Assembly: GCF_002858805.1 (NCBI RefSeq)
Contig: NZ_PJZI01000004.1
Location: 62,001 to 126,000 of the forward strand
Origin: Chimaeribacter arupi
GTDB lineage: Bacteria; Pseudomonadota; Gammaproteobacteria; Enterobacterales; Enterobacteriaceae
Length of the DNA stretch: 64,000 nt
Reading direction: 5' to 3'
Part shown: positions 1 to 64,000 of the stretch, in pieces
How the letters are laid out: every line of letters starts with the position of its first letter
How positions within the stretch are numbered: the stretch's first letter is position 1
Notes under the pieces: model-generated
The model's database searches: none
Told to the model about the DNA's origin: nothing
Seen by the model: the letters and a program-made list of their open reading frames with translations, nothing else
Made by a program: the position numbers and the translations under genes

Positions 1-566
1 CAGACGGCCACGAACGCCGCCAGCAGCAGCCAGCGGAAATGCGCGACGTCCGCCCCGGCCGGAATACCGATCGCCACCCCGGCCAGAATGCCCGGCAGGA
101 AATAGACCGGTGGCCAGGTCAGGCAGCCCACCACATTCGGCACGGCGAACGTCAGCGGTTTCAGGTCCAGCATCCCGGCCACCAGCGGCACCAGCGGGCG
201 GGTCGGGCCGATAAAGCGCCCCACCAGCACGGTGGCGAAACTGTGCTTGTGCAGCGCGTGGCGGGTTTTGCTCATCAGGGATTTATGCTTCTTCAGGAAT
301 GACCAGCGTTGCAGCGGCCCTTTGAAGCGGTGGCCGATGTAGTAGGAGATCCAGTCACCGGCGAAACAGCCGATGCTCCCGACCACCCAGGCTTCATAAA
401 AGTTCACCCGCCCACTGCCGATCAACGCGCCGAGGGTGGCCATCATCACCGTGCCCGGCAGCAGCAGCCCCACCAGCGCCAGTGATTCCAGAAATGCCAC
501 CAGGCCCACCGCCAACAGTGAAAAGGCCACAGACTGGGTAATCAGATGTTCAAGGTAAGATTCCAT
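1..566 (-). CDS. yabI: DedA-family membrane protein YabI (3' part cut by window edge)
   Basis: The reverse strand is open from an ATG at 566 to base 1 with no stop, giving about 188 codons. The family length is about 250, so the C-terminal quarter lies outside the window. The product starts MESYLEHLITQSVAF and continues with the DedA/SNARE-associated signature: a long hydrophobic stretch, LLLPGTVMM near residue 37, GCFAGDWISYYIGHR around 65-80, and the conserved Arg and Pro residues of GRFIGPTRPLVP near 117-128. Members are polytopic inner-membrane proteins linked to envelope homeostasis, proton motive force and lipid carrier traffic. The position next to polB matches the yabI locus of E. coli. 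Family assignment is secure; the exact substrate of this member is not known. Confidence 0.88.
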   Translation of the reverse strand, partial: MESYLEHLITQSVAFSLLAVGLVAFLESLALVGLLLPGTVMMATLGALIGSGRVNFYEAWVVGSIGCFAGDWISYYIGHRFKGPLQRWSFLKKHKSLMSKTRHALHKHSFATVLVGRFIGPTRPLVPLVAGMLDLKPLTFAVPNVVGCLTWPPVYFLPGILAGVAIGIPAGADVAHFRWLLLAAFVAV

Positions 567-701
567 AAATTCCAACGAGGTTGCGGCGTAAATTCATCAT
601 TTTTCCGCTGAATTGTTAACGTGGTTATTCACGCAGTCAATCAATGAATTGTATGTGAATTGTATGTGCCGTTGGCAGAGGCCGCCGGTGTTGGACATCC
701 C

Positions 702-719
702 CTGTATAAAAAACCATAC
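702..719 (+). promoter_or_regulatory. Degenerate LexA (SOS) box upstream of polB
   Basis: CTGTATAAAAAACCATAC lies 38 bases before the polB start. The E. coli polB (dinA) operator, as I recall it, is CTGTATAAAACCACAG. Here the left half is intact, but two extra A residues widen the spacer and the right half reads ATAC instead of ACAG. It looks like a decayed version of the same site and would be expected to bind LexA weakly or not at all. Confidence 0.4.
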
Positions 720-756
720 TACGCGCATCCGTTCCCTTCACCCGACAGGCAGCACC

Positions 757-3126
757 ATGACCCCAGCCCGCCAGGGATTTATCCTGACCCGCCACTGGCG
801 TGATACGCCCACCGGCACAGAGATCACGTTCTGGCTGGCGACCGATGATGGCCCGCAGAAAGTCTGCCTGCCGCCCCAGCAGGCGGTGGCGTTTCTGCCT
901 GCGGAACAGCGCGCGCTGGCGGAGCCGGTGTTGCGCGGTGAAAGCGGCGCCGTGCTGCGTGAGGTGGCGCTGTGTGATTTCCGCCACCGGCCGCAACTGG
1001 CGCTCTATTGCCGCCAGCAGCGCCAGCTCTCCCGGCTGGAGCGGGCGCTGAAGGATCAGGGCGTGGCGCTGTATGAGGCGGACATCCGCCCACCGGAGCG
1101 TTTCCTGATGGAGCGCTACATCACTGCGCCGGTCTGGTTCAGCGGTGAGCCGGGTGCAGAGGACACGCTGTTCAATACCCGGATGAAACCGGCCGAAGGC
1201 TATCGCCCGCCGCTGAAACTCGCCTCGATTGACATCGAAACCAGCGGCAGCGGCGAGCTGTACTGCATCGGCATTGAGGGGTGCGGCCAGCGGCAGGTTT
1301 ACATGCTGGGGCCGGAGAACGGCACGCCGCAGCGTGAGGATTTCGCGCTGGAGTATGTCGCCTCACGCCCGCTGCTGCTGGAGAAGCTCAACCAGTGGCT
1401 GGCTGAGCATGACCCGGATGTGATCATCGGCTGGAACGTAATCCAGTTCGACCTGCGGGTGTTGCAGAAACACGCCGAGCGCTACGGCATCCCGCTGCGG
1501 CTGGGGCGCGGCGGCGCAGTGCTGGAGTGGCGCGAGCACGGTTTCCGCCAGGGGCATTTCTTCGCCTCGGCCGCCGGGCGGCTGATTATTGACGGTATCG
1601 AGGCGCTGAAATCGGCGTTCTGGAATTTCCCGTCCTTCAGCCTGGAAGCGGTGTCGCAAACGCTGCTGGGCGAAGGCAAGGCTATTGACAACCCCTACCA
1701 GCGGCTGGCGGAGATTGAACAGCGCTTTCGTGAAGACAAACCGGCGCTGGCGCGCTACAACCTGAAAGATTGCGAACTGGTGACGCGCATTTTCGCCAAA
1801 ACCGATCTGCTGGCGTTCCTGCTGGAGCGCGCCAGCGTCACCGGGCTGGAGGCGGACCGCAACGGCGGCTCGGTGGCCGCATTCAGCCACCTCTATTTCC
1901 CGCGTATGCACCGCGCCGGCTTTGTCGCGCCGAACCGGGGCGATGTGGAGGAGCAGGCCAGCCCCGGCGGTTTTGTGATGGACTCGCGCCCCGGCCTGTA
2001 TGATTCGGTGCTGGTGCTGGATTACAAAAGCCTCTACCCGTCAATTATCCGCACCTTCCTGATTGATCCGGTGGGGCTGGTGGCCGGGCTGCACGACCCG
2101 GATGAGCAGGCCTCTGTTGAGGGCTTCCGCGGTGCGCGCTTCTCCCGCACCACCCACTGCCTGCCGGAGATTGTGCGCCAGATCTGGCAGGGGCGCGAGG
2201 CGGCCAAACAGCAGCAGAACGCCCCGCTGTCACAGGCGCTGAAAATCATCATGAATGCGCTGTATGGCGTGCTCGGCACCAGTGCCTGCCGCTTTTACGA
2301 CCCGCGCCTCGCCTCCTCTATTACCCTGCGCGGCCACGCGATCATGCACCAGACCCGCGCACTGATTGAGGCCGAAGGCTATCAGGTGATATACGGCGAC
2401 ACCGACTCCACCTTTGTCTGGCTGAAACAGCCGCACGACGAGGCCGCCGCGCAGCAGATCGGCCGGGCGCTGGTGGCGAAGGTGAACCAGTTCTGGCAGC
2501 AGCATCTGCGCGAAGAGATGGGGCTGGAGAGCGCGCTGGAGCTGGAGTTCGAAACCCACTTCTGCCGCTTCCTGATGCCCACCATCCGCGGTGCCGGGGT
2601 GGAGCAAGGCAGCAAAAAACGTTATGCCGGGCTGGTGCGCCGCGACGGTGAAGAGAAGATGATCTACAAAGGGCTGGAGACGGTGCGCACCGACTGGACG
2701 GCGCTGGCGCAGATTTTCCAGCAGGAGCTTTACCGGCGTATTTTCCACCGCCAGCCCTACCAGGAGTATGTGCGTGATTATGTGGCGCGCACCCGCGCCG
2801 GGGAGTTTGATGACCGGCTGGTCTACCGCAAACAGGTGCGCCGCCCGCTGGCGGAATACCAGCGCAATGTGCCGCCCCATGCACGCGCCGCACGGCTGGC
2901 GGATGAGGCCAACCGCGCACAGGGGCGGCCGTTGCAGTACCAGAAAGGCGGCTGGATACGCTACGTGATGACCACCGCCGGGCCGGAGCCGCTGGAAGCA
3001 CGCCATGCGCCGATTGACTACGAGCACTATATCGAGCGGCAGCTGGAGCCGGTGGCGGACGGCATTTTGCCTTTCCTTCAGGACGATTTTGCTACACTGA
3101 TTACCGGGCAAATGGGATTGTTCTGA
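757..3126 (+). CDS. polB: DNA polymerase II
   Basis: Family B DNA polymerase of 789 residues (E. coli Pol II has 783), used in SOS-induced repair synthesis and replication restart. The proofreading exonuclease motif SIDIETSG places the catalytic Asp and Glu near residues 159-161. Polymerase motif [10 protein letters not shown], begins at residue 422, motif B is around KIIMNALYG, and motif C, YGDTDS, is at 546-551. The reading frame is open for another 48 codons upstream, but the ATG at 757 gives [14 protein letters not shown], which aligns with the family N-terminus, so I used that start. The gene stands alone between yabI (divergent) and rapA. An LexA-like box sits just upstream but is degenerate. 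Confidence 0.96.
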
Positions 3127-3323
3127 CGCAAACGGTTTAAGACAAATAACGGCGTTTGGCAGGTGACGAAACCGCGACCATCCATTACCATAGCGCCCTT
3201 TCCCATTTTTGCACCTCTCCCAGAGACTCCGCGCCCCGGCATGGCAGCGTTGCTATTGCCCGGATAACGCACGCAAAGCAGTAAAAAAACGCACGGCCCG
3301 ATACATCAACACAGAGAGTAACT

Positions 3324-6230
3324 ATGCCCTTTAAACTTGGTCAACGCTGGATAAGCGACACGGAAAGCGAATTAGGATTAGGCACTGTAGTCGCGCTCGA
3401 CACGCGTATGGTGACACTGCTTTTCCCCGCGACGGGTGAGAACCGCCTCTATGCCAGAAATGACTCACCGATCACCCGCGTGATGTTCAATCCGGGTGAC
3501 ACCATCAACAGCCACGAAGGCTGGCAGTTGAAAGTTGACGAGGTTAAAGAGGAGAACGGCCTGCTGACCTACATCGGCACCCGTCTGGACACCGACGAGG
3601 CCGCCGTTGCCCTGCGTGAGGTGCTGCTCGACAGCAAACTCACCTTCAGCAAGCCGCAGGATCGGCTGTTCGCCGGGCAGATCGACCGGATGGACCGCTT
3701 TGCGCTGCGCCTGCGGGCGCGCAAATACCAGCGTGAGCAGTTCCGCCTGCGCTGGAGCGGCCTGCGCGGGATGCGCGCCAGCCTGATCCCGCACCAGTTG
3801 CACATTGCCCATGAAGTGGGCCAGCGCCATGCGCCGCGCGTACTGCTGGCGGACGAAGTGGGCCTGGGTAAAACCATCGAAGCGGGGATGATAATCCATC
3901 AGCAACTGCTCTCCGGCCGTGCCGAGCGCGTGCTGATCGTGGTGCCGGAAACCCTCCAGCACCAGTGGCTGGTGGAGATGCTGCGCCGCTTCAACCTGCG
4001 TTTCTCCCTGTTTGATGATGAGCGTTACGCCGAATCGCTGCACGACGCCACCAACCCGTTTGAGAGTGAGCAACTGGTTATCTGCTCGCTGGATTTCGTG
4101 CGCCGCAACAAAAGCCGCCTGGAGCAGATGGCCGATGCCGCCTGGGACTTGCTGGTGGTCGATGAAGCGCACCACCTGGCCTGGAGCGAAGAGGCACCAA
4201 GCCGTGAATACCAGGTGATTGAGCAACTGGCGGAACACACCGCCGGTGTCCTGCTGCTGACCGCCACGCCGGAGCAGCTCGGCCCGCAGAGCCACTTTGC
4301 GCGCCTGCGCCTGCTCGACCCGAACCGCTTCCACGACTATCAGGAGTTCGTGGCCGAGCAGCAACAGTACCGCCCGGTAGCGGACGCCGTGACGCTGCTG
4401 CTGAGCGGCGATCGCCTCTCCAACGATGAACAGAACCTGCTGGGCGACATGGTCGCAGAACAGGACATCGAACCGCTGCTGGCCGCGGCCAACAGTGACG
4501 GCGAAGAGAGCGAAGCCGCGCGCCGCGAGCTGATTGCCCTGCTGATGGATCGCCACGGCACCAGCCGCGTGCTGTTCCGCAACACCCGTAACGGCGTGAA
4601 AGGCTTCCCGCACCGCGTGCTGCATGAGATCCGCCTGCCGCTGCCGGCCCAGTACCAGACGGCGATCAAAGTCTCCGGCATCATGGGGGCGAAAAAGAGC
4701 ACCGAAGATCGCGCGCGTGACATGCTCTACCCGGAGCGCATCTATCAGGAGTTCGAAGGCGAGAACGGCACCTGGTGGAACTTCGACCCGCGCGTCGAGT
4801 GGCTGATGGGCTTTTTGACCAGCAACCGCGACGAAAAAGTGCTGGTGATCTGCGCCAAAGCAGAAACCGCGCTGCAACTGGAGCAGGTGCTGCGTGAGCG
4901 TGAAGGCATCCGCGCCGGGGTATTCCACGAAGGGCTGTCGATTATCGAACGTGACCGCGCCGCGGCCTATTTCGCCTCCGCCGAAGAGGGCGCGCAGGTG
5001 CTGCTCTGCTCGGAGATTGGCTCTGAAGGGCGTAACTTCCAGTTCGCCAGCCATCTGGTGATGTTCGATCTGCCGTTCAACCCGGACCTGCTGGAGCAGC
5101 GCATCGGCCGTCTGGATCGTATCGGCCAGCAGCGTGACATCCAGATCATGGTGCCGTACCTGGAGCAGACCGCGCAGGCGGTGCTGATCCGCTGGTATCA
5201 CGACGGGCTGGACGCGTTCGAGCACACCTGCCCGACCGGCCGCGCGATTTATGACAAGCACTACGAGCAGCTGATCGGCTACCTTGCCACCCCGTCCGAG
5301 CAGGAAGGGTTGCCGGAATTTGTGCACCAGTGCCGCCTCGAGCACGATGCCCTGCGCCGCCAGCTTGAGCAGGGGCGTGACCGCCTGCTGGAGCAGCACT
5401 CCAACGGCGGTGAGGCCGCGCAGGCGCTGGCTGAGGCGATCGCCGAAGGTGATAATGACGTCAACCTGGTAAACTTTGCGCTTAACCTGTTCGATATTGT
5501 CGGCATCAACCAGGATGACCGCAGCGACAACCTGATTGTGCTGACGCCGTCTGATCACATGCTGGTACCGGATTTCCCCGGCCTGCCGCAGGATGGCTGC
5601 ACCGTGACCTTCGACCGTGAGCAGGCGCTGTCACGCGAGGACACGCAGTTCATCACCTGGGAGCACCCGCTGATCCGCAACGGGCTGGATCTGATCCTCT
5701 CCGGTGACACCGGCAGCTGTGCCGTGTCGCTGCTGAAGAACAAGGCGCTGCCGGTCGGCACCCTGCTCACCGAGCTGGTGTATGTGGTGGAAGCGCAGGC
5801 GCCGAAACACCTGCAGCTGACGCGCTTCCTGCCGCCGACGCCAATCCGTATGCTGATGGACCGCAAAGGCACCAACCTCGCCAAACAGGTGGAGTTTGAG
5901 AGCTTCAACCGCCAGCTGAACGCGGTGAACCGCCATACCTCCAGCAAGCTGGTGAATGCGGTGCAGCAGGATGTGCACGCGATGCTGCAACACGCGGAAG
6001 CCCTGGTGGCCGACGAGGCGCGGGCGCTGATCGAGGCGGCGAAAATCGAAGCCGACGAGCAGACCAGCGCCGAACTCGCCCGCCTGGAAGCGCTGCGCGC
6101 GGTGAACCCGAACATCCGTGACGACGAAGTCGAAGCGCTGGAGTTCAACCGTAAGCAGGTGCTGGCGAACCTCAACGACGCCACCTGGCGGCTGGATGCC
6201 ATCCGTCTGGTGGTGGTGAGCCACCAGTAA
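3324..6230 (+). CDS. rapA: RNA polymerase-associated ATPase RapA (HepA)
   Basis: Swi2/Snf2-type translocase of 968 residues, the same length as E. coli RapA. It binds RNA polymerase and recycles it after termination by remodelling post-termination complexes. The N-terminal double Tudor-like domain starts [18 protein letters not shown]. Walker A is [14 protein letters not shown] around residues 175-188, and the Walker B/DEAH box, [10 protein letters not shown], is near 276-285. Helicase motifs V and VI follow in [16 protein letters not shown] and [10 protein letters not shown]. The C-terminal RapA-specific region is complete. The start has AGAG a few bases upstream. rluA follows 58 bases after the stop, as in E. 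coli. Confidence 0.97.
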
Positions 6231-6288
6231 CCCCGGTCCGGGCGCACACCGCGCCCGGCTGTTTTCTCCTCTACAGTGACCCAACACC

Positions 6289-6975
6289 ATGAGCGACCAT
6301 ACCGCGTCACAGACACCGCCGCTGGAAGGCTATAACCCGCCGCAAGAGCCGTGGCTACAGATTCTCTATCAGGATTATCACATCATGGTCGTGAACAAGC
6401 CGAGCGGCCTGCTGTCGGTGCCCGGCCGTGCCGAAGAGCATCAGGACAGCGTGATCACGCGCGTGCAGCGGGATTTCCCGCTGGCGGAATCGGCGCACCG
6501 GCTGGATATGTCCACCAGCGGCGTGCTGGCGGTGGCGCTGACCAAACCGGCAGAGCGGGAGCTGAAGCGGCAATTCCGCGAACGCGAACCGAAAAAAAGC
6601 TACCTGGCACGGGTCTGGGGGCATGTGGCAGAGGATGAAGGGTTGATTGACCTGCCGCTGATTTGCGACTGGCCGAACCGGCCGAAGCAGAAAGTCTGCT
6701 TTGAAACCGGCAAAACCGCGCAGACGCTCTATCAGGTTTTGTCACGGGATGAGGACGGCACCAGCCGCGTGCGGCTGACCCCGGTCACCGGCCGTTCACA
6801 CCAGTTACGGGTGCATATGCTGGCGCTCGGCCACCCGATCCTCGGCGATAATTTTTACGCGCCGCCGGAAGCCCGGGCGATGGCCAACCGCCTGCAACTG
6901 CACGCTGAAACCCTGACGCTGGCCCACCCGCACTACCACACTTCCATGACCTTCCGCGCCCCGGCGGATTTCTGA
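6289..6975 (+). CDS. rluA: Dual-specificity 23S rRNA/tRNA pseudouridine synthase RluA
   Basis: RluA-family pseudouridine synthase, 228 residues against 219 in E. coli. It converts U746 of 23S rRNA and U32 of several tRNAs to pseudouridine. The catalytic motif HRLDMSTSG contains the nucleophilic Asp at residue 73. The later family motifs are present as GRSHQLRVHMLALGHPILGD near 170-190. The extra residues lie at the N-terminus (MSDHTASQTPPLEGYNPP), which is longer than in E. coli. It follows rapA with a short gap and probably shares its transcript. A GC-rich inverted repeat lies just after the stop (about 6981-6998) but has no T-run. Confidence 0.95.
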   Translation: MSDHTASQTPPLEGYNPPQEPWLQILYQDYHIMVVNKPSGLLSVPGRAEEHQDSVITRVQRDFPLAESAHRLDMSTSGVLAVALTKPAERELKRQFREREPKKSYLARVWGHVAEDEGLIDLPLICDWPNRPKQKVCFETGKTAQTLYQVLSRDEDGTSRVRLTPVTGRSHQLRVHMLALGHPILGDNFYAPPEARAMANRLQLHAETLTLAHPHYHTSMTFRAPADF

Positions 6976-7222
6976 CTGCCCTGCCCGCCCGGGCAGGCGC
7001 GCTGGTTGTGACCTGACGCACCTTTTTTCCACCGCGCATAACATAGCGTTAAGCGCGGCTGCCCTTTGCCTGTTTTCCGGCGGCCGCTCTCTTTTACTGT
7101 TTATCACCGCCATGCGGGTAACGGTCACGGAGAGGCATTATGCTTAAAAAACATGCTGTCAGCATGGGCACTTCCCCCTTTTCCGCCCGCCCGGTTGGGT
7201 GCGGCTCTCAGGAGAATGTTGG

Positions 7223-8518
7223 ATGAAAAGATATGCATTGGTCGGCACCGGCGGCCGCGCCGGGCTTTACCTTGAGGCAATTGCCGCCACCTACCGCGAA
7301 AGCGCGCAGTGGGTGGCGTTCTGCGACACTAACCAGACGCGGATGGACTACGCCAACCATCTGCTGGCCAAGGCCGGGGCGGCACCGGTGTCCACCTGGC
7401 GGGCCGGGCAGTTTGAGGCGATGATCGCCGAAACCCGGCCGGATATCGTGATTGTTACCAGCATCGACCGTACCCACGACGACTATATTGTGCGGGCGCT
7501 GCACGCCGGCTGTGATGTGATCACCGAAAAGCCGATGACCATCGACGCGGCGCGCGCCCTGCGTATTGCAGAGGCGATTGAGAAGACCGGCCGCCAGGTA
7601 CGCGTGGCGTTCAACTACCGTTATGCGCCGCACCACAGCAAAGTGCGTGAACTGCTGATGAACGACACCATTGGTGAGGTGTTTTCAGTGCATTTTGAGT
7701 GGCTGCTGAATACCGAGCACGGCGCGGACTACTTCCGCCGCTGGCACCGCGACAAGCGCAACAGCGGCGGGCTGCTGGTGCACAAATCGACCCACCATTT
7801 CGACCTGATGAACTTCTGGCTCAACAGCTCGCCGGAACAGGTGTTTGCACTGGGCGACCTGCGCTTTTACGGCCGGGAGAATGCGGAAAAACGCGGCGAA
7901 ACCCGGTTCTACAGCCGGGCGCACGGCGCGCCGCAGGCCGCGGATGACCCGTTTGCCCTGCATATGGACGAGAACCCGCAACTGCGCGCGCTCTACCTGG
8001 AGGCGGAGCATGAAGACAGCTACTACCGTGACCAGAGCGTCTTCAGCGACGGCATCACCATTGAGGATACGCTGTCAGTGCTGGTGAAGTACCGCAACCG
8101 CACGCAGCTCACCTATTCCCTCAACGCGTACCTGCCGAAAGAGGGGCTGAATGTGGTGTTCAACGGCAGCAAGGGGCGGCTGGAGATGAACGTGGAGGAG
8201 AACTCCTACGTCAACGGCGGCGGCCTGCGCGAGGAGGAAGGCAACCTCGACGCCTGCCGCATCACCGTGTACCCGATGTTCGGCACCCCGTGGGAAGCGG
8301 ACTTTACCGCCGGTGAAGGCGGGCACGGCGGCGGCGATCAGGCGATGCTGGCGGACTTGTTCGGCAACCCGCCCGCTGACCCGCTGCACCGCGCCGCCGA
8401 CCACCGCGCCGGCACCCTGTCTATCCTGACCGGTGTCGCCGGTAACCTCTCCATGCAGCGCGGCACCCCGGTGTTCTTCGACGAGTTCGAGGTGGTACGT
8501 AAGCTGCGCGGGCGCTGA
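7223..8518 (+). CDS. Gfo/Idh/MocA-family NAD(P)-dependent oxidoreductase
   Basis: 431 residues. The N-terminus MKRYALVGTGGRAGLYLEAI is a Rossmann nucleotide-binding loop. The family signature EKP (VITEKPMTID) lies near residue 100, followed by the typical C-terminal alpha/beta substrate domain with SGGLLVHKSTHHFDLMNFW. Relatives oxidise or epimerise sugars, inositols or sugar acids; the substrate cannot be read here. At 431 residues it is longer than the common 330-380. I chose ATG 7223 because AGGAGA lies 8 bases upstream and the Rossmann fold begins at once; the frame extends 8 codons further without support. It is a single gene between rluA and djlA, with no sugar transporter or kinase beside it, and is absent from the E. 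coli order. Confidence 0.85.
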   Translation: MKRYALVGTGGRAGLYLEAIAATYRESAQWVAFCDTNQTRMDYANHLLAKAGAAPVSTWRAGQFEAMIAETRPDIVIVTSIDRTHDDYIVRALHAGCDVITEKPMTIDAARALRIAEAIEKTGRQVRVAFNYRYAPHHSKVRELLMNDTIGEVFSVHFEWLLNTEHGADYFRRWHRDKRNSGGLLVHKSTHHFDLMNFWLNSSPEQVFALGDLRFYGRENAEKRGETRFYSRAHGAPQAADDPFALHMDENPQLRALYLEAEHEDSYYRDQSVFSDGITIEDTLSVLVKYRNRTQLTYSLNAYLPKEGLNVVFNGSKGRLEMNVEENSYVNGGGLREEEGNLDACRITVYPMFGTPWEADFTAGEGGHGGGDQAMLADLFGNPPADPLHRAADHRAGTLSILTGVAGNLSMQRGTPVFFDEFEVVRKLRGR

Positions 8519-8524
8519 AACCAT

Positions 8525-8550
8525 AAAAAAGCCGCCCCAGGGGCGGCTTT
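8525..8550. terminator. Bidirectional Rho-independent terminator
   Basis: A-run, then the stem GCCGCCCC-AG-GGGCGGC (8531-8547), then TTT. It lies between the convergent oxidoreductase gene and djlA and can serve both. The T-run is better for the reverse strand. Confidence 0.85.
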
Positions 8551-8575
8551 CGCGGTGACACGGCACGCAACGGGC

Positions 8576-9391
8576 TTAGCGGAAACCTTTCTCGCGTTTG
8601 ATCAGGTCATAGGCGGCCTGAATCGACTGCGCTTTCTGCTTCGCCATCTCCATCATTTCCGGCGGCAACCCTTTGGCCACCAGCTTATCAGGGTGGTGCT
8701 CACTCATCAGCTTGCGGTACGCACGCTTGATGGTGGTGGCATCGTCCTCTTCTTTCACGCCCAGCACTTTGCAGGCATCGGCCAGCGTCGGCCCCTGCGG
8801 CTGTTGGAAACCGCCGTGGGAGTAACCGCCCTGCTGCTGCCCGCCGAACTGCTGGCCGCCTTCCATCATGCGCAGGAACTGCTCAAACTGGCCGCGCGAA
8901 ATGCCCAGCTCCTCGGCAATCACATACAGCACCTGGCGCTCGTTCGGGTGCAGCTCGCCGTCATTGAACGCCACCTGCAACTGGATCTCCAGAAACATGC
9001 GGATCAGGTCAAAGCGGCCGAAGCAGACGCTGCGCAGTTCACGCAGTTTCTCACGCAGCGGGAAGTTGCCCTCTTTACCCTCACGGAAAGCCTGCTGCGC
9101 CATAGTGCGCTGCTCGCCATGCAGGTTCAGGCGCTGCATAAACAGGTTGGCGGTCTGGATATCCGTTTCCGTCACGCGTCCCTTCGATTTCGACAGGTGC
9201 CCCATGACCTGGAAGGTGGTGCGGAAAAATATGGTCTGTCTTGTCTGCTGGTCGGCAAAGTAGCCGCGGCTGCGGGCGGCCCGCGCCTTGTCAACCATAT
9301 GGCCGATCAACAACCCTAGTACTACGCCCCAAAAGCCTGCGCCGGACATCAAGCCCAGTACAACGCCGAGCACCTTTCCCCAATACTGCAT
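8576..9391 (-). CDS. djlA: Membrane-anchored co-chaperone DjlA
   Basis: 271 residues, as in E. coli. A glycine-rich transmembrane segment occupies residues 6-30 ([20 protein letters not shown]). A TerB-like helical domain follows, then a glutamine/glycine-rich linker ([15 protein letters not shown]). The C-terminal J domain carries the DnaK-stimulating HPD triplet at about 233-235 (MSEHHPDKL). The protein is anchored in the inner membrane with its J domain in the cytoplasm and regulates DnaK; in E. coli it affects the Rcs envelope stress response. It is read divergently from lptD across a 180-base gap, as in E. coli. Confidence 0.97.
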
Positions 9392-9572
9392 ATACTCCTC
9401 AATTCACATGCCGTTGCGTCAGATTTGCTTTATCATACCCGGCATTTATCCGGATGCCTAACGACGACAGACCCACGGCTGGATTTAACACTAGCGCAAC
9501 GCTGATGAGTGATATAGTCTCTGACCGTTTGCCGGCATGACGCCTCTGATGACGGAACACCGAATACCGCGT

Positions 9573-11915
9573 ATGAAAAAATGTCTCCCAACACTGCTGG
9601 CCACCATGATTGGCTCGGCACTCTACAGCCAGGGTGCGCTGGCCGACCTCGCTGAACAATGCATGATCGGCGTTCCCACCTATAATAAGCCGCTGGTTAA
9701 TGGCGACCCCAACACGCTGCCGGTGCATATCCAGGCCGACAAAAGTGAGGCCAATTACCCGGACAATGCGGTCTTCTCCGGGAACGTCAATATCCAGCAG
9801 GGCAACAGTACGCTGACGGCTGACCAGGTCGAGCTGAACCAGACGCAGGTGGAAAACCAGCCGGAGCCGACGCGCACCGTGACGGCCACCGGTAACGTCC
9901 ATTACGACGACAACCAGATCAAGCTGAAAGGCCCGCGCGCCTTCTCCAACCTGAACACCAAAGATACCGATATGGATCAGGGCGACTACCAGATGGTAGG
10001 ACGCCAGGGCCGGGGTAACGCCGACAAGATGAAGATGCGTGACAGCAACCGCTACACCATCCTCGACAACGGCACCTTTACCTCCTGCCTGCCCGGTGAC
10101 AACAGCTGGAGCGTGGTCGGTTCCGAGGTTATCCACGATCGCCAGGAAGAAGTCGCCGAGATCTGGAATGCGCGCTTTAAAATCGGCCCGGTGCCGGTAT
10201 TCTACAGCCCGTACCTGCAACTGCCGGTGGGCGACCGCCGCCGTTCCGGGTTCCTGATCCCGAATGCCAAATTCGGCAGCAACAACGGCTTCGAGTTCAT
10301 GTTGCCGTACTACTGGAACATCGCGCCCAACTTTGACGCCACGCTGACGCCGCACTACATCAGCAAGCGTGGGATGCAGTTCCAGAATGAGTTCCGCTAC
10401 CTGACCGCCCCAGGCGCCGGTGTGGTGGAATTTGACTGGTTGCCGAGCGACAAAGAGTACGAAAAAGATTACCCGGAAGATGACAACAACACCCGTTGGC
10501 TCTTCTACTGGCGCCACGGCGGGGTAATGGATCAGGTGTGGCGTTTTGACATCGACTACCTGAAAGTCAGTGACTCCAAATACTTCACTGACCTCGACTC
10601 CACGTACGGGTCCACCACCGATGGCTACGCCACGCAGAAATTCAGCATCGGCTATGCGGACACCCACTGGGATGTGAAACTGGCGTCGAAACAGTTCCAG
10701 GTCTTTGCCGATTCGGGCAACGCCAACGCCTACCGTGCGCAGCCGCAGCTCGACATCAACTACTACCAGAATGATGTCGGCCCGTTTGATTTCAACATCT
10801 ATGGGCAGGCGGTGAAATTCACCAGCGTCAACCCGGACAACCCGGAAGCGACGCGCCTGCACATTGAGCCGACCCTGAGCCTGCCGCTGGCCAACAGCTG
10901 GGGCAGCCTGGACACCGAAGCCAAATTGCTGGCCACGCACTACCAGCAGGATGTGCCGGACGAATTCAATACCAATAACAACCTGGCGCTGCAGGACAAC
11001 GTCAACCGCACCATGCCGGAGTTCAAGACCGACGGCAAAATGGTGTTTGACCGCAGCATGACCTGGGCCGAGGGCTACACCCAGACGCTCGAGCCGCGCG
11101 CGCAGTACCTTTACATCCCGTACCGCAACCAGAGCGACATCTACACCTACGACTCCACCCTGCTGCAATCGGACTATACCGGCCTGTTCCGTGACCGCAG
11201 TTACAGCGGCCTGGATCGCATCGCGTCAGCCAACCAGCTGGCCGCCGGGGTGACCTCGCGGATTTATGATGATGCGCTGGTTGAACGTTTTAATGTTTCT
11301 GCGGGTCAAATCTACTACTTCACCCAGCCGCGCACCGGTGACCCGAACTCCTCGCTGGATGAAAGCGACGATACCGGCAGCCTGGTGTGGGCCGGGGATA
11401 CCTACTGGCGGATCGACAACAACTGGGGCCTGCGTGGTGGGTTGCAGTATGACACCCGTCTCGACGCCGTGGCCCTGGGCGATGCGGTGGTGGAGTACCG
11501 GAAAGACGCAGAGCGGATGGTTCAGCTGAATTACCGTTACGCCAGCCCGGAATACATCCAGGCCACGCTGCCGAGTGTGCAGAACCCCGGTTACCAGCAG
11601 GGTATTTCCCAGGTAGGGATGACAGCGAGCTGGCCTCTGGCCGACCGCTGGGCTGTGGTGGCCGCTTACTACTACGATATTGAGGCGAAACAGCCGGCCG
11701 ATCAGCTGATCGGGGTGCAGTACAGCACCTGCTGCTGGGCCATCAACCTCGGGTATGAGCGCAAAATCACTGACTGGGACAACACGACCCAATCAAGCCA
11801 GTACGATAACAGGGTGTCATTTAATATTGAGTTGCGCGGCCTGAGCAGTAACCATTCGCTCGGGACGGATGAGATGCTGAAGCAGGGTATCCTGCCGTAT
11901 CAGCGTGCATTCTGA
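9573..11915 (+). CDS. lptD: LPS-assembly outer-membrane protein LptD
   Basis: 780 residues (E. coli 784). Together with the lipoprotein LptE it inserts lipopolysaccharide into the outer leaflet of the outer membrane. The signal peptide [20 protein letters not shown] ends near GALA. A periplasmic OstA/LptA-like domain follows ([17 protein letters not shown]), then a 26-strand barrel. The four cysteines of the essential disulfide network are present at residues 30, 172, 720 and 721. ATG 9573 is chosen because it begins the signal peptide; 12 upstream in-frame codons do not fit. It heads the lptD-surA-pdxA-rsmA-apaG-apaH run; SurA, the chaperone for LptD folding, is encoded next. Confidence 0.97.
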
Positions 11916-11979
11916 TTATGTGCAACTGCAAGATGTGTAAACTTTAACCCGCTATGCGGATGACAAAAATGGAAAAGGT

Positions 11980-13281
11980 ATGAAGAACTGGAGAACGCTG
12001 ATTCTCGGCTTGGCTATCTGTGCCAATACCGCGTTCGCAGCACCGCAGGAAGTTGACCGGGTCGCCGCCGTGGTGGATAACGGCGTCGTGCTGGAGAGTG
12101 ATGTGGATGGCCTGATGCAGTCAGTGAAGATGAATGCAAAAGACGCCCGCCAGCAACTGCCGGATGACAACACGCTGCGCCACCAGATTCTGGAGCGTCT
12201 GATCATGGACAACATCCAGTTGCAGATGGCGCAGAAAATGGGCATTACCCTGACCGACGCGGACGTCGATAAAGCGATTGCCAACATTGCCGCCCAGAAC
12301 CGCATGAGCGTGGATCAGCTGCGCAGCCGCCTGGCCTATGACGGCCTGAACTACGGCACCTACCGCGCGCAGATCCGTAAAGAGATGCTGATCTCTGAAG
12401 TGCGTAACAACGAAGTGCGCCGCCGCGTGACCATCCTGCCGCAGGAAGTGGAATCACTGTCGAAGCAGATCGCCGCCCAGAACGGCAGCGGTGCGGAATT
12501 CAACCTGAGCCACATCCTGATCCCGCTGCCGGAAAACCCGACTCAGGATCAGGTCGATCAGGCAGAAGATCTGGCGAAAAAACTGGTGGGTGAGATCAAC
12601 AGCGGGGCCGATTTCGGCAAACTGGCGATCACCTACTCCGCTGACCCGCAGGCGCTGAAAGGCGGCCAGATGGGTTGGGGCAAGCTGGAAGAGCTGCCGA
12701 CGCTGTTTGCTGAACGCCTGCAAACCGCGCAGAAAGGCCAGGTGGTCGGGCCGATCCGCTCCGGTGTGGGCTTCCACATCCTGCGCGTGAACGACATCCG
12801 CGGCAACAACCAGACAGTGTCGGTTACCGAAGTGCACGCCCGCCACATCCTGCTGAAGCCGTCCGTGGTGCTGACTGACGACCAGGCGCGCGCCAAATTG
12901 CAGGACGCGATCGCGCAGATCAAGAGCGGCAAAGCGGACTTCGCCACCCTGGCGAAACAGCTTTCCCAGGATCCGGGCTCTGCCATGCAGGGCGGCGATC
13001 TGGGCTGGGCATCCCCGGATATGTATGATCCGGCCTTCCGTGACGCCTTGCTGAAATTGCAGAAAGGGGAACTCAGCCAGCCGGTTCACTCCGCCTTTGG
13101 CTGGCACCTGATCCAGCTGATGGACACCCGCCAGGTGGATAAAACCGATGCGGCCCAGAAAGACCGGGCATACCGGCTGCTGTTCAACCGCAAATTTGCT
13201 GAAGAGGCACAGACCTGGATGCAGGAACAACGCGCCAGTGCCTACGTAAAAATCCTGGATGGCAATGCTCAACAACCCTAA
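11980..13281 (+). CDS. surA: Periplasmic chaperone and peptidyl-prolyl isomerase SurA
   Basis: 433 residues (E. coli 428). The signal peptide [20 protein letters not shown] is cleaved before APQEVDR. The N-terminal chaperone domain (about residues 21-170) is followed by two parvulin PPIase domains, beginning near [11 protein letters not shown] and [14 protein letters not shown], and a short C-terminal segment that completes the chaperone core. It escorts outer-membrane proteins, LptD among them, through the periplasm. Its 3' end overlaps the pdxA start by 17 bases. Confidence 0.97.
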
Positions 13282-14257
13282 ACCTGTGGTCATTACGCCC
13301 GGCGAACCCGCCGGGATTGGGCCGGATTTGGTGATTGCCCTGGCTCAGCAGGCGTGGCCTGTTGAGCTGGTGGTGTGCGCCGATCCGGCTTTGTTGTCTC
13401 AGCGCGCCGCCCAGCTTGGGCTGCCGCTTTGCCTGCGCACCTACCAGCCGGGGCAGGCGTTTACCCCGCAGGCCGGGCAACTCACCGTGCTGCCGGTGGC
13501 GCTGGCGGAACCGGCCGTGGCCGGTACGCTGAACGTCGCCAACAGCGCCTACGTGGTGGAAACCCTGGCGCGCGCCTGTGACAGTTGCCTGAACGGCGAG
13601 TTTTCCGCGCTTATCACCGGCCCGGTACACAAAGGGGTGATCAACGACGCGGGCGTGGTGTTCAGCGGCCATACCGAGTTCTTTGCTGACCGCAGCGGCT
13701 GCGAACGTGTGGTGATGATGCTGGCGACCGAAGAGCTGCGCGTGGCACTGGCGACCACGCACCTGCCGCTGAAAGCGGTGGCGGATGCCATTACCCCGCA
13801 GAGCCTGCATGAAGTGATCACCATTCTGGATAGCGACCTGCGCACCAAATTTGGTCTTGCCCGCCCGCATATCTATGTGTGCGGCCTGAACCCCCATGCC
13901 GGTGAAGGCGGCCACATGGGGCGTGAAGAGATTGATACCATTATCCCGGCGCTGAACGCACTGCGTGAGTCCGGGATCCAACTGACCGGCCCGTTGCCGG
14001 CGGACACCCTGTTCCAGCCCAAATATCTGCAACATGCGGATGCGGTGCTGGCGATGTACCACGATCAGGGGCTGCCGGTGCTAAAATATCAGGGGTTCGG
14101 CCGCGCGGTGAACATCACCCTCGGCCTGCCCTTTATCAGGACCTCAGTTGACCACGGTACCGCTTTAGAGCTGGCCGGCAGCGGCACCGCCGACGCAGGC
14201 AGCTTCAAAACGGCCTTAAACCTTGCCATTAAAATGATAACCAACAGTAATGAATAA
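13265..14257 (+). CDS. pdxA: 4-hydroxythreonine-4-phosphate dehydrogenase
   Basis: 330 residues (E. coli 329). It oxidises 4-phosphohydroxy-L-threonine in the DXP-dependent route to pyridoxal 5'-phosphate. It starts with [16 protein letters not shown]. The metal-binding histidines of the family lie in [21 protein letters not shown] and [15 protein letters not shown]. Two in-frame ATGs are possible, at 13259 and 13265; the second is preceded by GGATGG, has the more usual N-terminal length, and is used here. The gene overlaps surA upstream by 17 bases and rsmA downstream by 8, which implies translational coupling. Confidence 0.95.
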
Positions 14258-15086
14258 TCGAGTCCACCAAGGGCATTTTGCCCGCAAACGTTTTGGACAA
14301 AACTTCTTAAACGATCAGTTTGTCATCGACAGCATTGTGTCTGCCATTCACCCGCAACCCGGCGAAGCCGTGGTGGAGATTGGCCCCGGCCTCGGCGCGC
14401 TGACTGAACCCGTCGGCGCACGCATGGACAAAATGACCGTTATCGAGCTGGACCGCGACCTGGCGGCCCGCCTTGAAGTGCACCCCACGCTGAAAGACAA
14501 GCTGACCATCCACCAGCAGGACGCCATGACGGTGAACTTCGCTGAGCTGGCGGAAGAAGCCGGGCAGCCGCTGCGCGTATTCGGCAACCTGCCGTACAAC
14601 ATCTCCACCCCGTTGATGTTCCATCTTTTCAGCTATACTCAGGCGATCCGCGACATGCACTTTATGTTGCAGAAAGAGGTGGTCAACCGCCTGGTTGCCG
14701 GGCCGAACAGCAAAGCCTATGGCCGCCTGACGGTGATGGCGCAGTATTACTGCAACGTGATCCCGGTGCTGGAAGTGCCGCCGACGGCCTTTACCCCGCC
14801 GCCGAAAGTGGATTCCGCCGTGGTGCGCCTGGTACCACACCGTGAGCTGCCGTACCCGGTCGGCGATGTGCGCATGTTGAGCCGCATCACCACCCAGGCG
14901 TTTAACCAGCGCCGTAAAACGATCCGCAACAGCCTCGGCCACCTCTTTACGCCGGAGCAGTTGACCGAACTGGGGGTTGACCCCAGCCTGCGTGCGGAGA
15001 ACATCTCAGTGGCGCAGTATTGCGCACTGGCGAACTGGCTCTCCGCCAACCCGCCTTTGCAGCAGGAACCACAGGAGTCGCTGTAA
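14250..15086 (+). CDS. rsmA: 16S rRNA dimethyladenosine transferase RsmA (KsgA)
   Basis: 278 residues (E. coli 273). It dimethylates A1518 and A1519 of 16S rRNA late in 30S assembly. The family N-terminus [19 protein letters not shown] is present. The SAM-binding motif I is [14 protein letters not shown] near residues 43-56, and the catalytic motif IV is NLPYNISTP near 113-121. It overlaps pdxA by 8 bases. Its TAA stop shares one base with the apaG start, so the run is tightly coupled. Confidence 0.97.
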
Positions 15087-15463
15087 TGATTGAGTCGCCC
15101 CGCGTCTGCGTTCAGGTACAGAGTGTTTACATTGAGTCCCACTCCTTCCCGGAAGAGGATCGCTATGTGTTTGCCTATACCATCACGATCCGCAACCTGG
15201 GGCGCCATCCGGTGCAGTTACTGCGCCGGTACTGGCTCATCACCAACAGCAACGGCGGCAAAATGGAAGTTCAGGGCGAAGGGGTGGTCGGTGAGCAACC
15301 GCTGATCGCGCCGGGCAGTGAATTCCAGTACACCAGCGGCGCCGTGCTGGAGACCCCGCTCGGCACCATGCAAGGGCACTACGAGATGGTTGACCAGAAC
15401 GGCGACGCCTTCCGTGTCGCTATTCCGGCGTTCCGTCTCGCCATTCCAACCATGATTAACTGA
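15086..15463 (+). CDS. apaG: ApaG domain protein
   Basis: 125 residues, identical in length to E. coli ApaG. It is a fibronectin-III-like beta-sandwich ([40 protein letters not shown]) also found as a domain of some F-box proteins; its biochemical role is unclear, and it is linked to Co2+ tolerance and apaH expression. The frame is open 22 codons further upstream inside rsmA, but ATG 15086 overlaps the rsmA stop by one base (TAATG) and matches the family N-terminus, so it is the real start. apaH follows 3 bases after the stop. Confidence 0.95.
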
Positions 15464-15466
15464 TCT

Positions 15467-16318
15467 ATGTCGACATACCTGATAGGCGATATCCACGGCT
15501 GTTACAACGAGCTGCGCGCGCTGCTGGCGCAGGTGGCGTTTGACCCGGTCCATGACACCCTGTGGCTCACCGGTGACCTGGTTGCCCGTGGCCCTGCGTC
15601 GCTGGAGGTGCTGCGTTATGTGCGCTCACTCGGCTCCGCGGTGCGGATGGTGCTGGGCAACCATGACCTGCACCTGCTGGCGGTGTACGCCGGGATCAGC
15701 CGTAACAAGCCGAAAGATCGCATCACGCCGCTGCTGGACGCCCCGGACGCGGATGACCTGATCAACTGGTTGCGCCGCCAGCCGGTGCTGCAGGTGGATG
15801 AGGAAAAACGCCTGGTGATGGCGCACGCCGGCATCACACCGCAGTGGGATTTAGAGACGGCGAAAATGTGTGCGCGTGAGGTGGAAGCGGTGCTGGGCAG
15901 TGACAGCTACCCGCTGTTCCTGGATGCCATGTACGGTGATATGCCGAACAACTGGCTGCCGGAACTCACCGGCCTGGCGCGCCTGCGTTTCGGCACCAAC
16001 GCGCTGACGCGGATGCGTTACTGCTTCCCGAACGGCCAGCTCGACATGATCTGCAAAGACACGCCGGATCGCGCGCCTCCCCCGCTGAAGCCGTGGTTTG
16101 CGCTGCCGAACCAGGTTGCCGAACAAGGTTACGCAATTATCTTTGGTCACTGGGCCTCGCTGGAAGGGCGCGGCACGCCGGAGGGGATCTACGCCCTCGA
16201 CACCGGCTGCTGCTGGGGCGGTGATTTAACGCTGCTGCGCTGGGAAGATAAAACCTATTTCCACCAGCCCTCGCTGCGCCAGCCGGACCTCGACGACGCC
16301 ACGCCGAAAGCGTCCTGA
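15467..16318 (+). CDS. apaH: Bis(5'-nucleosyl)-tetraphosphatase, symmetrical (Ap4A hydrolase)
   Basis: 283 residues. A metallophosphoesterase of the PPP family that splits Ap4A into two ADP and also removes Np4N caps from RNA. The metal-binding motifs are in order: GDIHGC (residues 7-12), [17 protein letters not shown], and the later His in [10 protein letters not shown] and FGHWASLEG. It is the last gene of the lptD-to-apaH run and ends at a strong terminator. Confidence 0.97.
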
Positions 16319-16354
16319 TTTTCTGCCGGGTGTTCTGAGGCCTGATGAGATGTA

Positions 16355-16387
16355 AAAAGCCGCCGGGTGAGTGCCCGGCGGCTTTTT
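16355..16387. terminator. Bidirectional Rho-independent terminator
   Basis: A-run, stem GCCGCCGGG - TGAGTG - CCCGGCGGC (16359-16382), then six T. It lies between the convergent apaH and phoX-like genes and fits both directions. Confidence 0.92.
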
Positions 16388-16411
16388 TATGCGCGCGGTT
16401 CAGGCGTTACG

Positions 16412-18307
16412 TTACGCGCCGATGATGCCGCCATCCTCACGGGTGATCATCAGTACCGACGAACGCGGGCGCGGGCTGTTATTCGGGAAGTGGGAATCGC
16501 CCTCTTCACCGGGGTGCTGGATGTTGACGAACAGCGTGCGGTAGTCCGGGGTGAAGGCCACGCCGGTCAGCTCACAGGATTTTGGCCCCACCAGGAAACG
16601 GCGGATCTCACCGCTTTTCGGGTCACCGACCAGCATCTGGTTATTGCCCTGCCCCTGGTAGTCATCCTTATTGGTGTACTTGCCGTCAGTCAGGATCCAT
16701 AAGCGGCCGTCACGGTCAAAGCCCAGGCCATCCGGGCTGTTGAAGGTGTTTTCCGCCGTGATGTTCGGGGTGCCGCGGTTCACGCCCTGCGGGTGGGCAA
16801 TCGGGTTGCCGCACAGCGCGTACATGTCCCAGCGGAAGTTTTCTGCGGTGGCGTCGCCGCCCTCATCCCAGCGGATGATCTGGCCGTAGATATTGTCCGG
16901 GCGCGGGTTCGCCGCGTTCAGGGGCATTCCCTCGCCGCCACGCTTGCTGTTGTTGGTCAGGGTGCAGTAAGCGCGTCCGTCATGCGGGTTCACCGCGATC
17001 CATTCCGGGCGGTCCATGCGGGTCGCGCCCACTTTGGCCGCCGCTTTACGGGCGAAGATCACCACCTGCGCCGCATCCTGGAAGCCGTTCTCCGGCGTCA
17101 GGCCGTTCTCACCGAAACGCAGTGCCAGCCATTTGCCGGTGCCTTTCAGCGGGGTGCCGTTCTCATCGCCGTTGAACTGTGCGACGTAGAGCGTGCCTTC
17201 ATCCAGCAGGGTGCGGTTGTTGGCCGGGTTGGCGGTGTCCACTTTGCCGTTGGAGACATATTTGTAGATGAACTCGCCGCGCTCGTCGTCGCCCATATAC
17301 ACCACCACACGCCCATCTTTCGCCACGGTCACGGCGGCATTTTCATGCTTGAAACGGCCGAGGGCGGTGCGTTTGATCGGCGTGGAGGTTGGGTCCATCG
17401 GGTCGATTTCCACGATCCAACCGAAGCGGTTAAATTCATTCGGGTTTTTCGCCACGTCGAAACGCGGGTCGAAATCGGGCCAGTTGCGCTCCGGCTCATC
17501 CGGCTTCAGGGTGTAGCGTTTCTGATCGGCCGTGGTGACAAACCCTGCTTGTTTGGTGCCGAAATAGGTGTCGAAGTTCTCTTCGCAGGTGAGGTAGGTG
17601 CCCCACGGGGTTTTGCCGTTGGCGCAGTTGCCGAAGGTGCCGAGCACCCTGGTGCCGCTTGGGTCTGCCTCGGTTTTCAGCAGCGCATTGCCGGCTGCCG
17701 GGCCGCTGAAGGTCATCGGCGTGGCGGCGGTGATGCGGCGGTTGTAGCGCGAATCGATCACTTTTTCCCAGCGCGGGGAGTTGGCGATGCGGCGCACTTC
17801 CACCACCGAGACGCCATGCGCCGCCTGGGATTTACGCACATCTTCCAGGCTGGTGGCTTTGCTGCCGCCGTGGGCGAACAGGTACTGTTCGTTGACGTAT
17901 TCGTTGTTGATCGCCATGACGCCGCGGTTTTCATCCAGCGGGAAGAAGCTCATGCCGTCATTGTTGTCGCCGAACTGCTTCTCCTGATCGGCTGCGCTGT
18001 TGCCGCCGTTCGGGTCAAAAGCCGGGGCATCCGGGTGCAGCGGGTCACCCCAGGAGATCAGCACATCCGCACGGTAGCCTTCTGCCAGTACCACCTTGTC
18101 TTCCGTGGAGGCGGCGATGCCTTTGAAGCCCAGCAGCGGGCTGCCGGTGACGCCTGCGGCCGTACCGGCGGCCCAGCTTTTGCCGGGGAACGCGCTGATG
18201 CCGCCCAGGAAACCCGCCAGCCCCACCGCCCCGGCGCTGCCGAGCAGCAACTTACGGCGGGTGGGGTTGATCAGGCGATCGTCGTTCAGTTCAATTTTGT
18301 CACTCAT
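16412..18307 (-). CDS. Tat-exported PhoX-family phosphatase (DUF839)
   Basis: 631 residues. The N-terminus has a twin-arginine signal, NPTRRKLLLGSAGAVG, followed by a hydrophobic stretch, so export through Tat to the periplasm is expected. The body has the PhoX/DUF839 features: WGDPLHPDAPAFDPNG, CANGKTPWGTYLTCEE, RFKHENAAVTV, YMGDDERGEFIYKYV and RPEWIAVNP. PhoX enzymes are Ca2+/Fe3+ alkaline phosphatases working on phosphate monoesters, and characterised members respond to phosphate starvation. I chose ATG 18307, with AGGGA 8 bases upstream, over 16 extra upstream codons. It sits between apaH and folA, which are neighbours in E. coli, so it is an insertion into a conserved pair. I see no convincing Pho box. 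Confidence 0.88.
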   Translation of the reverse strand: MSDKIELNDDRLINPTRRKLLLGSAGAVGLAGFLGGISAFPGKSWAAGTAAGVTGSPLLGFKGIAASTEDKVVLAEGYRADVLISWGDPLHPDAPAFDPNGGNSAADQEKQFGDNNDGMSFFPLDENRGVMAINNEYVNEQYLFAHGGSKATSLEDVRKSQAAHGVSVVEVRRIANSPRWEKVIDSRYNRRITAATPMTFSGPAAGNALLKTEADPSGTRVLGTFGNCANGKTPWGTYLTCEENFDTYFGTKQAGFVTTADQKRYTLKPDEPERNWPDFDPRFDVAKNPNEFNRFGWIVEIDPMDPTSTPIKRTALGRFKHENAAVTVAKDGRVVVYMGDDERGEFIYKYVSNGKVDTANPANNRTLLDEGTLYVAQFNGDENGTPLKGTGKWLALRFGENGLTPENGFQDAAQVVIFARKAAAKVGATRMDRPEWIAVNPHDGRAYCTLTNNSKRGGEGMPLNAANPRPDNIYGQIIRWDEGGDATAENFRWDMYALCGNPIAHPQGVNRGTPNITAENTFNSPDGLGFDRDGRLWILTDGKYTNKDDYQGQGNNQMLVGDPKSGEIRRFLVGPKSCELTGVAFTPDYRTLFVNIQHPGEEGDSHFPNNSPRPRSSVLMITREDGGIIGA

Positions 18308-18438
18308 GCGGAATTCCCTATGCTTTATTTGACGCAGCAAGGCTGCCGGCTGCAATGATGCGGGCCAGTGTAAACAGGGAAAGTGACAGGATTGTTACAA
18401 AAAACAAGAATTGTTACAGCGGGAAAACAGGGGAAACA

Positions 18439-18459
18439 GGCGCGTGAAGCTCACGCGCC
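18439..18459 (-). terminator. Likely folA terminator hairpin
   Basis: The stem GGCGCGTGA - AGC - TCACGCGCC is perfect over 9 pairs. It lies 16 bases after the folA stop on the reverse strand. The following run is only TGTTTCCCC, so termination may be weak. Confidence 0.5.
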
Positions 18460-18474
18460 GGGGTCAGTCAGGCG

Positions 18475-18957
18475 TTAACGGCGGTCGAGGATTTCGAAGC
18501 AGTAGCTGTGGGAGTTATTGTCATCTGCATCGTGGAACTCGCTGAAGGTGCTCTCCCATTCGTCCGGCTCGTAGTCCGGGAAATGGGTGTCGCCCTCGAC
18601 TTCCGCATCGATGTGCGTCAGGTAGAGGCGGTCAGCGCGCGGCAGGAACTGGGTGTACACCCGCCCGCCGCCAATCACCATCACTTCAGCGGCCTCACCG
18701 GCGGCGCCGATCGCGTCGTCAACCGAGGTCACCCAGGTGACGCCGTCGTGGTCGCCCGGATGGCTGCTGATAACAATATTGTGGCGTCCCGGTAACGGGC
18801 GTCCAATAGACTCAAACGTCTTGCGTCCCATAATTACCGGTTTGTTGAGCGTGTTACGTTTAAACCACGCCAAGTCAGCCGGTAAATGCCATGGCATGGC
18901 GTTTTCCATACCAATAACGCGATCCACCGCCAGTGCAGCGATCAGGCTGATAATCAT
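18475..18957 (-). CDS. folA: Dihydrofolate reductase
   Basis: 160 residues (E. coli 159). It reduces dihydrofolate to tetrahydrofolate with NADPH and is the trimethoprim target. It begins [20 protein letters not shown]. The active-site Asp is in LPADLAWFK (residue 28, equal to E. coli D27), and the NADPH-binding segments are [18 protein letters not shown] and [18 protein letters not shown] 18957 is chosen because the family N-terminus starts there; 17 upstream codons are non-family. The upstream region holds three imperfect repeats (see 18969-19014). Confidence 0.97.
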
Positions 18958-18968
18958 TGTTGAACCTT

Positions 18969-19014
18969 GTGTGTCGGAAAGTGTTGTCGTCGGAAAAAAG
19001 TGTGTCACCGAAAA
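18969..19014. repeat. Three imperfect tandem repeats upstream of folA
   Basis: Three copies of a unit like GTGTGTC..CGGAAA begin at 18969, 18981 and 19000, directly before the folA start on the reverse strand. They fall within the 5' leader or promoter of folA and could be regulator-binding sites or a chance low-complexity expansion. I do not recognise a known operator. Confidence 0.45.
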
Positions 19015-19206
19015 GTGCTGCCACTATACGGAAAGGGAGTAAAGTCGTCGATAGCGTTCGCCCCTCCGCAAGAATTTATAAGACAGCTCTTAGCGAAGCC
19101 GGCATTTTACCGTTTATTTCGCCACAAATAGTGACTTATTCACGTGTTTCATCGTATCTAAAGGCACACCCGGCAGAATAAGATCGCCCGGACTGCCCAA
19201 AAAGGG

Positions 19207-19671
19207 TCAGACGCCCGGCCGCGTGCGGTAGAGCCACAGCCCCGGCAGCGACAGGCCAACCGACAGCGCGCCGACGATAAACCCGGCCCGCAGGAAATGG
19301 GTCACCATGCGTGCCATCAGCACTTCGCTGTAACCCACACGGGCAATCTCCACCACCGCGATCATCGCCGTATAAGCTGAGATGCCGGGGAACATCGGGA
19401 TCACCGCCGCCACGGTAAACACTTTCGGGTGCGCCAGCAGCCAGCGTGACCAGTTAATGCCGATCACCCCAATCAGCACCGCCGCCAGCAGTGACGCCCA
19501 CTCAACCGGCAGCCCGGCGTGCATCATCAGCAGCCGGGCGCCATGCCCGGCGGCCCCCAGCGCGGCGCAGTAGGGCAGCGCCCGCTGCGGCACATTAAAC
19601 ACCAGGGCAAACCCCAGCGCCGGAATGGCCGCCAGCGCCATATCTTCCAGCAACAGCAGCAACAGGTTCAT
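19207..19671 (-). CDS. yjjB: YjjB, small subunit of the YjjP/YjjB (ThrE-type) exporter
   Basis: 154 residues from ATG 19671. It is a small, very hydrophobic protein with four to five membrane segments. The conserved stretch [20 protein letters not shown], near residues 80-99, is nearly identical to E. coli YjjB. In E. coli, YjjP and YjjB together export succinate; related ThrE proteins export threonine and serine. A GTG two codons earlier is possible, but ATG 19671 overlaps the yjjP stop as ATGA and has GGGGTGG upstream. It is the downstream gene of a two-gene operon. Confidence 0.9.
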
Positions 19672-20471
19672 GACCACCCCGGCAGATCAAACAGCGCCAT
19701 CGCCATCACCATGCCGATGCAGGTCGCCAGCGTCAGCAGGCTGGCCATCGCCCAACGCGCCAGCCCGGTATTCACATGCCCTTTGAACATGTCCGCCACC
19801 GCGTTAATCAGCGGGAAGCCCGGCACCAGCAGCAGCACGCTGGCGGCCATCGCCACGCCTGACGCCGTATGCAGCACCTCCAGCCGCAACAGCAAACCGG
19901 CAATCGCCGTCGCCACAAACGCCGTCAGGCAGAAGTTGATCAGCGGGTTCATCTGCCGCGCGGTCAGCCACTGGCGCACCGCCATCGCGGCACCGCTCGC
20001 CACAAAGGTCACCGCCGCCGCGCTCCAGCCGCCGCCGTTCAGCCGGCAGAAACAGGCACAAGAGCAGGCGACCATCAGCACTACCAGCCAGCGCGGGTAA
20101 CGCAGCGGCCGGATGTTCGCCAGCCGTTTTGCCACGTCGTCACTCTGCAACAGCTTGTGCTCCGCCAGGATCACGCAGTGCTGCACCTCAGTGACCACAT
20201 GCATATTGATGCCGCGGTCGCTGTTGCGGCGGGTGGTGGTCAGGCAGTGGCCGTTGCTCAGGGTGGTCAGCACCACCGCATTGGCGGAGATGGCGCTCTC
20301 GACGGCGTCCATGCCGAGCGCGATGCCGAGCCGCGCGGCGAGCTGCTCCACCAGCATACTTTCCGCGCCGTGCTGGAGCAGCATCAGCGCGCATTGAATG
20401 CAGAGCCGGGTAATCTCCCGCTGTTGCGGGTGGGCGGTCGCCGGAGGCGGCGACAAGGAAACTGCCTGCAT
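19668..20471 (-). CDS. yjjP: YjjP, large subunit of the YjjP/YjjB (ThrE-type) exporter
   Basis: 267 residues (E. coli YjjP 256). It belongs to the DUF1212/ThrE N-terminal family: a soluble N-terminal part ([36 protein letters not shown]) followed by about five transmembrane helices from residue 125 on. It partners YjjB, whose start overlaps its stop by 4 bases. The likely job is export of dicarboxylates or small amino acids. In E. coli the pair lies elsewhere in the genome, so its place next to folA is a lineage-specific arrangement. Confidence 0.9.
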
Positions 20472-20600
20472 AACGGCCCCTTTATCATTACAAAGAAAAG
20501 GGAATTGTTAACATAACGGCAGCGGATAACCAATAAGCGTGATGCGAAATTTTGCCGGGGAGGCTATCATTCCCGTTTTCCGCTCCCGGTTTTGTCAATA

Positions 20601-21215
20601 ATGTTAGAAACGTCTCTGTTTGTCGCGACCATCGCAGCCCTGGGTATGCTCTCCCCCGGCCCCGATTTCTTCCTGGTGATTAAAAACGCCGCCCGCTACC
20701 CGCGCTCCGCCGCCATGATCACCGCGCTCGGTGTGACCTGCGGTGTCGCCACCCATATGACCTACTGTGTCGCCGGGCTGGCGGTGGTGATCACCACCAC
20801 GCCGTGGCTGTTCAACGTGCTGAAATATGCCGGTGCCGCGTACCTGATCTGGGTCGGCATCCAGGCGCTGCGTGCCAAAGGCGACAGCAAAATGAACCTC
20901 AGCCAGTTCAGCGCCCAATCCGTGAGCCTGAAAACCGCCTTTGTCCAGGGCTACCTCTGTAACCTGCTGAACCCAAAGGCCACGCTGTTCTTCCTGGCGG
21001 TGTTTACCCAGGTGTTGCAGGTTAACTCCAGCGTCGGGGAAAAACTCTGGTACGCCGGGATTATCCTCGGCCTCTCCGCCGTCTGGTGGCCGCTGCTGGT
21101 GGTGTTGATCCAGAGCGAGCCGGTGCGCCGCGGGCTGGCCAAAGCGCAGAAGATTATCGATCGCCTGCTGGGCGGTGTGCTGATCGCGCTCGGCATCAAA
21201 GTGGCGCTGAGCTGA
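20601..21215 (+). CDS. LysE/RhtB-family amino-acid exporter
   Basis: 204 residues with six predicted membrane segments. It begins MLETSLFVATIAALGMLSPGPDFFLVIKNA, containing the LysE-family SPGPDFF motif, and has NLLNPKATLFFLAVF near residue 125. Members export amino acids such as threonine, homoserine or lysine; the specificity is not readable here. The frame also contains a TTG three codons upstream, but ATG 20601 is the natural start. No strong Shine-Dalgarno sequence precedes it. It is divergent from yjjP, another exporter subunit, with a gap of about 130 bases, and ends at its own terminator. Confidence 0.85.
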   Translation: MLETSLFVATIAALGMLSPGPDFFLVIKNAARYPRSAAMITALGVTCGVATHMTYCVAGLAVVITTTPWLFNVLKYAGAAYLIWVGIQALRAKGDSKMNLSQFSAQSVSLKTAFVQGYLCNLLNPKATLFFLAVFTQVLQVNSSVGEKLWYAGIILGLSAVWWPLLVVLIQSEPVRRGLAKAQKIIDRLLGGVLIALGIKVALS

Positions 21216-21233
21216 TCGCCCCTTTGGGGTGAC

Positions 21234-21257
21234 AGGCGGGCTGCGGCCCGCCTTTTT
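21234..21257 (+). terminator. Rho-independent terminator of the LysE-type gene
   Basis: Stem AGGCGGGC - TGCG - GCCCGCCT followed by TTTTT, 18 bases after the stop codon. Confidence 0.9.
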
Positions 21258-21498
21258 ATTGCCCGCCGGTTACATTCTGTTATACCCCCGGAAACCTCTT
21301 TCCCCCCGAACCGTCAATACGGCTTAACATTCACCGCCGTAAAAGTTGCCCTTCGCCCCACTTTTCTTTGTCGCCTGCTGAAACGCCGCTTTTGTTGATC
21401 TCGCCCGGCCTTTTTCGCCAGTTCGCTGTTTTATGGTGCTTTTCCGGCCATTCTGCCGCATCGCACCATTCACTTCACCGCAATTGAGAGGGATATTC

Positions 21499-22152
21499 AT
21501 GGAACCTGAGCAGCGTGACGCACGCCTGGGCTGGGCGGCCTACCCGGCGTTTTTTATTACGATCATTTTCTTTTCCGGCCTGTTTTCCACCAGCACCGGC
21601 TGGTGGCGGGTGTTTGATTTCACCGTGCTGAACGGCGCGTTCGGCACCGTGAACGAGGCAGGGCAAACGGCGGTCTCCTTTCGCGGCACCGGCGGCACCG
21701 GGGCCAAAGAGGGCTTCCTGTTTGCGCTGGAGCTGGCGCCGTCGGTGATCCTTTCGCTCGGCATCATTGCCGTGACCGAAGGGCTGGGCGGCCTGCGCGC
21801 CGCGCAACAACTGATGACGCCGATCCTGCGCCCGCTGCTGGGCGTCCCCGGCATCTGTTCCCTGGCACTGATCGCCAACCTGCAAAACACCGACGCCGCC
21901 GCCGGCATGACCAAAGACCTGGCCGAAGCCGGGCTTATCACCGGTGAGGAGAAAGCCATTTTCGCCACCTTCCAGACCAGCGGCAGTGCGCTTATCACCA
22001 ATTACTTCTCCTCCGGCGCGGCGCTGTTCACGGTGATTACCGTGCCGGTGATCACCCCGCTGGCGGTGATCCTGATGTTCAAATTTATCGGCGCCAACCT
22101 GCTGCGGGCCTGGATCCACAGCCTGGAGCGCCGCCGGGCGCAGGAGCAATAA
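21499..22152 (+). CDS. yjiH: YjiH-family membrane protein (nucleoside-recognition/Gate domain)
   Basis: 217 residues from ATG 21499, which has GAGAGGG a few bases upstream; the frame runs 22 codons further back without support. Several hydrophobic segments are present (YPAFFITIIFFSGLF, APSVILSLGIIAVTEGLGGL, FTVITVPVITPLAVILMF). The Gate-type core is IANLQNTDAAAGMTKDLAEA and FATFQTSGSALITNYFSS. Together with YjiG it probably forms a two-part transporter. In E. coli the same trio yjiH-yjiG-iadA exists, which suggests transport of a dipeptide or amino-acid derivative connected to isoaspartyl dipeptide breakdown; this is inference from context. Confidence 0.88.
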   Translation: MEPEQRDARLGWAAYPAFFITIIFFSGLFSTSTGWWRVFDFTVLNGAFGTVNEAGQTAVSFRGTGGTGAKEGFLFALELAPSVILSLGIIAVTEGLGGLRAAQQLMTPILRPLLGVPGICSLALIANLQNTDAAAGMTKDLAEAGLITGEEKAIFATFQTSGSALITNYFSSGAALFTVITVPVITPLAVILMFKFIGANLLRAWIHSLERRRAQEQ

Positions 22153-22153
22153 G

Positions 22154-22615
22154 ATGACGACGCAGGCACGTAAAAACGTCATGGAGATGTTTATTGACGG
22201 CGCACGGCGCGGCTTCACCATCGCCACCACCAACCTGCTGCCGAATGTGGTGATGGCGTTTGTGATCATCCAGGCGCTGAAAGTCACCGGGCTGCTGGAG
22301 ATGGTCGGCAACCTCTGCCGCCCGGTGATGGCTATCTGGGGCTTGCCGGGGGAAGCGGCGGCCGTGTTGCTGACCTCGCTGATGAGCATGGGCGGCGCGG
22401 TCGGCGTCTGTGCCAGCCTGGTGGTGGCCGGGGCGCTGACCGGGCATGACGCCACGGTGCTGTTGCCCGCCATCTACCTGATGGGCAACCCGGTGCAGAA
22501 CGTCGGGCGTTGCCTCGGCACCGCCGGGGTGGACGCCCGGTATTACCCGCACATTATCGCGGTCTGTGTGATTAACGCGCTGCTCTCCCTGTGGGTGATG
22601 CAGGCGCTGGTATAG
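22154..22615 (+). CDS. yjiG: YjiG-family membrane protein (nucleoside-recognition/Gate domain)
   Basis: 153 residues, the same as E. coli YjiG. The conserved N-terminus ends in FIDGARRGFTIATTNLLPNV, and further family blocks are MSMGGAVGVCASLVVAGALTGHD and PAIYLMGNPVQNVGRCLGTA. It starts one base after the yjiH stop, with AGGAG inside the end of yjiH, and iadA follows 9 bases after its stop. It is expected to act as a membrane partner of YjiH. The transported compound is unknown. Confidence 0.9.
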   Translation: MTTQARKNVMEMFIDGARRGFTIATTNLLPNVVMAFVIIQALKVTGLLEMVGNLCRPVMAIWGLPGEAAAVLLTSLMSMGGAVGVCASLVVAGALTGHDATVLLPAIYLMGNPVQNVGRCLGTAGVDARYYPHIIAVCVINALLSLWVMQALV

Positions 22616-22624
22616 GAGCGACCG

Positions 22625-23788
22625 ATGGATCTTTCTTTGGCAGGTATCACGTTATTACGCGGCGCGGAGGTCTACAGCCCGGACGCGCTGGGGCAACAGG
22701 ATCTGCTGGTCAGCGGCGGGCAGATTATCGCGATGGCGCCGCATATCGCAGACGACGCCCTACCCGGTTGTGCGGTGGTGGATCTGCACGGTTACACCCT
22801 CTGCCCCGGCCTGATTGACCAGCATGTGCACCTGATTGGCGGCGGCGGCGAGGCCGGCCCGCACAGCCGCACGCCGGAAATTGCCCTGTCGCGGCTGGTG
22901 GAGGCGGGCATCACCACCGTGGTCGGGCTGCTGGGCACGGACGGCATCACCCGTCATCCGGAGACACTGCTGGCAAAAACCCGCGCACTGGAGCATGAGG
23001 GGATCACCGCCTTTATGCTGACCGGTGCCTATGCGCTGCCCTCCCCCACGCTTACCGGCAGCATCGCCCGCGATCTGACGCTGATTGATAAGGTGATTGG
23101 GGTGAAATGCGCCATTGCCGATCACCGCTCTTCAGCGCCGTCGGCGGCGTTGCTGGCGGAGATGGCGGCACAGGCGCGGGTCGGTGGCTTGCTCGGCGGC
23201 AAGGCGGGCGTCAGCGTATTCCATATGGGCAACAGCCCACGCCTGCTGGCTCCCCTTTATGACATCCTGCGTGACAGCGATGTGCCGATCGGCAAACTGC
23301 TGCCGACCCACCTCAACCGCAGCGAGCCGCTGTTTACCGCCGCGCTGGCGTTTGCGCGCGACGGCGGCTTTATCGATTTCACCAGCGGCATTGAGCAGCC
23401 GATCGACGCGGCTGCTGCGGTGGCGCGGGCAGTGGCCGCCGCGGTGCCGCTGGCGCAGATCACCGTGAGTTCAGACGGCAACGGCAGCCAGCCGGTGTTT
23501 GACGCCCAGGGCAACCTTACCGGCATCGGCGTCGGCGGCGTGGACAGCCTGCCGCGCGCCCTGCGCACACTGGTGCAGCAACATCAGTTCCCGCTGGCAG
23601 AGGCGCTCCGGCCGTTCACCTGCAATGTGGCGGCGTTTCTCGGGCTGTCGGGCAAAGGCGCACTGCGGCCGGGGAGTGATGCAGATTTGCTGGTGCTGAC
23701 GCCGGAACTCGCGATTCATCAGGTCTGGGCGAAGGGGAAACGGGTGGTGGATCAGGGCAAGGCCACGGTCAGAGGGACGTTTGAATAG
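22625..23788 (+). CDS. iadA: Isoaspartyl dipeptidase
   Basis: 387 residues (E. coli 390). An amidohydrolase-superfamily zinc enzyme that cleaves beta-aspartyl dipeptides released from damaged proteins. The metal ligands are HVHLIGGGGE near residues 67-76, the Lys of GVKCAIADHRS (carbamylated Lys in the family) near 160, the His residues of HMGNSP and THLNRS, and the catalytic Asp of SSDGNGSQ. It is the last gene of the yjiH-yjiG-iadA operon. AGGAG lies about 7 bases before the ATG. Confidence 0.95.
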   Translation: MDLSLAGITLLRGAEVYSPDALGQQDLLVSGGQIIAMAPHIADDALPGCAVVDLHGYTLCPGLIDQHVHLIGGGGEAGPHSRTPEIALSRLVEAGITTVVGLLGTDGITRHPETLLAKTRALEHEGITAFMLTGAYALPSPTLTGSIARDLTLIDKVIGVKCAIADHRSSAPSAALLAEMAAQARVGGLLGGKAGVSVFHMGNSPRLLAPLYDILRDSDVPIGKLLPTHLNRSEPLFTAALAFARDGGFIDFTSGIEQPIDAAAAVARAVAAAVPLAQITVSSDGNGSQPVFDAQGNLTGIGVGGVDSLPRALRTLVQQHQFPLAEALRPFTCNVAAFLGLSGKGALRPGSDADLLVLTPELAIHQVWAKGKRVVDQGKATVRGTFE

Positions 23789-23810
23789 CGCGTCGCTGAA
23801 AACAGGCAGT

Positions 23811-23842
23811 AAAAAGGCGGGCATCATGCCCGCCTTTTTTTC
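23811..23842. terminator. Bidirectional Rho-independent terminator
   Basis: AAAAA, stem GGCGGGC - ATCAT - GCCCGCC (23816-23834), then a run of T. It is shared by the convergent iadA and kefC. Confidence 0.92.
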
Positions 23843-23850
23843 GTGCGCCC

Positions 23851-25704
23851 TTATGCCGGGCGCGGGGTGTCGTCCTCGACCGGGAGCTCCGCGTCTTCCG
23901 GGCGGCCCTGCCAGCCGGTGCGCTGCTCCTGCGCCAGACGGGTGTGGTCCATCGCCATCGCGTCCGTCAGCATCGCTTTCGCACGCTGCATACTGGCGAT
24001 GCGGAACTCGGTGTCCTCGTAGTTCGGCAGCGTCTCTTCCAGCACCTTCAGGTTGTACTCACGGAAGATGTCCGCTTTCTCCCGCGCCTCATACGCGCCG
24101 AAGCCAATCGCCTCCAGCGTGTGCCGGGCAGTACGCAACGACCCTTCAAACAGCTCACGCTCCGGGGCCTCCACGCCGCGCAGCCGCAACTGGTAGTAGT
24201 GATCGACATCGCGCGCACGGGCGATGATCTTCAGGTGCGGGAAGTGTTCACGCGCCAGATCGGTGAGTTGCAGGTTGGCGTCCACGTCATCAATGGCGTT
24301 GATCAGCACTTTCGCCTGCGCCGCCCCGGCGGATTCCAGCAGCTCCACCCGCGTGGCATCGCCGTAGAACACCTTGGTGCCGAACTTGCGCAGCGTCTCG
24401 ACGTGATCCGGATCGTGATCCAGAACCACCGCGTTAATGCCGTTGGAGAGCAGCATACGGCCGGTGATCTGCCCGAAGCGGCCAAACCCGGCGATGATGA
24501 CACTCGCATGTTCATCAATGGTGTCGGCCGGGCGGGTGTTCACCGGCGTGCTTTTTTGCAGGCGTTTTGCCAGCACCAGCAGCACCGGCGTCACCGCCAT
24601 TGAGAGCGCCACTGCCAGCGTCAGCGCTTTTGCCCAGTCTACCGGTAACACCCCGGCGGTCTGGGCGGTGCTGAACACCACGAAGGCGAACTCACTGCCC
24701 TGCCCGATCAGGATGGCAAACAGCGCCCGTTGCGCGCGCGGCACATTCAGTACCGGGGCGATAAGCCACAGCAGCGCGCCTTTCAGCAGCATAAAGCCGC
24801 CGAGCAGCGTAAGGATCAGCAGCGGATGGTGGATAAGCGTGCCGAAGTCGATCGACATCCCGACGCCGATAAAGAACAGCCCCAGCAGCAGCCCTTTGAA
24901 CGGCTGGATATCGCTCTCCAGCGCATGACGGTATTCCGAACTGGCCAGCAGCACCCCGGCGAGGAATGCGCCCATCGCCATCGACAGCCCAGCCATCTCC
25001 AGCAGCACGCCAAAGCCGAATACCAGGAACAGTGCCACGGCGCTGAAGACTTCACGCATCCCCGATTTCGCCACAAAGTGCAGCAGCGGGCGGGTCACGT
25101 AACGCCCCAGCAGCACCACCAGCGTCAGCGCCATCACCACTTTCCCGGCGGAAAGCGCAAACGCGGCAAGCGTGGTGCTGCCGCCGCTGGTCGCCAGCAA
25201 GGGGATCATCGCCACCAGCGGGATGGCGGCAATATCCTGGAACAGCAGCACCGCAAAGGCGCTGTTGCCGATCGGGGTGCCGGTCAGGTTGCGTTCGCTC
25301 ATCGCCTGCATGGCGATCGCCGTGGAGGAGAGCGCCAGCGTCAGGCCAATCAGCGCCGCCACCTGCCAGGTCAGCCCCAGGAAGTAGCAGAACGCGCTGA
25401 GCAGCAGGCCGCAACCGACCATCTGTAGCCCGCCGCCGCCAAACACCGCGACCCGCAGGTTCCACAGCCGTTTCGGGTCCAGCTCCAGGCCGATGATAAA
25501 CAGCATCAGCACTACGCCTATCTCCGCAAAGGTCAGGATCGATTCGGCATCCGATACCAGGCGCAGCCCCCACGGGCCGATCAGGCAGCCGGCGATCAGG
25601 TAACCCAGCACCGAGCCGAGGCCGAAACGCACCGCCACCGGCACAATCAGTGCGGCGGAGCCGAGGTAAATCAGCCCCTCCAGCATCATTTCATGGTTAT
25701 CCAT
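23851..25704 (-). CDS. kefC: Glutathione-regulated K+/H+ antiporter KefC
   Basis: 617 residues (E. coli 620). The CPA2 membrane domain starts [20 protein letters not shown] and covers about residues 1-385. The cytoplasmic KTN/RCK domain follows with the Rossmann loop [14 protein letters not shown] and [20 protein letters not shown]. Glutathione holds it closed; glutathione adducts of electrophiles open it, and the resulting cytoplasmic acidification protects the cell. ATG 25704 is used, with GGAGG 5 bases upstream; a GTG two codons earlier also exists. The start overlaps the end of kefF by 8 bases. Confidence 0.96.
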
Positions 25705-26266
25705 GCGCACCTCCGGTCAGCACATCGGCCGATTCATTGGCTGCCTGCGGCAGCAGATAGGTGGAAAGCTGCTGGTGGTAGCGGATGGCGGCCGCCTCCA
25801 GCGTCGCCGGATCACAGTTAAAGGTGCCGTGCAGCACAAACGGCGGCTGCCACTGCATCCCGCAATAGAGCGCGGTGGCTTCCAGCGGCTGCGCCAGCGC
25901 GGCGAAGTCCGGGAAACTGCCGAGTTCAAAGTGGTGGTTGTCACCGCCGGTGGTCACTGCCCAGAGCGCTTTTTTGCCGCGCAGCGCATTGCCGCCGTGG
26001 CCATAGGCCCAGCCGTGGGTCAGCACTTTGTCAAACCAGAGCTTCAGTAACGGCGGCACGCTGTACCACTGCATCGGATGTTGCCAGACCACCAGCGAGG
26101 CGCGGCTCAGCGCCTGCTGTTCAGCCTCAACATTCAGCGTGAAATCGGGGTAGAGATCGTAAAGCGATCGCACTTCAACCTGATCCAGCTCACCGGCCGC
26201 CTGGATCAGGCGTTTGTTGGCGTGTGAGTGTTGTGGATAGGGATGGGCATAGATAATCAGGATCAT
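25697..26266 (-). CDS. kefF: KefC ancillary quinone oxidoreductase KefF
   Basis: 189 residues (E. coli 176), a flavodoxin-like NAD(P)H quinone oxidoreductase that binds the KefC regulatory domain and is needed for full KefC activity. Landmarks are [54 protein letters not shown] and [11 protein letters not shown]. The extra length is a C-terminal tail ([14 protein letters not shown]). It is first in the kefF-kefC operon and overlaps kefC by 8 bases. Confidence 0.95.
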
Positions 26267-26396
26267 AGGGATCTCACTGCAAAGCGTGTGCTTCAGGTCG
26301 TGGTCACGGGAACAGGCCCCGTTACCGCCGCCTTTCGGAAACAGGCATTCTACGGGGTTAACCCGGTGTGAGAAATGGGAAAAAAGAGAAACACGG

Positions 26397-26427
26397 GCAC
26401 CAGGCGGCGTGCGCCACCGCCTGGTGC
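26397..26427 (-). terminator. Long hairpin after the eamA-type gene, likely terminator
   Basis: Perfect 11-pair stem GCACCAGGCGG / CCGCCTGGTGC with a 9-base loop. On the reverse strand it is followed by a pyrimidine-rich run ending in six T. It lies about 50 bases after the stop of the gene at 26476-27363. Confidence 0.7.
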
Positions 26428-26475
26428 GGTGGGTTCATAAAGAAACACCACGCTGAGCGCTTAACGGACGTCAGG

Positions 26476-27363
26476 CTACCCGGCGCGCGATGCTGCCAAA
26501 AAACGCGTCAGCCGCTGACCATACAACCCGACAACCAGCCCCGAAATAATCAGCAGCAGGGCGAGGATTTTCACCGGTGTGATAGTTTCCCCAAATATCG
26601 CCATTGAACCCAGCATCCCAAACACCGGCACCAGCAACGACAGGGGGGCCACGGTAGACACCGGGTATTGCTTCAGCAGGGAATTCCATACCCAGTAGCC
26701 AAACAGGGTATTGGGATAGACCTGAAACAGCACTGACAACATGGCGCGCGCGTCCATGTGGCTGACCAGCGATAGATAGCCGCGGGTGCCGTTAACCAGC
26801 CAGCCCAGCAGAAAAAGGGGCACCGGCGCAAAGGCGCTCGACCAGACCAGAAAGGCGAATACCTGCTTTGTGCCCATCTTCTTGTTGATGATGTTGGCGA
26901 TACTCCAGGCGATGGCGCCCGCCAGCACCAACAGCATCCCGGAGAACGTCACGGAACCATCAGTGATGAAAACAATGCTCAGTAATCCCCCGCAGGCCAT
27001 GATGAACCCGGCGAGTTGATAACGGCTGAGGCTCTCTTTAAACACCAGACACCCCAGCAAAAGGGTAAAAAAGGCGCTGAATTGCAGCAAAAGTGACGCA
27101 ATGCCGGCTGAAAGCCCGGTTCTGATCCCCAGATTGACCAGCCCCCACAGGCCAATGCCAAACACCAGACCATAGCTGATGAGGTAACGCCACGGGACAT
27201 CTGGTTTTTTAATAAAAAACAGGGCCGGTAACGCGCATAGCATGAAGCGTATGCCTGCCAGCGTGAAGGGCTCCACCGAACTCAGCCCCAGCTTAATCAC
27301 GGAAAAGTTAATGCCCCAGATGGCCGTGATCAGCATGGCGAGCAGCAAATGATATAATTTCAT
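26476..27363 (-). CDS. EamA/DMT-superfamily exporter
   Basis: 295 residues with about ten membrane segments in two EamA repeats. It begins MKLYHLLLAMLITAIWGINF and includes SVIKLGLSSVEPFTLAGIRF, AGLSAGIASLLLQFSAFFT and VAPLSLLVPVFGMLGSMAIF. The layout and length are close to the O-acetylserine/cysteine exporter EamA of E. coli, but other amino-acid or metabolite exporters of this superfamily look alike. ATG 27363 overlaps the MFS stop as ATGA, so the pair is translationally coupled. The frame runs far upstream into the MFS gene, but only this start gives the family N-terminus. Confidence 0.85.
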   Translation of the reverse strand: MKLYHLLLAMLITAIWGINFSVIKLGLSSVEPFTLAGIRFMLCALPALFFIKKPDVPWRYLISYGLVFGIGLWGLVNLGIRTGLSAGIASLLLQFSAFFTLLLGCLVFKESLSRYQLAGFIMACGGLLSIVFITDGSVTFSGMLLVLAGAIAWSIANIINKKMGTKQVFAFLVWSSAFAPVPLFLLGWLVNGTRGYLSLVSHMDARAMLSVLFQVYPNTLFGYWVWNSLLKQYPVSTVAPLSLLVPVFGMLGSMAIFGETITPVKILALLLIISGLVVGLYGQRLTRFLAASRAG

Positions 27364-28574
27364 GATTGACGTGATCCTGCCCAGAAGAGCAAAGCACAGG
27401 CACTCACAGAGGCACCCGCGAAGCAGACGGGCTGCCACCCCCAGCGCGCATAAAGCGCTGTGGCGGCAATGGCACCCAGTGCGCTGCCCACGGAGTAAAA
27501 GCACATGTAGGCACCGACCAGACGGCTCGCCGCGTCCGGCCTGGCAGCCAGAAGGATGCTCTGGTTAGTCACATGGATGGTCTGCACCGCGAAGTCCAGC
27601 GTGATAACGCCGATGACGAGCCACAGCAAAGACGTTTCAGCATAGGCGATGGGCAGCCATGAGAGAGTCAGCACAACCAGTGCTGTGCCGGTAGCCCGCT
27701 GCCCCCTGCCCCCATCTGCCCATGCCCCCGCTTTTGACGCCGCCAGCGCACCGGCCATGCCCGCCAGGCCAAACAGGCCTATCTGCGTATGTGACAATGA
27801 CATGGCGGTGAGCGGCATGACCATTGACGTCCACAGCATGCTGAAAGCCGCAAAGATAAGCAGTGCCAAAAGCCCCCGCTTCCTCAACTGCGGCTCCGTG
27901 AAAAACAGCCGGAAAACCGACAGCAGCAGGGAAATATAACCGGGCGCTGGCCTCCGGGGCGGGGTGGACGGCATTGCTTTGCCCAGTAAACAGGCGACGA
28001 GCAACATCAGGCCGGCTGCCGTCAGGTAAACAGCCCGCCAGCCGGCGAGATCGGCAATCGTTCCGGAGATAACGCGTGCCAGCAGAATGCCCAGCACAAT
28101 GCCGCTGGTCACCGTGCCGACAACCTGCCCGCGCCTCCTGGGAGCCGCCAGTACCGCCGCCCAGGCCACCATGAGTTGCACCACCACCGCCATCAGGCCG
28201 GTAAACAACATCGCACATAACAGGGTTGCCAGATTTTGTGATAACCCCGCCGCTGCCAGCGCCAGCACGGAAAGTAACAGATGCGTGATAACCAGGGCTT
28301 TTCGGTTTACCCGATCACCAAGCGGCACCAGAAAGAGCAACCCGGCGGCATACCCCGCCTGGGTGGCAGTGATGACGCTGCCTATCGTGCCGGGCACCAC
28401 CTTCAGGCTGGCTGACATTGATTCCAGTAAAGGCTGAGCCGAATAGACATTGGCCACCGCCAGGGCACTGGTGAGTGAGAACAAAAAGGTTATCTGCGGG
28501 GTCAGCACCGGGGCCTCTGCCGACGCCATCTGTTCCACAACCTCCGCGTTCGTACCTGTTTTCCCGTCCATCAT
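27360..28574 (-). CDS. Major facilitator superfamily efflux transporter
   Basis: 404 residues with 12 predicted helices. MFS signatures are AGLLFLVPLGDRVNRKAL after TM2 (the G-x-L-x-D-R motif) and GIVLGILLARVISGTIADL. It resembles AraJ/YnfM-type drug or sugar efflux carriers. Three consecutive start codons exist (GTG 28577, ATG 28574, ATG 28571); AAGGG 4-7 bases upstream supports either ATG. It is first in a two-gene operon with the EamA-type exporter and is divergent from an HxlR-type regulator, a usual arrangement for an inducible efflux system. Confidence 0.85.
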   Translation of the reverse strand: MMDGKTGTNAEVVEQMASAEAPVLTPQITFLFSLTSALAVANVYSAQPLLESMSASLKVVPGTIGSVITATQAGYAAGLLFLVPLGDRVNRKALVITHLLLSVLALAAAGLSQNLATLLCAMLFTGLMAVVVQLMVAWAAVLAAPRRRGQVVGTVTSGIVLGILLARVISGTIADLAGWRAVYLTAAGLMLLVACLLGKAMPSTPPRRPAPGYISLLLSVFRLFFTEPQLRKRGLLALLIFAAFSMLWTSMVMPLTAMSLSHTQIGLFGLAGMAGALAASKAGAWADGGRGQRATGTALVVLTLSWLPIAYAETSLLWLVIGVITLDFAVQTIHVTNQSILLAARPDAASRLVGAYMCFYSVGSALGAIAATALYARWGWQPVCFAGASVSACALLFWAGSRQS

Positions 28575-28587
28575 CACGCCCTTATCT

Positions 28588-28647
28588 GGTTTTTTTTTGA
28601 AACTACATATCCCATAGAATTACCCGTAGTGGTTTTTTTTTGCAACT
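28588..28647. promoter_or_regulatory. Poly-T direct repeat and inverted repeat in the exporter/HxlR intergenic region
   Basis: GG-T9-GAAACT at 28588-28604 is repeated as GG-T9-GCAACT at 28631-28647, 43 bases apart (about four helical turns), with 16 of 17 bases identical. Between them ACTAC (28602-28606) and GTAGT (28626-28630) form an inverted repeat with a 19-base spacer. Such symmetry in the divergent gap fits an operator for the HxlR-type protein; binding is not shown. Confidence 0.55.
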
Positions 28648-28704
28648 TCTTTTGCTGAGGATTATGCTGGCGTCAATAAACAGGCAAACGGAGAGAAAAC
28701 CCAG

Positions 28705-29172
28705 ATGGCAAAACAGGAATCGCTCAGAACCAGCGAGTGTCCCGTCGCCAGGACGTTGGAATCTATTGGTGAACGCTGGTGCCTGATGATCATCCGTGAG
28801 GCGTTTGACGATGTGCGCAGATTCAGTGAGTTTCAAAAGAATCTGGGCCTGGCGAGAAATATTCTGGCTTCCCGCCTGAAACTCTTGGTGGATATCGGCG
28901 TATTTGAGATCTGCCCCGCGTCAGATGGCAGCGCGTACAGCGAATATGTCCTGACCGAGAAGGGCCGTTCCGTCTTCCCGATTGTGGTGGCCATACGGCA
29001 ATGGGGGGAGCGCTATCTGTTTGACCAGGGCGAGACACACTCAGTGCTGCTGGATAACGCCTACGGGCAGCCCGTCCAGCCGCTGGAAGTGCGTTCCCTC
29101 CACGGGCATAAACTGGAGCCGGGTGACTGCCACCGCCGGCGGGTGATATCAAAACCTTACCCGGATAAATAA
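28705..29172 (+). CDS. HxlR-family winged-helix regulator
   Basis: 155 residues. HxlR/MarR-like winged helix with the family motif CPVARTLESIGERWCLMIIREA at residues 12-33; the Cys at position 12 is the residue that senses oxidants or electrophiles in some members. The core continues FSEFQKNLGLARNILASRL and the wing YVLTEKGRSVFPIVVAIRQW, and the C-terminal tail is longer than usual. It is divergent from the MFS-EamA operon and probably controls it. An A/G-rich stretch (GGAGAG) precedes the start. Confidence 0.87.
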   Translation: MAKQESLRTSECPVARTLESIGERWCLMIIREAFDDVRRFSEFQKNLGLARNILASRLKLLVDIGVFEICPASDGSAYSEYVLTEKGRSVFPIVVAIRQWGERYLFDQGETHSVLLDNAYGQPVQPLEVRSLHGHKLEPGDCHRRRVISKPYPDK

Positions 29173-29294
29173 AGGCCGATGCGCCCACAGCATATAAACA
29201 CATAGCGGAAAAACCGGCGTATTAAAAAACACAGGCGCGTTAAAAGCCGTTCATATCCGCTGAAAGAGGGAATAACCAGGCGGGTACAGCAGGA

Positions 29295-29322
29295 TAAAAA
29301 AACCCCGGCGATTGCCGGGGTT
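29295..29322 (-). terminator. Rho-independent terminator of the first small-peptide gene
   Basis: On the reverse strand the stem CCCCGGC - AATC - GCCGGGG (29303-29320) is followed by seven or more T. It lies 28 bases after the peptide stop and gives that gene its own transcript end. Confidence 0.9.
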
Positions 29323-29349
29323 AATGATAAACGCCTGTTAAACCCAACG

Positions 29350-29580
29350 TTACTTCCGCAGGCCGCCCTGGTAAGGCGGTTTTACCGGCTTCGGACCGCA
29401 GTAAGAAGACGGGAACGTCCCCGGCAGATATTCCACCTCGGAAAGTTTACCGTGTTTATTTCTGCAGTATTTATAACCTTCGCAATACCAGGTATTCCCT
29501 GAGTTACTCCAGTCATAATTGACGCCGCAATCTTTGCCGCCGACGATAACGTCAACATTATCCAACGCTAATTTTTCCAT
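29350..29580 (-). CDS. Small cysteine-rich peptide with double-glycine leader (copy 1)
   Basis: 76 residues. The first 15 residues, MEKLALDNVDVIVGG, look like a double-glycine leader of the kind removed by peptidase-containing ABC exporters. The remainder has four cysteines (residues 18, 33, 39 and 61), many aromatic residues and the C-terminal block YCGPKPVKPPYQ. Copy 2 at 29957 has the same leader, Cys pattern and C-terminal block. AAGGA lies 8 bases before the ATG, and the gene has its own promoter-like upstream element and terminator. I do not know the function; a bacteriocin, signalling peptide or other secreted small protein are options. It recalls small enterobacterial DUF4762-type proteins, but that is memory, not a search. 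No peptidase-type ABC exporter is encoded in the window. Confidence 0.75.
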   Translation of the reverse strand: MEKLALDNVDVIVGGKDCGVNYDWSNSGNTWYCEGYKYCRNKHGKLSEVEYLPGTFPSSYCGPKPVKPPYQGGLRK

Positions 29581-29682
29581 GAAAAAAGTCCTTTTGTTAA
29601 AAATAGTCTTTATGCCAAAACATTATTCAGCAGAGTGCTGAGTTAAATTATCGGCCGGAAGCGTAGCATTGAGAAAAGTGCA

Positions 29683-29710
29683 CTGTAAATTCAAACGAAT
29701 TAAATCATTA
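29683..29710 (-). promoter_or_regulatory. Conserved upstream element of peptide gene copy 1
   Basis: A 28-base stretch containing CTGTAAATTCAAAC and ATTAAAT. It lies 103-130 bases before the start codon. 25 of 28 bases are the same as at 30282-30309, at the same distance from copy 2. It reads as a shared promoter or regulator site; read in the direction of transcription it contains TTGAAT, a possible -35 hexamer. Confidence 0.6.
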
Positions 29711-29832
29711 TTTCACCCTGAATAAATTAAAGGTTTTTAACGTTAGTGCGGTTAATGTGAAGTGAGTTATTGATAAAAGCGTTTAATAAGCAAAAAAATA
29801 GGAGGGAACATGACAAATCAGTGTTCATCAAT

Positions 29833-29858
29833 AAAAACCCCGGCTTGTATACCGGGGT
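29833..29858 (-). terminator. Rho-independent terminator of the second small-peptide gene
   Basis: On the reverse strand the stem ACCCCGG - 8-base loop - CCGGGGT (29837-29858) is followed by TTTTT. It lies about 100 bases after the stop of the gene at 29957. Confidence 0.85.
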
Positions 29859-29956
29859 GGGGGGAGCAATACCGGCCAGGTTTTTGACGGCCCGCCCGGT
29901 AGCGTAATCAGCCACGCCTTGTAATGTTAATTAACTACCCGCGTGGCTTAACGCAC

Positions 29957-30178
29957 TCATTGATAAGGGGGTTTTACCGGCTTAGGCCCGCAGTAGTTAG
30001 AGGGATACGTGCCGTTGTGATATTTTACATCTTTCCGGTTGCCGTGCTTATCGGTGCAGTAGTTATAGCCCAGGCACGTCCAGGTACCGTTGGATGAATT
30101 CAGGCTCCAAGTATAGTCTGTGCTGCAGTTTTTGCCGCCGGTTACCGCAGCAACATTATTTACTGATAACTTTTCCAT
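29957..30178 (-). CDS. Small cysteine-rich peptide with double-glycine leader (copy 2)
   Basis: 73 residues, paralogous to the gene at 29350. The leader MEKLSVNNVAAVTGG is followed by a mature part of 58 residues with cysteines at 18, 35, 41 and 63. The segments GYNYCTDKHG and YPSNYCGPKPVKPPYQ match copy 1 (GYKYCRNKHG, FPSSYCGPKPVKPPYQ). The even number and fixed spacing of cysteines suggest two disulfides after export. AAGGAG lies 5 bases before the ATG. It has its own upstream element and terminator, so each copy can be expressed alone. No immunity or maturation gene is recognisable beside it. Function unknown. Confidence 0.75.
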   Translation of the reverse strand: MEKLSVNNVAAVTGGKNCSTDYTWSLNSSNGTWTCLGYNYCTDKHGNRKDVKYHNGTYPSNYCGPKPVKPPYQ

Positions 30179-30281
30179 AAAAACTCCTTTTAATTAACAT
30201 CTGTTTTTACTGCCCGGCAACGTGTCCCTCACGTCGCCGAAATAATAGTGCGACCGGCAGGTTAACACCCCAAAAATAGCG

Positions 30282-30309
30282 CTGTAAATTCAAACAGATT
30301 AAATGATTA
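30282..30309 (-). promoter_or_regulatory. Conserved upstream element of peptide gene copy 2
   Basis: Counterpart of 29683-29710: the same CTGTAAATTCAAAC core with three differences in 28 bases, 104-131 bases before the start codon. The intervening leader sequences differ much more, so the element has been kept selectively. Confidence 0.6.
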
Positions 30310-30416
30310 CTTTATTATTTATTAAATCTTTTTCACGTAAGTGTGATAAATCGATAACCGCCTATCCGGCTTTGGTTGTTTATCAGGTGCAGGGAGAAAC
30401 AGGGAGGACGATCGCT

Positions 30417-30438
30417 ATAACGGCACTGCGGCCGTTAT
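30417..30438 (-). terminator. Hairpin after the arc operon, weak terminator candidate
   Basis: Perfect 8-pair stem ATAACGGC / GCCGTTAT with a 6-base loop, 16 bases after the stop of the argR paralogue. No T-run follows on the reverse strand, so intrinsic termination is doubtful. Confidence 0.35.
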
Positions 30439-30453
30439 AGTCATACGCGAAAA

Positions 30454-30936
30454 TTACAGGTTCCCCAGCAGGCGGCAGAGTTGCCGGCAGGTCTGCGCGA
30501 TGGCCTGGCTGTTACGCGGGGCGACCCACACCATGCTGCTGCCGGCCACCACACCGAGTACCTCAGGTAAGGCACAATGATCAATCACCCTGCCTACCGC
30601 CCGGCCATACCCGGCCACCGTCTGCACCAGAATGAATTCGTGGTTGGCCTCAATGCTCAGCACCATCTCCGCCAGGCGGCAGGCAGCATGCGGCAGCGCC
30701 TGGGGTTTTGGGGTCAGGATATAGATTTTATGCCCCCTGGCGTTGCGGGTTTTGATCACCCCTAACAGGCTGAGCAACCGCGACACCGTAGACTGGCTGA
30801 CCTGCCGGTAGCCGTGCCGCTTCAGGTCACGGCGCAGCGCTTCCTGCGAGCGGTAGGCGTGGCCGGCGATAAGCGTCCGGCAGAGCGCCAGTTGTTTCTG
30901 TTCCTTGTCGAGCGTGGTTTGTGACTTATTCACCAT
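30454..30936 (-). CDS. argR: ArgR-family regulator of the arginine deiminase operon (second ArgR)
   Basis: 160 residues from ATG 30936 (E. coli ArgR 156). The N-terminal winged helix has AYRSQEALRRDLKRHGYRQV, SQSTVSRLLSLLGVIKTRNA and GHKIYIL, in good register with ArgR. In the C-terminal hexamer domain the segment equivalent to E. coli GTIAGDDTIF reads GVVAGSSMVWVAP: the two Asp residues that bind arginine (D128 and D129 in E. coli) are Ser-Ser here, at about 133-134. It is the last gene of arcA-arcC-arcB-arcD-argR, so it is a specialised paralogue rather than the housekeeping ArgR. Arginine sensing may be altered or lost, or may depend on mixed hexamers with the main ArgR. Confidence 0.85.
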   Translation of the reverse strand: MVNKSQTTLDKEQKQLALCRTLIAGHAYRSQEALRRDLKRHGYRQVSQSTVSRLLSLLGVIKTRNARGHKIYILTPKPQALPHAACRLAEMVLSIEANHEFILVQTVAGYGRAVGRVIDHCALPEVLGVVAGSSMVWVAPRNSQAIAQTCRQLCRLLGNL

Positions 30937-30987
30937 GATAGTTGTCCATCCGGAAAAAGAAGGCACCTTGTTACCTGTTTTTGCACA

Positions 30988-32391
30988 TCAGAACAGTGCC
31001 CCGAGGCTGAGGATCAGGGTAAGCATCACAAACAGTATGCCCAGCAGCGGTGCGACCCACTTCAGCCAGCGCGCATAGGGCACCCTGGCGATCGCCAGCC
31101 CGCCCATCACTACCGCCGAGGTGGGGGTGATCAGGTTAACCAGACCGGATGCCGACTGGTACGCGGTGACCACCAGATCACGCGGCACCTGGGCGAAATC
31201 CGCCAGCGGCGCCATAATCGGCATCGTCAGCACGGCTAGCCCAGAGGAAGACGGCACCAGAAACGACAGCACCGCCTCCAGCCAGAAAGTCACGTTGATA
31301 AACACCGCCGTGGAGAGGCCACTGACCAGCCCTTCGGCATAATTCAGGATGGTGTGGGTGATCATGCCGTTATCCATCACCACCACAATGCCGCGTGCGA
31401 TGCCGATGATCAGCGCCACGCCCAGCAGGTCACGCGCGCCGTTGACGAAGGTACTGGTCAGCACCTCTTCCCCCATGCGCGCCACCAGCCCGGTAAGGAT
31501 CGCCGCCGCCAGAAACAGCGCTGAGATCTCCGCCATCCACCAGCCGCGCACCGCCACCCCGTAGATCATTACCGCGAAAGCGAGCGCGAAAATCACCAGC
31601 ACGATTTTCCGCACCGGAGTAAATGCCAGCGCCTCTTCGCGCCGCTGGCCGAGAAAATGGGCACGGTTCTCCTCCCATTTGTCCGCCAGCAGCGAACAGG
31701 CAGGATCGCGCCGCACCCGGCAGGCGTAACGCATCACATACGCCACACACACCAGCCAGCCCGCCACCAGCACCAGCAGGCGTAAGCCGATGCCGGTGGT
31801 GAAGGGCACACCCGCCGCGTTGGCGGCGATCACAGTGGCAAAGGGGTTGATGGTCGATCCCAGCGTGCCGATCCCGGCACCGAGCAGCACGGTTGCGGCG
31901 GCCACCACCGGATCAAAGCGGGCGGCCACCATCACCGGCACCAGCAGGGTGTAGAACGGCAGCGACTCCTCCGCCATGCCGTAAATGGTGCCGCCGGCGG
32001 CGAACAGCGCCATCAGGATCGGGATCATCCAGACTTCTTTGCCGCTAAGCCGCACCATCACGCGCTCAATACCGGCATCTATCGCGCCGGTTTTACCCAC
32101 CACGCCAAGAAAGCCACCGATGATCAACACGAACAGCGAGACATCAATCGCCCCGGCTTCATTGGTTTTGTGGTTGTAGAGGCCGTCGATTGGCGCCAGC
32201 AGCACATCAACTGCCCCTTGCGGCTGCGGCGCGGCGGGCTGGTAGGTGCCGGCGACCGGCACCTCTTTGCCCAGATCGGCATTCATCACCATGTTGTAGT
32301 GGCCCGCCGGGATGACCCAGGTCATCACGGCGATAAGCGCAATCAGGAAAAACAGAATGGTGTAGGCAGAAGGAAAGGTGAATTTTTTCAT
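30988..32391 (-). CDS. arcD: YfcC/ArcD-type arginine-ornithine antiporter
   Basis: 467 residues with about 12 hydrophobic segments. It starts MKKFTFPSAYTILFFLIALI and belongs to the YfcC/DcuC-like (C4-dicarboxylate anaerobic carrier) superfamily: LIIGGFLGVVGKTGAIDAGI, STINPFATVIAANAAGVPFT, LVPSSSGLAVLTMPIMAPLAD and ITPTSAVVMGGLAIARVPY. In arginine deiminase operons proteins of this type take the ArcD role, exchanging arginine for ornithine without energy cost; the assignment rests on this context. It is not the APC-type ArcD of Pseudomonas. ATG 32391 is chosen over 74 upstream codons that run back into arcB. Confidence 0.82.
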   Translation of the reverse strand: MKKFTFPSAYTILFFLIALIAVMTWVIPAGHYNMVMNADLGKEVPVAGTYQPAAPQPQGAVDVLLAPIDGLYNHKTNEAGAIDVSLFVLIIGGFLGVVGKTGAIDAGIERVMVRLSGKEVWMIPILMALFAAGGTIYGMAEESLPFYTLLVPVMVAARFDPVVAAATVLLGAGIGTLGSTINPFATVIAANAAGVPFTTGIGLRLLVLVAGWLVCVAYVMRYACRVRRDPACSLLADKWEENRAHFLGQRREEALAFTPVRKIVLVIFALAFAVMIYGVAVRGWWMAEISALFLAAAILTGLVARMGEEVLTSTFVNGARDLLGVALIIGIARGIVVVMDNGMITHTILNYAEGLVSGLSTAVFINVTFWLEAVLSFLVPSSSGLAVLTMPIMAPLADFAQVPRDLVVTAYQSASGLVNLITPTSAVVMGGLAIARVPYARWLKWVAPLLGILFVMLTLILSLGALF

Positions 32392-32449
32392 AGGTTTTCT
32401 GCTCGTATCGGGTACAGCGCACCGGCGCACCGGCGCGCTGAGAGGTTGC

Positions 32450-33454
32450 TCAGTCCGCCAGCGTGGCGACCATAACGGCTTTGATGGTGTGCATCCGGTT
32501 TTCCGCCTCATCAAACACAATGGACTGCGCGGACTCGAACACCTCTTCCGTGACTTCCAGCCCCTGTAGCCCGTAGGCTTGCTCAATCTCCCGCCCGACG
32601 TGGGTGTCCGCATTGTGGAAAGCGGGCAGGCAGTGCATGAATTTCACTGCCGGGTTGCCGGTGGCCGCCAGCACCGCCCGGTTCACCTGGTAGGGCCGCA
32701 TTACGCTGACCCGCTCTGCCCAGGCGGATTGCGGTTCGCCCATCGACACCCAGACATCGGTATAGAGGAAATCGACCCCGGCCACCCCCGCCGCCACGTC
32801 GTCGGTGAGGGTGATACGTGCGCCGGTGGCGGCAGCGATGTCACGGCACCGGGCCACCAGCGCGGCCTCCGGCCAGAACGCTTGAGGCGCCACCAGCCGG
32901 ATATCCATGCCCATTTTGGCCGCGCCCACCATCAGCGAGTTGCCCATGTTGTTACGCGCATCGCCGAGGTAAGCGAACGCCATCTGGTTGAGGGTTTTAT
33001 GCGGGCAGTGCTCCTGCATGGTCATCAGGTCAGCGAGGATCTGCGTCGGGTGGAAGTCGTCCGTCAGCCCGTTCCAGACCGGCACCCCGGCGCACGCGGC
33101 CAGCTCCTCGATCGTCGCCTGGGCAAACCCCCGGTATTCGATGCCGTGATACAGCCGCCCCAGCACGCGGGCGGTATCTTTCATCGACTCTTTGTGGCCG
33201 ATCTGCGAGCCGCCGGGGCCGAGGTAGGTGACCTGCGCACCCTGGTCAAAGGCTGCCACCTCAAACGCACAGCGGGTGCGGGTTGAGGTTTTCTCAAAGA
33301 TCAGGGCAATATTTTTCCCCTTCAGTTTCGGCTGTTCGGTGCGCTGTTGCTTGTCATGTTTGAGCTGCACCGCCAGCGCCAGCAGGTAGGCGATCTCCTC
33401 TGGGGTGAAATCCAGTAACGTCAGAAAATGGCGTTGTTGAAACGAAGTTTTCAT
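32450..33454 (-). CDS. arcB: Ornithine carbamoyltransferase, catabolic
   Basis: 334 residues. The carbamoyl-phosphate site is [19 protein letters not shown], and the ornithine site includes [10 protein letters not shown] with the active Cys. The segment [20 protein letters not shown] is typical of OTCases. It phosphorolyses citrulline to ornithine and carbamoyl phosphate in the arginine deiminase pathway. The sequence is also very similar to the anabolic ArgF/ArgI enzymes, so the catabolic direction is inferred from the operon. ATG 33454 has GGAG 5 bases upstream; a second ATG one codon earlier is less well spaced. Confidence 0.92.
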
Positions 33455-33463
33455 CATCTCTCC

Positions 33464-34423
33464 TTAATAAGCCGTATTGTCCGGGCCGTTGTGATCAGCG
33501 TGGTTCCCGTTGCGGCCAGCCTGAATCAGCGTGCCGTGTTGGCCGGTCAGAATGGTGGTGCCGTGCTGTAACGCGCCGATGCCCGCCACCCTGCCCCCGG
33601 CCGACACAAACCGGCAGGCCGCCTCAACTTTCGGCCCCATCGATCCGGCGTCAAATGCCATACCGGCCAGCTCAGCCGGGGTGAGGCGCGCCAGCGGTTG
33701 CTGATGGGGCGTGCCCCAGCCGAGGTATACCGCGTCGGCATCGGTGAGGATCAGCAGGGCATCGGCGTGGATCTGCTCTGCCAGCAGCGCGGCACAGAGA
33801 TCTTTATCAATCACCGCCTCGACCCCGTGGCGCAGTTCGCCGTCACACACCACCGGCACCCCGCCGCCGCCGCCGCAAATCACCAGATGCTGTTGCGCCA
33901 GCAGCGCGGTGATGGCGTGTTGCTCGACAATCCGCCGCGGATGCGGCGACGGCACCACCCGGCGGAAATGCACGCCATCGGCGCGCATCGCCCAGCCTTT
34001 TTCGCGGCTGAGCGCCGCCGCCTGCAACGCGCTGTAAACCGGCCCGATATATTTGGTCGGCGACCGGAAGGCCGGATCGTCCGCTGCGACCTCGACCTGC
34101 GTCAGCAGCACGCTCACCTCCTGTGACGGCAGGCGGTTTTTCAGCGCCTGTTGCAGCAGGTAGCCGATCATCCCCTGGCTTTCCGCCCCAAGGATGTCCA
34201 GCGGATAGGGCGCGACGGCGGTATAGGCGCTGTTCTGCAACGCCAGCAAGCCGACCTGCGGCCCGTTGCCGTGCACCAGCACCACCCGCCATGTCTGGGC
34301 CAGCGCCGCCACGATCGCCGCCGCCTGTTCCACATTCTGTTTCTGGACTGCCGCCTCCAGCGGCTCGCCGCGCTTGAGCAAGGCGTTCCCGCCCAGCGCG
34401 ATCACCAGCGTTGGTTTTGTCAT
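33464..34423 (-). CDS. arcC: Carbamate kinase
   Basis: 319 residues. Amino-acid kinase fold: VIALGGNALLKRGEPLE at the N-terminus, VLVHGNGPQVGLLALQN near residue 48, YLLQQALKNRLP, HLVICGGGGGVPVV and ALLILTDADAVYLGWGTPHQ. It transfers phosphate from carbamoyl phosphate to ADP, the ATP-yielding step of the arginine deiminase pathway. It lies 22 bases after arcA and 9 before arcB, within one operon. Confidence 0.94.
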   Translation of the reverse strand: MTKPTLVIALGGNALLKRGEPLEAAVQKQNVEQAAAIVAALAQTWRVVLVHGNGPQVGLLALQNSAYTAVAPYPLDILGAESQGMIGYLLQQALKNRLPSQEVSVLLTQVEVAADDPAFRSPTKYIGPVYSALQAAALSREKGWAMRADGVHFRRVVPSPHPRRIVEQHAITALLAQQHLVICGGGGGVPVVCDGELRHGVEAVIDKDLCAALLAEQIHADALLILTDADAVYLGWGTPHQQPLARLTPAELAGMAFDAGSMGPKVEAACRFVSAGGRVAGIGALQHGTTILTGQHGTLIQAGRNGNHADHNGPDNTAY

Positions 34424-34445
34424 GCCTGTGTTCCTTGTGTAGGGG

Positions 34446-35666
34446 TCAGAGCGCGTCGCGTTCCAGTGGGCAGCTCATGCAGCGTGCGCCGCCGCGCCCG
34501 CGGCCCAGTTCGTCGCCGGGGATCGGCAGTACGGTGATGCCCGCTTTGTCATATTTTTCGTTGGTCCAGCTGTTGCGCGCGTAGCCCACCACCACGCCGG
34601 GGCGTAAGGTCAGCACGTTGTTGGCATCGTTCCACTGCTCGCGCTCCGCCTCGAAGCTGTCACCGCCGGTCGTGATCAGGCGGATCTGATCGAGCCGCAG
34701 CGCCTGTTCAATGGCGTGGATAAAATGCGGCGCTTCACCGTATTTCAGGCCACCGTGGCCGTCATCCGTCAGCGTCCAACAGGGCATCTCCCGGCGGATC
34801 ACCTCCGGGTAGATGGAAAACGCGTCGATGTCGATGTGGGTCATCACCGTGTCCAGATGCATACAGGCGCGGTGTTTCGGCAGCTCCAGCACGATCACCC
34901 GGCTGGCCTGCCGGTGTTTGAACAGCGCCCGCGCCAAAAACTCCACCCCTTGCGGCGTGGTACGTTCCGACAGGCCGATCAGCACCGTGCCCTGCCCGAG
35001 CACCAGCACATCGCCGCCCTCCAGCGTCGCGTGGTCATAATTCAGGTCATCGTCACCGAAATATTTGATGAACTCCCCGTCGGCAAAGCGCGGGTGCCAG
35101 CGATAGATGGCGCGTAAGTTATGGGTTTCCCGCTGGCGGGCGACTTTCGCCATCGGGTTAATCGACACACCGTGGTATATCCAGCAGGAGGTATCGCGGG
35201 TAAACAGGTGATTGGGCAGCGGTGCCATAATAAAATCATCAGGCTGGGGGTGGCCCAGGATCTCCTGGCTGAATACGCCGGGAAGTTCGCCATAAGTCAG
35301 CCCGCCGCTCATCAAGCGCGCCAGTTGCCGGTGTGGCTGGTCGCCCAGCCAGCCGCGTACCTCCGCCGCCAGCGCCGGGCCGAGCCGGAAATCAGAAACC
35401 TGCGCCGCCAGCAGCCAGGCTTTGGCCTCCGGCACCTGGAGGGTTTCACTGAGCAAATCGGTCAGCAACAGCACGTCCACCCCCTGCTCTTTCAGGGTGC
35501 CCGCAAACCGGTCGTGTTCCTCCCCGGCCCGCTCTACCGACAGCACATCATCAAACAGCAGTGACTGACAATTAGAGGGCGTCAGGCGTTTCAGGCTTAA
35601 ATTGGGCCGGTGCAACAAGACGGTTCGCAACCGGCCGATTTCAGATCCCACATAATGTTTTTCCAT
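34446..35666 (-). CDS. arcA: Arginine deiminase
   Basis: 406 residues. It hydrolyses arginine to citrulline and ammonia. Active-site landmarks: [52 protein letters not shown] with the catalytic His, and the C-terminal [13 protein letters not shown] whose first Cys (residue 396) is the nucleophile. It is first in the operon arcA-arcC-arcB-arcD-argR. AGGA is found 8 bases before the ATG. The long upstream gap contains a CRP-like site and an ArgR-like half site. Confidence 0.96.
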
Positions 35667-35774
35667 ATTCCATCCTGTTTCTCAAAATACATCCTGCCGG
35701 TGAATCACCGGCACCGGTGCTATTTCCTCAGGGGATTTGGCAGGAGGGATAATATCGGCGAACGTGATTATTTA

Positions 35775-35790
35775 TGTGATAAGCCTCACG
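35775..35790 (-). promoter_or_regulatory. CRP/FNR-type site upstream of arcA
   Basis: TGTGA-TAAGCC-TCACG differs from the CRP consensus TGTGA-N6-TCACA at one base. The centre is about 116 bases before the arcA start codon. It suggests catabolite control of the arginine deiminase operon. Confidence 0.55.
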
Positions 35791-35936
35791 GGAGGCAGCC
35801 CAACGCCTATTTATTGAAATAAGTTTGATTAAACGCATTGTAACGCACGGATTTTCCAGGCGGCTTTTGCGTAATTATCGGCAGGCGTGAATAGTTATTT
35901 CCGGCTGAATTATTTACCCGACACCCAATAATATAA

Positions 35937-35950
35937 TATGTTTTTATTCA
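35937..35950 (-). promoter_or_regulatory. ArgR-like operator upstream of arcA
   Basis: TATGTTTTTATTCA has a perfect right half (WWWWATTCA) and a degraded left half of the ARG box TGAATWWWWATTCA, 11 of 14 positions fitting. It lies about 275 bases before arcA. It could bind ArgR or the operon's own paralogue; a weak call. Confidence 0.3.
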
Positions 35951-36212
35951 ACTGGTTATTACAGATGGCTTATCAACAAGCATAATTACTCACATCACAC
36001 TGAAGATTATCGCCGTTTATGAAATAAGTATGCGAAGACCCGCGCACCCGGTAAAAACCGTCACTGTGACGTGGCCGCTTCTTTTTTTATGACGCGTTTA
36101 TTTTAAACGAAAATAAAAGCAGGCATATTCACCGCAGACACCACAACAGGCAGGAGAAAAAGAATAATGTGCACGGTGTGCCGAAATAATTATGCACCGG
36201 CCATTCGGGCAT

Positions 36213-36242
36213 AAAAAAACCCCACGTTGCAGTGGGGTTTTT
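36213..36242. terminator. Bidirectional Rho-independent terminator after carB
   Basis: A7, stem ACCCCAC - GTTGCA - GTGGGGT (36219-36238), then a T-run. The A-run reads as T7 on the reverse strand, after the carB stop. Confidence 0.9.
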
Positions 36243-36259
36243 CACTGCGGCCGGGAAAA

Positions 36260-39490
<3,231 letters not shown>

Positions 39491-39508
39491 GGCTGTTATG
39501 GCTCCTGA

Positions 39509-40657
39509 TTATTTGGCGGTGGAACGGTAAGTCTTGATCAAGTCGATAAAGTGGTCGAACAGCGGTGCAGCATCGTGCGGGCCGGGGCTGGCTTCCGGGT
39601 GGCCCTGGAAGCTGAAGGCCGGTTTGCTGGTGTGGTGGATGCCCTGCACCGTGTGGTCAAACAGCGAGGAGTGCGTGACGCGCAGCGTCGGCGGCAAGTC
39701 CTCTTCATCCACCGCAAAACCGTGGTTCTGCGCGGTGATCATCACCGTGTTGTTGTCCCAGTCTTTTACCGGGTGGTTGCCGCCGTGGTGGCCGAGTTTC
39801 ATCTTGCGGGTTTTCGCGCCGCAGGCCAGCGCCAGCAACTGGTGGCCGAGGCAGATGCCGAACACCGGCACGTCGGTCTCAAGGAAACGCTGGATTGCCG
39901 CGATGGCGTAATCGCACGGTTCCGGGTCGCCGGGGCCGTTGGAGAGGAACACGCCGTCCGGGTTCATCGCCAGCACTTCATCGGCCGGGGTCTGTGCCGG
40001 CACCACCGTCAGGCGGCAGCCGCGATCCACCAGCATCCGCAGGATGTTGCGCTTCACGCCGTAGTCATAAGCCACCACATGGAACGGCAGGTCTGCCGCG
40101 TCGGCCGCTTCCGGCAGGCCGCCTTCCAGCGCCCAGCTCCCCTGCTGCCAGCTGTAGCTCTCGCGGGTGCAAACCTCTTTCGCCAGATCCATGCCTTTCA
40201 GGCCGGGGAACGCTTTGGCTTTTTCCAGCGCCAGCGCGGCGTCAACGTTGTCACCGGCGATGATGCAGCCGTTCTGCGCGCCCTTCTCACGCAGCAAGCG
40301 CGTCAGTTTACGGGTGTCAATGTCCGCGATGCCGACGATGTTAAGGCGCTTGAGGTAATCGGAGAGGGTTTCTTCATTACGGTAGTTGCTGGCAATCAGC
40401 GGGAGGTCACGGATAACCAGGGCTTGCGCATGAACAGTGGAGGATTCTTCATCGGCGGCGTTGGTGCCGACATTGCCGATATGGGGATAAGTAAGGGTGA
40501 CGATCTGGCGGGAATAGGAGGGATCAGTGAGGATTTCTTGATAACCGGTCATCGACGTATTGAAGACCACTTCCCCCACTGCCGTACCTTCGGCCCCGAT
40601 GGCCCGACCGTGGAATTGGGTTCCGTCTTCCAGAACCAACAGCGCTGACTTAATCAA
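39509..40657 (-). CDS. carA: Carbamoyl phosphate synthase small (glutamine amidotransferase) subunit
   Basis: 382 residues, as in E. coli. The start is TTG at 40657 ([19 protein letters not shown]), preceded by GGAGG at 5 bases; E. coli carA also uses TTG. The class I glutaminase domain has the nucleophile Cys in [13 protein letters not shown] and the catalytic His/Glu in [13 protein letters not shown]. It hydrolyses glutamine and passes ammonia to CarB. The operon is preceded by an ARG-box pair. It is divergent from nothing; dapB lies upstream in the same direction, as in E. coli. Confidence 0.98.
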
Positions 40658-40664
40658 AGCATCC

Positions 40665-40703
40665 TCCAGGAATAATCAATCACAATATTTGCATATTAAT
40701 TCA
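40665..40703 (-). promoter_or_regulatory. Tandem ARG boxes in the carAB promoter
   Basis: On the reverse strand TGAATTAATATGCAAATA (40703-40686) and TGATTGATTATTCC (from 40682) start exactly 21 bases apart, the normal centre spacing for an ArgR hexamer. They sit 8-46 bases before the carA start codon, where the E. coli P2 arginine-repressed promoter has its operators. Confidence 0.75.
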
Positions 40704-41044
40704 GAACAGACGCACTAAATCAATGCAAAAATCGCTGCAAGAGCTAATTTTCGGCAAATTGCGCGCATTCTAATGAGGGCGATCCCCTTTGTCTACCCAA
40801 ACGCCCCTTTTTTGTTATGTTTTCTCTCGATTCAGAGGAATTACCCCTGATTCCGGGCAAAAGCACCGGATAAGTCGGGTCAGTAAACGGTTGCGACTCT
40901 GCAAGCAGAAAGAAACGGCAAGGAAAAGCCAGATATGGTTATTTTTTATACCAAGCCTGTATAAACAAGAGAAGTAAACCGGGGGAAAAGGTAATTAATG
41001 CAGCTTATAGGATGGAAATATGATGAACATCACCTTTTTAACAA
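40704..41044. other. carA-dapB intergenic region
   Basis: AT-rich, with no supported gene. It must carry the upstream (pyrimidine/purine-controlled) carAB promoter by analogy with E. coli; I could not place its hexamers with confidence. A 62-codon forward frame here has no family features. Confidence 0.5.
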
Positions 41045-41072
41045 TAAAAAAAGGGCAACCAAGGAATTGCCC
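41045..41072 (-). terminator. Rho-independent terminator of dapB
   Basis: On the reverse strand the stem GGGCAA - TTCCTTGG - TTGCCC (41053-41072) is followed by T7. It lies about 50 bases after the dapB stop. Confidence 0.9.
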
Positions 41073-41123
41073 GTCAATCAAAGAGTTATGATTAAAAAAC
41101 CACATCACGATGGTTTGGGTAAA

Positions 41124-41963
<840 letters not shown>

Positions 41964-42119
41964 TCATGATTCGCGTGAATCCTTTTCAGGGTAGCCACGC
42001 CCGATCATCACGGCCAGATAAATTCTCAGATAATAAGAAATTTATGATATAGGCTTGTTAACATCAGTAAAATCTATCCCTATGATGTTAAAAGATTAGG
42101 CAAAAACCGGTACATTTGT

Positions 42120-42134
42120 GTGATTTTTAATCAC
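42120..42134. promoter_or_regulatory. Palindrome GTGATT-TTT-AATCAC
   Basis: Perfect 6-base half sites. It resembles a CRP site but the TGTGA to TCAC gap is 7, not 6, so CRP is unlikely. A candidate operator for the lactonase gene or dapB. Confidence 0.35.
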
Positions 42135-42154
42135 CCCCGCTGCCGGTTTTGTCC

Positions 42155-42181
42155 ATGCATGATCTTCGCATAGTCATGCAT
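42155..42181. promoter_or_regulatory. Palindrome ATGCATGA-N11-TCATGCAT
   Basis: Perfect 8-base half sites separated by 11 bases, spacing that suits a dimeric regulator contacting two successive major grooves. It lies 143-169 bases before the SMP-30 gene. No matching regulator is encoded nearby. Confidence 0.4.
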
Positions 42182-42323
42182 TTTCAGCCAGCGTGCCGCA
42201 CGGGCGATTCCGGCCGGAATGATCCGATTCCGCCAGCGCGGCGGGGCGCACCGGGCTACGCTAAGAGAGTGCGCCGCCTGTTCGCGGCGCAAGCCATCTG
42301 TGAAAGGGAGGACAACCACCGTT

Positions 42324-43199
42324 ATGGCCGATTTTCTACGTTCTGAGATAACCCCGGTTAATGATTACCGGGCCGAGCTGGGTGAAACGCCCGTGTGGTG
42401 TGACCGCAGCCAGTCACTGCTGTGGGTGGACATCAACCGCCAGCGGCTGCTGCGCTACTGGCCGTCACGCCGGGAAACGGAGATCCGCAATTTACCGAGT
42501 GTCACCAGCGCGGTACTGCTCACGGATAAAGAAGAGGTGTTCCTGCTGGCCGCCCATCAGGGCATTGCCGCCTATGACTATGCCAGCGGTGAGATTACCG
42601 TGCTGTGCGACTACCCGGAAGAGACCAGCAAAACCCGCCCGAATGAGGCAGCCATCGCCCCGGACGGTTCCCTGTGGTTCGGCACGATGGATCTGACCGA
42701 AGGCGAACCGATCGGCGCCTGGTATCGCTTTGCCGCCGGGGACGCCGCACCGGAAAAGATGATGGATAACCTCACCATCCCGAATACGCTGGTATGGCAT
42801 GAGAACCGCGTCTGGTTCGCCGACAGCCACGCCAAACGCTTCTATTCCGGCAACGGTAAGCGCATCAACCCGCGCACCCTGAGCTGCTACTCCAGCGGTG
42901 ACCTGACGCCGGACGGCTCCACGCTGACCACCGGCGGCCGCCTGATTAACGCCTGTTTCGGCCACCACTGCCTGTTCACTTACCAACTGAATGAGGGTGA
43001 GTTGCTGGCGGAAGAGGCGATCCCGCTGCCGGTGACCCAGCCAAGTTGCTGCACCTTCGGCGGCCCGGAGCGAAAAACGCTGTTTATCACCTCCGCCCGC
43101 AAAGGCCTGGAGAACCCCGGCCCGCTGGAAGGCGCGCTGTTGCAGGTGGAAACCCGCGAAACCGGTATGCCGCAGCACCGCTTTATTCTGCCGGGCTGA
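42324..43199 (+). CDS. SMP-30/gluconolactonase-family protein
   Basis: 291 residues from ATG 42324; the frame extends 35 codons upstream without family similarity. Six-bladed beta-propeller of the SMP-30/LRE family: LGETPVWCDRSQSLLWVDIN at the start, then RPNEAAIAPDGSLWFGTMD (metal-binding Asn and the GTMD motif), IPNTLVWHENRVWFADSHAK and PQHRF near the end. Such enzymes hydrolyse sugar-acid lactones with a divalent metal. The exact lactone is unknown. It lies at the edge of the citrate island, converges on citG, and has no evident tie to citrate metabolism. Confidence 0.86.
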   Translation: MADFLRSEITPVNDYRAELGETPVWCDRSQSLLWVDINRQRLLRYWPSRRETEIRNLPSVTSAVLLTDKEEVFLLAAHQGIAAYDYASGEITVLCDYPEETSKTRPNEAAIAPDGSLWFGTMDLTEGEPIGAWYRFAAGDAAPEKMMDNLTIPNTLVWHENRVWFADSHAKRFYSGNGKRINPRTLSCYSSGDLTPDGSTLTTGGRLINACFGHHCLFTYQLNEGELLAEEAIPLPVTQPSCCTFGGPERKTLFITSARKGLENPGPLEGALLQVETRETGMPQHRFILPG

Positions 43200-43230
43200 T
43201 CGCCCCCTACTCCTGACCAGGCGGCCGGCC

Positions 43231-44124
43231 TTACCAGGCCGCCCATTCCGCCTCACCGGCCGGGAACGCGGCCAGAAACAGCGTCACCGCCAGCAGATCG
43301 GCACTGCCGCCGGGGCTGAGGTGCCGGTCAATCAGCGCATCATCCAGCGCATATAACCGCGCCGCGCCGTCCGGGGCCTGTACCCCGCCCTGCCACAACA
43401 GCCCCTGCGCCTGCTGCTGCACATAGTGCAGCCCCGCCATTCCGCCGCGCGCCGCCAGATTGGTGTCGGCGTTCCAGGCCATCAGGTGCAGCAACACCTG
43501 CAACTGCGCCTGCTCTTTCTGGCCGGTTTTCGCCATCATCCGCCGCCAGGTGGGCAGCGCCACACTGCGCACGGTGTGAAAGCCGCTCTCTGCCTCGCCG
43601 CGCGCGCCGGTCAGGCCGTGCTGCTGGTAGAGCCGCTCCCCGGCGGTGCGCGGTGCGGTAATGCCGCCCAGCTCCCGTTGCACCAGCCCGCGGCAGAAGT
43701 GGCTGACGGTTTCACACAGCGGCTGCTGCGCCAGCGGCCGCTGTAGGGCAGTGAGCCGCCCGGCCGCCGCCAGCAACAGGCCGAAGGCGAAAATCGCGCC
43801 TTTGTGGGTATTCACCCCGCCGGTGGTGCGCAACATCTGCGCCTCACCGGCCAGCCCCAGCGGCCGCAACATCGGCAACACCTGCACCGGGGCGAGCGCG
43901 GCGGTGCTGAACCCCAGATCGTAAAAGCGCGGCATCTGGCTCAGCAGTGCCTCAATGCTGCGCACAAACAGCCCGAGGTTCATGTCCCGGTGTGCGCCGT
44001 TGTTGCGCTTATCCACCAGCCCCGGTTTCGGCGTCAGCATTACCTCCTGCAACAACGCCTCCCCCATCTGCTGCACCAGTTGTTCCCGTAACGGCGTCCG
44101 GGGCGGCAAGGTTATTTCGCTCAT
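43231..44124 (-). CDS. citG: Triphosphoribosyl-dephospho-CoA synthase CitG
   Basis: 297 residues. It makes 2'-(5''-triphosphoribosyl)-3'-dephospho-CoA, the precursor of the citrate lyase prosthetic group, from ATP and dephospho-CoA. Family motifs: LTPKPGLVDKRNNGAHRDMNL near residues 30-50, TTGGVNTHKGAIFAFGLL, and GGSADLLAVTLFLAAFP at the C-terminus. It is the last gene of citCDEFXG. Its first 116 bases overlap the end of the citX frame. The ATG at 44124 gives the N-terminal length usual for CitG and has AGGA 9 bases upstream. Confidence 0.93.
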   Translation of the reverse strand: MSEITLPPRTPLREQLVQQMGEALLQEVMLTPKPGLVDKRNNGAHRDMNLGLFVRSIEALLSQMPRFYDLGFSTAALAPVQVLPMLRPLGLAGEAQMLRTTGGVNTHKGAIFAFGLLLAAAGRLTALQRPLAQQPLCETVSHFCRGLVQRELGGITAPRTAGERLYQQHGLTGARGEAESGFHTVRSVALPTWRRMMAKTGQKEQAQLQVLLHLMAWNADTNLAARGGMAGLHYVQQQAQGLLWQGGVQAPDGAARLYALDDALIDRHLSPGGSADLLAVTLFLAAFPAGEAEWAAW

Positions 44125-44653
44125 AATGTTCCATCCTGTGATGAATCTCTTCCTTTATCAGCCACAGCGCATGGCGGCGCGCACGGGCGCAGAGGTGGGC
44201 CGGTTCCGGGCAGATCAGGCAGCGCCGCGGCGGAATGCCGAGCTGCGTGCGGGACATCACCTCCCCGGCAGCGTTCAGCACGTCCAGATCCCACAGCCGC
44301 CCGAGCGGGTGGCGCTCTTCCAGCGCGATCAGCGCCGCCTTCACCTCTGTTGCGGCCGCCTCCACCACCAGCATAAATTCCGGCCCGGTGGCGTGCAGCC
44401 AGCGCTGGTGCCAGCAGACCGGCCACTGTTTTTCGCGGCAGAGCGCGGCGACCGCCTCGCGCGCGTAGTGGCTGAGGCGACGGTACGCCGCGCTGTCTTT
44501 GATGCCGCCCGGCGCAATCAGCGTGCCGCAAATCAGGGTATTGCCGAAGCACTGCAACGCCTGCTGCTGCCGCCTGGCGCGCCGTTCGCGGGCGGCGAGC
44601 ATCTGCGTGAGCGTGACGACGCGGGGCGGCGGCATCCGGTGTTGACGGTTCAT
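44009..44653 (-). CDS. citX: Apo-citrate lyase phosphoribosyl-dephospho-CoA transferase CitX
   Basis: 214 residues against about 183 in E. coli. It attaches the prosthetic group to Ser of CitD. Conserved parts: LAARERRARRQQQALQ, PGGIKDSAAYRRL, ATGPEFMLVVEAAATEVK, ERHPLGRLWDLDVL and PPRRCLICPEPAHLCARARR. Homology ends near residue 175. The last 40 or so residues (rich in Gly and Ala, ending AETGAGG) are encoded inside the 5' end of citG in another frame, a 116-base overlap. The start overlaps the citF stop as ATGA. Confidence 0.9.
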   Translation of the reverse strand: MNRQHRMPPPRVVTLTQMLAARERRARRQQQALQCFGNTLICGTLIAPGGIKDSAAYRRLSHYAREAVAALCREKQWPVCWHQRWLHATGPEFMLVVEAAATEVKAALIALEERHPLGRLWDLDVLNAAGEVMSRTQLGIPPRRCLICPEPAHLCARARRHALWLIKEEIHHRMEHYERNNLAAPDAVTGTTGAADGGGVVAGGNADAETGAGG

Positions 44654-46167
44654 GGTTTGACCTGACGGATCACATCAATCACTGAACCGTCGCGGTAGCG
44701 CACCACCGCCACGACCCGGTCAGTGAACTCAATCGCTTTCGGCTCGCCGGTCAACAGCCGCGCCCGCGCATGTAATTGCTCAATGGTCATCAACGGCAGG
44801 CCCGCCGCGTGCAGCCGTTCGCGGATCTCCGGGCGGCGCGGATTGACGGCGATGCCGTGGTCCGTGACCAGCACGTCGATGCTTTCGCCCGGCGTCACGG
44901 TGGTCAGCACCTTGTCCACCACCGTCGGCAGGCGGCCGCGCACCAGCGGCGCAGTGATAATGGTGAGATCCGCCCCGGCCGCGGTGTCGCTGTGGCCACC
45001 CGAGGCACCGCGCAGCACGCCGTCGGAGCCGGTCATCACGTTGACGTTGAAATTAAGATCGATCTCCAGCGCGCTCAGCATCACCACATTCAGCCGTTCA
45101 CAGGCTGCGCCCTTGGAACGCGGGCTGGCGTACTGGTTGGCGCTGATCTCAATATGGTGTGGGTTGCGGCTCAGGGATTGCGCTGCGTCGGCGTCAAAGG
45201 ATTGGGTGTCGAGCAGTTTTTCCACCAGCCCTTTTTCATGCAGATCCACCATCGTGCCGGTAATGCCGCCCAGCGCGAACCCGGCGGTAATCTGGCGGCG
45301 GCGCATCTTCTCTTCCAGAAAGCGGCTGACGGCCAGTGCCGCGCCGCCGGTGCCGGTCTGTAATGAAAAGCCGTGGTTGAAATAGCCGGAATGCTCGATC
45401 ACGTTGGCGGCCTGCCGGGCGATCAACAGTTCACGCGGGTTACTGGTGAGGCGGATCGCCCCGGCGCTGATCTTCGCCGGATCGCCCACTTCCTCCACCT
45501 GCACGATCAGATCCACCTGATCCTGCGCGATGCTGGCCGGGTGGTTGGGGTAGCTGACAAACGCTTCGGTGAGCAGCACCACCGTGCGGGCGCGTTCGGC
45601 ATCCACCTGCGCATAGCCCAGCGAGCCGCAGCGCGATTTGCCGCTGAAGCCGTTGGCGTTGCCGAATTCGTCACAACAGGGCACACCGAGGAACGCCACA
45701 TCAATGGCCAGTTCGCCGCTGTCGATCAGCTGCACGCGGCCGCCGTGGGAGTGGATCTGCACCGGGTTGTCCATCAGCCCGCGGGAGATCGCCTCGCCCA
45801 GTTTGCCGCGCAGGCCGGAGGTGTAGATCTGGCGGATCACCCCCTGTTGGATGTGTTCGATCAGCGGCCAGTGGGCGTCGATCAATGAGCTGGAGGCGAG
45901 CGTCAGATCGCGGAACCCCATGCGCGTCAGCGTGCCGACCACCAGGTTGACCACCTTGTCGCCGCCGCGGAACGCATGGTGGAAAGAGATCGTCATGCCG
46001 TTTTTCAGGCCGGATCGCACAATCGCCTGCTCCAGCGAGGCGCACAGCTTGCGCTGGCGTTTTTCATCTTCCTGCGACAGCCACGGGCTGTGGGCGGCGG
46101 CATGGGTAAACGCCGGGAGGTCAGTATGTGCCGGTATGCGGGGTGCCGGTAGGGTGTGGGTTGTCAT
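44650..46167 (-). CDS. citF: Citrate lyase alpha subunit (citrate:acetyl-ACP transferase)
   Basis: 505 residues. It exchanges the acetyl group on the acyl-carrier CitD for citrate. CoA-transferase-like fold: NGMTISFHHAFRGGDKVVNL, VQIHSHGGRVQLIDSGELAID, GNANGFSGKSRCGSLGYA, GTGGAALAVSRFLEEK, GSDGVLRGASGGHSDTAAGA and VTDHGIAVNPRRPEIRERL are typical. It lies 12 bases after citE; citX overlaps its stop by 4 bases. Confidence 0.96.
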   Translation of the reverse strand: MTTHTLPAPRIPAHTDLPAFTHAAAHSPWLSQEDEKRQRKLCASLEQAIVRSGLKNGMTISFHHAFRGGDKVVNLVVGTLTRMGFRDLTLASSSLIDAHWPLIEHIQQGVIRQIYTSGLRGKLGEAISRGLMDNPVQIHSHGGRVQLIDSGELAIDVAFLGVPCCDEFGNANGFSGKSRCGSLGYAQVDAERARTVVLLTEAFVSYPNHPASIAQDQVDLIVQVEEVGDPAKISAGAIRLTSNPRELLIARQAANVIEHSGYFNHGFSLQTGTGGAALAVSRFLEEKMRRRQITAGFALGGITGTMVDLHEKGLVEKLLDTQSFDADAAQSLSRNPHHIEISANQYASPRSKGAACERLNVVMLSALEIDLNFNVNVMTGSDGVLRGASGGHSDTAAGADLTIITAPLVRGRLPTVVDKVLTTVTPGESIDVLVTDHGIAVNPRRPEIRERLHAAGLPLMTIEQLHARARLLTGEPKAIEFTDRVVAVVRYRDGSVIDVIRQVKP

Positions 46168-46179
46168 GTTTGTTGCTCC

Positions 46180-47049
46180 TTATTCGCGAATGCCGCCCGC
46201 GGCCCGTGACAGAACGCGCTGCGCGTGCAGCACAATCGGGCCGTCGATCATTTTGCCGTTGAGGGAAATCACCCCCAGCCCCTGCCGGGCGGCGTCGTCT
46301 GCCGCGGCAACCACGTCGCGGGCGTCGTCCACCTCCTGCTGCGTCGGCGCGTAGGCCTGGTGCAACAGCGCAATCTGGCGCGGGTTGACCAGCGATTTGC
46401 CGTCAAACCCCAGCCGCCGCACCTGCTCCACCTCACGCAGGAACCCGGCGTCATCATTAACGTCTGCCCACACCACGTCATACGCGGCGATGCCCGCCAC
46501 CCGCGCCGCGTGCAGCACCGCACAGCGGGCGTAAAACAGCTCCGAGCCGTCGCCGCGCGAGGTTTGCATGTCCATCACGTAGTCAAACGCCGCCAGCGCA
46601 ATCGCCACCATGCGCGGGCTGCTGCGGGCAATCGCCACCGCGTTCACCACGCCCTGTGCCGACTCAATTGCCGCCATCAGCCGGGTGCTGCCCACCTCGC
46701 GGCCGCAGGCGGCCTCAATGCGCGCCACTTCCGCTTCCAGTTGCTGTACATCCTCCACGTTGTTGGTTTTCGGCAGGCGGATGATGTCCACCCCGGCGCG
46801 CACCACCGCCTCCAGATCGGCCAGGCCGAACGGCGTGTCCAGCGGGTTGATACGCACCACTTTTTCCACCTCGCGGTAGAACGGGTGCTGGAGGGCGTGG
46901 AACACCAGCAGGCGGGCGCTGTCTTTTTCGCGCAGCGCCACGGCATCTTCCAGGTCAAACATCACGGCATCGGCACCGTAGACAAATGAGGTGCTGAGCA
47001 TCGCGGCGTTGGCACCGGGGATAAACAGCATACTGCGACGTAATTTCAT
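46180..47049 (-). CDS. citE: Citrate lyase beta subunit (citryl-ACP lyase)
   Basis: 289 residues from ATG 47049. It splits citryl-CitD into oxaloacetate and acetyl-CitD. HpcH/HpaI TIM-barrel aldolase family: [39 protein letters not shown] (metal-binding acids), [25 protein letters not shown] and [22 protein letters not shown] 47049 overlaps the citD stop as ATGA and matches the family N-terminus; the frame continues 26 codons into citD. Confidence 0.96.
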
Positions 47050-47342
47050 CCGGGCAGGCTCCATTCTGAAGGTTCTTTTCCGGCGGCACGCAGCGCGGCC
47101 GCCTGCACGCGGGCGCGCAATACGCACTCCAGCGCCCCTTTGTCATCAATGGCGATCTGCGCCTGGGTGATGCCAAGCTGCGCCAGCGTCACCCGCGCGA
47201 GGTGTTCGATTGCCTCACCAAATTGCGCCTGCACCACGCTTTCCAGCGTCAGGTGCAGCCCCGGTTCCGGCGACGGGCCGATGCGCACCAGCGCATCACT
47301 GGATTCCAGCGTGCCCGCGACAGCGTCTTTTACGATCTCCAT
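47046..47342 (-). CDS. citD: Citrate lyase acyl-carrier protein (gamma subunit)
   Basis: 98 residues. It carries the phosphoribosyl-dephospho-CoA arm on Ser-14 within [13 protein letters not shown]. Other family parts are [19 protein letters not shown] and [19 protein letters not shown]. It is modified by CitX with the CitG product and acetylated by CitC. It is placed between citC (29 bases upstream) and citE (overlap of 4 bases). Confidence 0.95.
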
Positions 47343-47371
47343 GTCGTGTATTGCCTCATTGGTTGGTTAAG

Positions 47372-48397
47372 TCAGGCAGGGGTCGTTTCCCTGCGGTGTG
47401 CATGTCGCAAAAATGCCAGCGTGGCCGGCGGCACCAGCGCGGCCACGGCGTCCCAGTCACCGGCGGCCAGCAGCGCCCGCACCCTGGAGGCTGACACCGG
47501 TGCGCCGTTGATTTCCAGCCGCGGCAGCTCCACCACCTCCACCGGCGGCCAGAGGCCGTCCGGCTCCGTCAGCAGCGTCTGCATACGGCGGTTATAGGCG
47601 GCGGTAAGCGGGCAGAAAGGTTCGGTGCCGACAAAACGGTGGGTGATGCCCAGCGCCGGGGCGAGGTAACGGCGGAACAGCTGTAAATCGATCTGGCTGT
47701 GGCAGATATCCACCACGCCCTGATCTTTCAGGAAGTAACCGGGAAAGGTGGCGCGTGAGATCACGTATGCCGAGCCGGGGTGCAGCGTCAGGTTGCGGAT
47801 GCCGTGCGTGCCCTGCGCAATCAGCGGGTAGCGGTCGGCGTAGCGGAACTGCGAGGCGTCCTCCTGCACCACCAGCAGGTGCAGCCAGTCACAGCGGGCA
47901 GCGGCCTGCTCCACCAGCCAGCGGTGGCCGAGGGTGAACGGGTTGGCATTCATCACAATCGCGCCGATACGCTGTCCCGGCTGACGCTGACGGCGGAGCT
48001 GGGCGCAATGGCGGCGCAGGCGGTCGGGGCTGTTTTCCATCAGCACCAGGTAGCCCGGCACTTCAGCCAGCGGGAAAAACCCGGCGGCGGCAAACAGCGT
48101 GTGGTTCTCCGGTTTGGTGAACAGGAAGAGTTCAGGGTGGCCGCGCTCAAACGCCAGCGTAATCAGCTCCGTCATCAGGATCAGGCTCAGCCCCTCCCCG
48201 CGCCGCGCCGGGTCAATGGCGATGCACTTCAGCACCCGGCCAGCCAGCCCGCCGCAGGCCACTACCCGGCCCTGCCGGTACGCGGCGACCATCACCTCCA
48301 CATCCTTTTCCAGCCGCAGCCCGGCCTGGTGCAGCAACGGCAACAGGTGGGTGAGGCGTTCATCGCCGGGAAAAAGGCGGCGAAACAGAACCGGCAT
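47372..48397 (-). CDS. citC: [Citrate (pro-3S)-lyase] ligase CitC
   Basis: 341 residues. It activates citrate lyase by acetylating the thiol of its prosthetic group with acetate and ATP. An N-terminal GNAT-like domain (VVACGGLAGRVLKCIAIDPA, RRGEGLSLILMTELI) is followed by a nucleotidyltransferase domain with the HxGH-type motif in NPFTLGHRWLVEQAA. GGAG lies 7 bases before ATG 48397. It is first in the citCDEFXG operon and divergent from citS. Confidence 0.94.
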   Translation of the reverse strand: MPVLFRRLFPGDERLTHLLPLLHQAGLRLEKDVEVMVAAYRQGRVVACGGLAGRVLKCIAIDPARRGEGLSLILMTELITLAFERGHPELFLFTKPENHTLFAAAGFFPLAEVPGYLVLMENSPDRLRRHCAQLRRQRQPGQRIGAIVMNANPFTLGHRWLVEQAAARCDWLHLLVVQEDASQFRYADRYPLIAQGTHGIRNLTLHPGSAYVISRATFPGYFLKDQGVVDICHSQIDLQLFRRYLAPALGITHRFVGTEPFCPLTAAYNRRMQTLLTEPDGLWPPVEVVELPRLEINGAPVSASRVRALLAAGDWDAVAALVPPATLAFLRHAHRRETTPA

Positions 48398-48664
48398 AAT
48401 GCGCTCCGCATCATCAGCAAAAGAAAGGGAGCGCTATTTCGCCACGCCGCGCCGGGGATTAATTCCGGCAGGATCACATTTCACCGGCAATTTTAATGCC
48501 GCCTATGGTGTTTATTTATTTAATTACCCCAGGTGTATAAACCACATTAAATTAATAAAAACCCTGGTGATTCATTGAACGCCATCACATCACGCACGCC
48601 CTGCGATTCATTAGCATCTCCCCCGCTGCTGTCTGGTCTCTCTTAATAAAAGGATAACGTCATT
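48398..48664. promoter_or_regulatory. citC/citS divergent control region
   Basis: 267 bases between the two citrate operons, with an AT-rich core at about 48495-48560 (repeated TTTAATTA/TTAAATTAAT motifs) flanked by CCAGG and CCTGG. In Klebsiella the response regulator CitB binds AT-rich sites in the same divergent gap together with CRP. Here I can see the AT-rich core but not a clear CRP consensus. Confidence 0.5.
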
Positions 48665-50008
48665 ATGACGACAATTACCCCGCTTCCGGTTAAGGAAGCC
48701 AAGGGCTTATCTGCCCTTTGGTCATTCAAGCTGTTTGGTATGCCGCTGCCGCTCTACGCCTTCACGCTGGTGACGGTGTTGCTGGCGCATGTCACCGATA
48801 CCCTGCCCAATGATTTGGTTGGCGGGTTTGCGCTGATGTTTGTGATTGGCGCGCTGTTTGGCGAAATAGGCAAGCGCCTGCCGATCTTTAATAAATATAT
48901 CGGCGGCGCACCGGTGATGATATTTCTGGTCGCCGCCTGGTTTGTGTATGCCGGCATCTTCACCGAAAAAGAGATAAAAACCATCACCAATGTGATGGAC
49001 GAGAGTAATTTCCTGAACCTGTTTATTGCGGTGTTAATTACCGGCTCGATTTTGTCGGTAAACCGTAAATTACTGCTGCGCTCACTGGTGGGTTATATCC
49101 CAACCATTCTGGCCGGGGTGGCCGGGGCGGCACTGTTTGGGGTGCTGATTGGCGCGCTGTTCGGCATTCCGGTGGATCGGGTGCTGATGCTCTATGTGCT
49201 GCCGATCATGGGCGGCGGCAACGGTGCCGGGGCGGTGCCGCTTTCTGAAATCTACCATTCAGTGACCGGCAATTCGCGCGAGGAGTACTACTCGGTGGCA
49301 ATCGCCATCCTGACCATCGCCAATATTTTCGCCATCGTCGCGGCGGCGATCCTCGACATTATCGGCAAGAAATTCCCGTCGCTGACCGGCGAGGGTGAGC
49401 TGGTGCGCAAAGCCTCTTTCCGGGTGGAAGAGGAGGAGAAAGCCGGGAAAATTACCCACCGCGAGGTGGCGGTCGGCATGGTGCTGGCGACCTGCTGCTT
49501 CCTGCTGGCCTATGTGCTCTCCAAATCATTGCTGCCGGGCATCGGTTCGGTACAAATCCATACCTTTGCCTACATGGTGCTGATTGTGGCCGCGCTGAAC
49601 GCCGCCAACCTCTGCTCGCTGGAGATCAAAGAGGGGGCGAAACGCCTCTCCGATTTCTTCTCCAAACAGATGCTGTGGGTGCTGATGGTGGGCGTCGGCG
49701 TCTGCTACACCGACCTCGGCGAAATCATCGCGGCGCTGACCTTCGCCAACGTGGTGATTGCCGGGTTTATCGTGCTCGGCGCCATTGCCGGGGCAGCGCT
49801 CGGCGGCTGGCTGATCGGCTTCTTCCCGGTGGAATCGGCGATTACCGCCGGGCTGTGCATGGCGAACCGCGGCGGCTCCGGCGACCTGGAAGTGCTCTCC
49901 GCCTGTAACCGTATGTCACTGATCTCCTACGCGCAGATCTCCTCGCGCCTCGGCGGCGGCATTGTGCTGGTGATCGCCAGCGTGGTGTTCGGCATGTTCA
50001 CCGGCTGA
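48665..50008 (+). CDS. citS: Na+/citrate symporter CitS
   Basis: 447 residues (Klebsiella CitS 446), 2HCT family. It has the two re-entrant GGxG-type loops, VLPIMGGGNGAGAVPLSEIY near residue 180-200 and AITAGLCMANRGGSGDLEVL near 390-410, and the C-terminal MSLISYAQISSRLGGGIVLV. It takes up divalent citrate with Na+ for anaerobic fermentation. AAGGA precedes the ATG by 10 bases. It leads the citS-oadGAB-citAB operon. Confidence 0.96.
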   Translation: MTTITPLPVKEAKGLSALWSFKLFGMPLPLYAFTLVTVLLAHVTDTLPNDLVGGFALMFVIGALFGEIGKRLPIFNKYIGGAPVMIFLVAAWFVYAGIFTEKEIKTITNVMDESNFLNLFIAVLITGSILSVNRKLLLRSLVGYIPTILAGVAGAALFGVLIGALFGIPVDRVLMLYVLPIMGGGNGAGAVPLSEIYHSVTGNSREEYYSVAIAILTIANIFAIVAAAILDIIGKKFPSLTGEGELVRKASFRVEEEEKAGKITHREVAVGMVLATCCFLLAYVLSKSLLPGIGSVQIHTFAYMVLIVAALNAANLCSLEIKEGAKRLSDFFSKQMLWVLMVGVGVCYTDLGEIIAALTFANVVIAGFIVLGAIAGAALGGWLIGFFPVESAITAGLCMANRGGSGDLEVLSACNRMSLISYAQISSRLGGGIVLVIASVVFGMFTG

Positions 50009-50060
50009 TCCCCTGCGGCACGGCCAGCCGCCGTGCCGCGCTTTGATGGAGAACCCAACG

Positions 50061-50306
50061 ATGTCTGAACCTGGTTTGATGCGCGAGGGCCTGGCCCTGA
50101 TGGTCTGCGGCATGGGCTTTGTGATGATTTTCCTGCTGGTGCTGGTGTTCGCGCTGCGCCTGATGTCCGGGATTATCGTCCGTTTCTCGCCCGCGGAGGC
50201 CCCGGCACCGGCGCCCACGGCACCAGCTGCCGATGCCCTGGCGCCCCTGCGGCCGGTTATCGCCGCCGCCCTTCACCACCACCGCCGTCTGCACGGCATT
50301 CACTGA
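50061..50306 (+). CDS. oadG: Oxaloacetate decarboxylase gamma subunit
   Basis: 81 residues (Klebsiella 83). It has one transmembrane helix near the N-terminus (LALMVCGMGFVMIFLLVLVF), then a Pro/Ala-rich linker (PAEAPAPAPTAPAAD) and a C-terminal soluble part ending HHHRRLHGIH, whose histidines bind Zn2+ and contact the alpha subunit. It assembles the alpha-beta-gamma sodium pump. ATG 50061 has GGAGA 8 bases upstream; the frame also holds an ATG six codons earlier that overlaps that Shine-Dalgarno sequence. Confidence 0.93.
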   Translation: MSEPGLMREGLALMVCGMGFVMIFLLVLVFALRLMSGIIVRFSPAEAPAPAPTAPAADALAPLRPVIAAALHHHRRLHGIH

Positions 50307-50321
50307 TTTCTGGAGAACCTG

Positions 50322-52094
50322 ATGTCCCCTTTATTGCGCCCTGTGGCGATAACTGATGTGGTGCTGCGCGATGCGCACCAATCCCTGTTTGCAACCCGCC
50401 TGCGGCTGGACGATATGCTGCCCGCTGCCGCGCTGCTGGACAAGATCGGCTTCTGGTCGCTGGAGTGCTGGGGCGGCGCAACCTTTGATGCCTGCATCCG
50501 CTTTTTGGGCGAAGACCCGTGGGTGCGCCTGCGCGAGCTGAAAAAAGCGATGCCCACCACCCCATTGCAGATGCTGCTGCGCGGCCAGAACCTGCTGGGC
50601 TACCGCCACTACGCCGACGATGTGGTGGAGCGCTTTGTAGAGCGGGCGGTCGCCAACGGCATGGAGGTGTTCCGCGTGTTTGACGCAATGAACGATGTGC
50701 GCAACATGCGCTGCGCGTTGCAGGCGGTGCGCAAACAGGGCGCGCACGCCCAGGGCACGCTGAGCTACACCACCAGCCCGGTGCATAACGACGACACCTG
50801 GCTGACCCTCACCGAAAAGTTGCTGGAAACCGGCGTCGATTCAGTGGTGATCAAGGATATGTCCGGCATCCTGACGCCGGACACCGCCTTCCGGCTGGTG
50901 GGGTTGATTAAGCAGCGCTTCAATGTGCCGCTGCACCTGCATTGCCACGCCACTACCGGCATGGCGGAGATGACGCTGCTGAAAGCGATCGAGGCCGGGG
51001 TGGACGGCGTGGACACCGCCATTTCGTCGATGAGCGGCACTTACGGCCACCCGGCCACCGAGGCGCTGGTCGCGGCGCTGCGCGGCACCGCCTGGGACAG
51101 CGGGCTGGACCTGGTGCAACTGGAGGCGATCGCCGCCTGTTTGCGTGAGGTGCGCAAAAAATACCACGCATTCGAAGGCCAGTTGCGTGGCGCGGACAGC
51201 CGGATCCTGGTGGCGCAGGTGCCGGGCGGGATGCTCACCAATCTGGAGAGCCAGCTCAGGCAGCAGAATGCCGCCGACAAGCTGGACGCGGTGCTGGCGG
51301 AGATCCCGCGCGTGCGGGAAGATCTCGGTTTCCTGCCGCTGGTGACGCCGACCTCCCAGATTGTCGGTACCCAGGCGGTGATGAATGTGCTGCTGGGGGA
51401 ACGCTACAAAAGCATCGCCAAAGAGACGGCCGGTATCCTGAAAGGGGAATACGGCGCGACGCCTGCGCCGGTCAACGCTGCGCTGCAACAGCGGGTGCTG
51501 GCGGGCGGCCAGCCGGTGACCTGCCGCCCGGCCGATCGCCTGCCGCCGGAGATGGCGACGCTTGAGGCGGAGGTGCAGCGCGAGGCGGCGGCGAAAAACA
51601 TCACGCTGGCGGACAGCCCGATTGATGATGTGCTGACGGTGGCGCTGTTCCCGCAGATTGCCTGGAAATTCCTGGAAAACCGCCATAACCCGGCCGCGTT
51701 TGAGCCGTTGCCTGGCGGCGTTGCCGTGCCGCAGCCGCAGCCGCAGCCGCCAGCATCGCCCAACGGCCCGGCGCGCTATACCGTGGAGATGGAGGGGCGG
51801 CGTTACGTGGTGCAGGTCACTGAAGGGGGCGATGTTGACACCATTACGCCGGTGGCCGCCCCTGCCCCGGTGTCAGCCGGGGGCGTGGCGGTGAATGCGC
51901 CGCTGGCCGGGGCGATCTGGAAAGTGGTGGTCAGTGAGGGGCAAGCGGTGCAGCAAGGCGACGTGCTGGTGATTCTGGAAGCGATGAAGATGGAAACCGA
52001 GATCCGTGCTGCACAGCCCGGCACCGTCAGCGCCATCCGGGTGAAACCGGGTGATGCCGTCAACGTGGGCGATTGCCTGCTTACTCTGGCCTGA
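50322..52094 (+). CDS. oadA: Oxaloacetate decarboxylase alpha subunit (biotin carboxyltransferase)
   Basis: 590 residues. The carboxyltransferase domain begins [20 protein letters not shown], with the DAHQ motif at 17-20, and includes the metal-binding [22 protein letters not shown] Pro/Gln-rich linker ([11 protein letters not shown]) near 467-480 leads to the biotinyl domain with EAMKMETE, the biotinylated Lys being residue 556. It transfers the carboxyl of oxaloacetate to biotin; OadB then decarboxylates carboxybiotin and pumps Na+. GGAG is 7 bases before the ATG. Confidence 0.96.
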
Positions 52095-52105
52095 GGCAAA
52101 ACCGC

Positions 52106-53407
52106 ATGGAAAGGTTAACGGCCCTGTTTCAGGGATTGGGCATCCTGCATCTGAGCGGCGGGCAGGCGCTGATGCTGCTGGTGAGCCTGCTGCTGCTGTG
52201 GCTGGCGATTGCCCGGAAGTTCGAACCGTTGCTCCTGATGCCGATTGGCTTCGGCGGGCTGCTGGCCAATATCCCGGATGCCGGTCTGGCGATGTCGGCG
52301 CTGGAGATGGCGCTCTACAAGGCGCAGCCGGATCAGCTGGCGGCGCTGGCCGCGCGCCTGCACTGCCTGCCGGACGCGGCCGCGATCAAGGCGCAACTGG
52401 TGACCGCTGCCCCGGCAGTGCTGCATGGGCTGGCGACCCTGGCGGAAGAGATGGGCCACAGCGACGGCGTGCTCTACGTGTTCTATAAGGTCGCGATCGC
52501 TTCCGGCATTGCGCCATTGGTGATCTTTATGGGCGTCGGGGCGATGACCGACTTCGGCCCGCTGCTGGCTAACCCACGCACCCTGCTGCTGGGCGCGGCC
52601 GCGCAGTTCGGCATCTTCGCCACGGTGCTCGGCGCGCTGGCGCTGAATGTGCTGGGGGTGATCAGCTTCACGCTGCCGCAGGCAGCGGCGATTGGCATTA
52701 TCGGCGGCGCGGACGGGCCAACGGCAATCTACCTCTCCAGCATCCTGGCCCCGGAGCTGCTGGGGGCGATTGCGGTGGCGGCCTACTCCTATATGGCGCT
52801 GGTGCCGCTGATCCAGCCGCCCATCATGCGGGCGCTGACCACCCCGGCGGAGCGGCAGATTGTGATGACGCAACTGCGGGTGGTGCATAAACGGGAGAAG
52901 ATCATTTTCCCGGTGATGTTGCTGCTGCTGGTGGCGCTGCTGCTGCCGGACGCCGCCCCGCTGTTGGGGATGTTCTGCTTCGGCAACCTGATGCGCGAAT
53001 GCGGGGTGGTGGAGCGGTTGAGCGAGACGGTACAGAACGCGCTGATCAATATCGTCACGATTTTCCTTGGCCTGTCCGTCGGTGCGAAACTGGTGGCAGA
53101 TAAGTTCCTGCAACCGCAGACGCTCGGCATCCTGCTGCTGGGGGTGATTGCGTTCGGCATCGGCACCGCCAGTGGGGTGCTGATGGCGAAGCTGCTTAAC
53201 CGGTTTGGCCACACGCCGATTAACCCGCTGATTGGCGCGGCCGGGGTGTCGGCAGTGCCGATGGCCGCCAGGGTCGCCAATAAAGTGGGGCTGGAGGCCA
53301 ACCCGCAAAACTTTTTGCTGATGCACGCGATGGGGCCGAACGTGGCCGGGGTGATTGGCTCAGCGATTGCGGCCGGGGTGATGATTAATTATATCCTGGC
53401 GCGGTGA
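52106..53407 (+). CDS. oadB: Oxaloacetate decarboxylase beta subunit (Na+ pump)
   Basis: 433 residues, the same as Klebsiella OadB. An integral membrane protein with about nine helices. The Na+-site Asp203 lies in [20 protein letters not shown], exactly at residue 203, and the second key region is [18 protein letters not shown] with [20 protein letters not shown] further on. It decarboxylates carboxybiotin on OadA and exports Na+. ATG 52106 follows the oadA stop by 11 bases; the frame also extends into oadA. Confidence 0.96.
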
Positions 53408-53431
53408 CCCGCTGCTTTCTCACGCTGTAAC

Positions 53432-53463
53432 AAAAAAGCGGCCGTCCATCGCGGCCGCTTTAC
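53432..53463 (+). terminator. Hairpin between oadB and citA, possible partial terminator
   Basis: Stem AGCGGCCG - 7-base loop - CGGCCGCT (53437-53459) with only TTT after it. It may lower transcription into citAB relative to citS-oadGAB. Confidence 0.6.
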
Positions 53464-53681
53464 AATATTCTCGATTGTTTGATACAACCTGGCGAAATAG
53501 CGCCGCCCTTTCTGCGTGATAAACGAATATTATTCATAACGTGCATAAAGTGCATAAAATTTTCAGCACTCCACGCATTCCTTCACGGTTTTCACCTTTC
53601 CAGCGATTATATTAGCAAGGCATTTCACCCCGGCCTTTCGCGCTATTTCATCCATTCCACCCCTTTATAAGGAGAATATTT

Positions 53682-55313
53682 ATCCAAGCGGTTAATTCAT
53701 CAACGCGGAAAGCCGCAGGCTGGCGAAAATATGCCGGCCCGAAAACCTTTCAGACGCGCGTTTTTCTGCTGTTGCTGTTTACTTCAACCATCAGCCTTTT
53801 GGTGATGACCGGTTATTTCAGCCGTATGGAAAAAGAGCGGCTGCATTATCAGGTCGGCCAGCGTGCGCTGGTGCAGGCCCGGCAAATCGCCGCGATGCCC
53901 TCGCTGGCGGCAGCGGTGGCGCAGCAGGACACCGACGCCGTCAAAACGCTGGCGACCCGGCTGCGCGCGCTGTCAGATGCTACCTACATCACCATCGGTG
54001 ACAGCCGCGGCGTGCGGCTGTTCCACGTCGATGAGGAGAAAATCGGCGCGCAGATGGAGGGCGGTGACAGCGGCCCGGCGCTGAAAGACGGCCGCAGTTA
54101 CCTCTCTGAACGGCGCGGCTCACTGGGCACGTCGCTGCGCGGCAAAGCCCCGGTACGCGCGGCGGATGGCCGGATCATCGGGATTGTGTCGGTGGGCTAT
54201 ACCCTGAGCCAGCTGGAGAGCTGGATCTGCCTGCAACGCCAGACGCTGCTGTTGCCGATGCTGTTGCTGCTGCTGTTCCTGCTGGTGTGCGCCTGGTGTT
54301 TTTCGCTGCATATCAAGCGGCAGATGCGCAGCCTGGAGCCGGATGCGCTGGCGCGGCTGCTGATCCAGCAGGAAGTGCTGTTCGAGTCGGTGTTCGAGGG
54401 GCTGATTGCCATCGACGCGGAGAACCGCATCACTGCCATCAATCAGGCGGCGCGGCGGATGCTGGGGCTGGTGCAGCCGGTGCATCTGCTGATTGGCGAG
54501 CCGGTCCAGGAGATTGTGCACCCCGGCAGTTTTTTCCTGGATGCACCGGGGCAGGATAAAAAAGATGATATTGCCTCATTTAATAATGTGAAGGTGATTG
54601 CCAGCCGGATGAGCATTTGCATTAACGGCATCCCGCAGGGGTCGGTTATCAGCTTCCGTAATAAAGATGATATTAATACCCTGAGTCTGCAATTGAGCCA
54701 AATCCAGCAATATGCAGATAATTTACGCGCCATGCGCCATGAGCAAATTAATACGTTATCGACCCTGGCCGGGCTGCTGCATATAAAAGCCTATGATGAT
54801 GCGGTGAACATGATTCAGGCGCAATCTGCGCGCCACCAGAAAATAGTGGATTACGTGACGATGAATTTCCGGAATAACCCGCTGGCCGGGCTGTTAATCG
54901 GGAAATATTACCGCGCGCAGGAACTGGGTATTGAACTCATTTTCGACCCCGGCTGTGAGGTGGCGGAGTTGCCGGAGAGCCTGACGCACAACGAGTGGAT
55001 CTCGATTGTCGGCAACCTGCTGGATAACGCCTTTATCGCCACGTTAAAGCAGCCCGGCAGCCCGCGGGTGGTGGAGTGTTACCTCAATGCGCAGGGGGAG
55101 GACGTGGTGCTGGAAGTGGCGGATCACGGCTGCGGCATCCCGGAGGCGATCCGTACGCGGATTTTCGAACGCGGCATCACCACCAGCACCTCCGGCGATC
55201 ACGGCATCGGCCTGTGGCTGGTGGACAGTTATGTACGGCAGGCCGGGGGCACCATTTTCATTGATGACAATACGCCGACCGGCACCATTTTTACCCTGAC
55301 AATCCCGTGGTGA
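53682..55313 (+). CDS. citA: Citrate-sensing histidine kinase CitA (DpiB)
   Basis: About 543 residues if translation begins at the ATC codon at 53682, 7 bases after AAGGAG. No in-frame ATG, GTG or TTG exists between the upstream stop at 53613 and the TTG at 53772, and that TTG lies inside the first membrane helix (VFLLLLFTSTISLLVM). From ATC the protein has the usual cytoplasmic N-terminus and full family length (E. coli DpiB 552). Domains: TM1; periplasmic citrate-binding PAS (ATYITIGDSRGVRLFHVDEE); TM2 (LLLPMLLLLLFLLVCAWCF); cytoplasmic PAS; then the kinase core with His353 in RAMRHEQINTLSTLAGLL, N-box NLLDNAFIAT and G-box DHGCGIPE. A sequencing error or a 514-residue protein from TTG are the alternatives. 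Confidence 0.85.
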   Translation: MQAVNSSTRKAAGWRKYAGPKTFQTRVFLLLLFTSTISLLVMTGYFSRMEKERLHYQVGQRALVQARQIAAMPSLAAAVAQQDTDAVKTLATRLRALSDATYITIGDSRGVRLFHVDEEKIGAQMEGGDSGPALKDGRSYLSERRGSLGTSLRGKAPVRAADGRIIGIVSVGYTLSQLESWICLQRQTLLLPMLLLLLFLLVCAWCFSLHIKRQMRSLEPDALARLLIQQEVLFESVFEGLIAIDAENRITAINQAARRMLGLVQPVHLLIGEPVQEIVHPGSFFLDAPGQDKKDDIASFNNVKVIASRMSICINGIPQGSVISFRNKDDINTLSLQLSQIQQYADNLRAMRHEQINTLSTLAGLLHIKAYDDAVNMIQAQSARHQKIVDYVTMNFRNNPLAGLLIGKYYRAQELGIELIFDPGCEVAELPESLTHNEWISIVGNLLDNAFIATLKQPGSPRVVECYLNAQGEDVVLEVADHGCGIPEAIRTRIFERGITTSTSGDHGIGLWLVDSYVRQAGGTIFIDDNTPTGTIFTLTIPW

Positions 55314-55327
55314 GAAGAGGATGAATT

Positions 55328-56014
55328 ATGACGGTATTATCGCTGCTGATTGTTGAAGATGAGCCGCAACTGGCAGAGCTGCTGGCGGACTACATCAAAC
55401 AACATTTTAATTTTCATATTGTGAGCATCGCCGGCACGCTGAATGAGGCGCGGATGATTACCCGGCGCTATAAACCCCACCTGATCCTGCTGGATAATTT
55501 CCTGCCTGACGGGCGCGGCATTGAGCTTATCAAACATCTGGTCAATGAGAACAGCACCAGCCGCGTGGTGTTCATCACGGCGGACAATGATATGGACACC
55601 ATCAGTGAGGCAATCCGCCTCGGGGTGTTCGATTACCTGATAAAGCCGGTGCATTACCAGCGGCTGCACCATACCCTGAGCCGCTTCAGCCGTTATGTCA
55701 GTTCATTGCGCTCCAGCGAGCAGGCCAGCCAGCAGCATGTGGACGCGCTGTTTAATATGCAGTCACGCGAATGGGCGGAGGAAGCGCCCGCACCGTTGCG
55801 CGGCATTGAGGGCAATACGCTGCAAAAAATCCGCGATTTGTTCACCGGGGAGAGCAGCTACACCGCCGACAGCCTGGCGCGCCTGCTCGGCAGCAGCAAA
55901 ACCACCGCCAGGCGCTATCTGGAGCATGGCGTGAAAGAGCGCTTCCTGGAGGCCGAAGTGGTGTATGGCCGGGTCGGCCGCCCGGAGCGGGTCTATCGCG
56001 CGCGCCGCGCCTGA
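55328..56014 (+). CDS. citB: Citrate response regulator CitB (DpiA)
   Basis: 228 residues. The receiver domain begins LSLLIVEDEPQLAELLADYI, the phosphorylation site is Asp56 in LILLDNFLPDGRGIEL, and the conserved Thr and Lys occur in VVFITADND and DYLIKPVHYQRL. The C-terminal DNA-binding domain (SSYTADSLARLLGSSKTTARRYLEHGV) is the type seen in CitB/DcuR regulators. Phosphorylated by CitA, it activates the citS and citC operons. It starts 14 bases after citA. Confidence 0.95.
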   Translation: MTVLSLLIVEDEPQLAELLADYIKQHFNFHIVSIAGTLNEARMITRRYKPHLILLDNFLPDGRGIELIKHLVNENSTSRVVFITADNDMDTISEAIRLGVFDYLIKPVHYQRLHHTLSRFSRYVSSLRSSEQASQQHVDALFNMQSREWAEEAPAPLRGIEGNTLQKIRDLFTGESSYTADSLARLLGSSKTTARRYLEHGVKERFLEAEVVYGRVGRPERVYRARRA

Positions 56015-56023
56015 CGCCGCCAT

Positions 56024-56050
56024 AAAAAAAGGGTCTGCCGAGGCAGACCC
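56024..56050 (-). terminator. Rho-independent terminator (ispH side)
   Basis: On the reverse strand the stem GGGTCTGCC / GGCAGACCC (56031-56050) is followed by T7. It lies between the convergent citB and ispH; citB may use the same hairpin, though its T-run is poor. Confidence 0.85.
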
Positions 56051-56073
56051 TGTAGAACGCAGCAGGAGCCGGA

Positions 56074-57024
56074 TCAGTCGATCTGTTTTACATCCACCCG
56101 CAGCTCTTTCGGCACTTCAAACACGATGTTCTCTTCGCGGCCGCTCATCTCAATCGCCGCACCGCCGCCCAGCGCCTGCAGGCGTGTGATCACATCCTGC
56201 ACCAGCACGTCCGGTGCGGACGCCCCGGCGGTAACGCCGATGCTCGCCGCGCCTTTCAGCCAGGCTTCCTGGATGTCGGCGGCGGAATCGATCAGATAGG
56301 CCTGTTTGCCCATGCGCTGCGCCAGCTCCGCCAGACGGTTGGAGTTGGAGGAGTTGCGCGACCCAACCACCAGCACCACGTCCGCGCCATCGGCCAGGTT
56401 GCGTACCGCTTCCTGACGGTTGGTGGTGGCGTAGCAGATGTCGTCCTTGCGCGGCCCGACAATCTTCGGGAAACGCGCACGCAGGGCGTCAATCACGTCA
56501 GACGTGTCATCCACCGACAGGGTGGTCTGCGTCATGAAGCAGAGGTTATCCTCATTTTTCACTTGCAGGGCGAACACGTCCGCCGGGGATTCCACCAGGT
56601 ACATGCCCCCTTCCGGGTTGCTGTACTGGCCCATGGTGCCTTCCACTTCCGGGTGGCCGGCATGGCCGATCAGGATAGCCTCGGTGCCTTTGCGGCTGGC
56701 GCGGGCCACTTCCATATGCACTTTGGTCACCAGCGGACAGGTGGCGTCAAACACCGTGAGGTCACGGCTGCGCGCTTCCGCCCGTACCGCCTGGGAGACG
56801 CCGTGCGCGGAGAAGATCAGGATCGAGCCGTCCGGCACTTCGCTGATCTGCTCGATAAACACCGCACCGCGGGCGCGCAGGCTGTCTACCACGTAGCGGT
56901 TGTGCACCACTTCGTGGCGCACGTAGATCGGCGCACCGTAGATCTCCAGCGCACGCTCCACAATGCTGATGGCGCGGTCAACGCCCGCGCAGAAGCCGCG
57001 TGGGTTAGCCAGCAGGATTTGCAT
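56074..57024 (-). CDS. ispH: 4-hydroxy-3-methylbut-2-enyl diphosphate reductase
   Basis: 316 residues, as in E. coli. The last step of the MEP isoprenoid pathway, giving IPP and DMAPP through a [4Fe-4S] cluster. Cluster cysteines are in [13 protein letters not shown] (residue 12), [13 protein letters not shown] and [14 protein letters not shown]; the catalytic Glu is in [13 protein letters not shown] 57024 gives the family N-terminus [10 protein letters not shown]; it overlaps the fkpB stop by 20 bases. The frame runs 44 codons into fkpB without meaning. Last gene of ribF-ileS-lspA-fkpB-ispH. Confidence 0.97.
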
Positions 57025-57475
57025 CATTGGCCTCCAGATCCGGGTCAATCTCCAGCACGTCCAGATCAAAACTGATGTGCTGGCCGGCCAGCGGATGGTT
57101 GAAATCGACGGTGATCGACTCCTCCGCCACCTCACGCACCACGCCCGGCATTTCACTGCCGTCCATCGCGGTGAACATCATAATGGTGCCCACTTCCGGG
57201 ATGCCGGTTTCAATGAAGTCACGGCGGGAAAAGAACTGGATCAGATCCGGGCTTTTCTGGCCGAACGCCGACTCCGGCGACAGGGTAAAGGCGCGCTTGT
57301 CGCCGACCTGAAGGCCCAGCAGGTGCGCCTCCAGATCGTCAGAGAGGCTGCCGTCGCCCAGGCGGAACAGCGCCGGTTTGCCGTTGCCGCGGGTGGATTC
57401 CGCCACTGAGCCATCTTCCAGCGTCAGGGTAAAATGCACCAGCACGGCGCTGTCAGGTTGAACATGGTCTGCCAT
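57005..57475 (-). CDS. fkpB: FKBP-type peptidyl-prolyl isomerase FkpB (SlpA)
   Basis: 156 residues (E. coli 149). It has an FKBP domain with the inserted flap of the SlyD/SlpA class: [60 protein letters not shown] and [20 protein letters not shown]. It lacks the His-rich tail of SlyD. ATG 57475 has AAGGGG 6 bases upstream, just after the lspA stop. It is a cytoplasmic prolyl isomerase and chaperone. Confidence 0.95.
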
Positions 57476-57478
57476 CAA

Positions 57479-57994
57479 TTACCCCTTATTTCCGGCCGCA
57501 GCCTTGTCATCGGTGTTGGGGGCGATGAAGCCCTCCAGCACCACCAGTGCCGCGCCGACACAGATGGCGGTGTCAGCGATGTTGAAGGTCGCGAAGTGCC
57601 AGTTGCCGATGTAGAAGTCCACGAAGTCCACCACAAAGCCATGCCACATGCGATCAAACAGGTTGCCGAGCGCCCCGCCGATAATCAGCGCATACGCGCA
57701 GTTGGCGATTTTCTTCTGCGCACGGGTGCGGTACATCATCACCAGCAGGGCCAGCGCGATGGCAATCGCGATACCTGCGAAGAACCAGCGCTGCCAGCCG
57801 CCTTTGTCCGCCAGGAAGCTGAACGCCGCGCCGTAGTTGCGCGCGTAGTGCAGGTTCAGGAACGGAAACAGCGGCTGCGTTTCGCCCAACATAAAGTGGT
57901 TCACAATCCACTGCTTGCTGCCGAGGTCAACGATCAAAACCACAATCGTCAGCCACAGCCAGCGCAGTCCGGTTGAAAGTAACGGTTTACGCAT
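57479..57994 (-). CDS. lspA: Prolipoprotein signal peptidase (signal peptidase II)
   Basis: 171 residues (E. coli 164) with four membrane helices. The catalytic Asp residues lie in [21 protein letters not shown] and [15 protein letters not shown], and the conserved Asn is in [15 protein letters not shown]. It cuts the signal peptide of lipoproteins after lipid modification. Its ATG shares one base with the ileS stop (TGATG), so translation is coupled. Confidence 0.97.
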
Positions 57995-60810
57995 CAGGCA
58001 AATTTACGCTCTTCGCCGTGACCGGCTACGTTGGTATAGCAGCGACCGCAGATTTCTGCGTGCTCCGGGTTCTGGCCGACATCGGTGGTGAAGTGCCAGC
58101 AGCGCGGGCATTTTTCACCGTCCGCTTTCGCCAGGCCAATTTTCAGCCCTTTGAGTTGCTCGCTGGCCTGTGCATCGGCCGGGGCCTCCGCCAGCGGTGC
58201 CACGGTGGCCGCCGACGTCAGCAGCACGAAGCGCAGTTCCGCGCCCAGGCTGTGCAGTTTCGGTGCCAGGTCGTTGTCCGCATACAGCGTGATGGCCGCT
58301 TCCAGCGAGCCGCCGAGGCGTTTGTCCGCACGGGCCTGCTCAATCACTTTGTTCACTTCGCCGCGCACTTTCAGCAGCTCAGCCCAGAAGGCGTCGCCCA
58401 TCGGCTCGGCAGCGTCCAGCCCGAACAGGCCGTCGAACCACTCTTCGGTGAACACGTATTGCGCGCGTTTGCCCGGCAGGTAGCCCCAGATCTCATCCGC
58501 GGTGAAGGACATGATCGGTGCCATCCAGCGTACCAGCGCTTCCACGATGTAGTAGAGCGCAGTCTGGCAGCTGCGGCGCGCCACGCTGTCGCTTTTCGCG
58601 GTGTACTGGCGGTCTTTGATGATGTCGAGGTAGAACGACCCCATCTCCACCGAGCAGAACTGCATCAGGCGCTGCACCACTTCGTGGAAATCGTAACGGG
58701 CATACGCCTGTTCGATGTCCTGCTGGGCAGCCAGCGCACGGCCCACCGCCCAGCGGTCCAGCACCACCATCTCTTCCGGGCTGACCATGTCAGTGTCCGG
58801 GTTGAAGCCGTTCAGGTTCGCCAGCAGGAAGCGGGCAGTGTTACGGATACGGCGGTAGGAGTCCGCGGCGCGCTTCAGGATCTCGTCAGACACCGCGATC
58901 TCGCCGGTGTAGTCGGTTGATGCCACCCACAGGCGCAGGATGTCGCCGCCCAGTTTGTTCATCACGTCCTGCGGGGAGACGGTGTTGCCGATGGATTTGG
59001 ACATCTTGCGGCCCTGACCATCCACGGTGAAGCCGTGGGTCAGCACCTCTTTGTACGGCGCTTTGCCCTTCATCGCGGTGGAAATCATCAGCGATGACAT
59101 AAACCAGCCGCGGTGCTGGTCGGAGCCTTCCAGGTACATGTCCGGCGTGTGGCCGTCAAATTCCGGGCGCGCATCCACGACAGAGAAACTGGTGGAGCCG
59201 GAGTCAAACCAGACGTCCAGCGTGTCCGGCACTTTCACGTAGTCTGCGGCGTCGTCACCCAGCAGCTCAGCCGGATCGAGATCCCACCAGGCCTGAATAC
59301 CGTTCTCTTCAACGCGTTTCGCCACCTCTTCCATCAGCTCGATGGTGCGCGGGTGCAGCACTTCCGTCTCTTTATGGACGAACAGCGACATCGGCACGCC
59401 CCAGGTACGCTGGCGAGAGATACACCAGTCCGGGCGGTTGGCGACCATGTTTTCGATACGCGCCTGGCCCCAGTCCGGGATCCACTGCACGCCTTTGATT
59501 TCGCCCAGCGACTGCTTACGCAGGCCGTGCTGATCCATGCTGATGAACCATTGCGGCGTGGCGCGGAAGATGATCGGCGTTTTGTGACGCCAGCAGCACG
59601 GGTAGCTGTGGGTCAGTTTCTCAACGTGCAGCAGGGCGCCCTGCTCACGCAGCAAGTTAACGATCACATCGTTGGCTTTGAAGACGAACAGGCCGTCCAG
59701 CGCCGGGTAGGTGCCCGGCAGGTAGCAGCCGTTCGGGCCAACCGGGTTGGCGACTTCCAGGCCATATTTCTGGCCGATGACGTAGTCATCCGGGCCGTGG
59801 CCGGGTGCGGTGTGTACTGCACCGGTACCGGCGTCCAGCGTGACGTGGTCGCCCAGGATGGCCGGGACGTCAAAGCCCAGGAACGGATGCCGGAAGCGCA
59901 GCAGCTCCAGATCCGCCCCTTTGCACTCGCCCAGCACCGTCCAGTCGGTGATGCCGGCGCGCTTCATCACGCTCGCAACCAGATCGGTCGCCAGGATCAG
60001 GCAGCGCCCTTCCACCTGCACCAGTTGGTAGGCGAATTCCGGGTTCAGGGAGATGGCGCGGTTGGCCGGCATGGTCCACGGGGTGGTCGTCCAGATAACC
60101 AGCGCCACCGGGCCGTTGAACTGCGTCACGCCAAATTTCGCGGCAACGCCTGCGGCGTCGGTGGCGTTGAACATCACGTCAATCGACGGCGAGGTTTTGT
60201 CGTAATACTCCACTTCCGCTTCCGCCAGCGAAGAGCCGCAATCGGTACACCAGTGCACCGGCTTCGCGCCTTTGTGCAGGTGGCCGTTGGCGATGATTTT
60301 ACCCAGCGCACGGATAATGTTGGCTTCGGTGCCGAAATCCATCGTCAGGTAAGGACGATCCCAGTCGCCCAGCACGCCGAGGCGGATGAAATCCGCTTTC
60401 TGGCCGGCAACCTGTTCAGCGGCATATTTCCGGCACGCTTCACGGAATTCTGCCGCGGTGACTTTCTCACCCGGCTTGCCGATCAGCTGCTCGACTTTCA
60501 GTTCGATCGGCAGGCCGTGGCAGTCCCAGCCCGGTACATACGGCGAGTCATAACCGGCCATCCCTTTCGACTTGATAATAATGTCTTTGAGAATTTTGTT
60601 AACCGAGTGACCAATATGAATGCTGCCGTTCGCATACGGAGGGCCGTCATGCAGGATAAAGGTTTTTTTGCCCTTTTTGGCAGCACGAATCATCCCGTAC
60701 AGATCCTGCTCATACCAGCGTTGCAGCATGCCAGGCTCGCGCTTGGCGAGATCGCCGCGCATCGGGAACCCTGTTTCCGGCAAATTCAGGGTATTTTTGT
60801 AGTCACTCAT
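57994..60810 (-). CDS. ileS: Isoleucyl-tRNA synthetase
   Basis: 938 residues, as in E. coli. Class Ia synthetase: the HIGH motif is in [19 protein letters not shown] near residue 65, the CP1 editing domain includes [18 protein letters not shown] and [14 protein letters not shown], and KMSKS is in [15 protein letters not shown] near 600. The C-terminal zinc finger CPRCWHF...ICGRCYTNV is complete. It charges tRNA-Ile and edits valine. It sits between ribF and lspA as in E. coli. Confidence 0.98.
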
Positions 60811-60842
60811 CAGATTCTCGGTTCCGTTTTCGGCAAGAGAGG

Positions 60843-61781
60843 TTAAACCGGTGCCTTCAGCCCGAAATATTTCCGGGTAGTCACCACATCGTTGGCGATC
60901 TGCTGTTTCAATGCATCGAGTGAAGCAAACCGCTGTTCATTACGCACTTTGGCGCTCAATACTACTTCTATATGGCGCCCGTATAAGTCCATTGCAACAT
61001 CCAGCAAGTGAACTTCCAGTTGCTGACGCACGCCCGACACGGTGGGGCGGGTGCCGATGTTGGCGACGCCGGGCAGCGGGGACGGCCCCAGGCCGTGCAC
61101 CTGCACCGCATAGACGCCGCTGACCGGTGCCACCCGCCGTTTCAGCGGCAGGTTGGCAGTGGGGAAGCCAATGGTGCGGCCCAGGGCGTCGCCGTGTACC
61201 ACCCGGCCGGAAATGCTGTAAGGATGGCCGAGCAGGCGCTCTGCCAGCCCCAGGTCATCATTTTTCAACGCGGTGCGGATGGCGGTGCTGCTGATGCGCA
61301 GGCCGCCCTCATGGAAGGTCGGCGTATTCTGTACGGTAAAGCCGTACTCCACCCCCGCCTTCTGCAACAGGGTGAAATCCCCCTGGCGGCCCGCCCCAAA
61401 GCGGAAGTCATCGCCTACGGTCAGGAACTTCACGCCCAGCTTTTCAATCAGCAACTGGGCGACAAACGCCTGGGCGCTCATGGCGGCGAAGCGCGGGTCG
61501 AACCGCACACAGAGCAGGTAATCGACCCCGGCCTCCGCCAGATAGCGGGCTTTGTCACGCAGGCGGGTCAGGCGCGCCGGTGCTTTGTCCGCCGCAAACA
61601 GCTCCAGCGGCTGCGGTTCAAACACCATCACCATCACCGGCAGCCCCAGCCGCCTGCCTTCATATTTCAACTGCTCCAGCAACGCCCGGTGGCCACGGTG
61701 CACGCCGTCAAAATTACCAATAGTGAGCACGCAACCGTGATGGCGCGCCCGAAGATTGTAAATGCCGCGAATAAGCTCCAT
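60843..61781 (-). CDS. ribF: Bifunctional riboflavin kinase / FAD synthetase
   Basis: 312 residues (E. coli 313). The N-terminal FMN adenylyltransferase domain has [20 protein letters not shown] and [13 protein letters not shown]. The C-terminal flavokinase domain begins near residue 185 with [20 protein letters not shown]. It converts riboflavin to FMN and FAD. It is first in the ribF-ileS-lspA-fkpB-ispH operon and divergent from rpsT. Confidence 0.97.
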
Positions 61782-62103
61782 AGCAGGCTCAAGAGAGTGG
61801 AAATCGGCGGATTATACCTTGTACAGCCGTCAAGGTTAACCCGCGATTGGGGGTTTAGTATGATGTCCTACCATACCGGAGATATGCAGGCGGTAAAATC
61901 CTTTTGCTGCCGCCTGCCGTCAGGTTGCCGGTGAGCGGCTGAATGTAAACAACCGGTTAGCCCTGTTTCTCAATCCTTTCTGCGTGCCGCGGCGAATTTT
62001 CGTGGGAAAGGCTGTATTCCCTGGGGCGAAGCTGTTAAAATCCTGCGCCATCACAACGTAACAAGTGCCGGCCGTACAAACGGCGCTTATTTGCACAAAT
62101 CCA
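61782..62103. other. ribF-rpsT divergent intergenic region
   Basis: About 320 bases without a supported gene. It must hold the ribF promoter and, near its rpsT end, the upstream rpsT promoter. I see no distinct repeat or RNA structure that I can name. Confidence 0.5.
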
Positions 62104-62132
62104 TTGACAAAAGAAGGCTAAAAGGGCATATT
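62104..62132 (+). promoter_or_regulatory. Sigma-70 promoter of rpsT
   Basis: TTGACA (62104-62109), a 17-base spacer and CATATT (62127-62132), 48 bases before the start codon. The -35 is a consensus hexamer at ideal spacing, as expected for a ribosomal protein gene. Confidence 0.8.
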
Positions 62133-62179
62133 CCTCGGCCTTTGAATTGTCCTCAATAGAATATTTTGGGAGTTGGACC

Positions 62180-62443
62180 TTGGCTAATATCAAATCAGCT
62201 AAGAAACGCGCCGTACAGTCAGAGAAGCGTCGCAAGCATAACGCAAGCCGTCGCTCTATGATGCGTACCTTCATCAAGAAGGTATACGCGGCTATCGCTA
62301 CTGGCGATAAAGAAACTGCACTGAAAGCATTTAACGAAATGCAACCGCTTGTGGACCGTCAGGCTTCTAAAGGCCTGATCCACAAAAACAAAGCTGCGCG
62401 TCATAAGTCAAACCTGATCGCGCAAATCAACGCAATGCAATAA
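62180..62443 (+). CDS. rpsT: 30S ribosomal protein S20
   Basis: 87 residues, as in E. coli. The start is TTG at 62180 (TTGGCTAATATC), preceded by GGGAG; E. coli rpsT also uses this weak start as part of its autogenous control. The product reads (M)[19 protein letters not shown] and ends [10 protein letters not shown]. It is a basic, helical protein of the 30S body. The frame continues upstream without family similarity. Two terminators follow. Confidence 0.97.
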
Positions 62444-62472
62444 TCGCATTACGCTGTTTGCTTTGTTAAAGA

Positions 62473-62495
62473 AACCGGCCTTGGCCGGTTTTTTT
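62473..62495 (+). terminator. Rho-independent terminator of rpsT
   Basis: Stem AACCGGCC - TTGGCCGGTT (62473-62490), then T7; 30 bases after the rpsT stop. Confidence 0.92.
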
Positions 62496-62512
62496 ACGTC
62501 TGCGTTACCTTG

Positions 62513-62538
62513 AAAAACCGGCTCACGCCGGTTTTTTT
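62513..62538. terminator. Second, bidirectional terminator between rpsT and nhaR
   Basis: A5, stem AACCGGC - TCAC - GCCGGTT (62516-62533), then a T-run. It backs up the rpsT terminator and also serves nhaR on the reverse strand. Confidence 0.88.
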
Positions 62539-62562
62539 ATTTCTGCCACCGCAACGCCGGGC

Positions 62563-63507
62563 TTATGGCATCGGCGAGGAGACGTCAGCCAGCCGCTCGT
62601 CCTGCGGGTCGCGGTGGCTGAACAGCCCGGAGAAATCCGTGTGGCAGATGCGCTGCACTGCCGGGTGCTGAATCATCCGCTCGGCGAAAATCACGTGATA
62701 CTCCTCTTTCACCGAATCGACCTGCCCCAGCTGATGCACCTGCATCATGCCCTGCATGTCCGCCGCATACAGCGCCGGTGCCACAAAAATGGCATTGTTA
62801 CGCCGGCCAAATGCCGCCATCAGTGCCGCATCATCAAACTCACCCAGGATTTCCGGCTGGATGCCCTGCGAGCTGAACCAGTTGAGCAACGTGCGCCCAA
62901 GCATCGAACGGCGGCCGGGGATCAACAGCTTACGGTGCCGCAGGCAGTCCGGGAAGGGCTGGGGCGGCAGCGGTGCCGCGCAATAGAAGCCCACTGCGCA
63001 CTCCCCCAGCTTCAGGGAAAACAGCCCCGCCTGCTGGCTGGAATCCACCGGACAATCCGACAGGATCATGTCGAGTTTGTGCTGGCTCAGCTGCTCCAGC
63101 AGCAATTCATGGGTTGATTCATAACAGCGCAGGTGAATCTGGCCCTCCTCCGCCACCGCCGTTTCCAGCACCCGGCTGACCAGCCGCTTGGAGAGCGCAT
63201 CCGCCACGCCGACATCAAACAGCAGGCTCGACTCTTTGCGGTAGTTGACGATATCCAGCATCTCCTGGCTGAGCATAAACATCTTGTCCGCATAGCGGAA
63301 CACCAGTTGCCCCAGTTCAGACGGCACCAGCCCGCGCCCCTGCCGTTTGAACAGTTTGCCGTTCAGCCGCTCTTCCAGTGCTTTGATCTGGCCGGTGATG
63401 GTCTGGGGGGTCAGAAACAGTGCCTCCGCCGCCCCGGCCACCGACCCGGCTTTGCAGACATGCCAGAAATAGTAGAGATGGTTAAAGTTAAGATGAGACA
63501 TACGCAT
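62563..63507 (-). CDS. nhaR: LysR-type regulator NhaR
   Basis: 314 residues (E. coli 301). The LysR helix-turn-helix is at the N-terminus: [20 protein letters not shown] and [20 protein letters not shown]. The effector domain includes [20 protein letters not shown] and [20 protein letters not shown]. It activates nhaA in response to Na+. The first of two nearby ATGs (63507) fits the E. coli N-terminus MSMSHIN. The extra residues are a C-terminal tail. nhaA is encoded 51 bases upstream in the same direction. Confidence 0.96.
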
Positions 63508-63558
63508 GATAAAGCCTCACAACCGGCAGACGTTCCTGTCTGCCGGATAATGCCCGGA

Positions 63559-64000
63559 TCAGGCGGGGCGTTTGGCCGGCAGTACCCGGCTCAGGGCCAG
63601 GTAACCGAAGCAGGCTGCCAGCAGGGAACCACTCAGGATGCCCAGTTTGGCATAGTTAATCAGCGCCGGGTCATCATGGCCGAATGCCAGCCCGGCAATA
63701 AAGATCGACATGGTAAAGCCGATGCCGCACAGCACGGACACCGCGCCGATATGTTTGAACGTCGTGTTATCCGGCAGCCGGGCAATGCCGCTTTTCACCG
63801 CCAGCCAGCAGATCAGGGAGATCCCCAGCGGCTTACCGATAAACAGCCCGGCGATGATGCCGAGCGGCAAATCAGACAGCAGCCCCCCCATCGACACTTC
63901 ACCCAGGTAGATCCCGGCATTGGCAAACGCAAACAGCGGCAGGATCAGGCGGGCGACCCACGGGTGCAACTGGTGCTCCAGCTCGCGCAGCGGGGAGAAT
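63559..64000 (-). CDS. nhaA: Na+/H+ antiporter NhaA (5' part outside window)
   Basis: The C-terminal 146 codons are present; the reading frame is open to the window end, so the N-terminal part lies beyond base 64000. The visible sequence includes [24 protein letters not shown] (the conserved helix VIII-IX region of NhaA) and helices X-XII with [16 protein letters not shown] and [20 protein letters not shown]. It exchanges two H+ for one Na+ at high pH. An internal TTG at 63969 is not the start, because conserved sequence continues upstream of it. Confidence 0.95.

What the first reader, a model, noticed from the sequence alone, without database searches (positions are those of the whole stretch)
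29350..30178. Tandem pair of cysteine-rich peptides with double-glycine leaders: candidate undescribed secreted peptide system
Seen: two paralogous genes of 76 and 73 codons, each starting MEKLxxxNVxxVxGG, each with four cysteines at matching places (18/33/39/61 and 18/35/41/63) and a common C-terminal block CGPKPVKPPYQ. The middle has diverged while leader, cysteines and tail are fixed, which suggests selection on a secreted, disulfide-bonded fold. Known: GG leaders direct export by peptidase-containing ABC transporters (colicin V-like microcins). Inference: antagonistic or signalling peptides. No transporter, immunity or modification gene is recognisable next to them, so export would need a machine elsewhere in the genome. 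Similarity to DUF4762 small proteins is possible from memory.
Basis: partly seen in the sequence, partly recalled or inferred. Interest (0 to 1): 0.8.

Follow-up and report, generated by a model that had tools for sequence, protein, structure and literature searches.

The report
Orphan cargo of a peptide-export cluster
Two small cysteine-rich peptide genes look like cargo of a little-known machine of about eleven genes, found across many relatives of gut bacteria, that seems built to attach a fatty chain to a small peptide, cut and fold it, and release it from the cell; this would be a new kind of bacterial secreted peptide.

Summary
In detail: two intact paralogous genes (76 and 73 aa, 59% identical) with GG leaders, four matching cysteines and a common tail. 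They are divergent relatives of DUF4762 (PF15959); a profile of 49 relatives without them finds both (E 2e-9, 5e-11). The missing machine exists: one C39-peptidase exporter lies elsewhere in this genome (near Chimaeribacter arupi), on a contig matching a 353-kb plasmid. Strong relatives of that exporter occur in exactly the 46 of 392 genomes that have the peptide family, and 49 of 75 peptide places lie directly upstream of it. The cluster order is conserved: peptide, DsbA-like oxidase, LpxL-like acyltransferase, C39 exporter, MacA, MacB, outer-membrane channel, ketosynthase, MaoC-like protein, ACP, ketoreductase. This genome keeps the cluster from the acyltransferase on, a DsbA remnant, and three orphan peptides, two of them in the window. 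Besides GG, a K-x-G motif is invariant (89 of 89 aligned peptides). Most likely mechanism: acylation before export (inferred), GG cleavage into the periplasm, disulfide formation, MacAB release. No conserved immunity gene was recognised, so antibacterial action is unproven. I found no description of this cluster in the papers I could search. New variant of a known kind, possibly a new class of ribosomal lipopeptide.

The parts
29350..29580 (-). Peptide gene 1: 76-aa precursor, GG leader (1-15), core with 4 Cys and the NKHG (K-x-G) motif
   Evidence: profile without window rows E 1.6e-9
29957..30178 (-). Peptide gene 2: 73-aa precursor, GG leader, core with 4 Cys and the DKHG motif; weak DUF4762 match (14.7 bits, cut-off 27)
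   Evidence: profile without window rows E 5.2e-11
29684..29710 (+). 27-bp element upstream of gene 1, shared with gene 2; no other copy in the genome at up to 3 mismatches; could be regulatory or simply inherited by duplication
30283..30309 (+). 27-bp element upstream of gene 2
29301..29322 (-). Intrinsic-terminator-like hairpin after gene 1
   Evidence: 5 such sites in the region, 3.2 expected in shuffles; this one 9 pairs, 7 G-C
29837..29858 (-). Intrinsic-terminator-like hairpin after gene 2
   Evidence: 8 pairs, 6 G-C

Best explanation
The two genes encode precursor peptides that are orphan cargo of a peptide-maturation and export cluster carried elsewhere in the same genome. Steps shown by sequence: membership of the DUF4762-like family; one C39 exporter in the genome, of the type that co-occurs with this family; the conserved gene set. 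Steps inferred: (1) the ketosynthase, ketoreductase, MaoC-like protein and ACP build a special acyl chain; (2) the LpxL-like enzyme moves it from acyl-ACP to the precursor in the cytoplasm, the invariant lysine of K-x-G, in the turn between strands 2 and 3 of the model, being the best candidate site; (3) the C39 exporter cuts after GG and moves the core into the periplasm; (4) a DsbA-type oxidase closes disulfides, predicted C1-C3 and C2-C4 (in this genome a general DsbA would have to do it, because the dedicated copy is a remnant); (5) MacA, MacB and the outer-membrane channel release the peptide. Likely role: inter-bacterial competition, or another surface or host-associated role; the role is the least certain part.
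For: Co-occurrence: cognate exporter in 46 of 46 genomes with the peptide and 0 of 346 without; 49 of 75 peptide places lie within 2.2 kb upstream, same strand. With other queries at order level, peptide in 5 of 295 genomes, LpxL-like gene in the same 5 plus one distant case (the 5 are also among the 46). Gene order the same in 60 named loci, complete in 51. LpxL-like: Pfam Lip_A_acyltrans in 9 of 13 members at E up to 1, best 7.8e-8; a model of the Serratia marcescens protein matches PatA (E 3.8e-8) and LpxM (2e-7), TM-score 0.44-0.51. C39 catalytic Cys and His in 64 of 64. K-x-G in 89 of 89 aligned peptides and in 12 more read later, also in two that lost two cysteines. Two Rahnella loci without a DsbA-like gene have peptides with 2 Cys, and the distant G395 locus without it has a Cys-free GG-leader ORF. 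Precedent for steps 4-5: STII reaches the periplasm, is oxidised by Dsb and leaves through MacAB-TolC (PMC5985334, passages seen).
Against: In this genome the cluster has no peptide beside it and its DsbA gene is reduced to a 64-aa ORF without CxxC, so the local system may be half decayed. The link of DsbA with cysteines is not strict: here, and on Salmonella plasmid pSalMiami, a broken DsbA-like gene goes with four-Cys peptides, and L138 lacks both DsbA and a peptide. No product has been seen, and no acylated product of any member is known to me. K-x-G may be structural, the G395 ORF lacks it, and the profiles used to find peptides contain it. The acyltransferase has H-x3-D, LpxL-type enzymes H-x4-D/E (recalled); the own copy had no Pfam match at 1e-5. 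All 64 C39 domains have Asn at the third catalytic position. No immunity gene recognised. The 46 genomes are related, so not 46 independent events.
Confidence: 0.6

Rival explanations
1. The peptides are ordinary unmodified, disulfide-bonded microcin-like bacteriocins; the acyl-chain genes and LpxL-like enzyme remodel the producer's envelope and so give self-protection instead of modifying the peptide.
For: No separate immunity gene was recognised, which such a function would explain; LpxL-type enzymes act on lipid A (recalled; Pfam name); MacB-type pumps handle disulfide peptides (PMC5985334, passages).
Against: K-x-G is invariant in the aligned peptides; the distant G395 locus keeps the acyltransferase with exporter and a GG-leader ORF but no FAS-like genes found in 19 kb. 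Neither excludes this rival.
Confidence: 0.2
2. The product is not antibacterial but a lipopeptide for adhesion, surface behaviour or signalling.
For: Near the cluster a fimbrial-subunit-like family recurs in 20 of 60 loci (15 upstream and 5 downstream hits), a LuxR-like regulator in 16, another fimbrial-like protein in 9 (names from reading the sequences); no immunity gene recognised.
Against: About half of the 60 loci have no such gene listed, and the window pair has none beside it; regulators may simply be shared.
Confidence: 0.25
3. In this genome the pair is a relic: copies left after the cluster lost its adjacent peptide and DsbA gene, no longer exported.
For: DsbA remnant (weak match); no peptide beside the cluster; the three other genomes of the genus have neither part.
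Against: Both genes are intact with dN/dS about 0.17 between them, with start signals and terminator-like hairpins; the exporter genes are open in this assembly; peptides apart from a listed exporter are common (26 of 75 places, including three here, one really adjacent and at least one at a contig end).
Confidence: 0.15

Closest known systems
Class IIa microcins (microcin V type)
   Same: GG leader, C39 peptidase ABC exporter, small core with cysteines, Enterobacterales
   Different: DUF4762-like core; extra DsbA-like, LpxL-like and FAS-like genes; MacA and MacB next to the exporter instead of a single adaptor plus TolC; no immunity gene recognised; Asn instead of Asp in the C39 triad
Selidamides, goadvionins, lipolanthines, lipoavitides (lipidated RiPPs)
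   Same: Ribosomal peptide with an acyl group put on by a dedicated acyltransferase; for phaeornamide a peptidase transporter cutting at Gly-Gly is proposed
   Different: Those use GNAT-type acyltransferases and the named examples are lanthipeptides or proteusins (PMC9505594, PMC13060382, passages seen); here the acyltransferase is LpxL-like and the cross-links would be disulfides
MacAB-TolC export of enterotoxin STII
   Same: Disulfide peptide oxidised in the periplasm and released by MacAB (PMC5985334, passages seen)
   Different: STII enters by Sec; here the first step would be a C39 exporter
PF15959 DUF4762
   Same: 49 of 51 aligned members match at E up to 0.1
   Different: No function attached; the window peptides themselves are below its cut-off
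RTX toxin acylation (HlyC/HlyA type; recalled)
   Same: Lysine acylation from acyl-ACP before type I export
   Different: HlyC is not LpxL-like; the substrates are large RTX proteins

Membership tests
DUF4762 (PF15959) | score over the curated cut-off (27 bits) | tested here: not met
   14.7 bits for gene 2, no match for gene 1; several homologues pass clearly. Related to the family, not a formal member
DUF4762-like peptides with the LpxL-C39-MacAB cluster | GG leader, Cys framework, K-x-G | tested here: met
DUF4762-like peptides with the LpxL-C39-MacAB cluster | cognate C39 exporter in the same genome | tested here: met
DUF4762-like peptides with the LpxL-C39-MacAB cluster | peptide gene directly upstream of the cluster | tested here: not met
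   window pair is on another contig; 26 of 75 family places are apart from a listed exporter
DUF4762-like peptides with the LpxL-C39-MacAB cluster | intact dedicated DsbA-like gene | tested here: not met
   short ORF without CxxC, weak match
Class II microcins | GG leader and C39 exporter | tested here: met
Class II microcins | cognate immunity protein gene | tested here: inconclusive
   none by the window pair; no family recognised as immunity among genes recurring in 5 or more of 60 loci; immunity genes have no common sequence
Class II microcins | antibacterial activity | not testable with these tools
   needs an assay
Lipidated RiPPs (selidamides and others) | acyl group on the peptide | not testable with these tools
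   needs mass spectrometry
Lipidated RiPPs (selidamides and others) | GNAT acyltransferase in the cluster | tested here: not met
   none of the ten conserved cluster genes is a GNAT; the acyltransferase is LpxL-like. No separate GNAT search was made

The most novel reading that the evidence does not exclude
A class of ribosomal lipopeptides of Enterobacterales in which an LpxL-type enzyme, fed by its own small fatty-acid system, acylates a lysine of a double-glycine precursor before a C39 exporter, a dedicated DsbA-type oxidase and a MacAB pump cut, fold and release it in two steps, with orphan precursors scattered over chromosome and plasmids supplying varied cargo to one machine.
Probability: 0.45. 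Interest if true: 0.92.

Novelty: new variant of a known kind. Interest (0 to 1): 0.8.

Why it matters
If true, it gives a function to an unnamed protein family (DUF4762), reveals a widespread biosynthetic system in Serratia, Yersinia, Klebsiella, Enterobacter, Providencia, Rahnella, Pantoea and others and on E. coli and Salmonella plasmids, and links three things so far studied apart: microcin-type export, LpxL-type acyl transfer and MacAB peptide release. It makes a direct test possible of what MacB-type pumps next to peptide genes are for. It also suggests one reason why microcin searches could miss the type: a published pipeline keeps only C39 exporters with Asp at the third catalytic position (PMC9746304, passages seen), where all 64 exporters checked here have Asn. 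Its supplementary hit lists were not seen, so overlap is not excluded.

Tried and rejected
Single-sequence searches with gene 2 in genome contigs, plasmids and phages found nothing; the profile route worked. Pfam DUF4762 in the own genome gave no match, a sensitivity failure, not absence. L003 and L007 from the first family search were dropped as chance: no small GG ORF of the family in the lists. The NCBIfam GRASP_targ_2 match to gene 2 (E 0.22) was taken as noise. PADLOC matches to the exporter are to ATPase parts. The upstream element of the pair was not found by the third peptide or the cluster. A conserved immunity gene was looked for and not recognised (1.5 kb before the peptide and 2.5 kb after the last core gene, families in 5 or more loci); one unassigned 71-96-aa family on the opposite strand downstream in 15 loci was not followed up. 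The structural search with the peptide model (pLDDT 69) gave nothing below E 0.79; no solved sequence relative of the peptide (E up to 5) or acyltransferase (one chance-like hit, E 0.45) was found. An E. coli genome search was swamped by insertion sequences in the query; 9 of 5426 genomes had a place covering 80% or more. Literature: searches gave no paper describing this cluster in what was listed (one search listed 20 of 2251, 8 of 76); only open-licence papers are held.

Weak points of my own counts. The C39 motif count was incomplete because of my ORF reading and was replaced. The HMM scans asked for ATG starts and so missed peptides read with GTG starts in L100, L106, L152, L158, L159 (two) and L166, which searches show. 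Of the 26 places apart from a listed exporter, 24 lie in stretches looked at for context (window); the G162 pair was only read for its sequence. The gap from 604.8 to 281 bits that separates cognate exporters was set after seeing the scores; G338 (272 bits, partial, 49% identity, next to a peptide) was counted in by judgement. The exporter search scored two candidates a genome and undercounts: L158 lies by a further DsbA-LpxL-C39 set in G337 that was not listed. Naming the genus rests on the match to the C. arupi plasmid.

Full report
What is there. Two intact genes on the minus strand, 29350-29580 and 29957-30178, encode 76- and 73-aa peptides, 59% identical. Each has a 15-residue leader ending in GG, four cysteines and a common tail. 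Each looks like its own unit, with a terminator-like hairpin and a shared 27-bp upstream element that has no third copy in the genome at up to 3 mismatches. dN is 0.32 and dS 1.83 between them. Neighbours are unrelated by Pfam: EamA and MFS transporters, an HxlR regulator, an arginine-repressor type regulator, a DcuC-family carrier, OTCase, an amino-acid kinase and arginine deiminase.

Family. Pfam DUF4762 matches gene 2 weakly (14.7 bits, cut-off 27) and gene 1 not at all. Relatives in other genomes (ORFs) bridge the gap: 49 of 51 aligned members match DUF4762 at E up to 0.1, best 7e-46. A profile of 49 members without the window rows finds gene 2 at 5.2e-11, gene 1 at 1.6e-9 and a third peptide of the same genome (contig C34) at 1e-7. 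In 89 distinct aligned peptides GG, the second Cys, and the K and G of K-x-G are invariant; the other Cys are in 87, 87 and 88 of 89. Twelve further peptides read later also have K-x-G. The peptides were found with profiles that contain the motif. Two peptides, of one lineage, lost the first and third Cys together, which suggests C1-C3 and C2-C4 pairs (inference).

The machine. The genome has one C39-peptidase match, in a nine-gene minus-strand cluster on contig C110: LpxL-like acyltransferase, C39 exporter, MacA, MacB, NodT-type outer-membrane protein, FabF-like ketosynthase, MaoC-like protein, ACP, FabG-like reductase (the own LpxL-like and MaoC-like proteins have no Pfam match at 1e-5 and are named through relatives). 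Where tested the contig matches plasmid p353 of Chimaeribacter arupi at about 99%. The window looks chromosomal: 20 kb of it have no record in the plasmid collection that covers 80%, and the best listed hits are carAB. Upstream of the acyltransferase is a 64-aa ORF whose end matches the end of a DsbA-like protein (10 of 15 residues, E 8e-5 for the single comparison) but has no CxxC: probably a remnant. The third peptide lies beside a MaoC-like gene 40% identical to that of the cluster; none of the other orphan stretches read shows such a neighbour.

Linkage. The peptide profile hits 46 of 392 genomes of the family, 75 places, 24 of 154 genera. The exporter of this genome has strong relatives (604.8 bits or more in 45 genomes; one partial, 49% identical) in exactly those 46, while weaker C39 exporters occur in many more (138 of 392 at 1e-40 in all). 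By those tables 49 of 75 peptides lie within 2.2 kb upstream on the same strand, in 44 genomes; the exceptions are this genome and a 73% complete one. One further place is also next to a set that the exporter table did not list (L158). The genomes are related, so the hypergeometric figure of 1e-60 overstates independence. With other queries in 295 genomes of the order, the peptide is in 5 and the LpxL-like gene in the same 5 plus one distant case; these 5 are also among the 46. The three other genomes of the genus have neither.

Conserved cluster. In 60 named loci LpxL-like, C39, MacA, MacB, outer-membrane channel, ketosynthase and ACP are in 60 of 60, DsbA-like in 56 of 60 (one of the four is cut by a contig end), MaoC-like and reductase in 55 of 60; all ten are in 51, and the order never differs. 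A family peptide is upstream in 55 of 60 by profile and in three more; one locus is cut and one (L138) has none. DsbA-like proteins have CHYC 50, CHFC 4, CYYC 1, one not read whole, of 56. C39 Cys, His and Gln are in 64 of 64; the third catalytic position is Asn in 64 of 64 (Cys, His and Asp are named as the triad in PMC9746304; the role of Gln is recalled). E. coli and Salmonella IncF plasmids carry divergent clusters, 37-42% identical in the exporter, and on the three searched a peptide lies elsewhere on the plasmid; on p353 none was found.

Acyltransferase. 9 of 13 members match Pfam Lip_A_acyltrans at E up to 1, best 7.8e-8. The model of the Serratia marcescens protein (pLDDT 85) matches only PatA and LpxM among solved structures below E 0.001 (14 matches, TM-score by query 0.44-0.51). 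Its motif is H-x3-D, one shorter than the H-x4-D/E of LpxL (recalled). LpxL-type enzymes take acyl-ACP (recalled), which fits the ACP in the cluster.

Natural variation that tests parts. Two Rahnella loci without the DsbA-like gene have peptides with only two Cys; the 47 other aligned peptides have 4 to 6 Cys and a DsbA-like gene. A distant locus in another family (G395) has acyltransferase, C39, MacA and MacB, no DsbA-like, channel or FAS-like gene found in 19 kb, and a 49-aa GG-leader ORF with no Cys; this ORF lacks K-x-G, which counts against a universal site, and is assigned by position alone. Against the rule: this genome has four-Cys peptides and only a DsbA remnant, and plasmid pSalMiami has a four-Cys peptide and a DsbA-like gene broken by stops. 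Five Serratia loci lack both MaoC-like and reductase; the four of them in the alignment have F after K, against one of the other 45, but they are one clade.

Mechanism. Disulfide formation by a DsbA-type enzyme needs a stay in the periplasm, which a one-step type I exporter does not give; a C39 exporter followed by a MacAB pump does (inference). MacAB-TolC is known to release STII after Sec export and Dsb oxidation (PMC5985334, passages). Acylation is inferred from the four FAS-like genes plus LpxL-like enzyme, and from K-x-G in the turn between strands 2 and 3 of the peptide model (residues 43-46; model pLDDT 69, pTM 0.45). I put 0.9 on the pair being family members whose cognate exporter is the C110 cluster type, about 0.55 on acylation of the peptide, and less on any role. 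No immunity-like gene was recognised among recurring neighbours; fimbrial-like and LuxR-like genes often lie upstream.

Known or new. DUF4762 is known as a name. Class II microcins (PMC9746304, passages) share leader and C39 exporter; lipidated RiPPs (PMC9505594 and PMC13060382, passages) share the idea of a dedicated acyl group but use GNAT enzymes. Nine literature searches listed no description of this cluster.

Noticed in passing
L158 (G337:C1:3491600-3498800): A further DsbA-LpxL-C39 set with its own peptide in the 6-Mb genome G337, which already has two such clusters; several machines and seven listed peptides in one genome.
   Followed up: partly
L112, L119, L120, L121, L129: Five Serratia clusters (S. 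inhibens, ureilytica, nevei, marcescens, plymuthica) lack both the MaoC-like and the reductase gene but keep ketosynthase and ACP; their peptides have F after the K of K-x-G.
   Followed up: partly
L086 (NZ_CP119396.1): The C. arupi p353 record has split reading frames in the acyltransferase, C39 exporter, MaoC-like and a neighbouring PhzF-like gene, all open in the genome of the window; sequencing errors or decay.
   Followed up: no
   Followed up: no
upstream of the peptide in loci among L127-L150, and in Yersinia loci L102-L149: Fimbrial-subunit-like and LuxR-like regulator genes recur directly upstream of the cluster in Enterobacter, Klebsiella, Citrobacter and others; another fimbrial-like gene in nine Yersinia loci.
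   Followed up: partly
downstream of the cluster in 15 loci, e.g. L132 20682-20897(-): A recurring 71-96-aa soluble-looking family on the opposite strand after the reductase gene; not identified, perhaps only a core-genome neighbour.
   Followed up: no
L138 (Rahnella laticis contig 1): A second cluster without DsbA-like gene and without a recognisable peptide, in a genome that also has a complete one (L098).
   Followed up: partly
L184 3393-3542: Cysteine-free 49-aa GG-leader ORF before a minimal LpxL-C39-MacA-MacB set in another family of the order, near an ecotin gene; may be a simple form of the system.
   Followed up: partly
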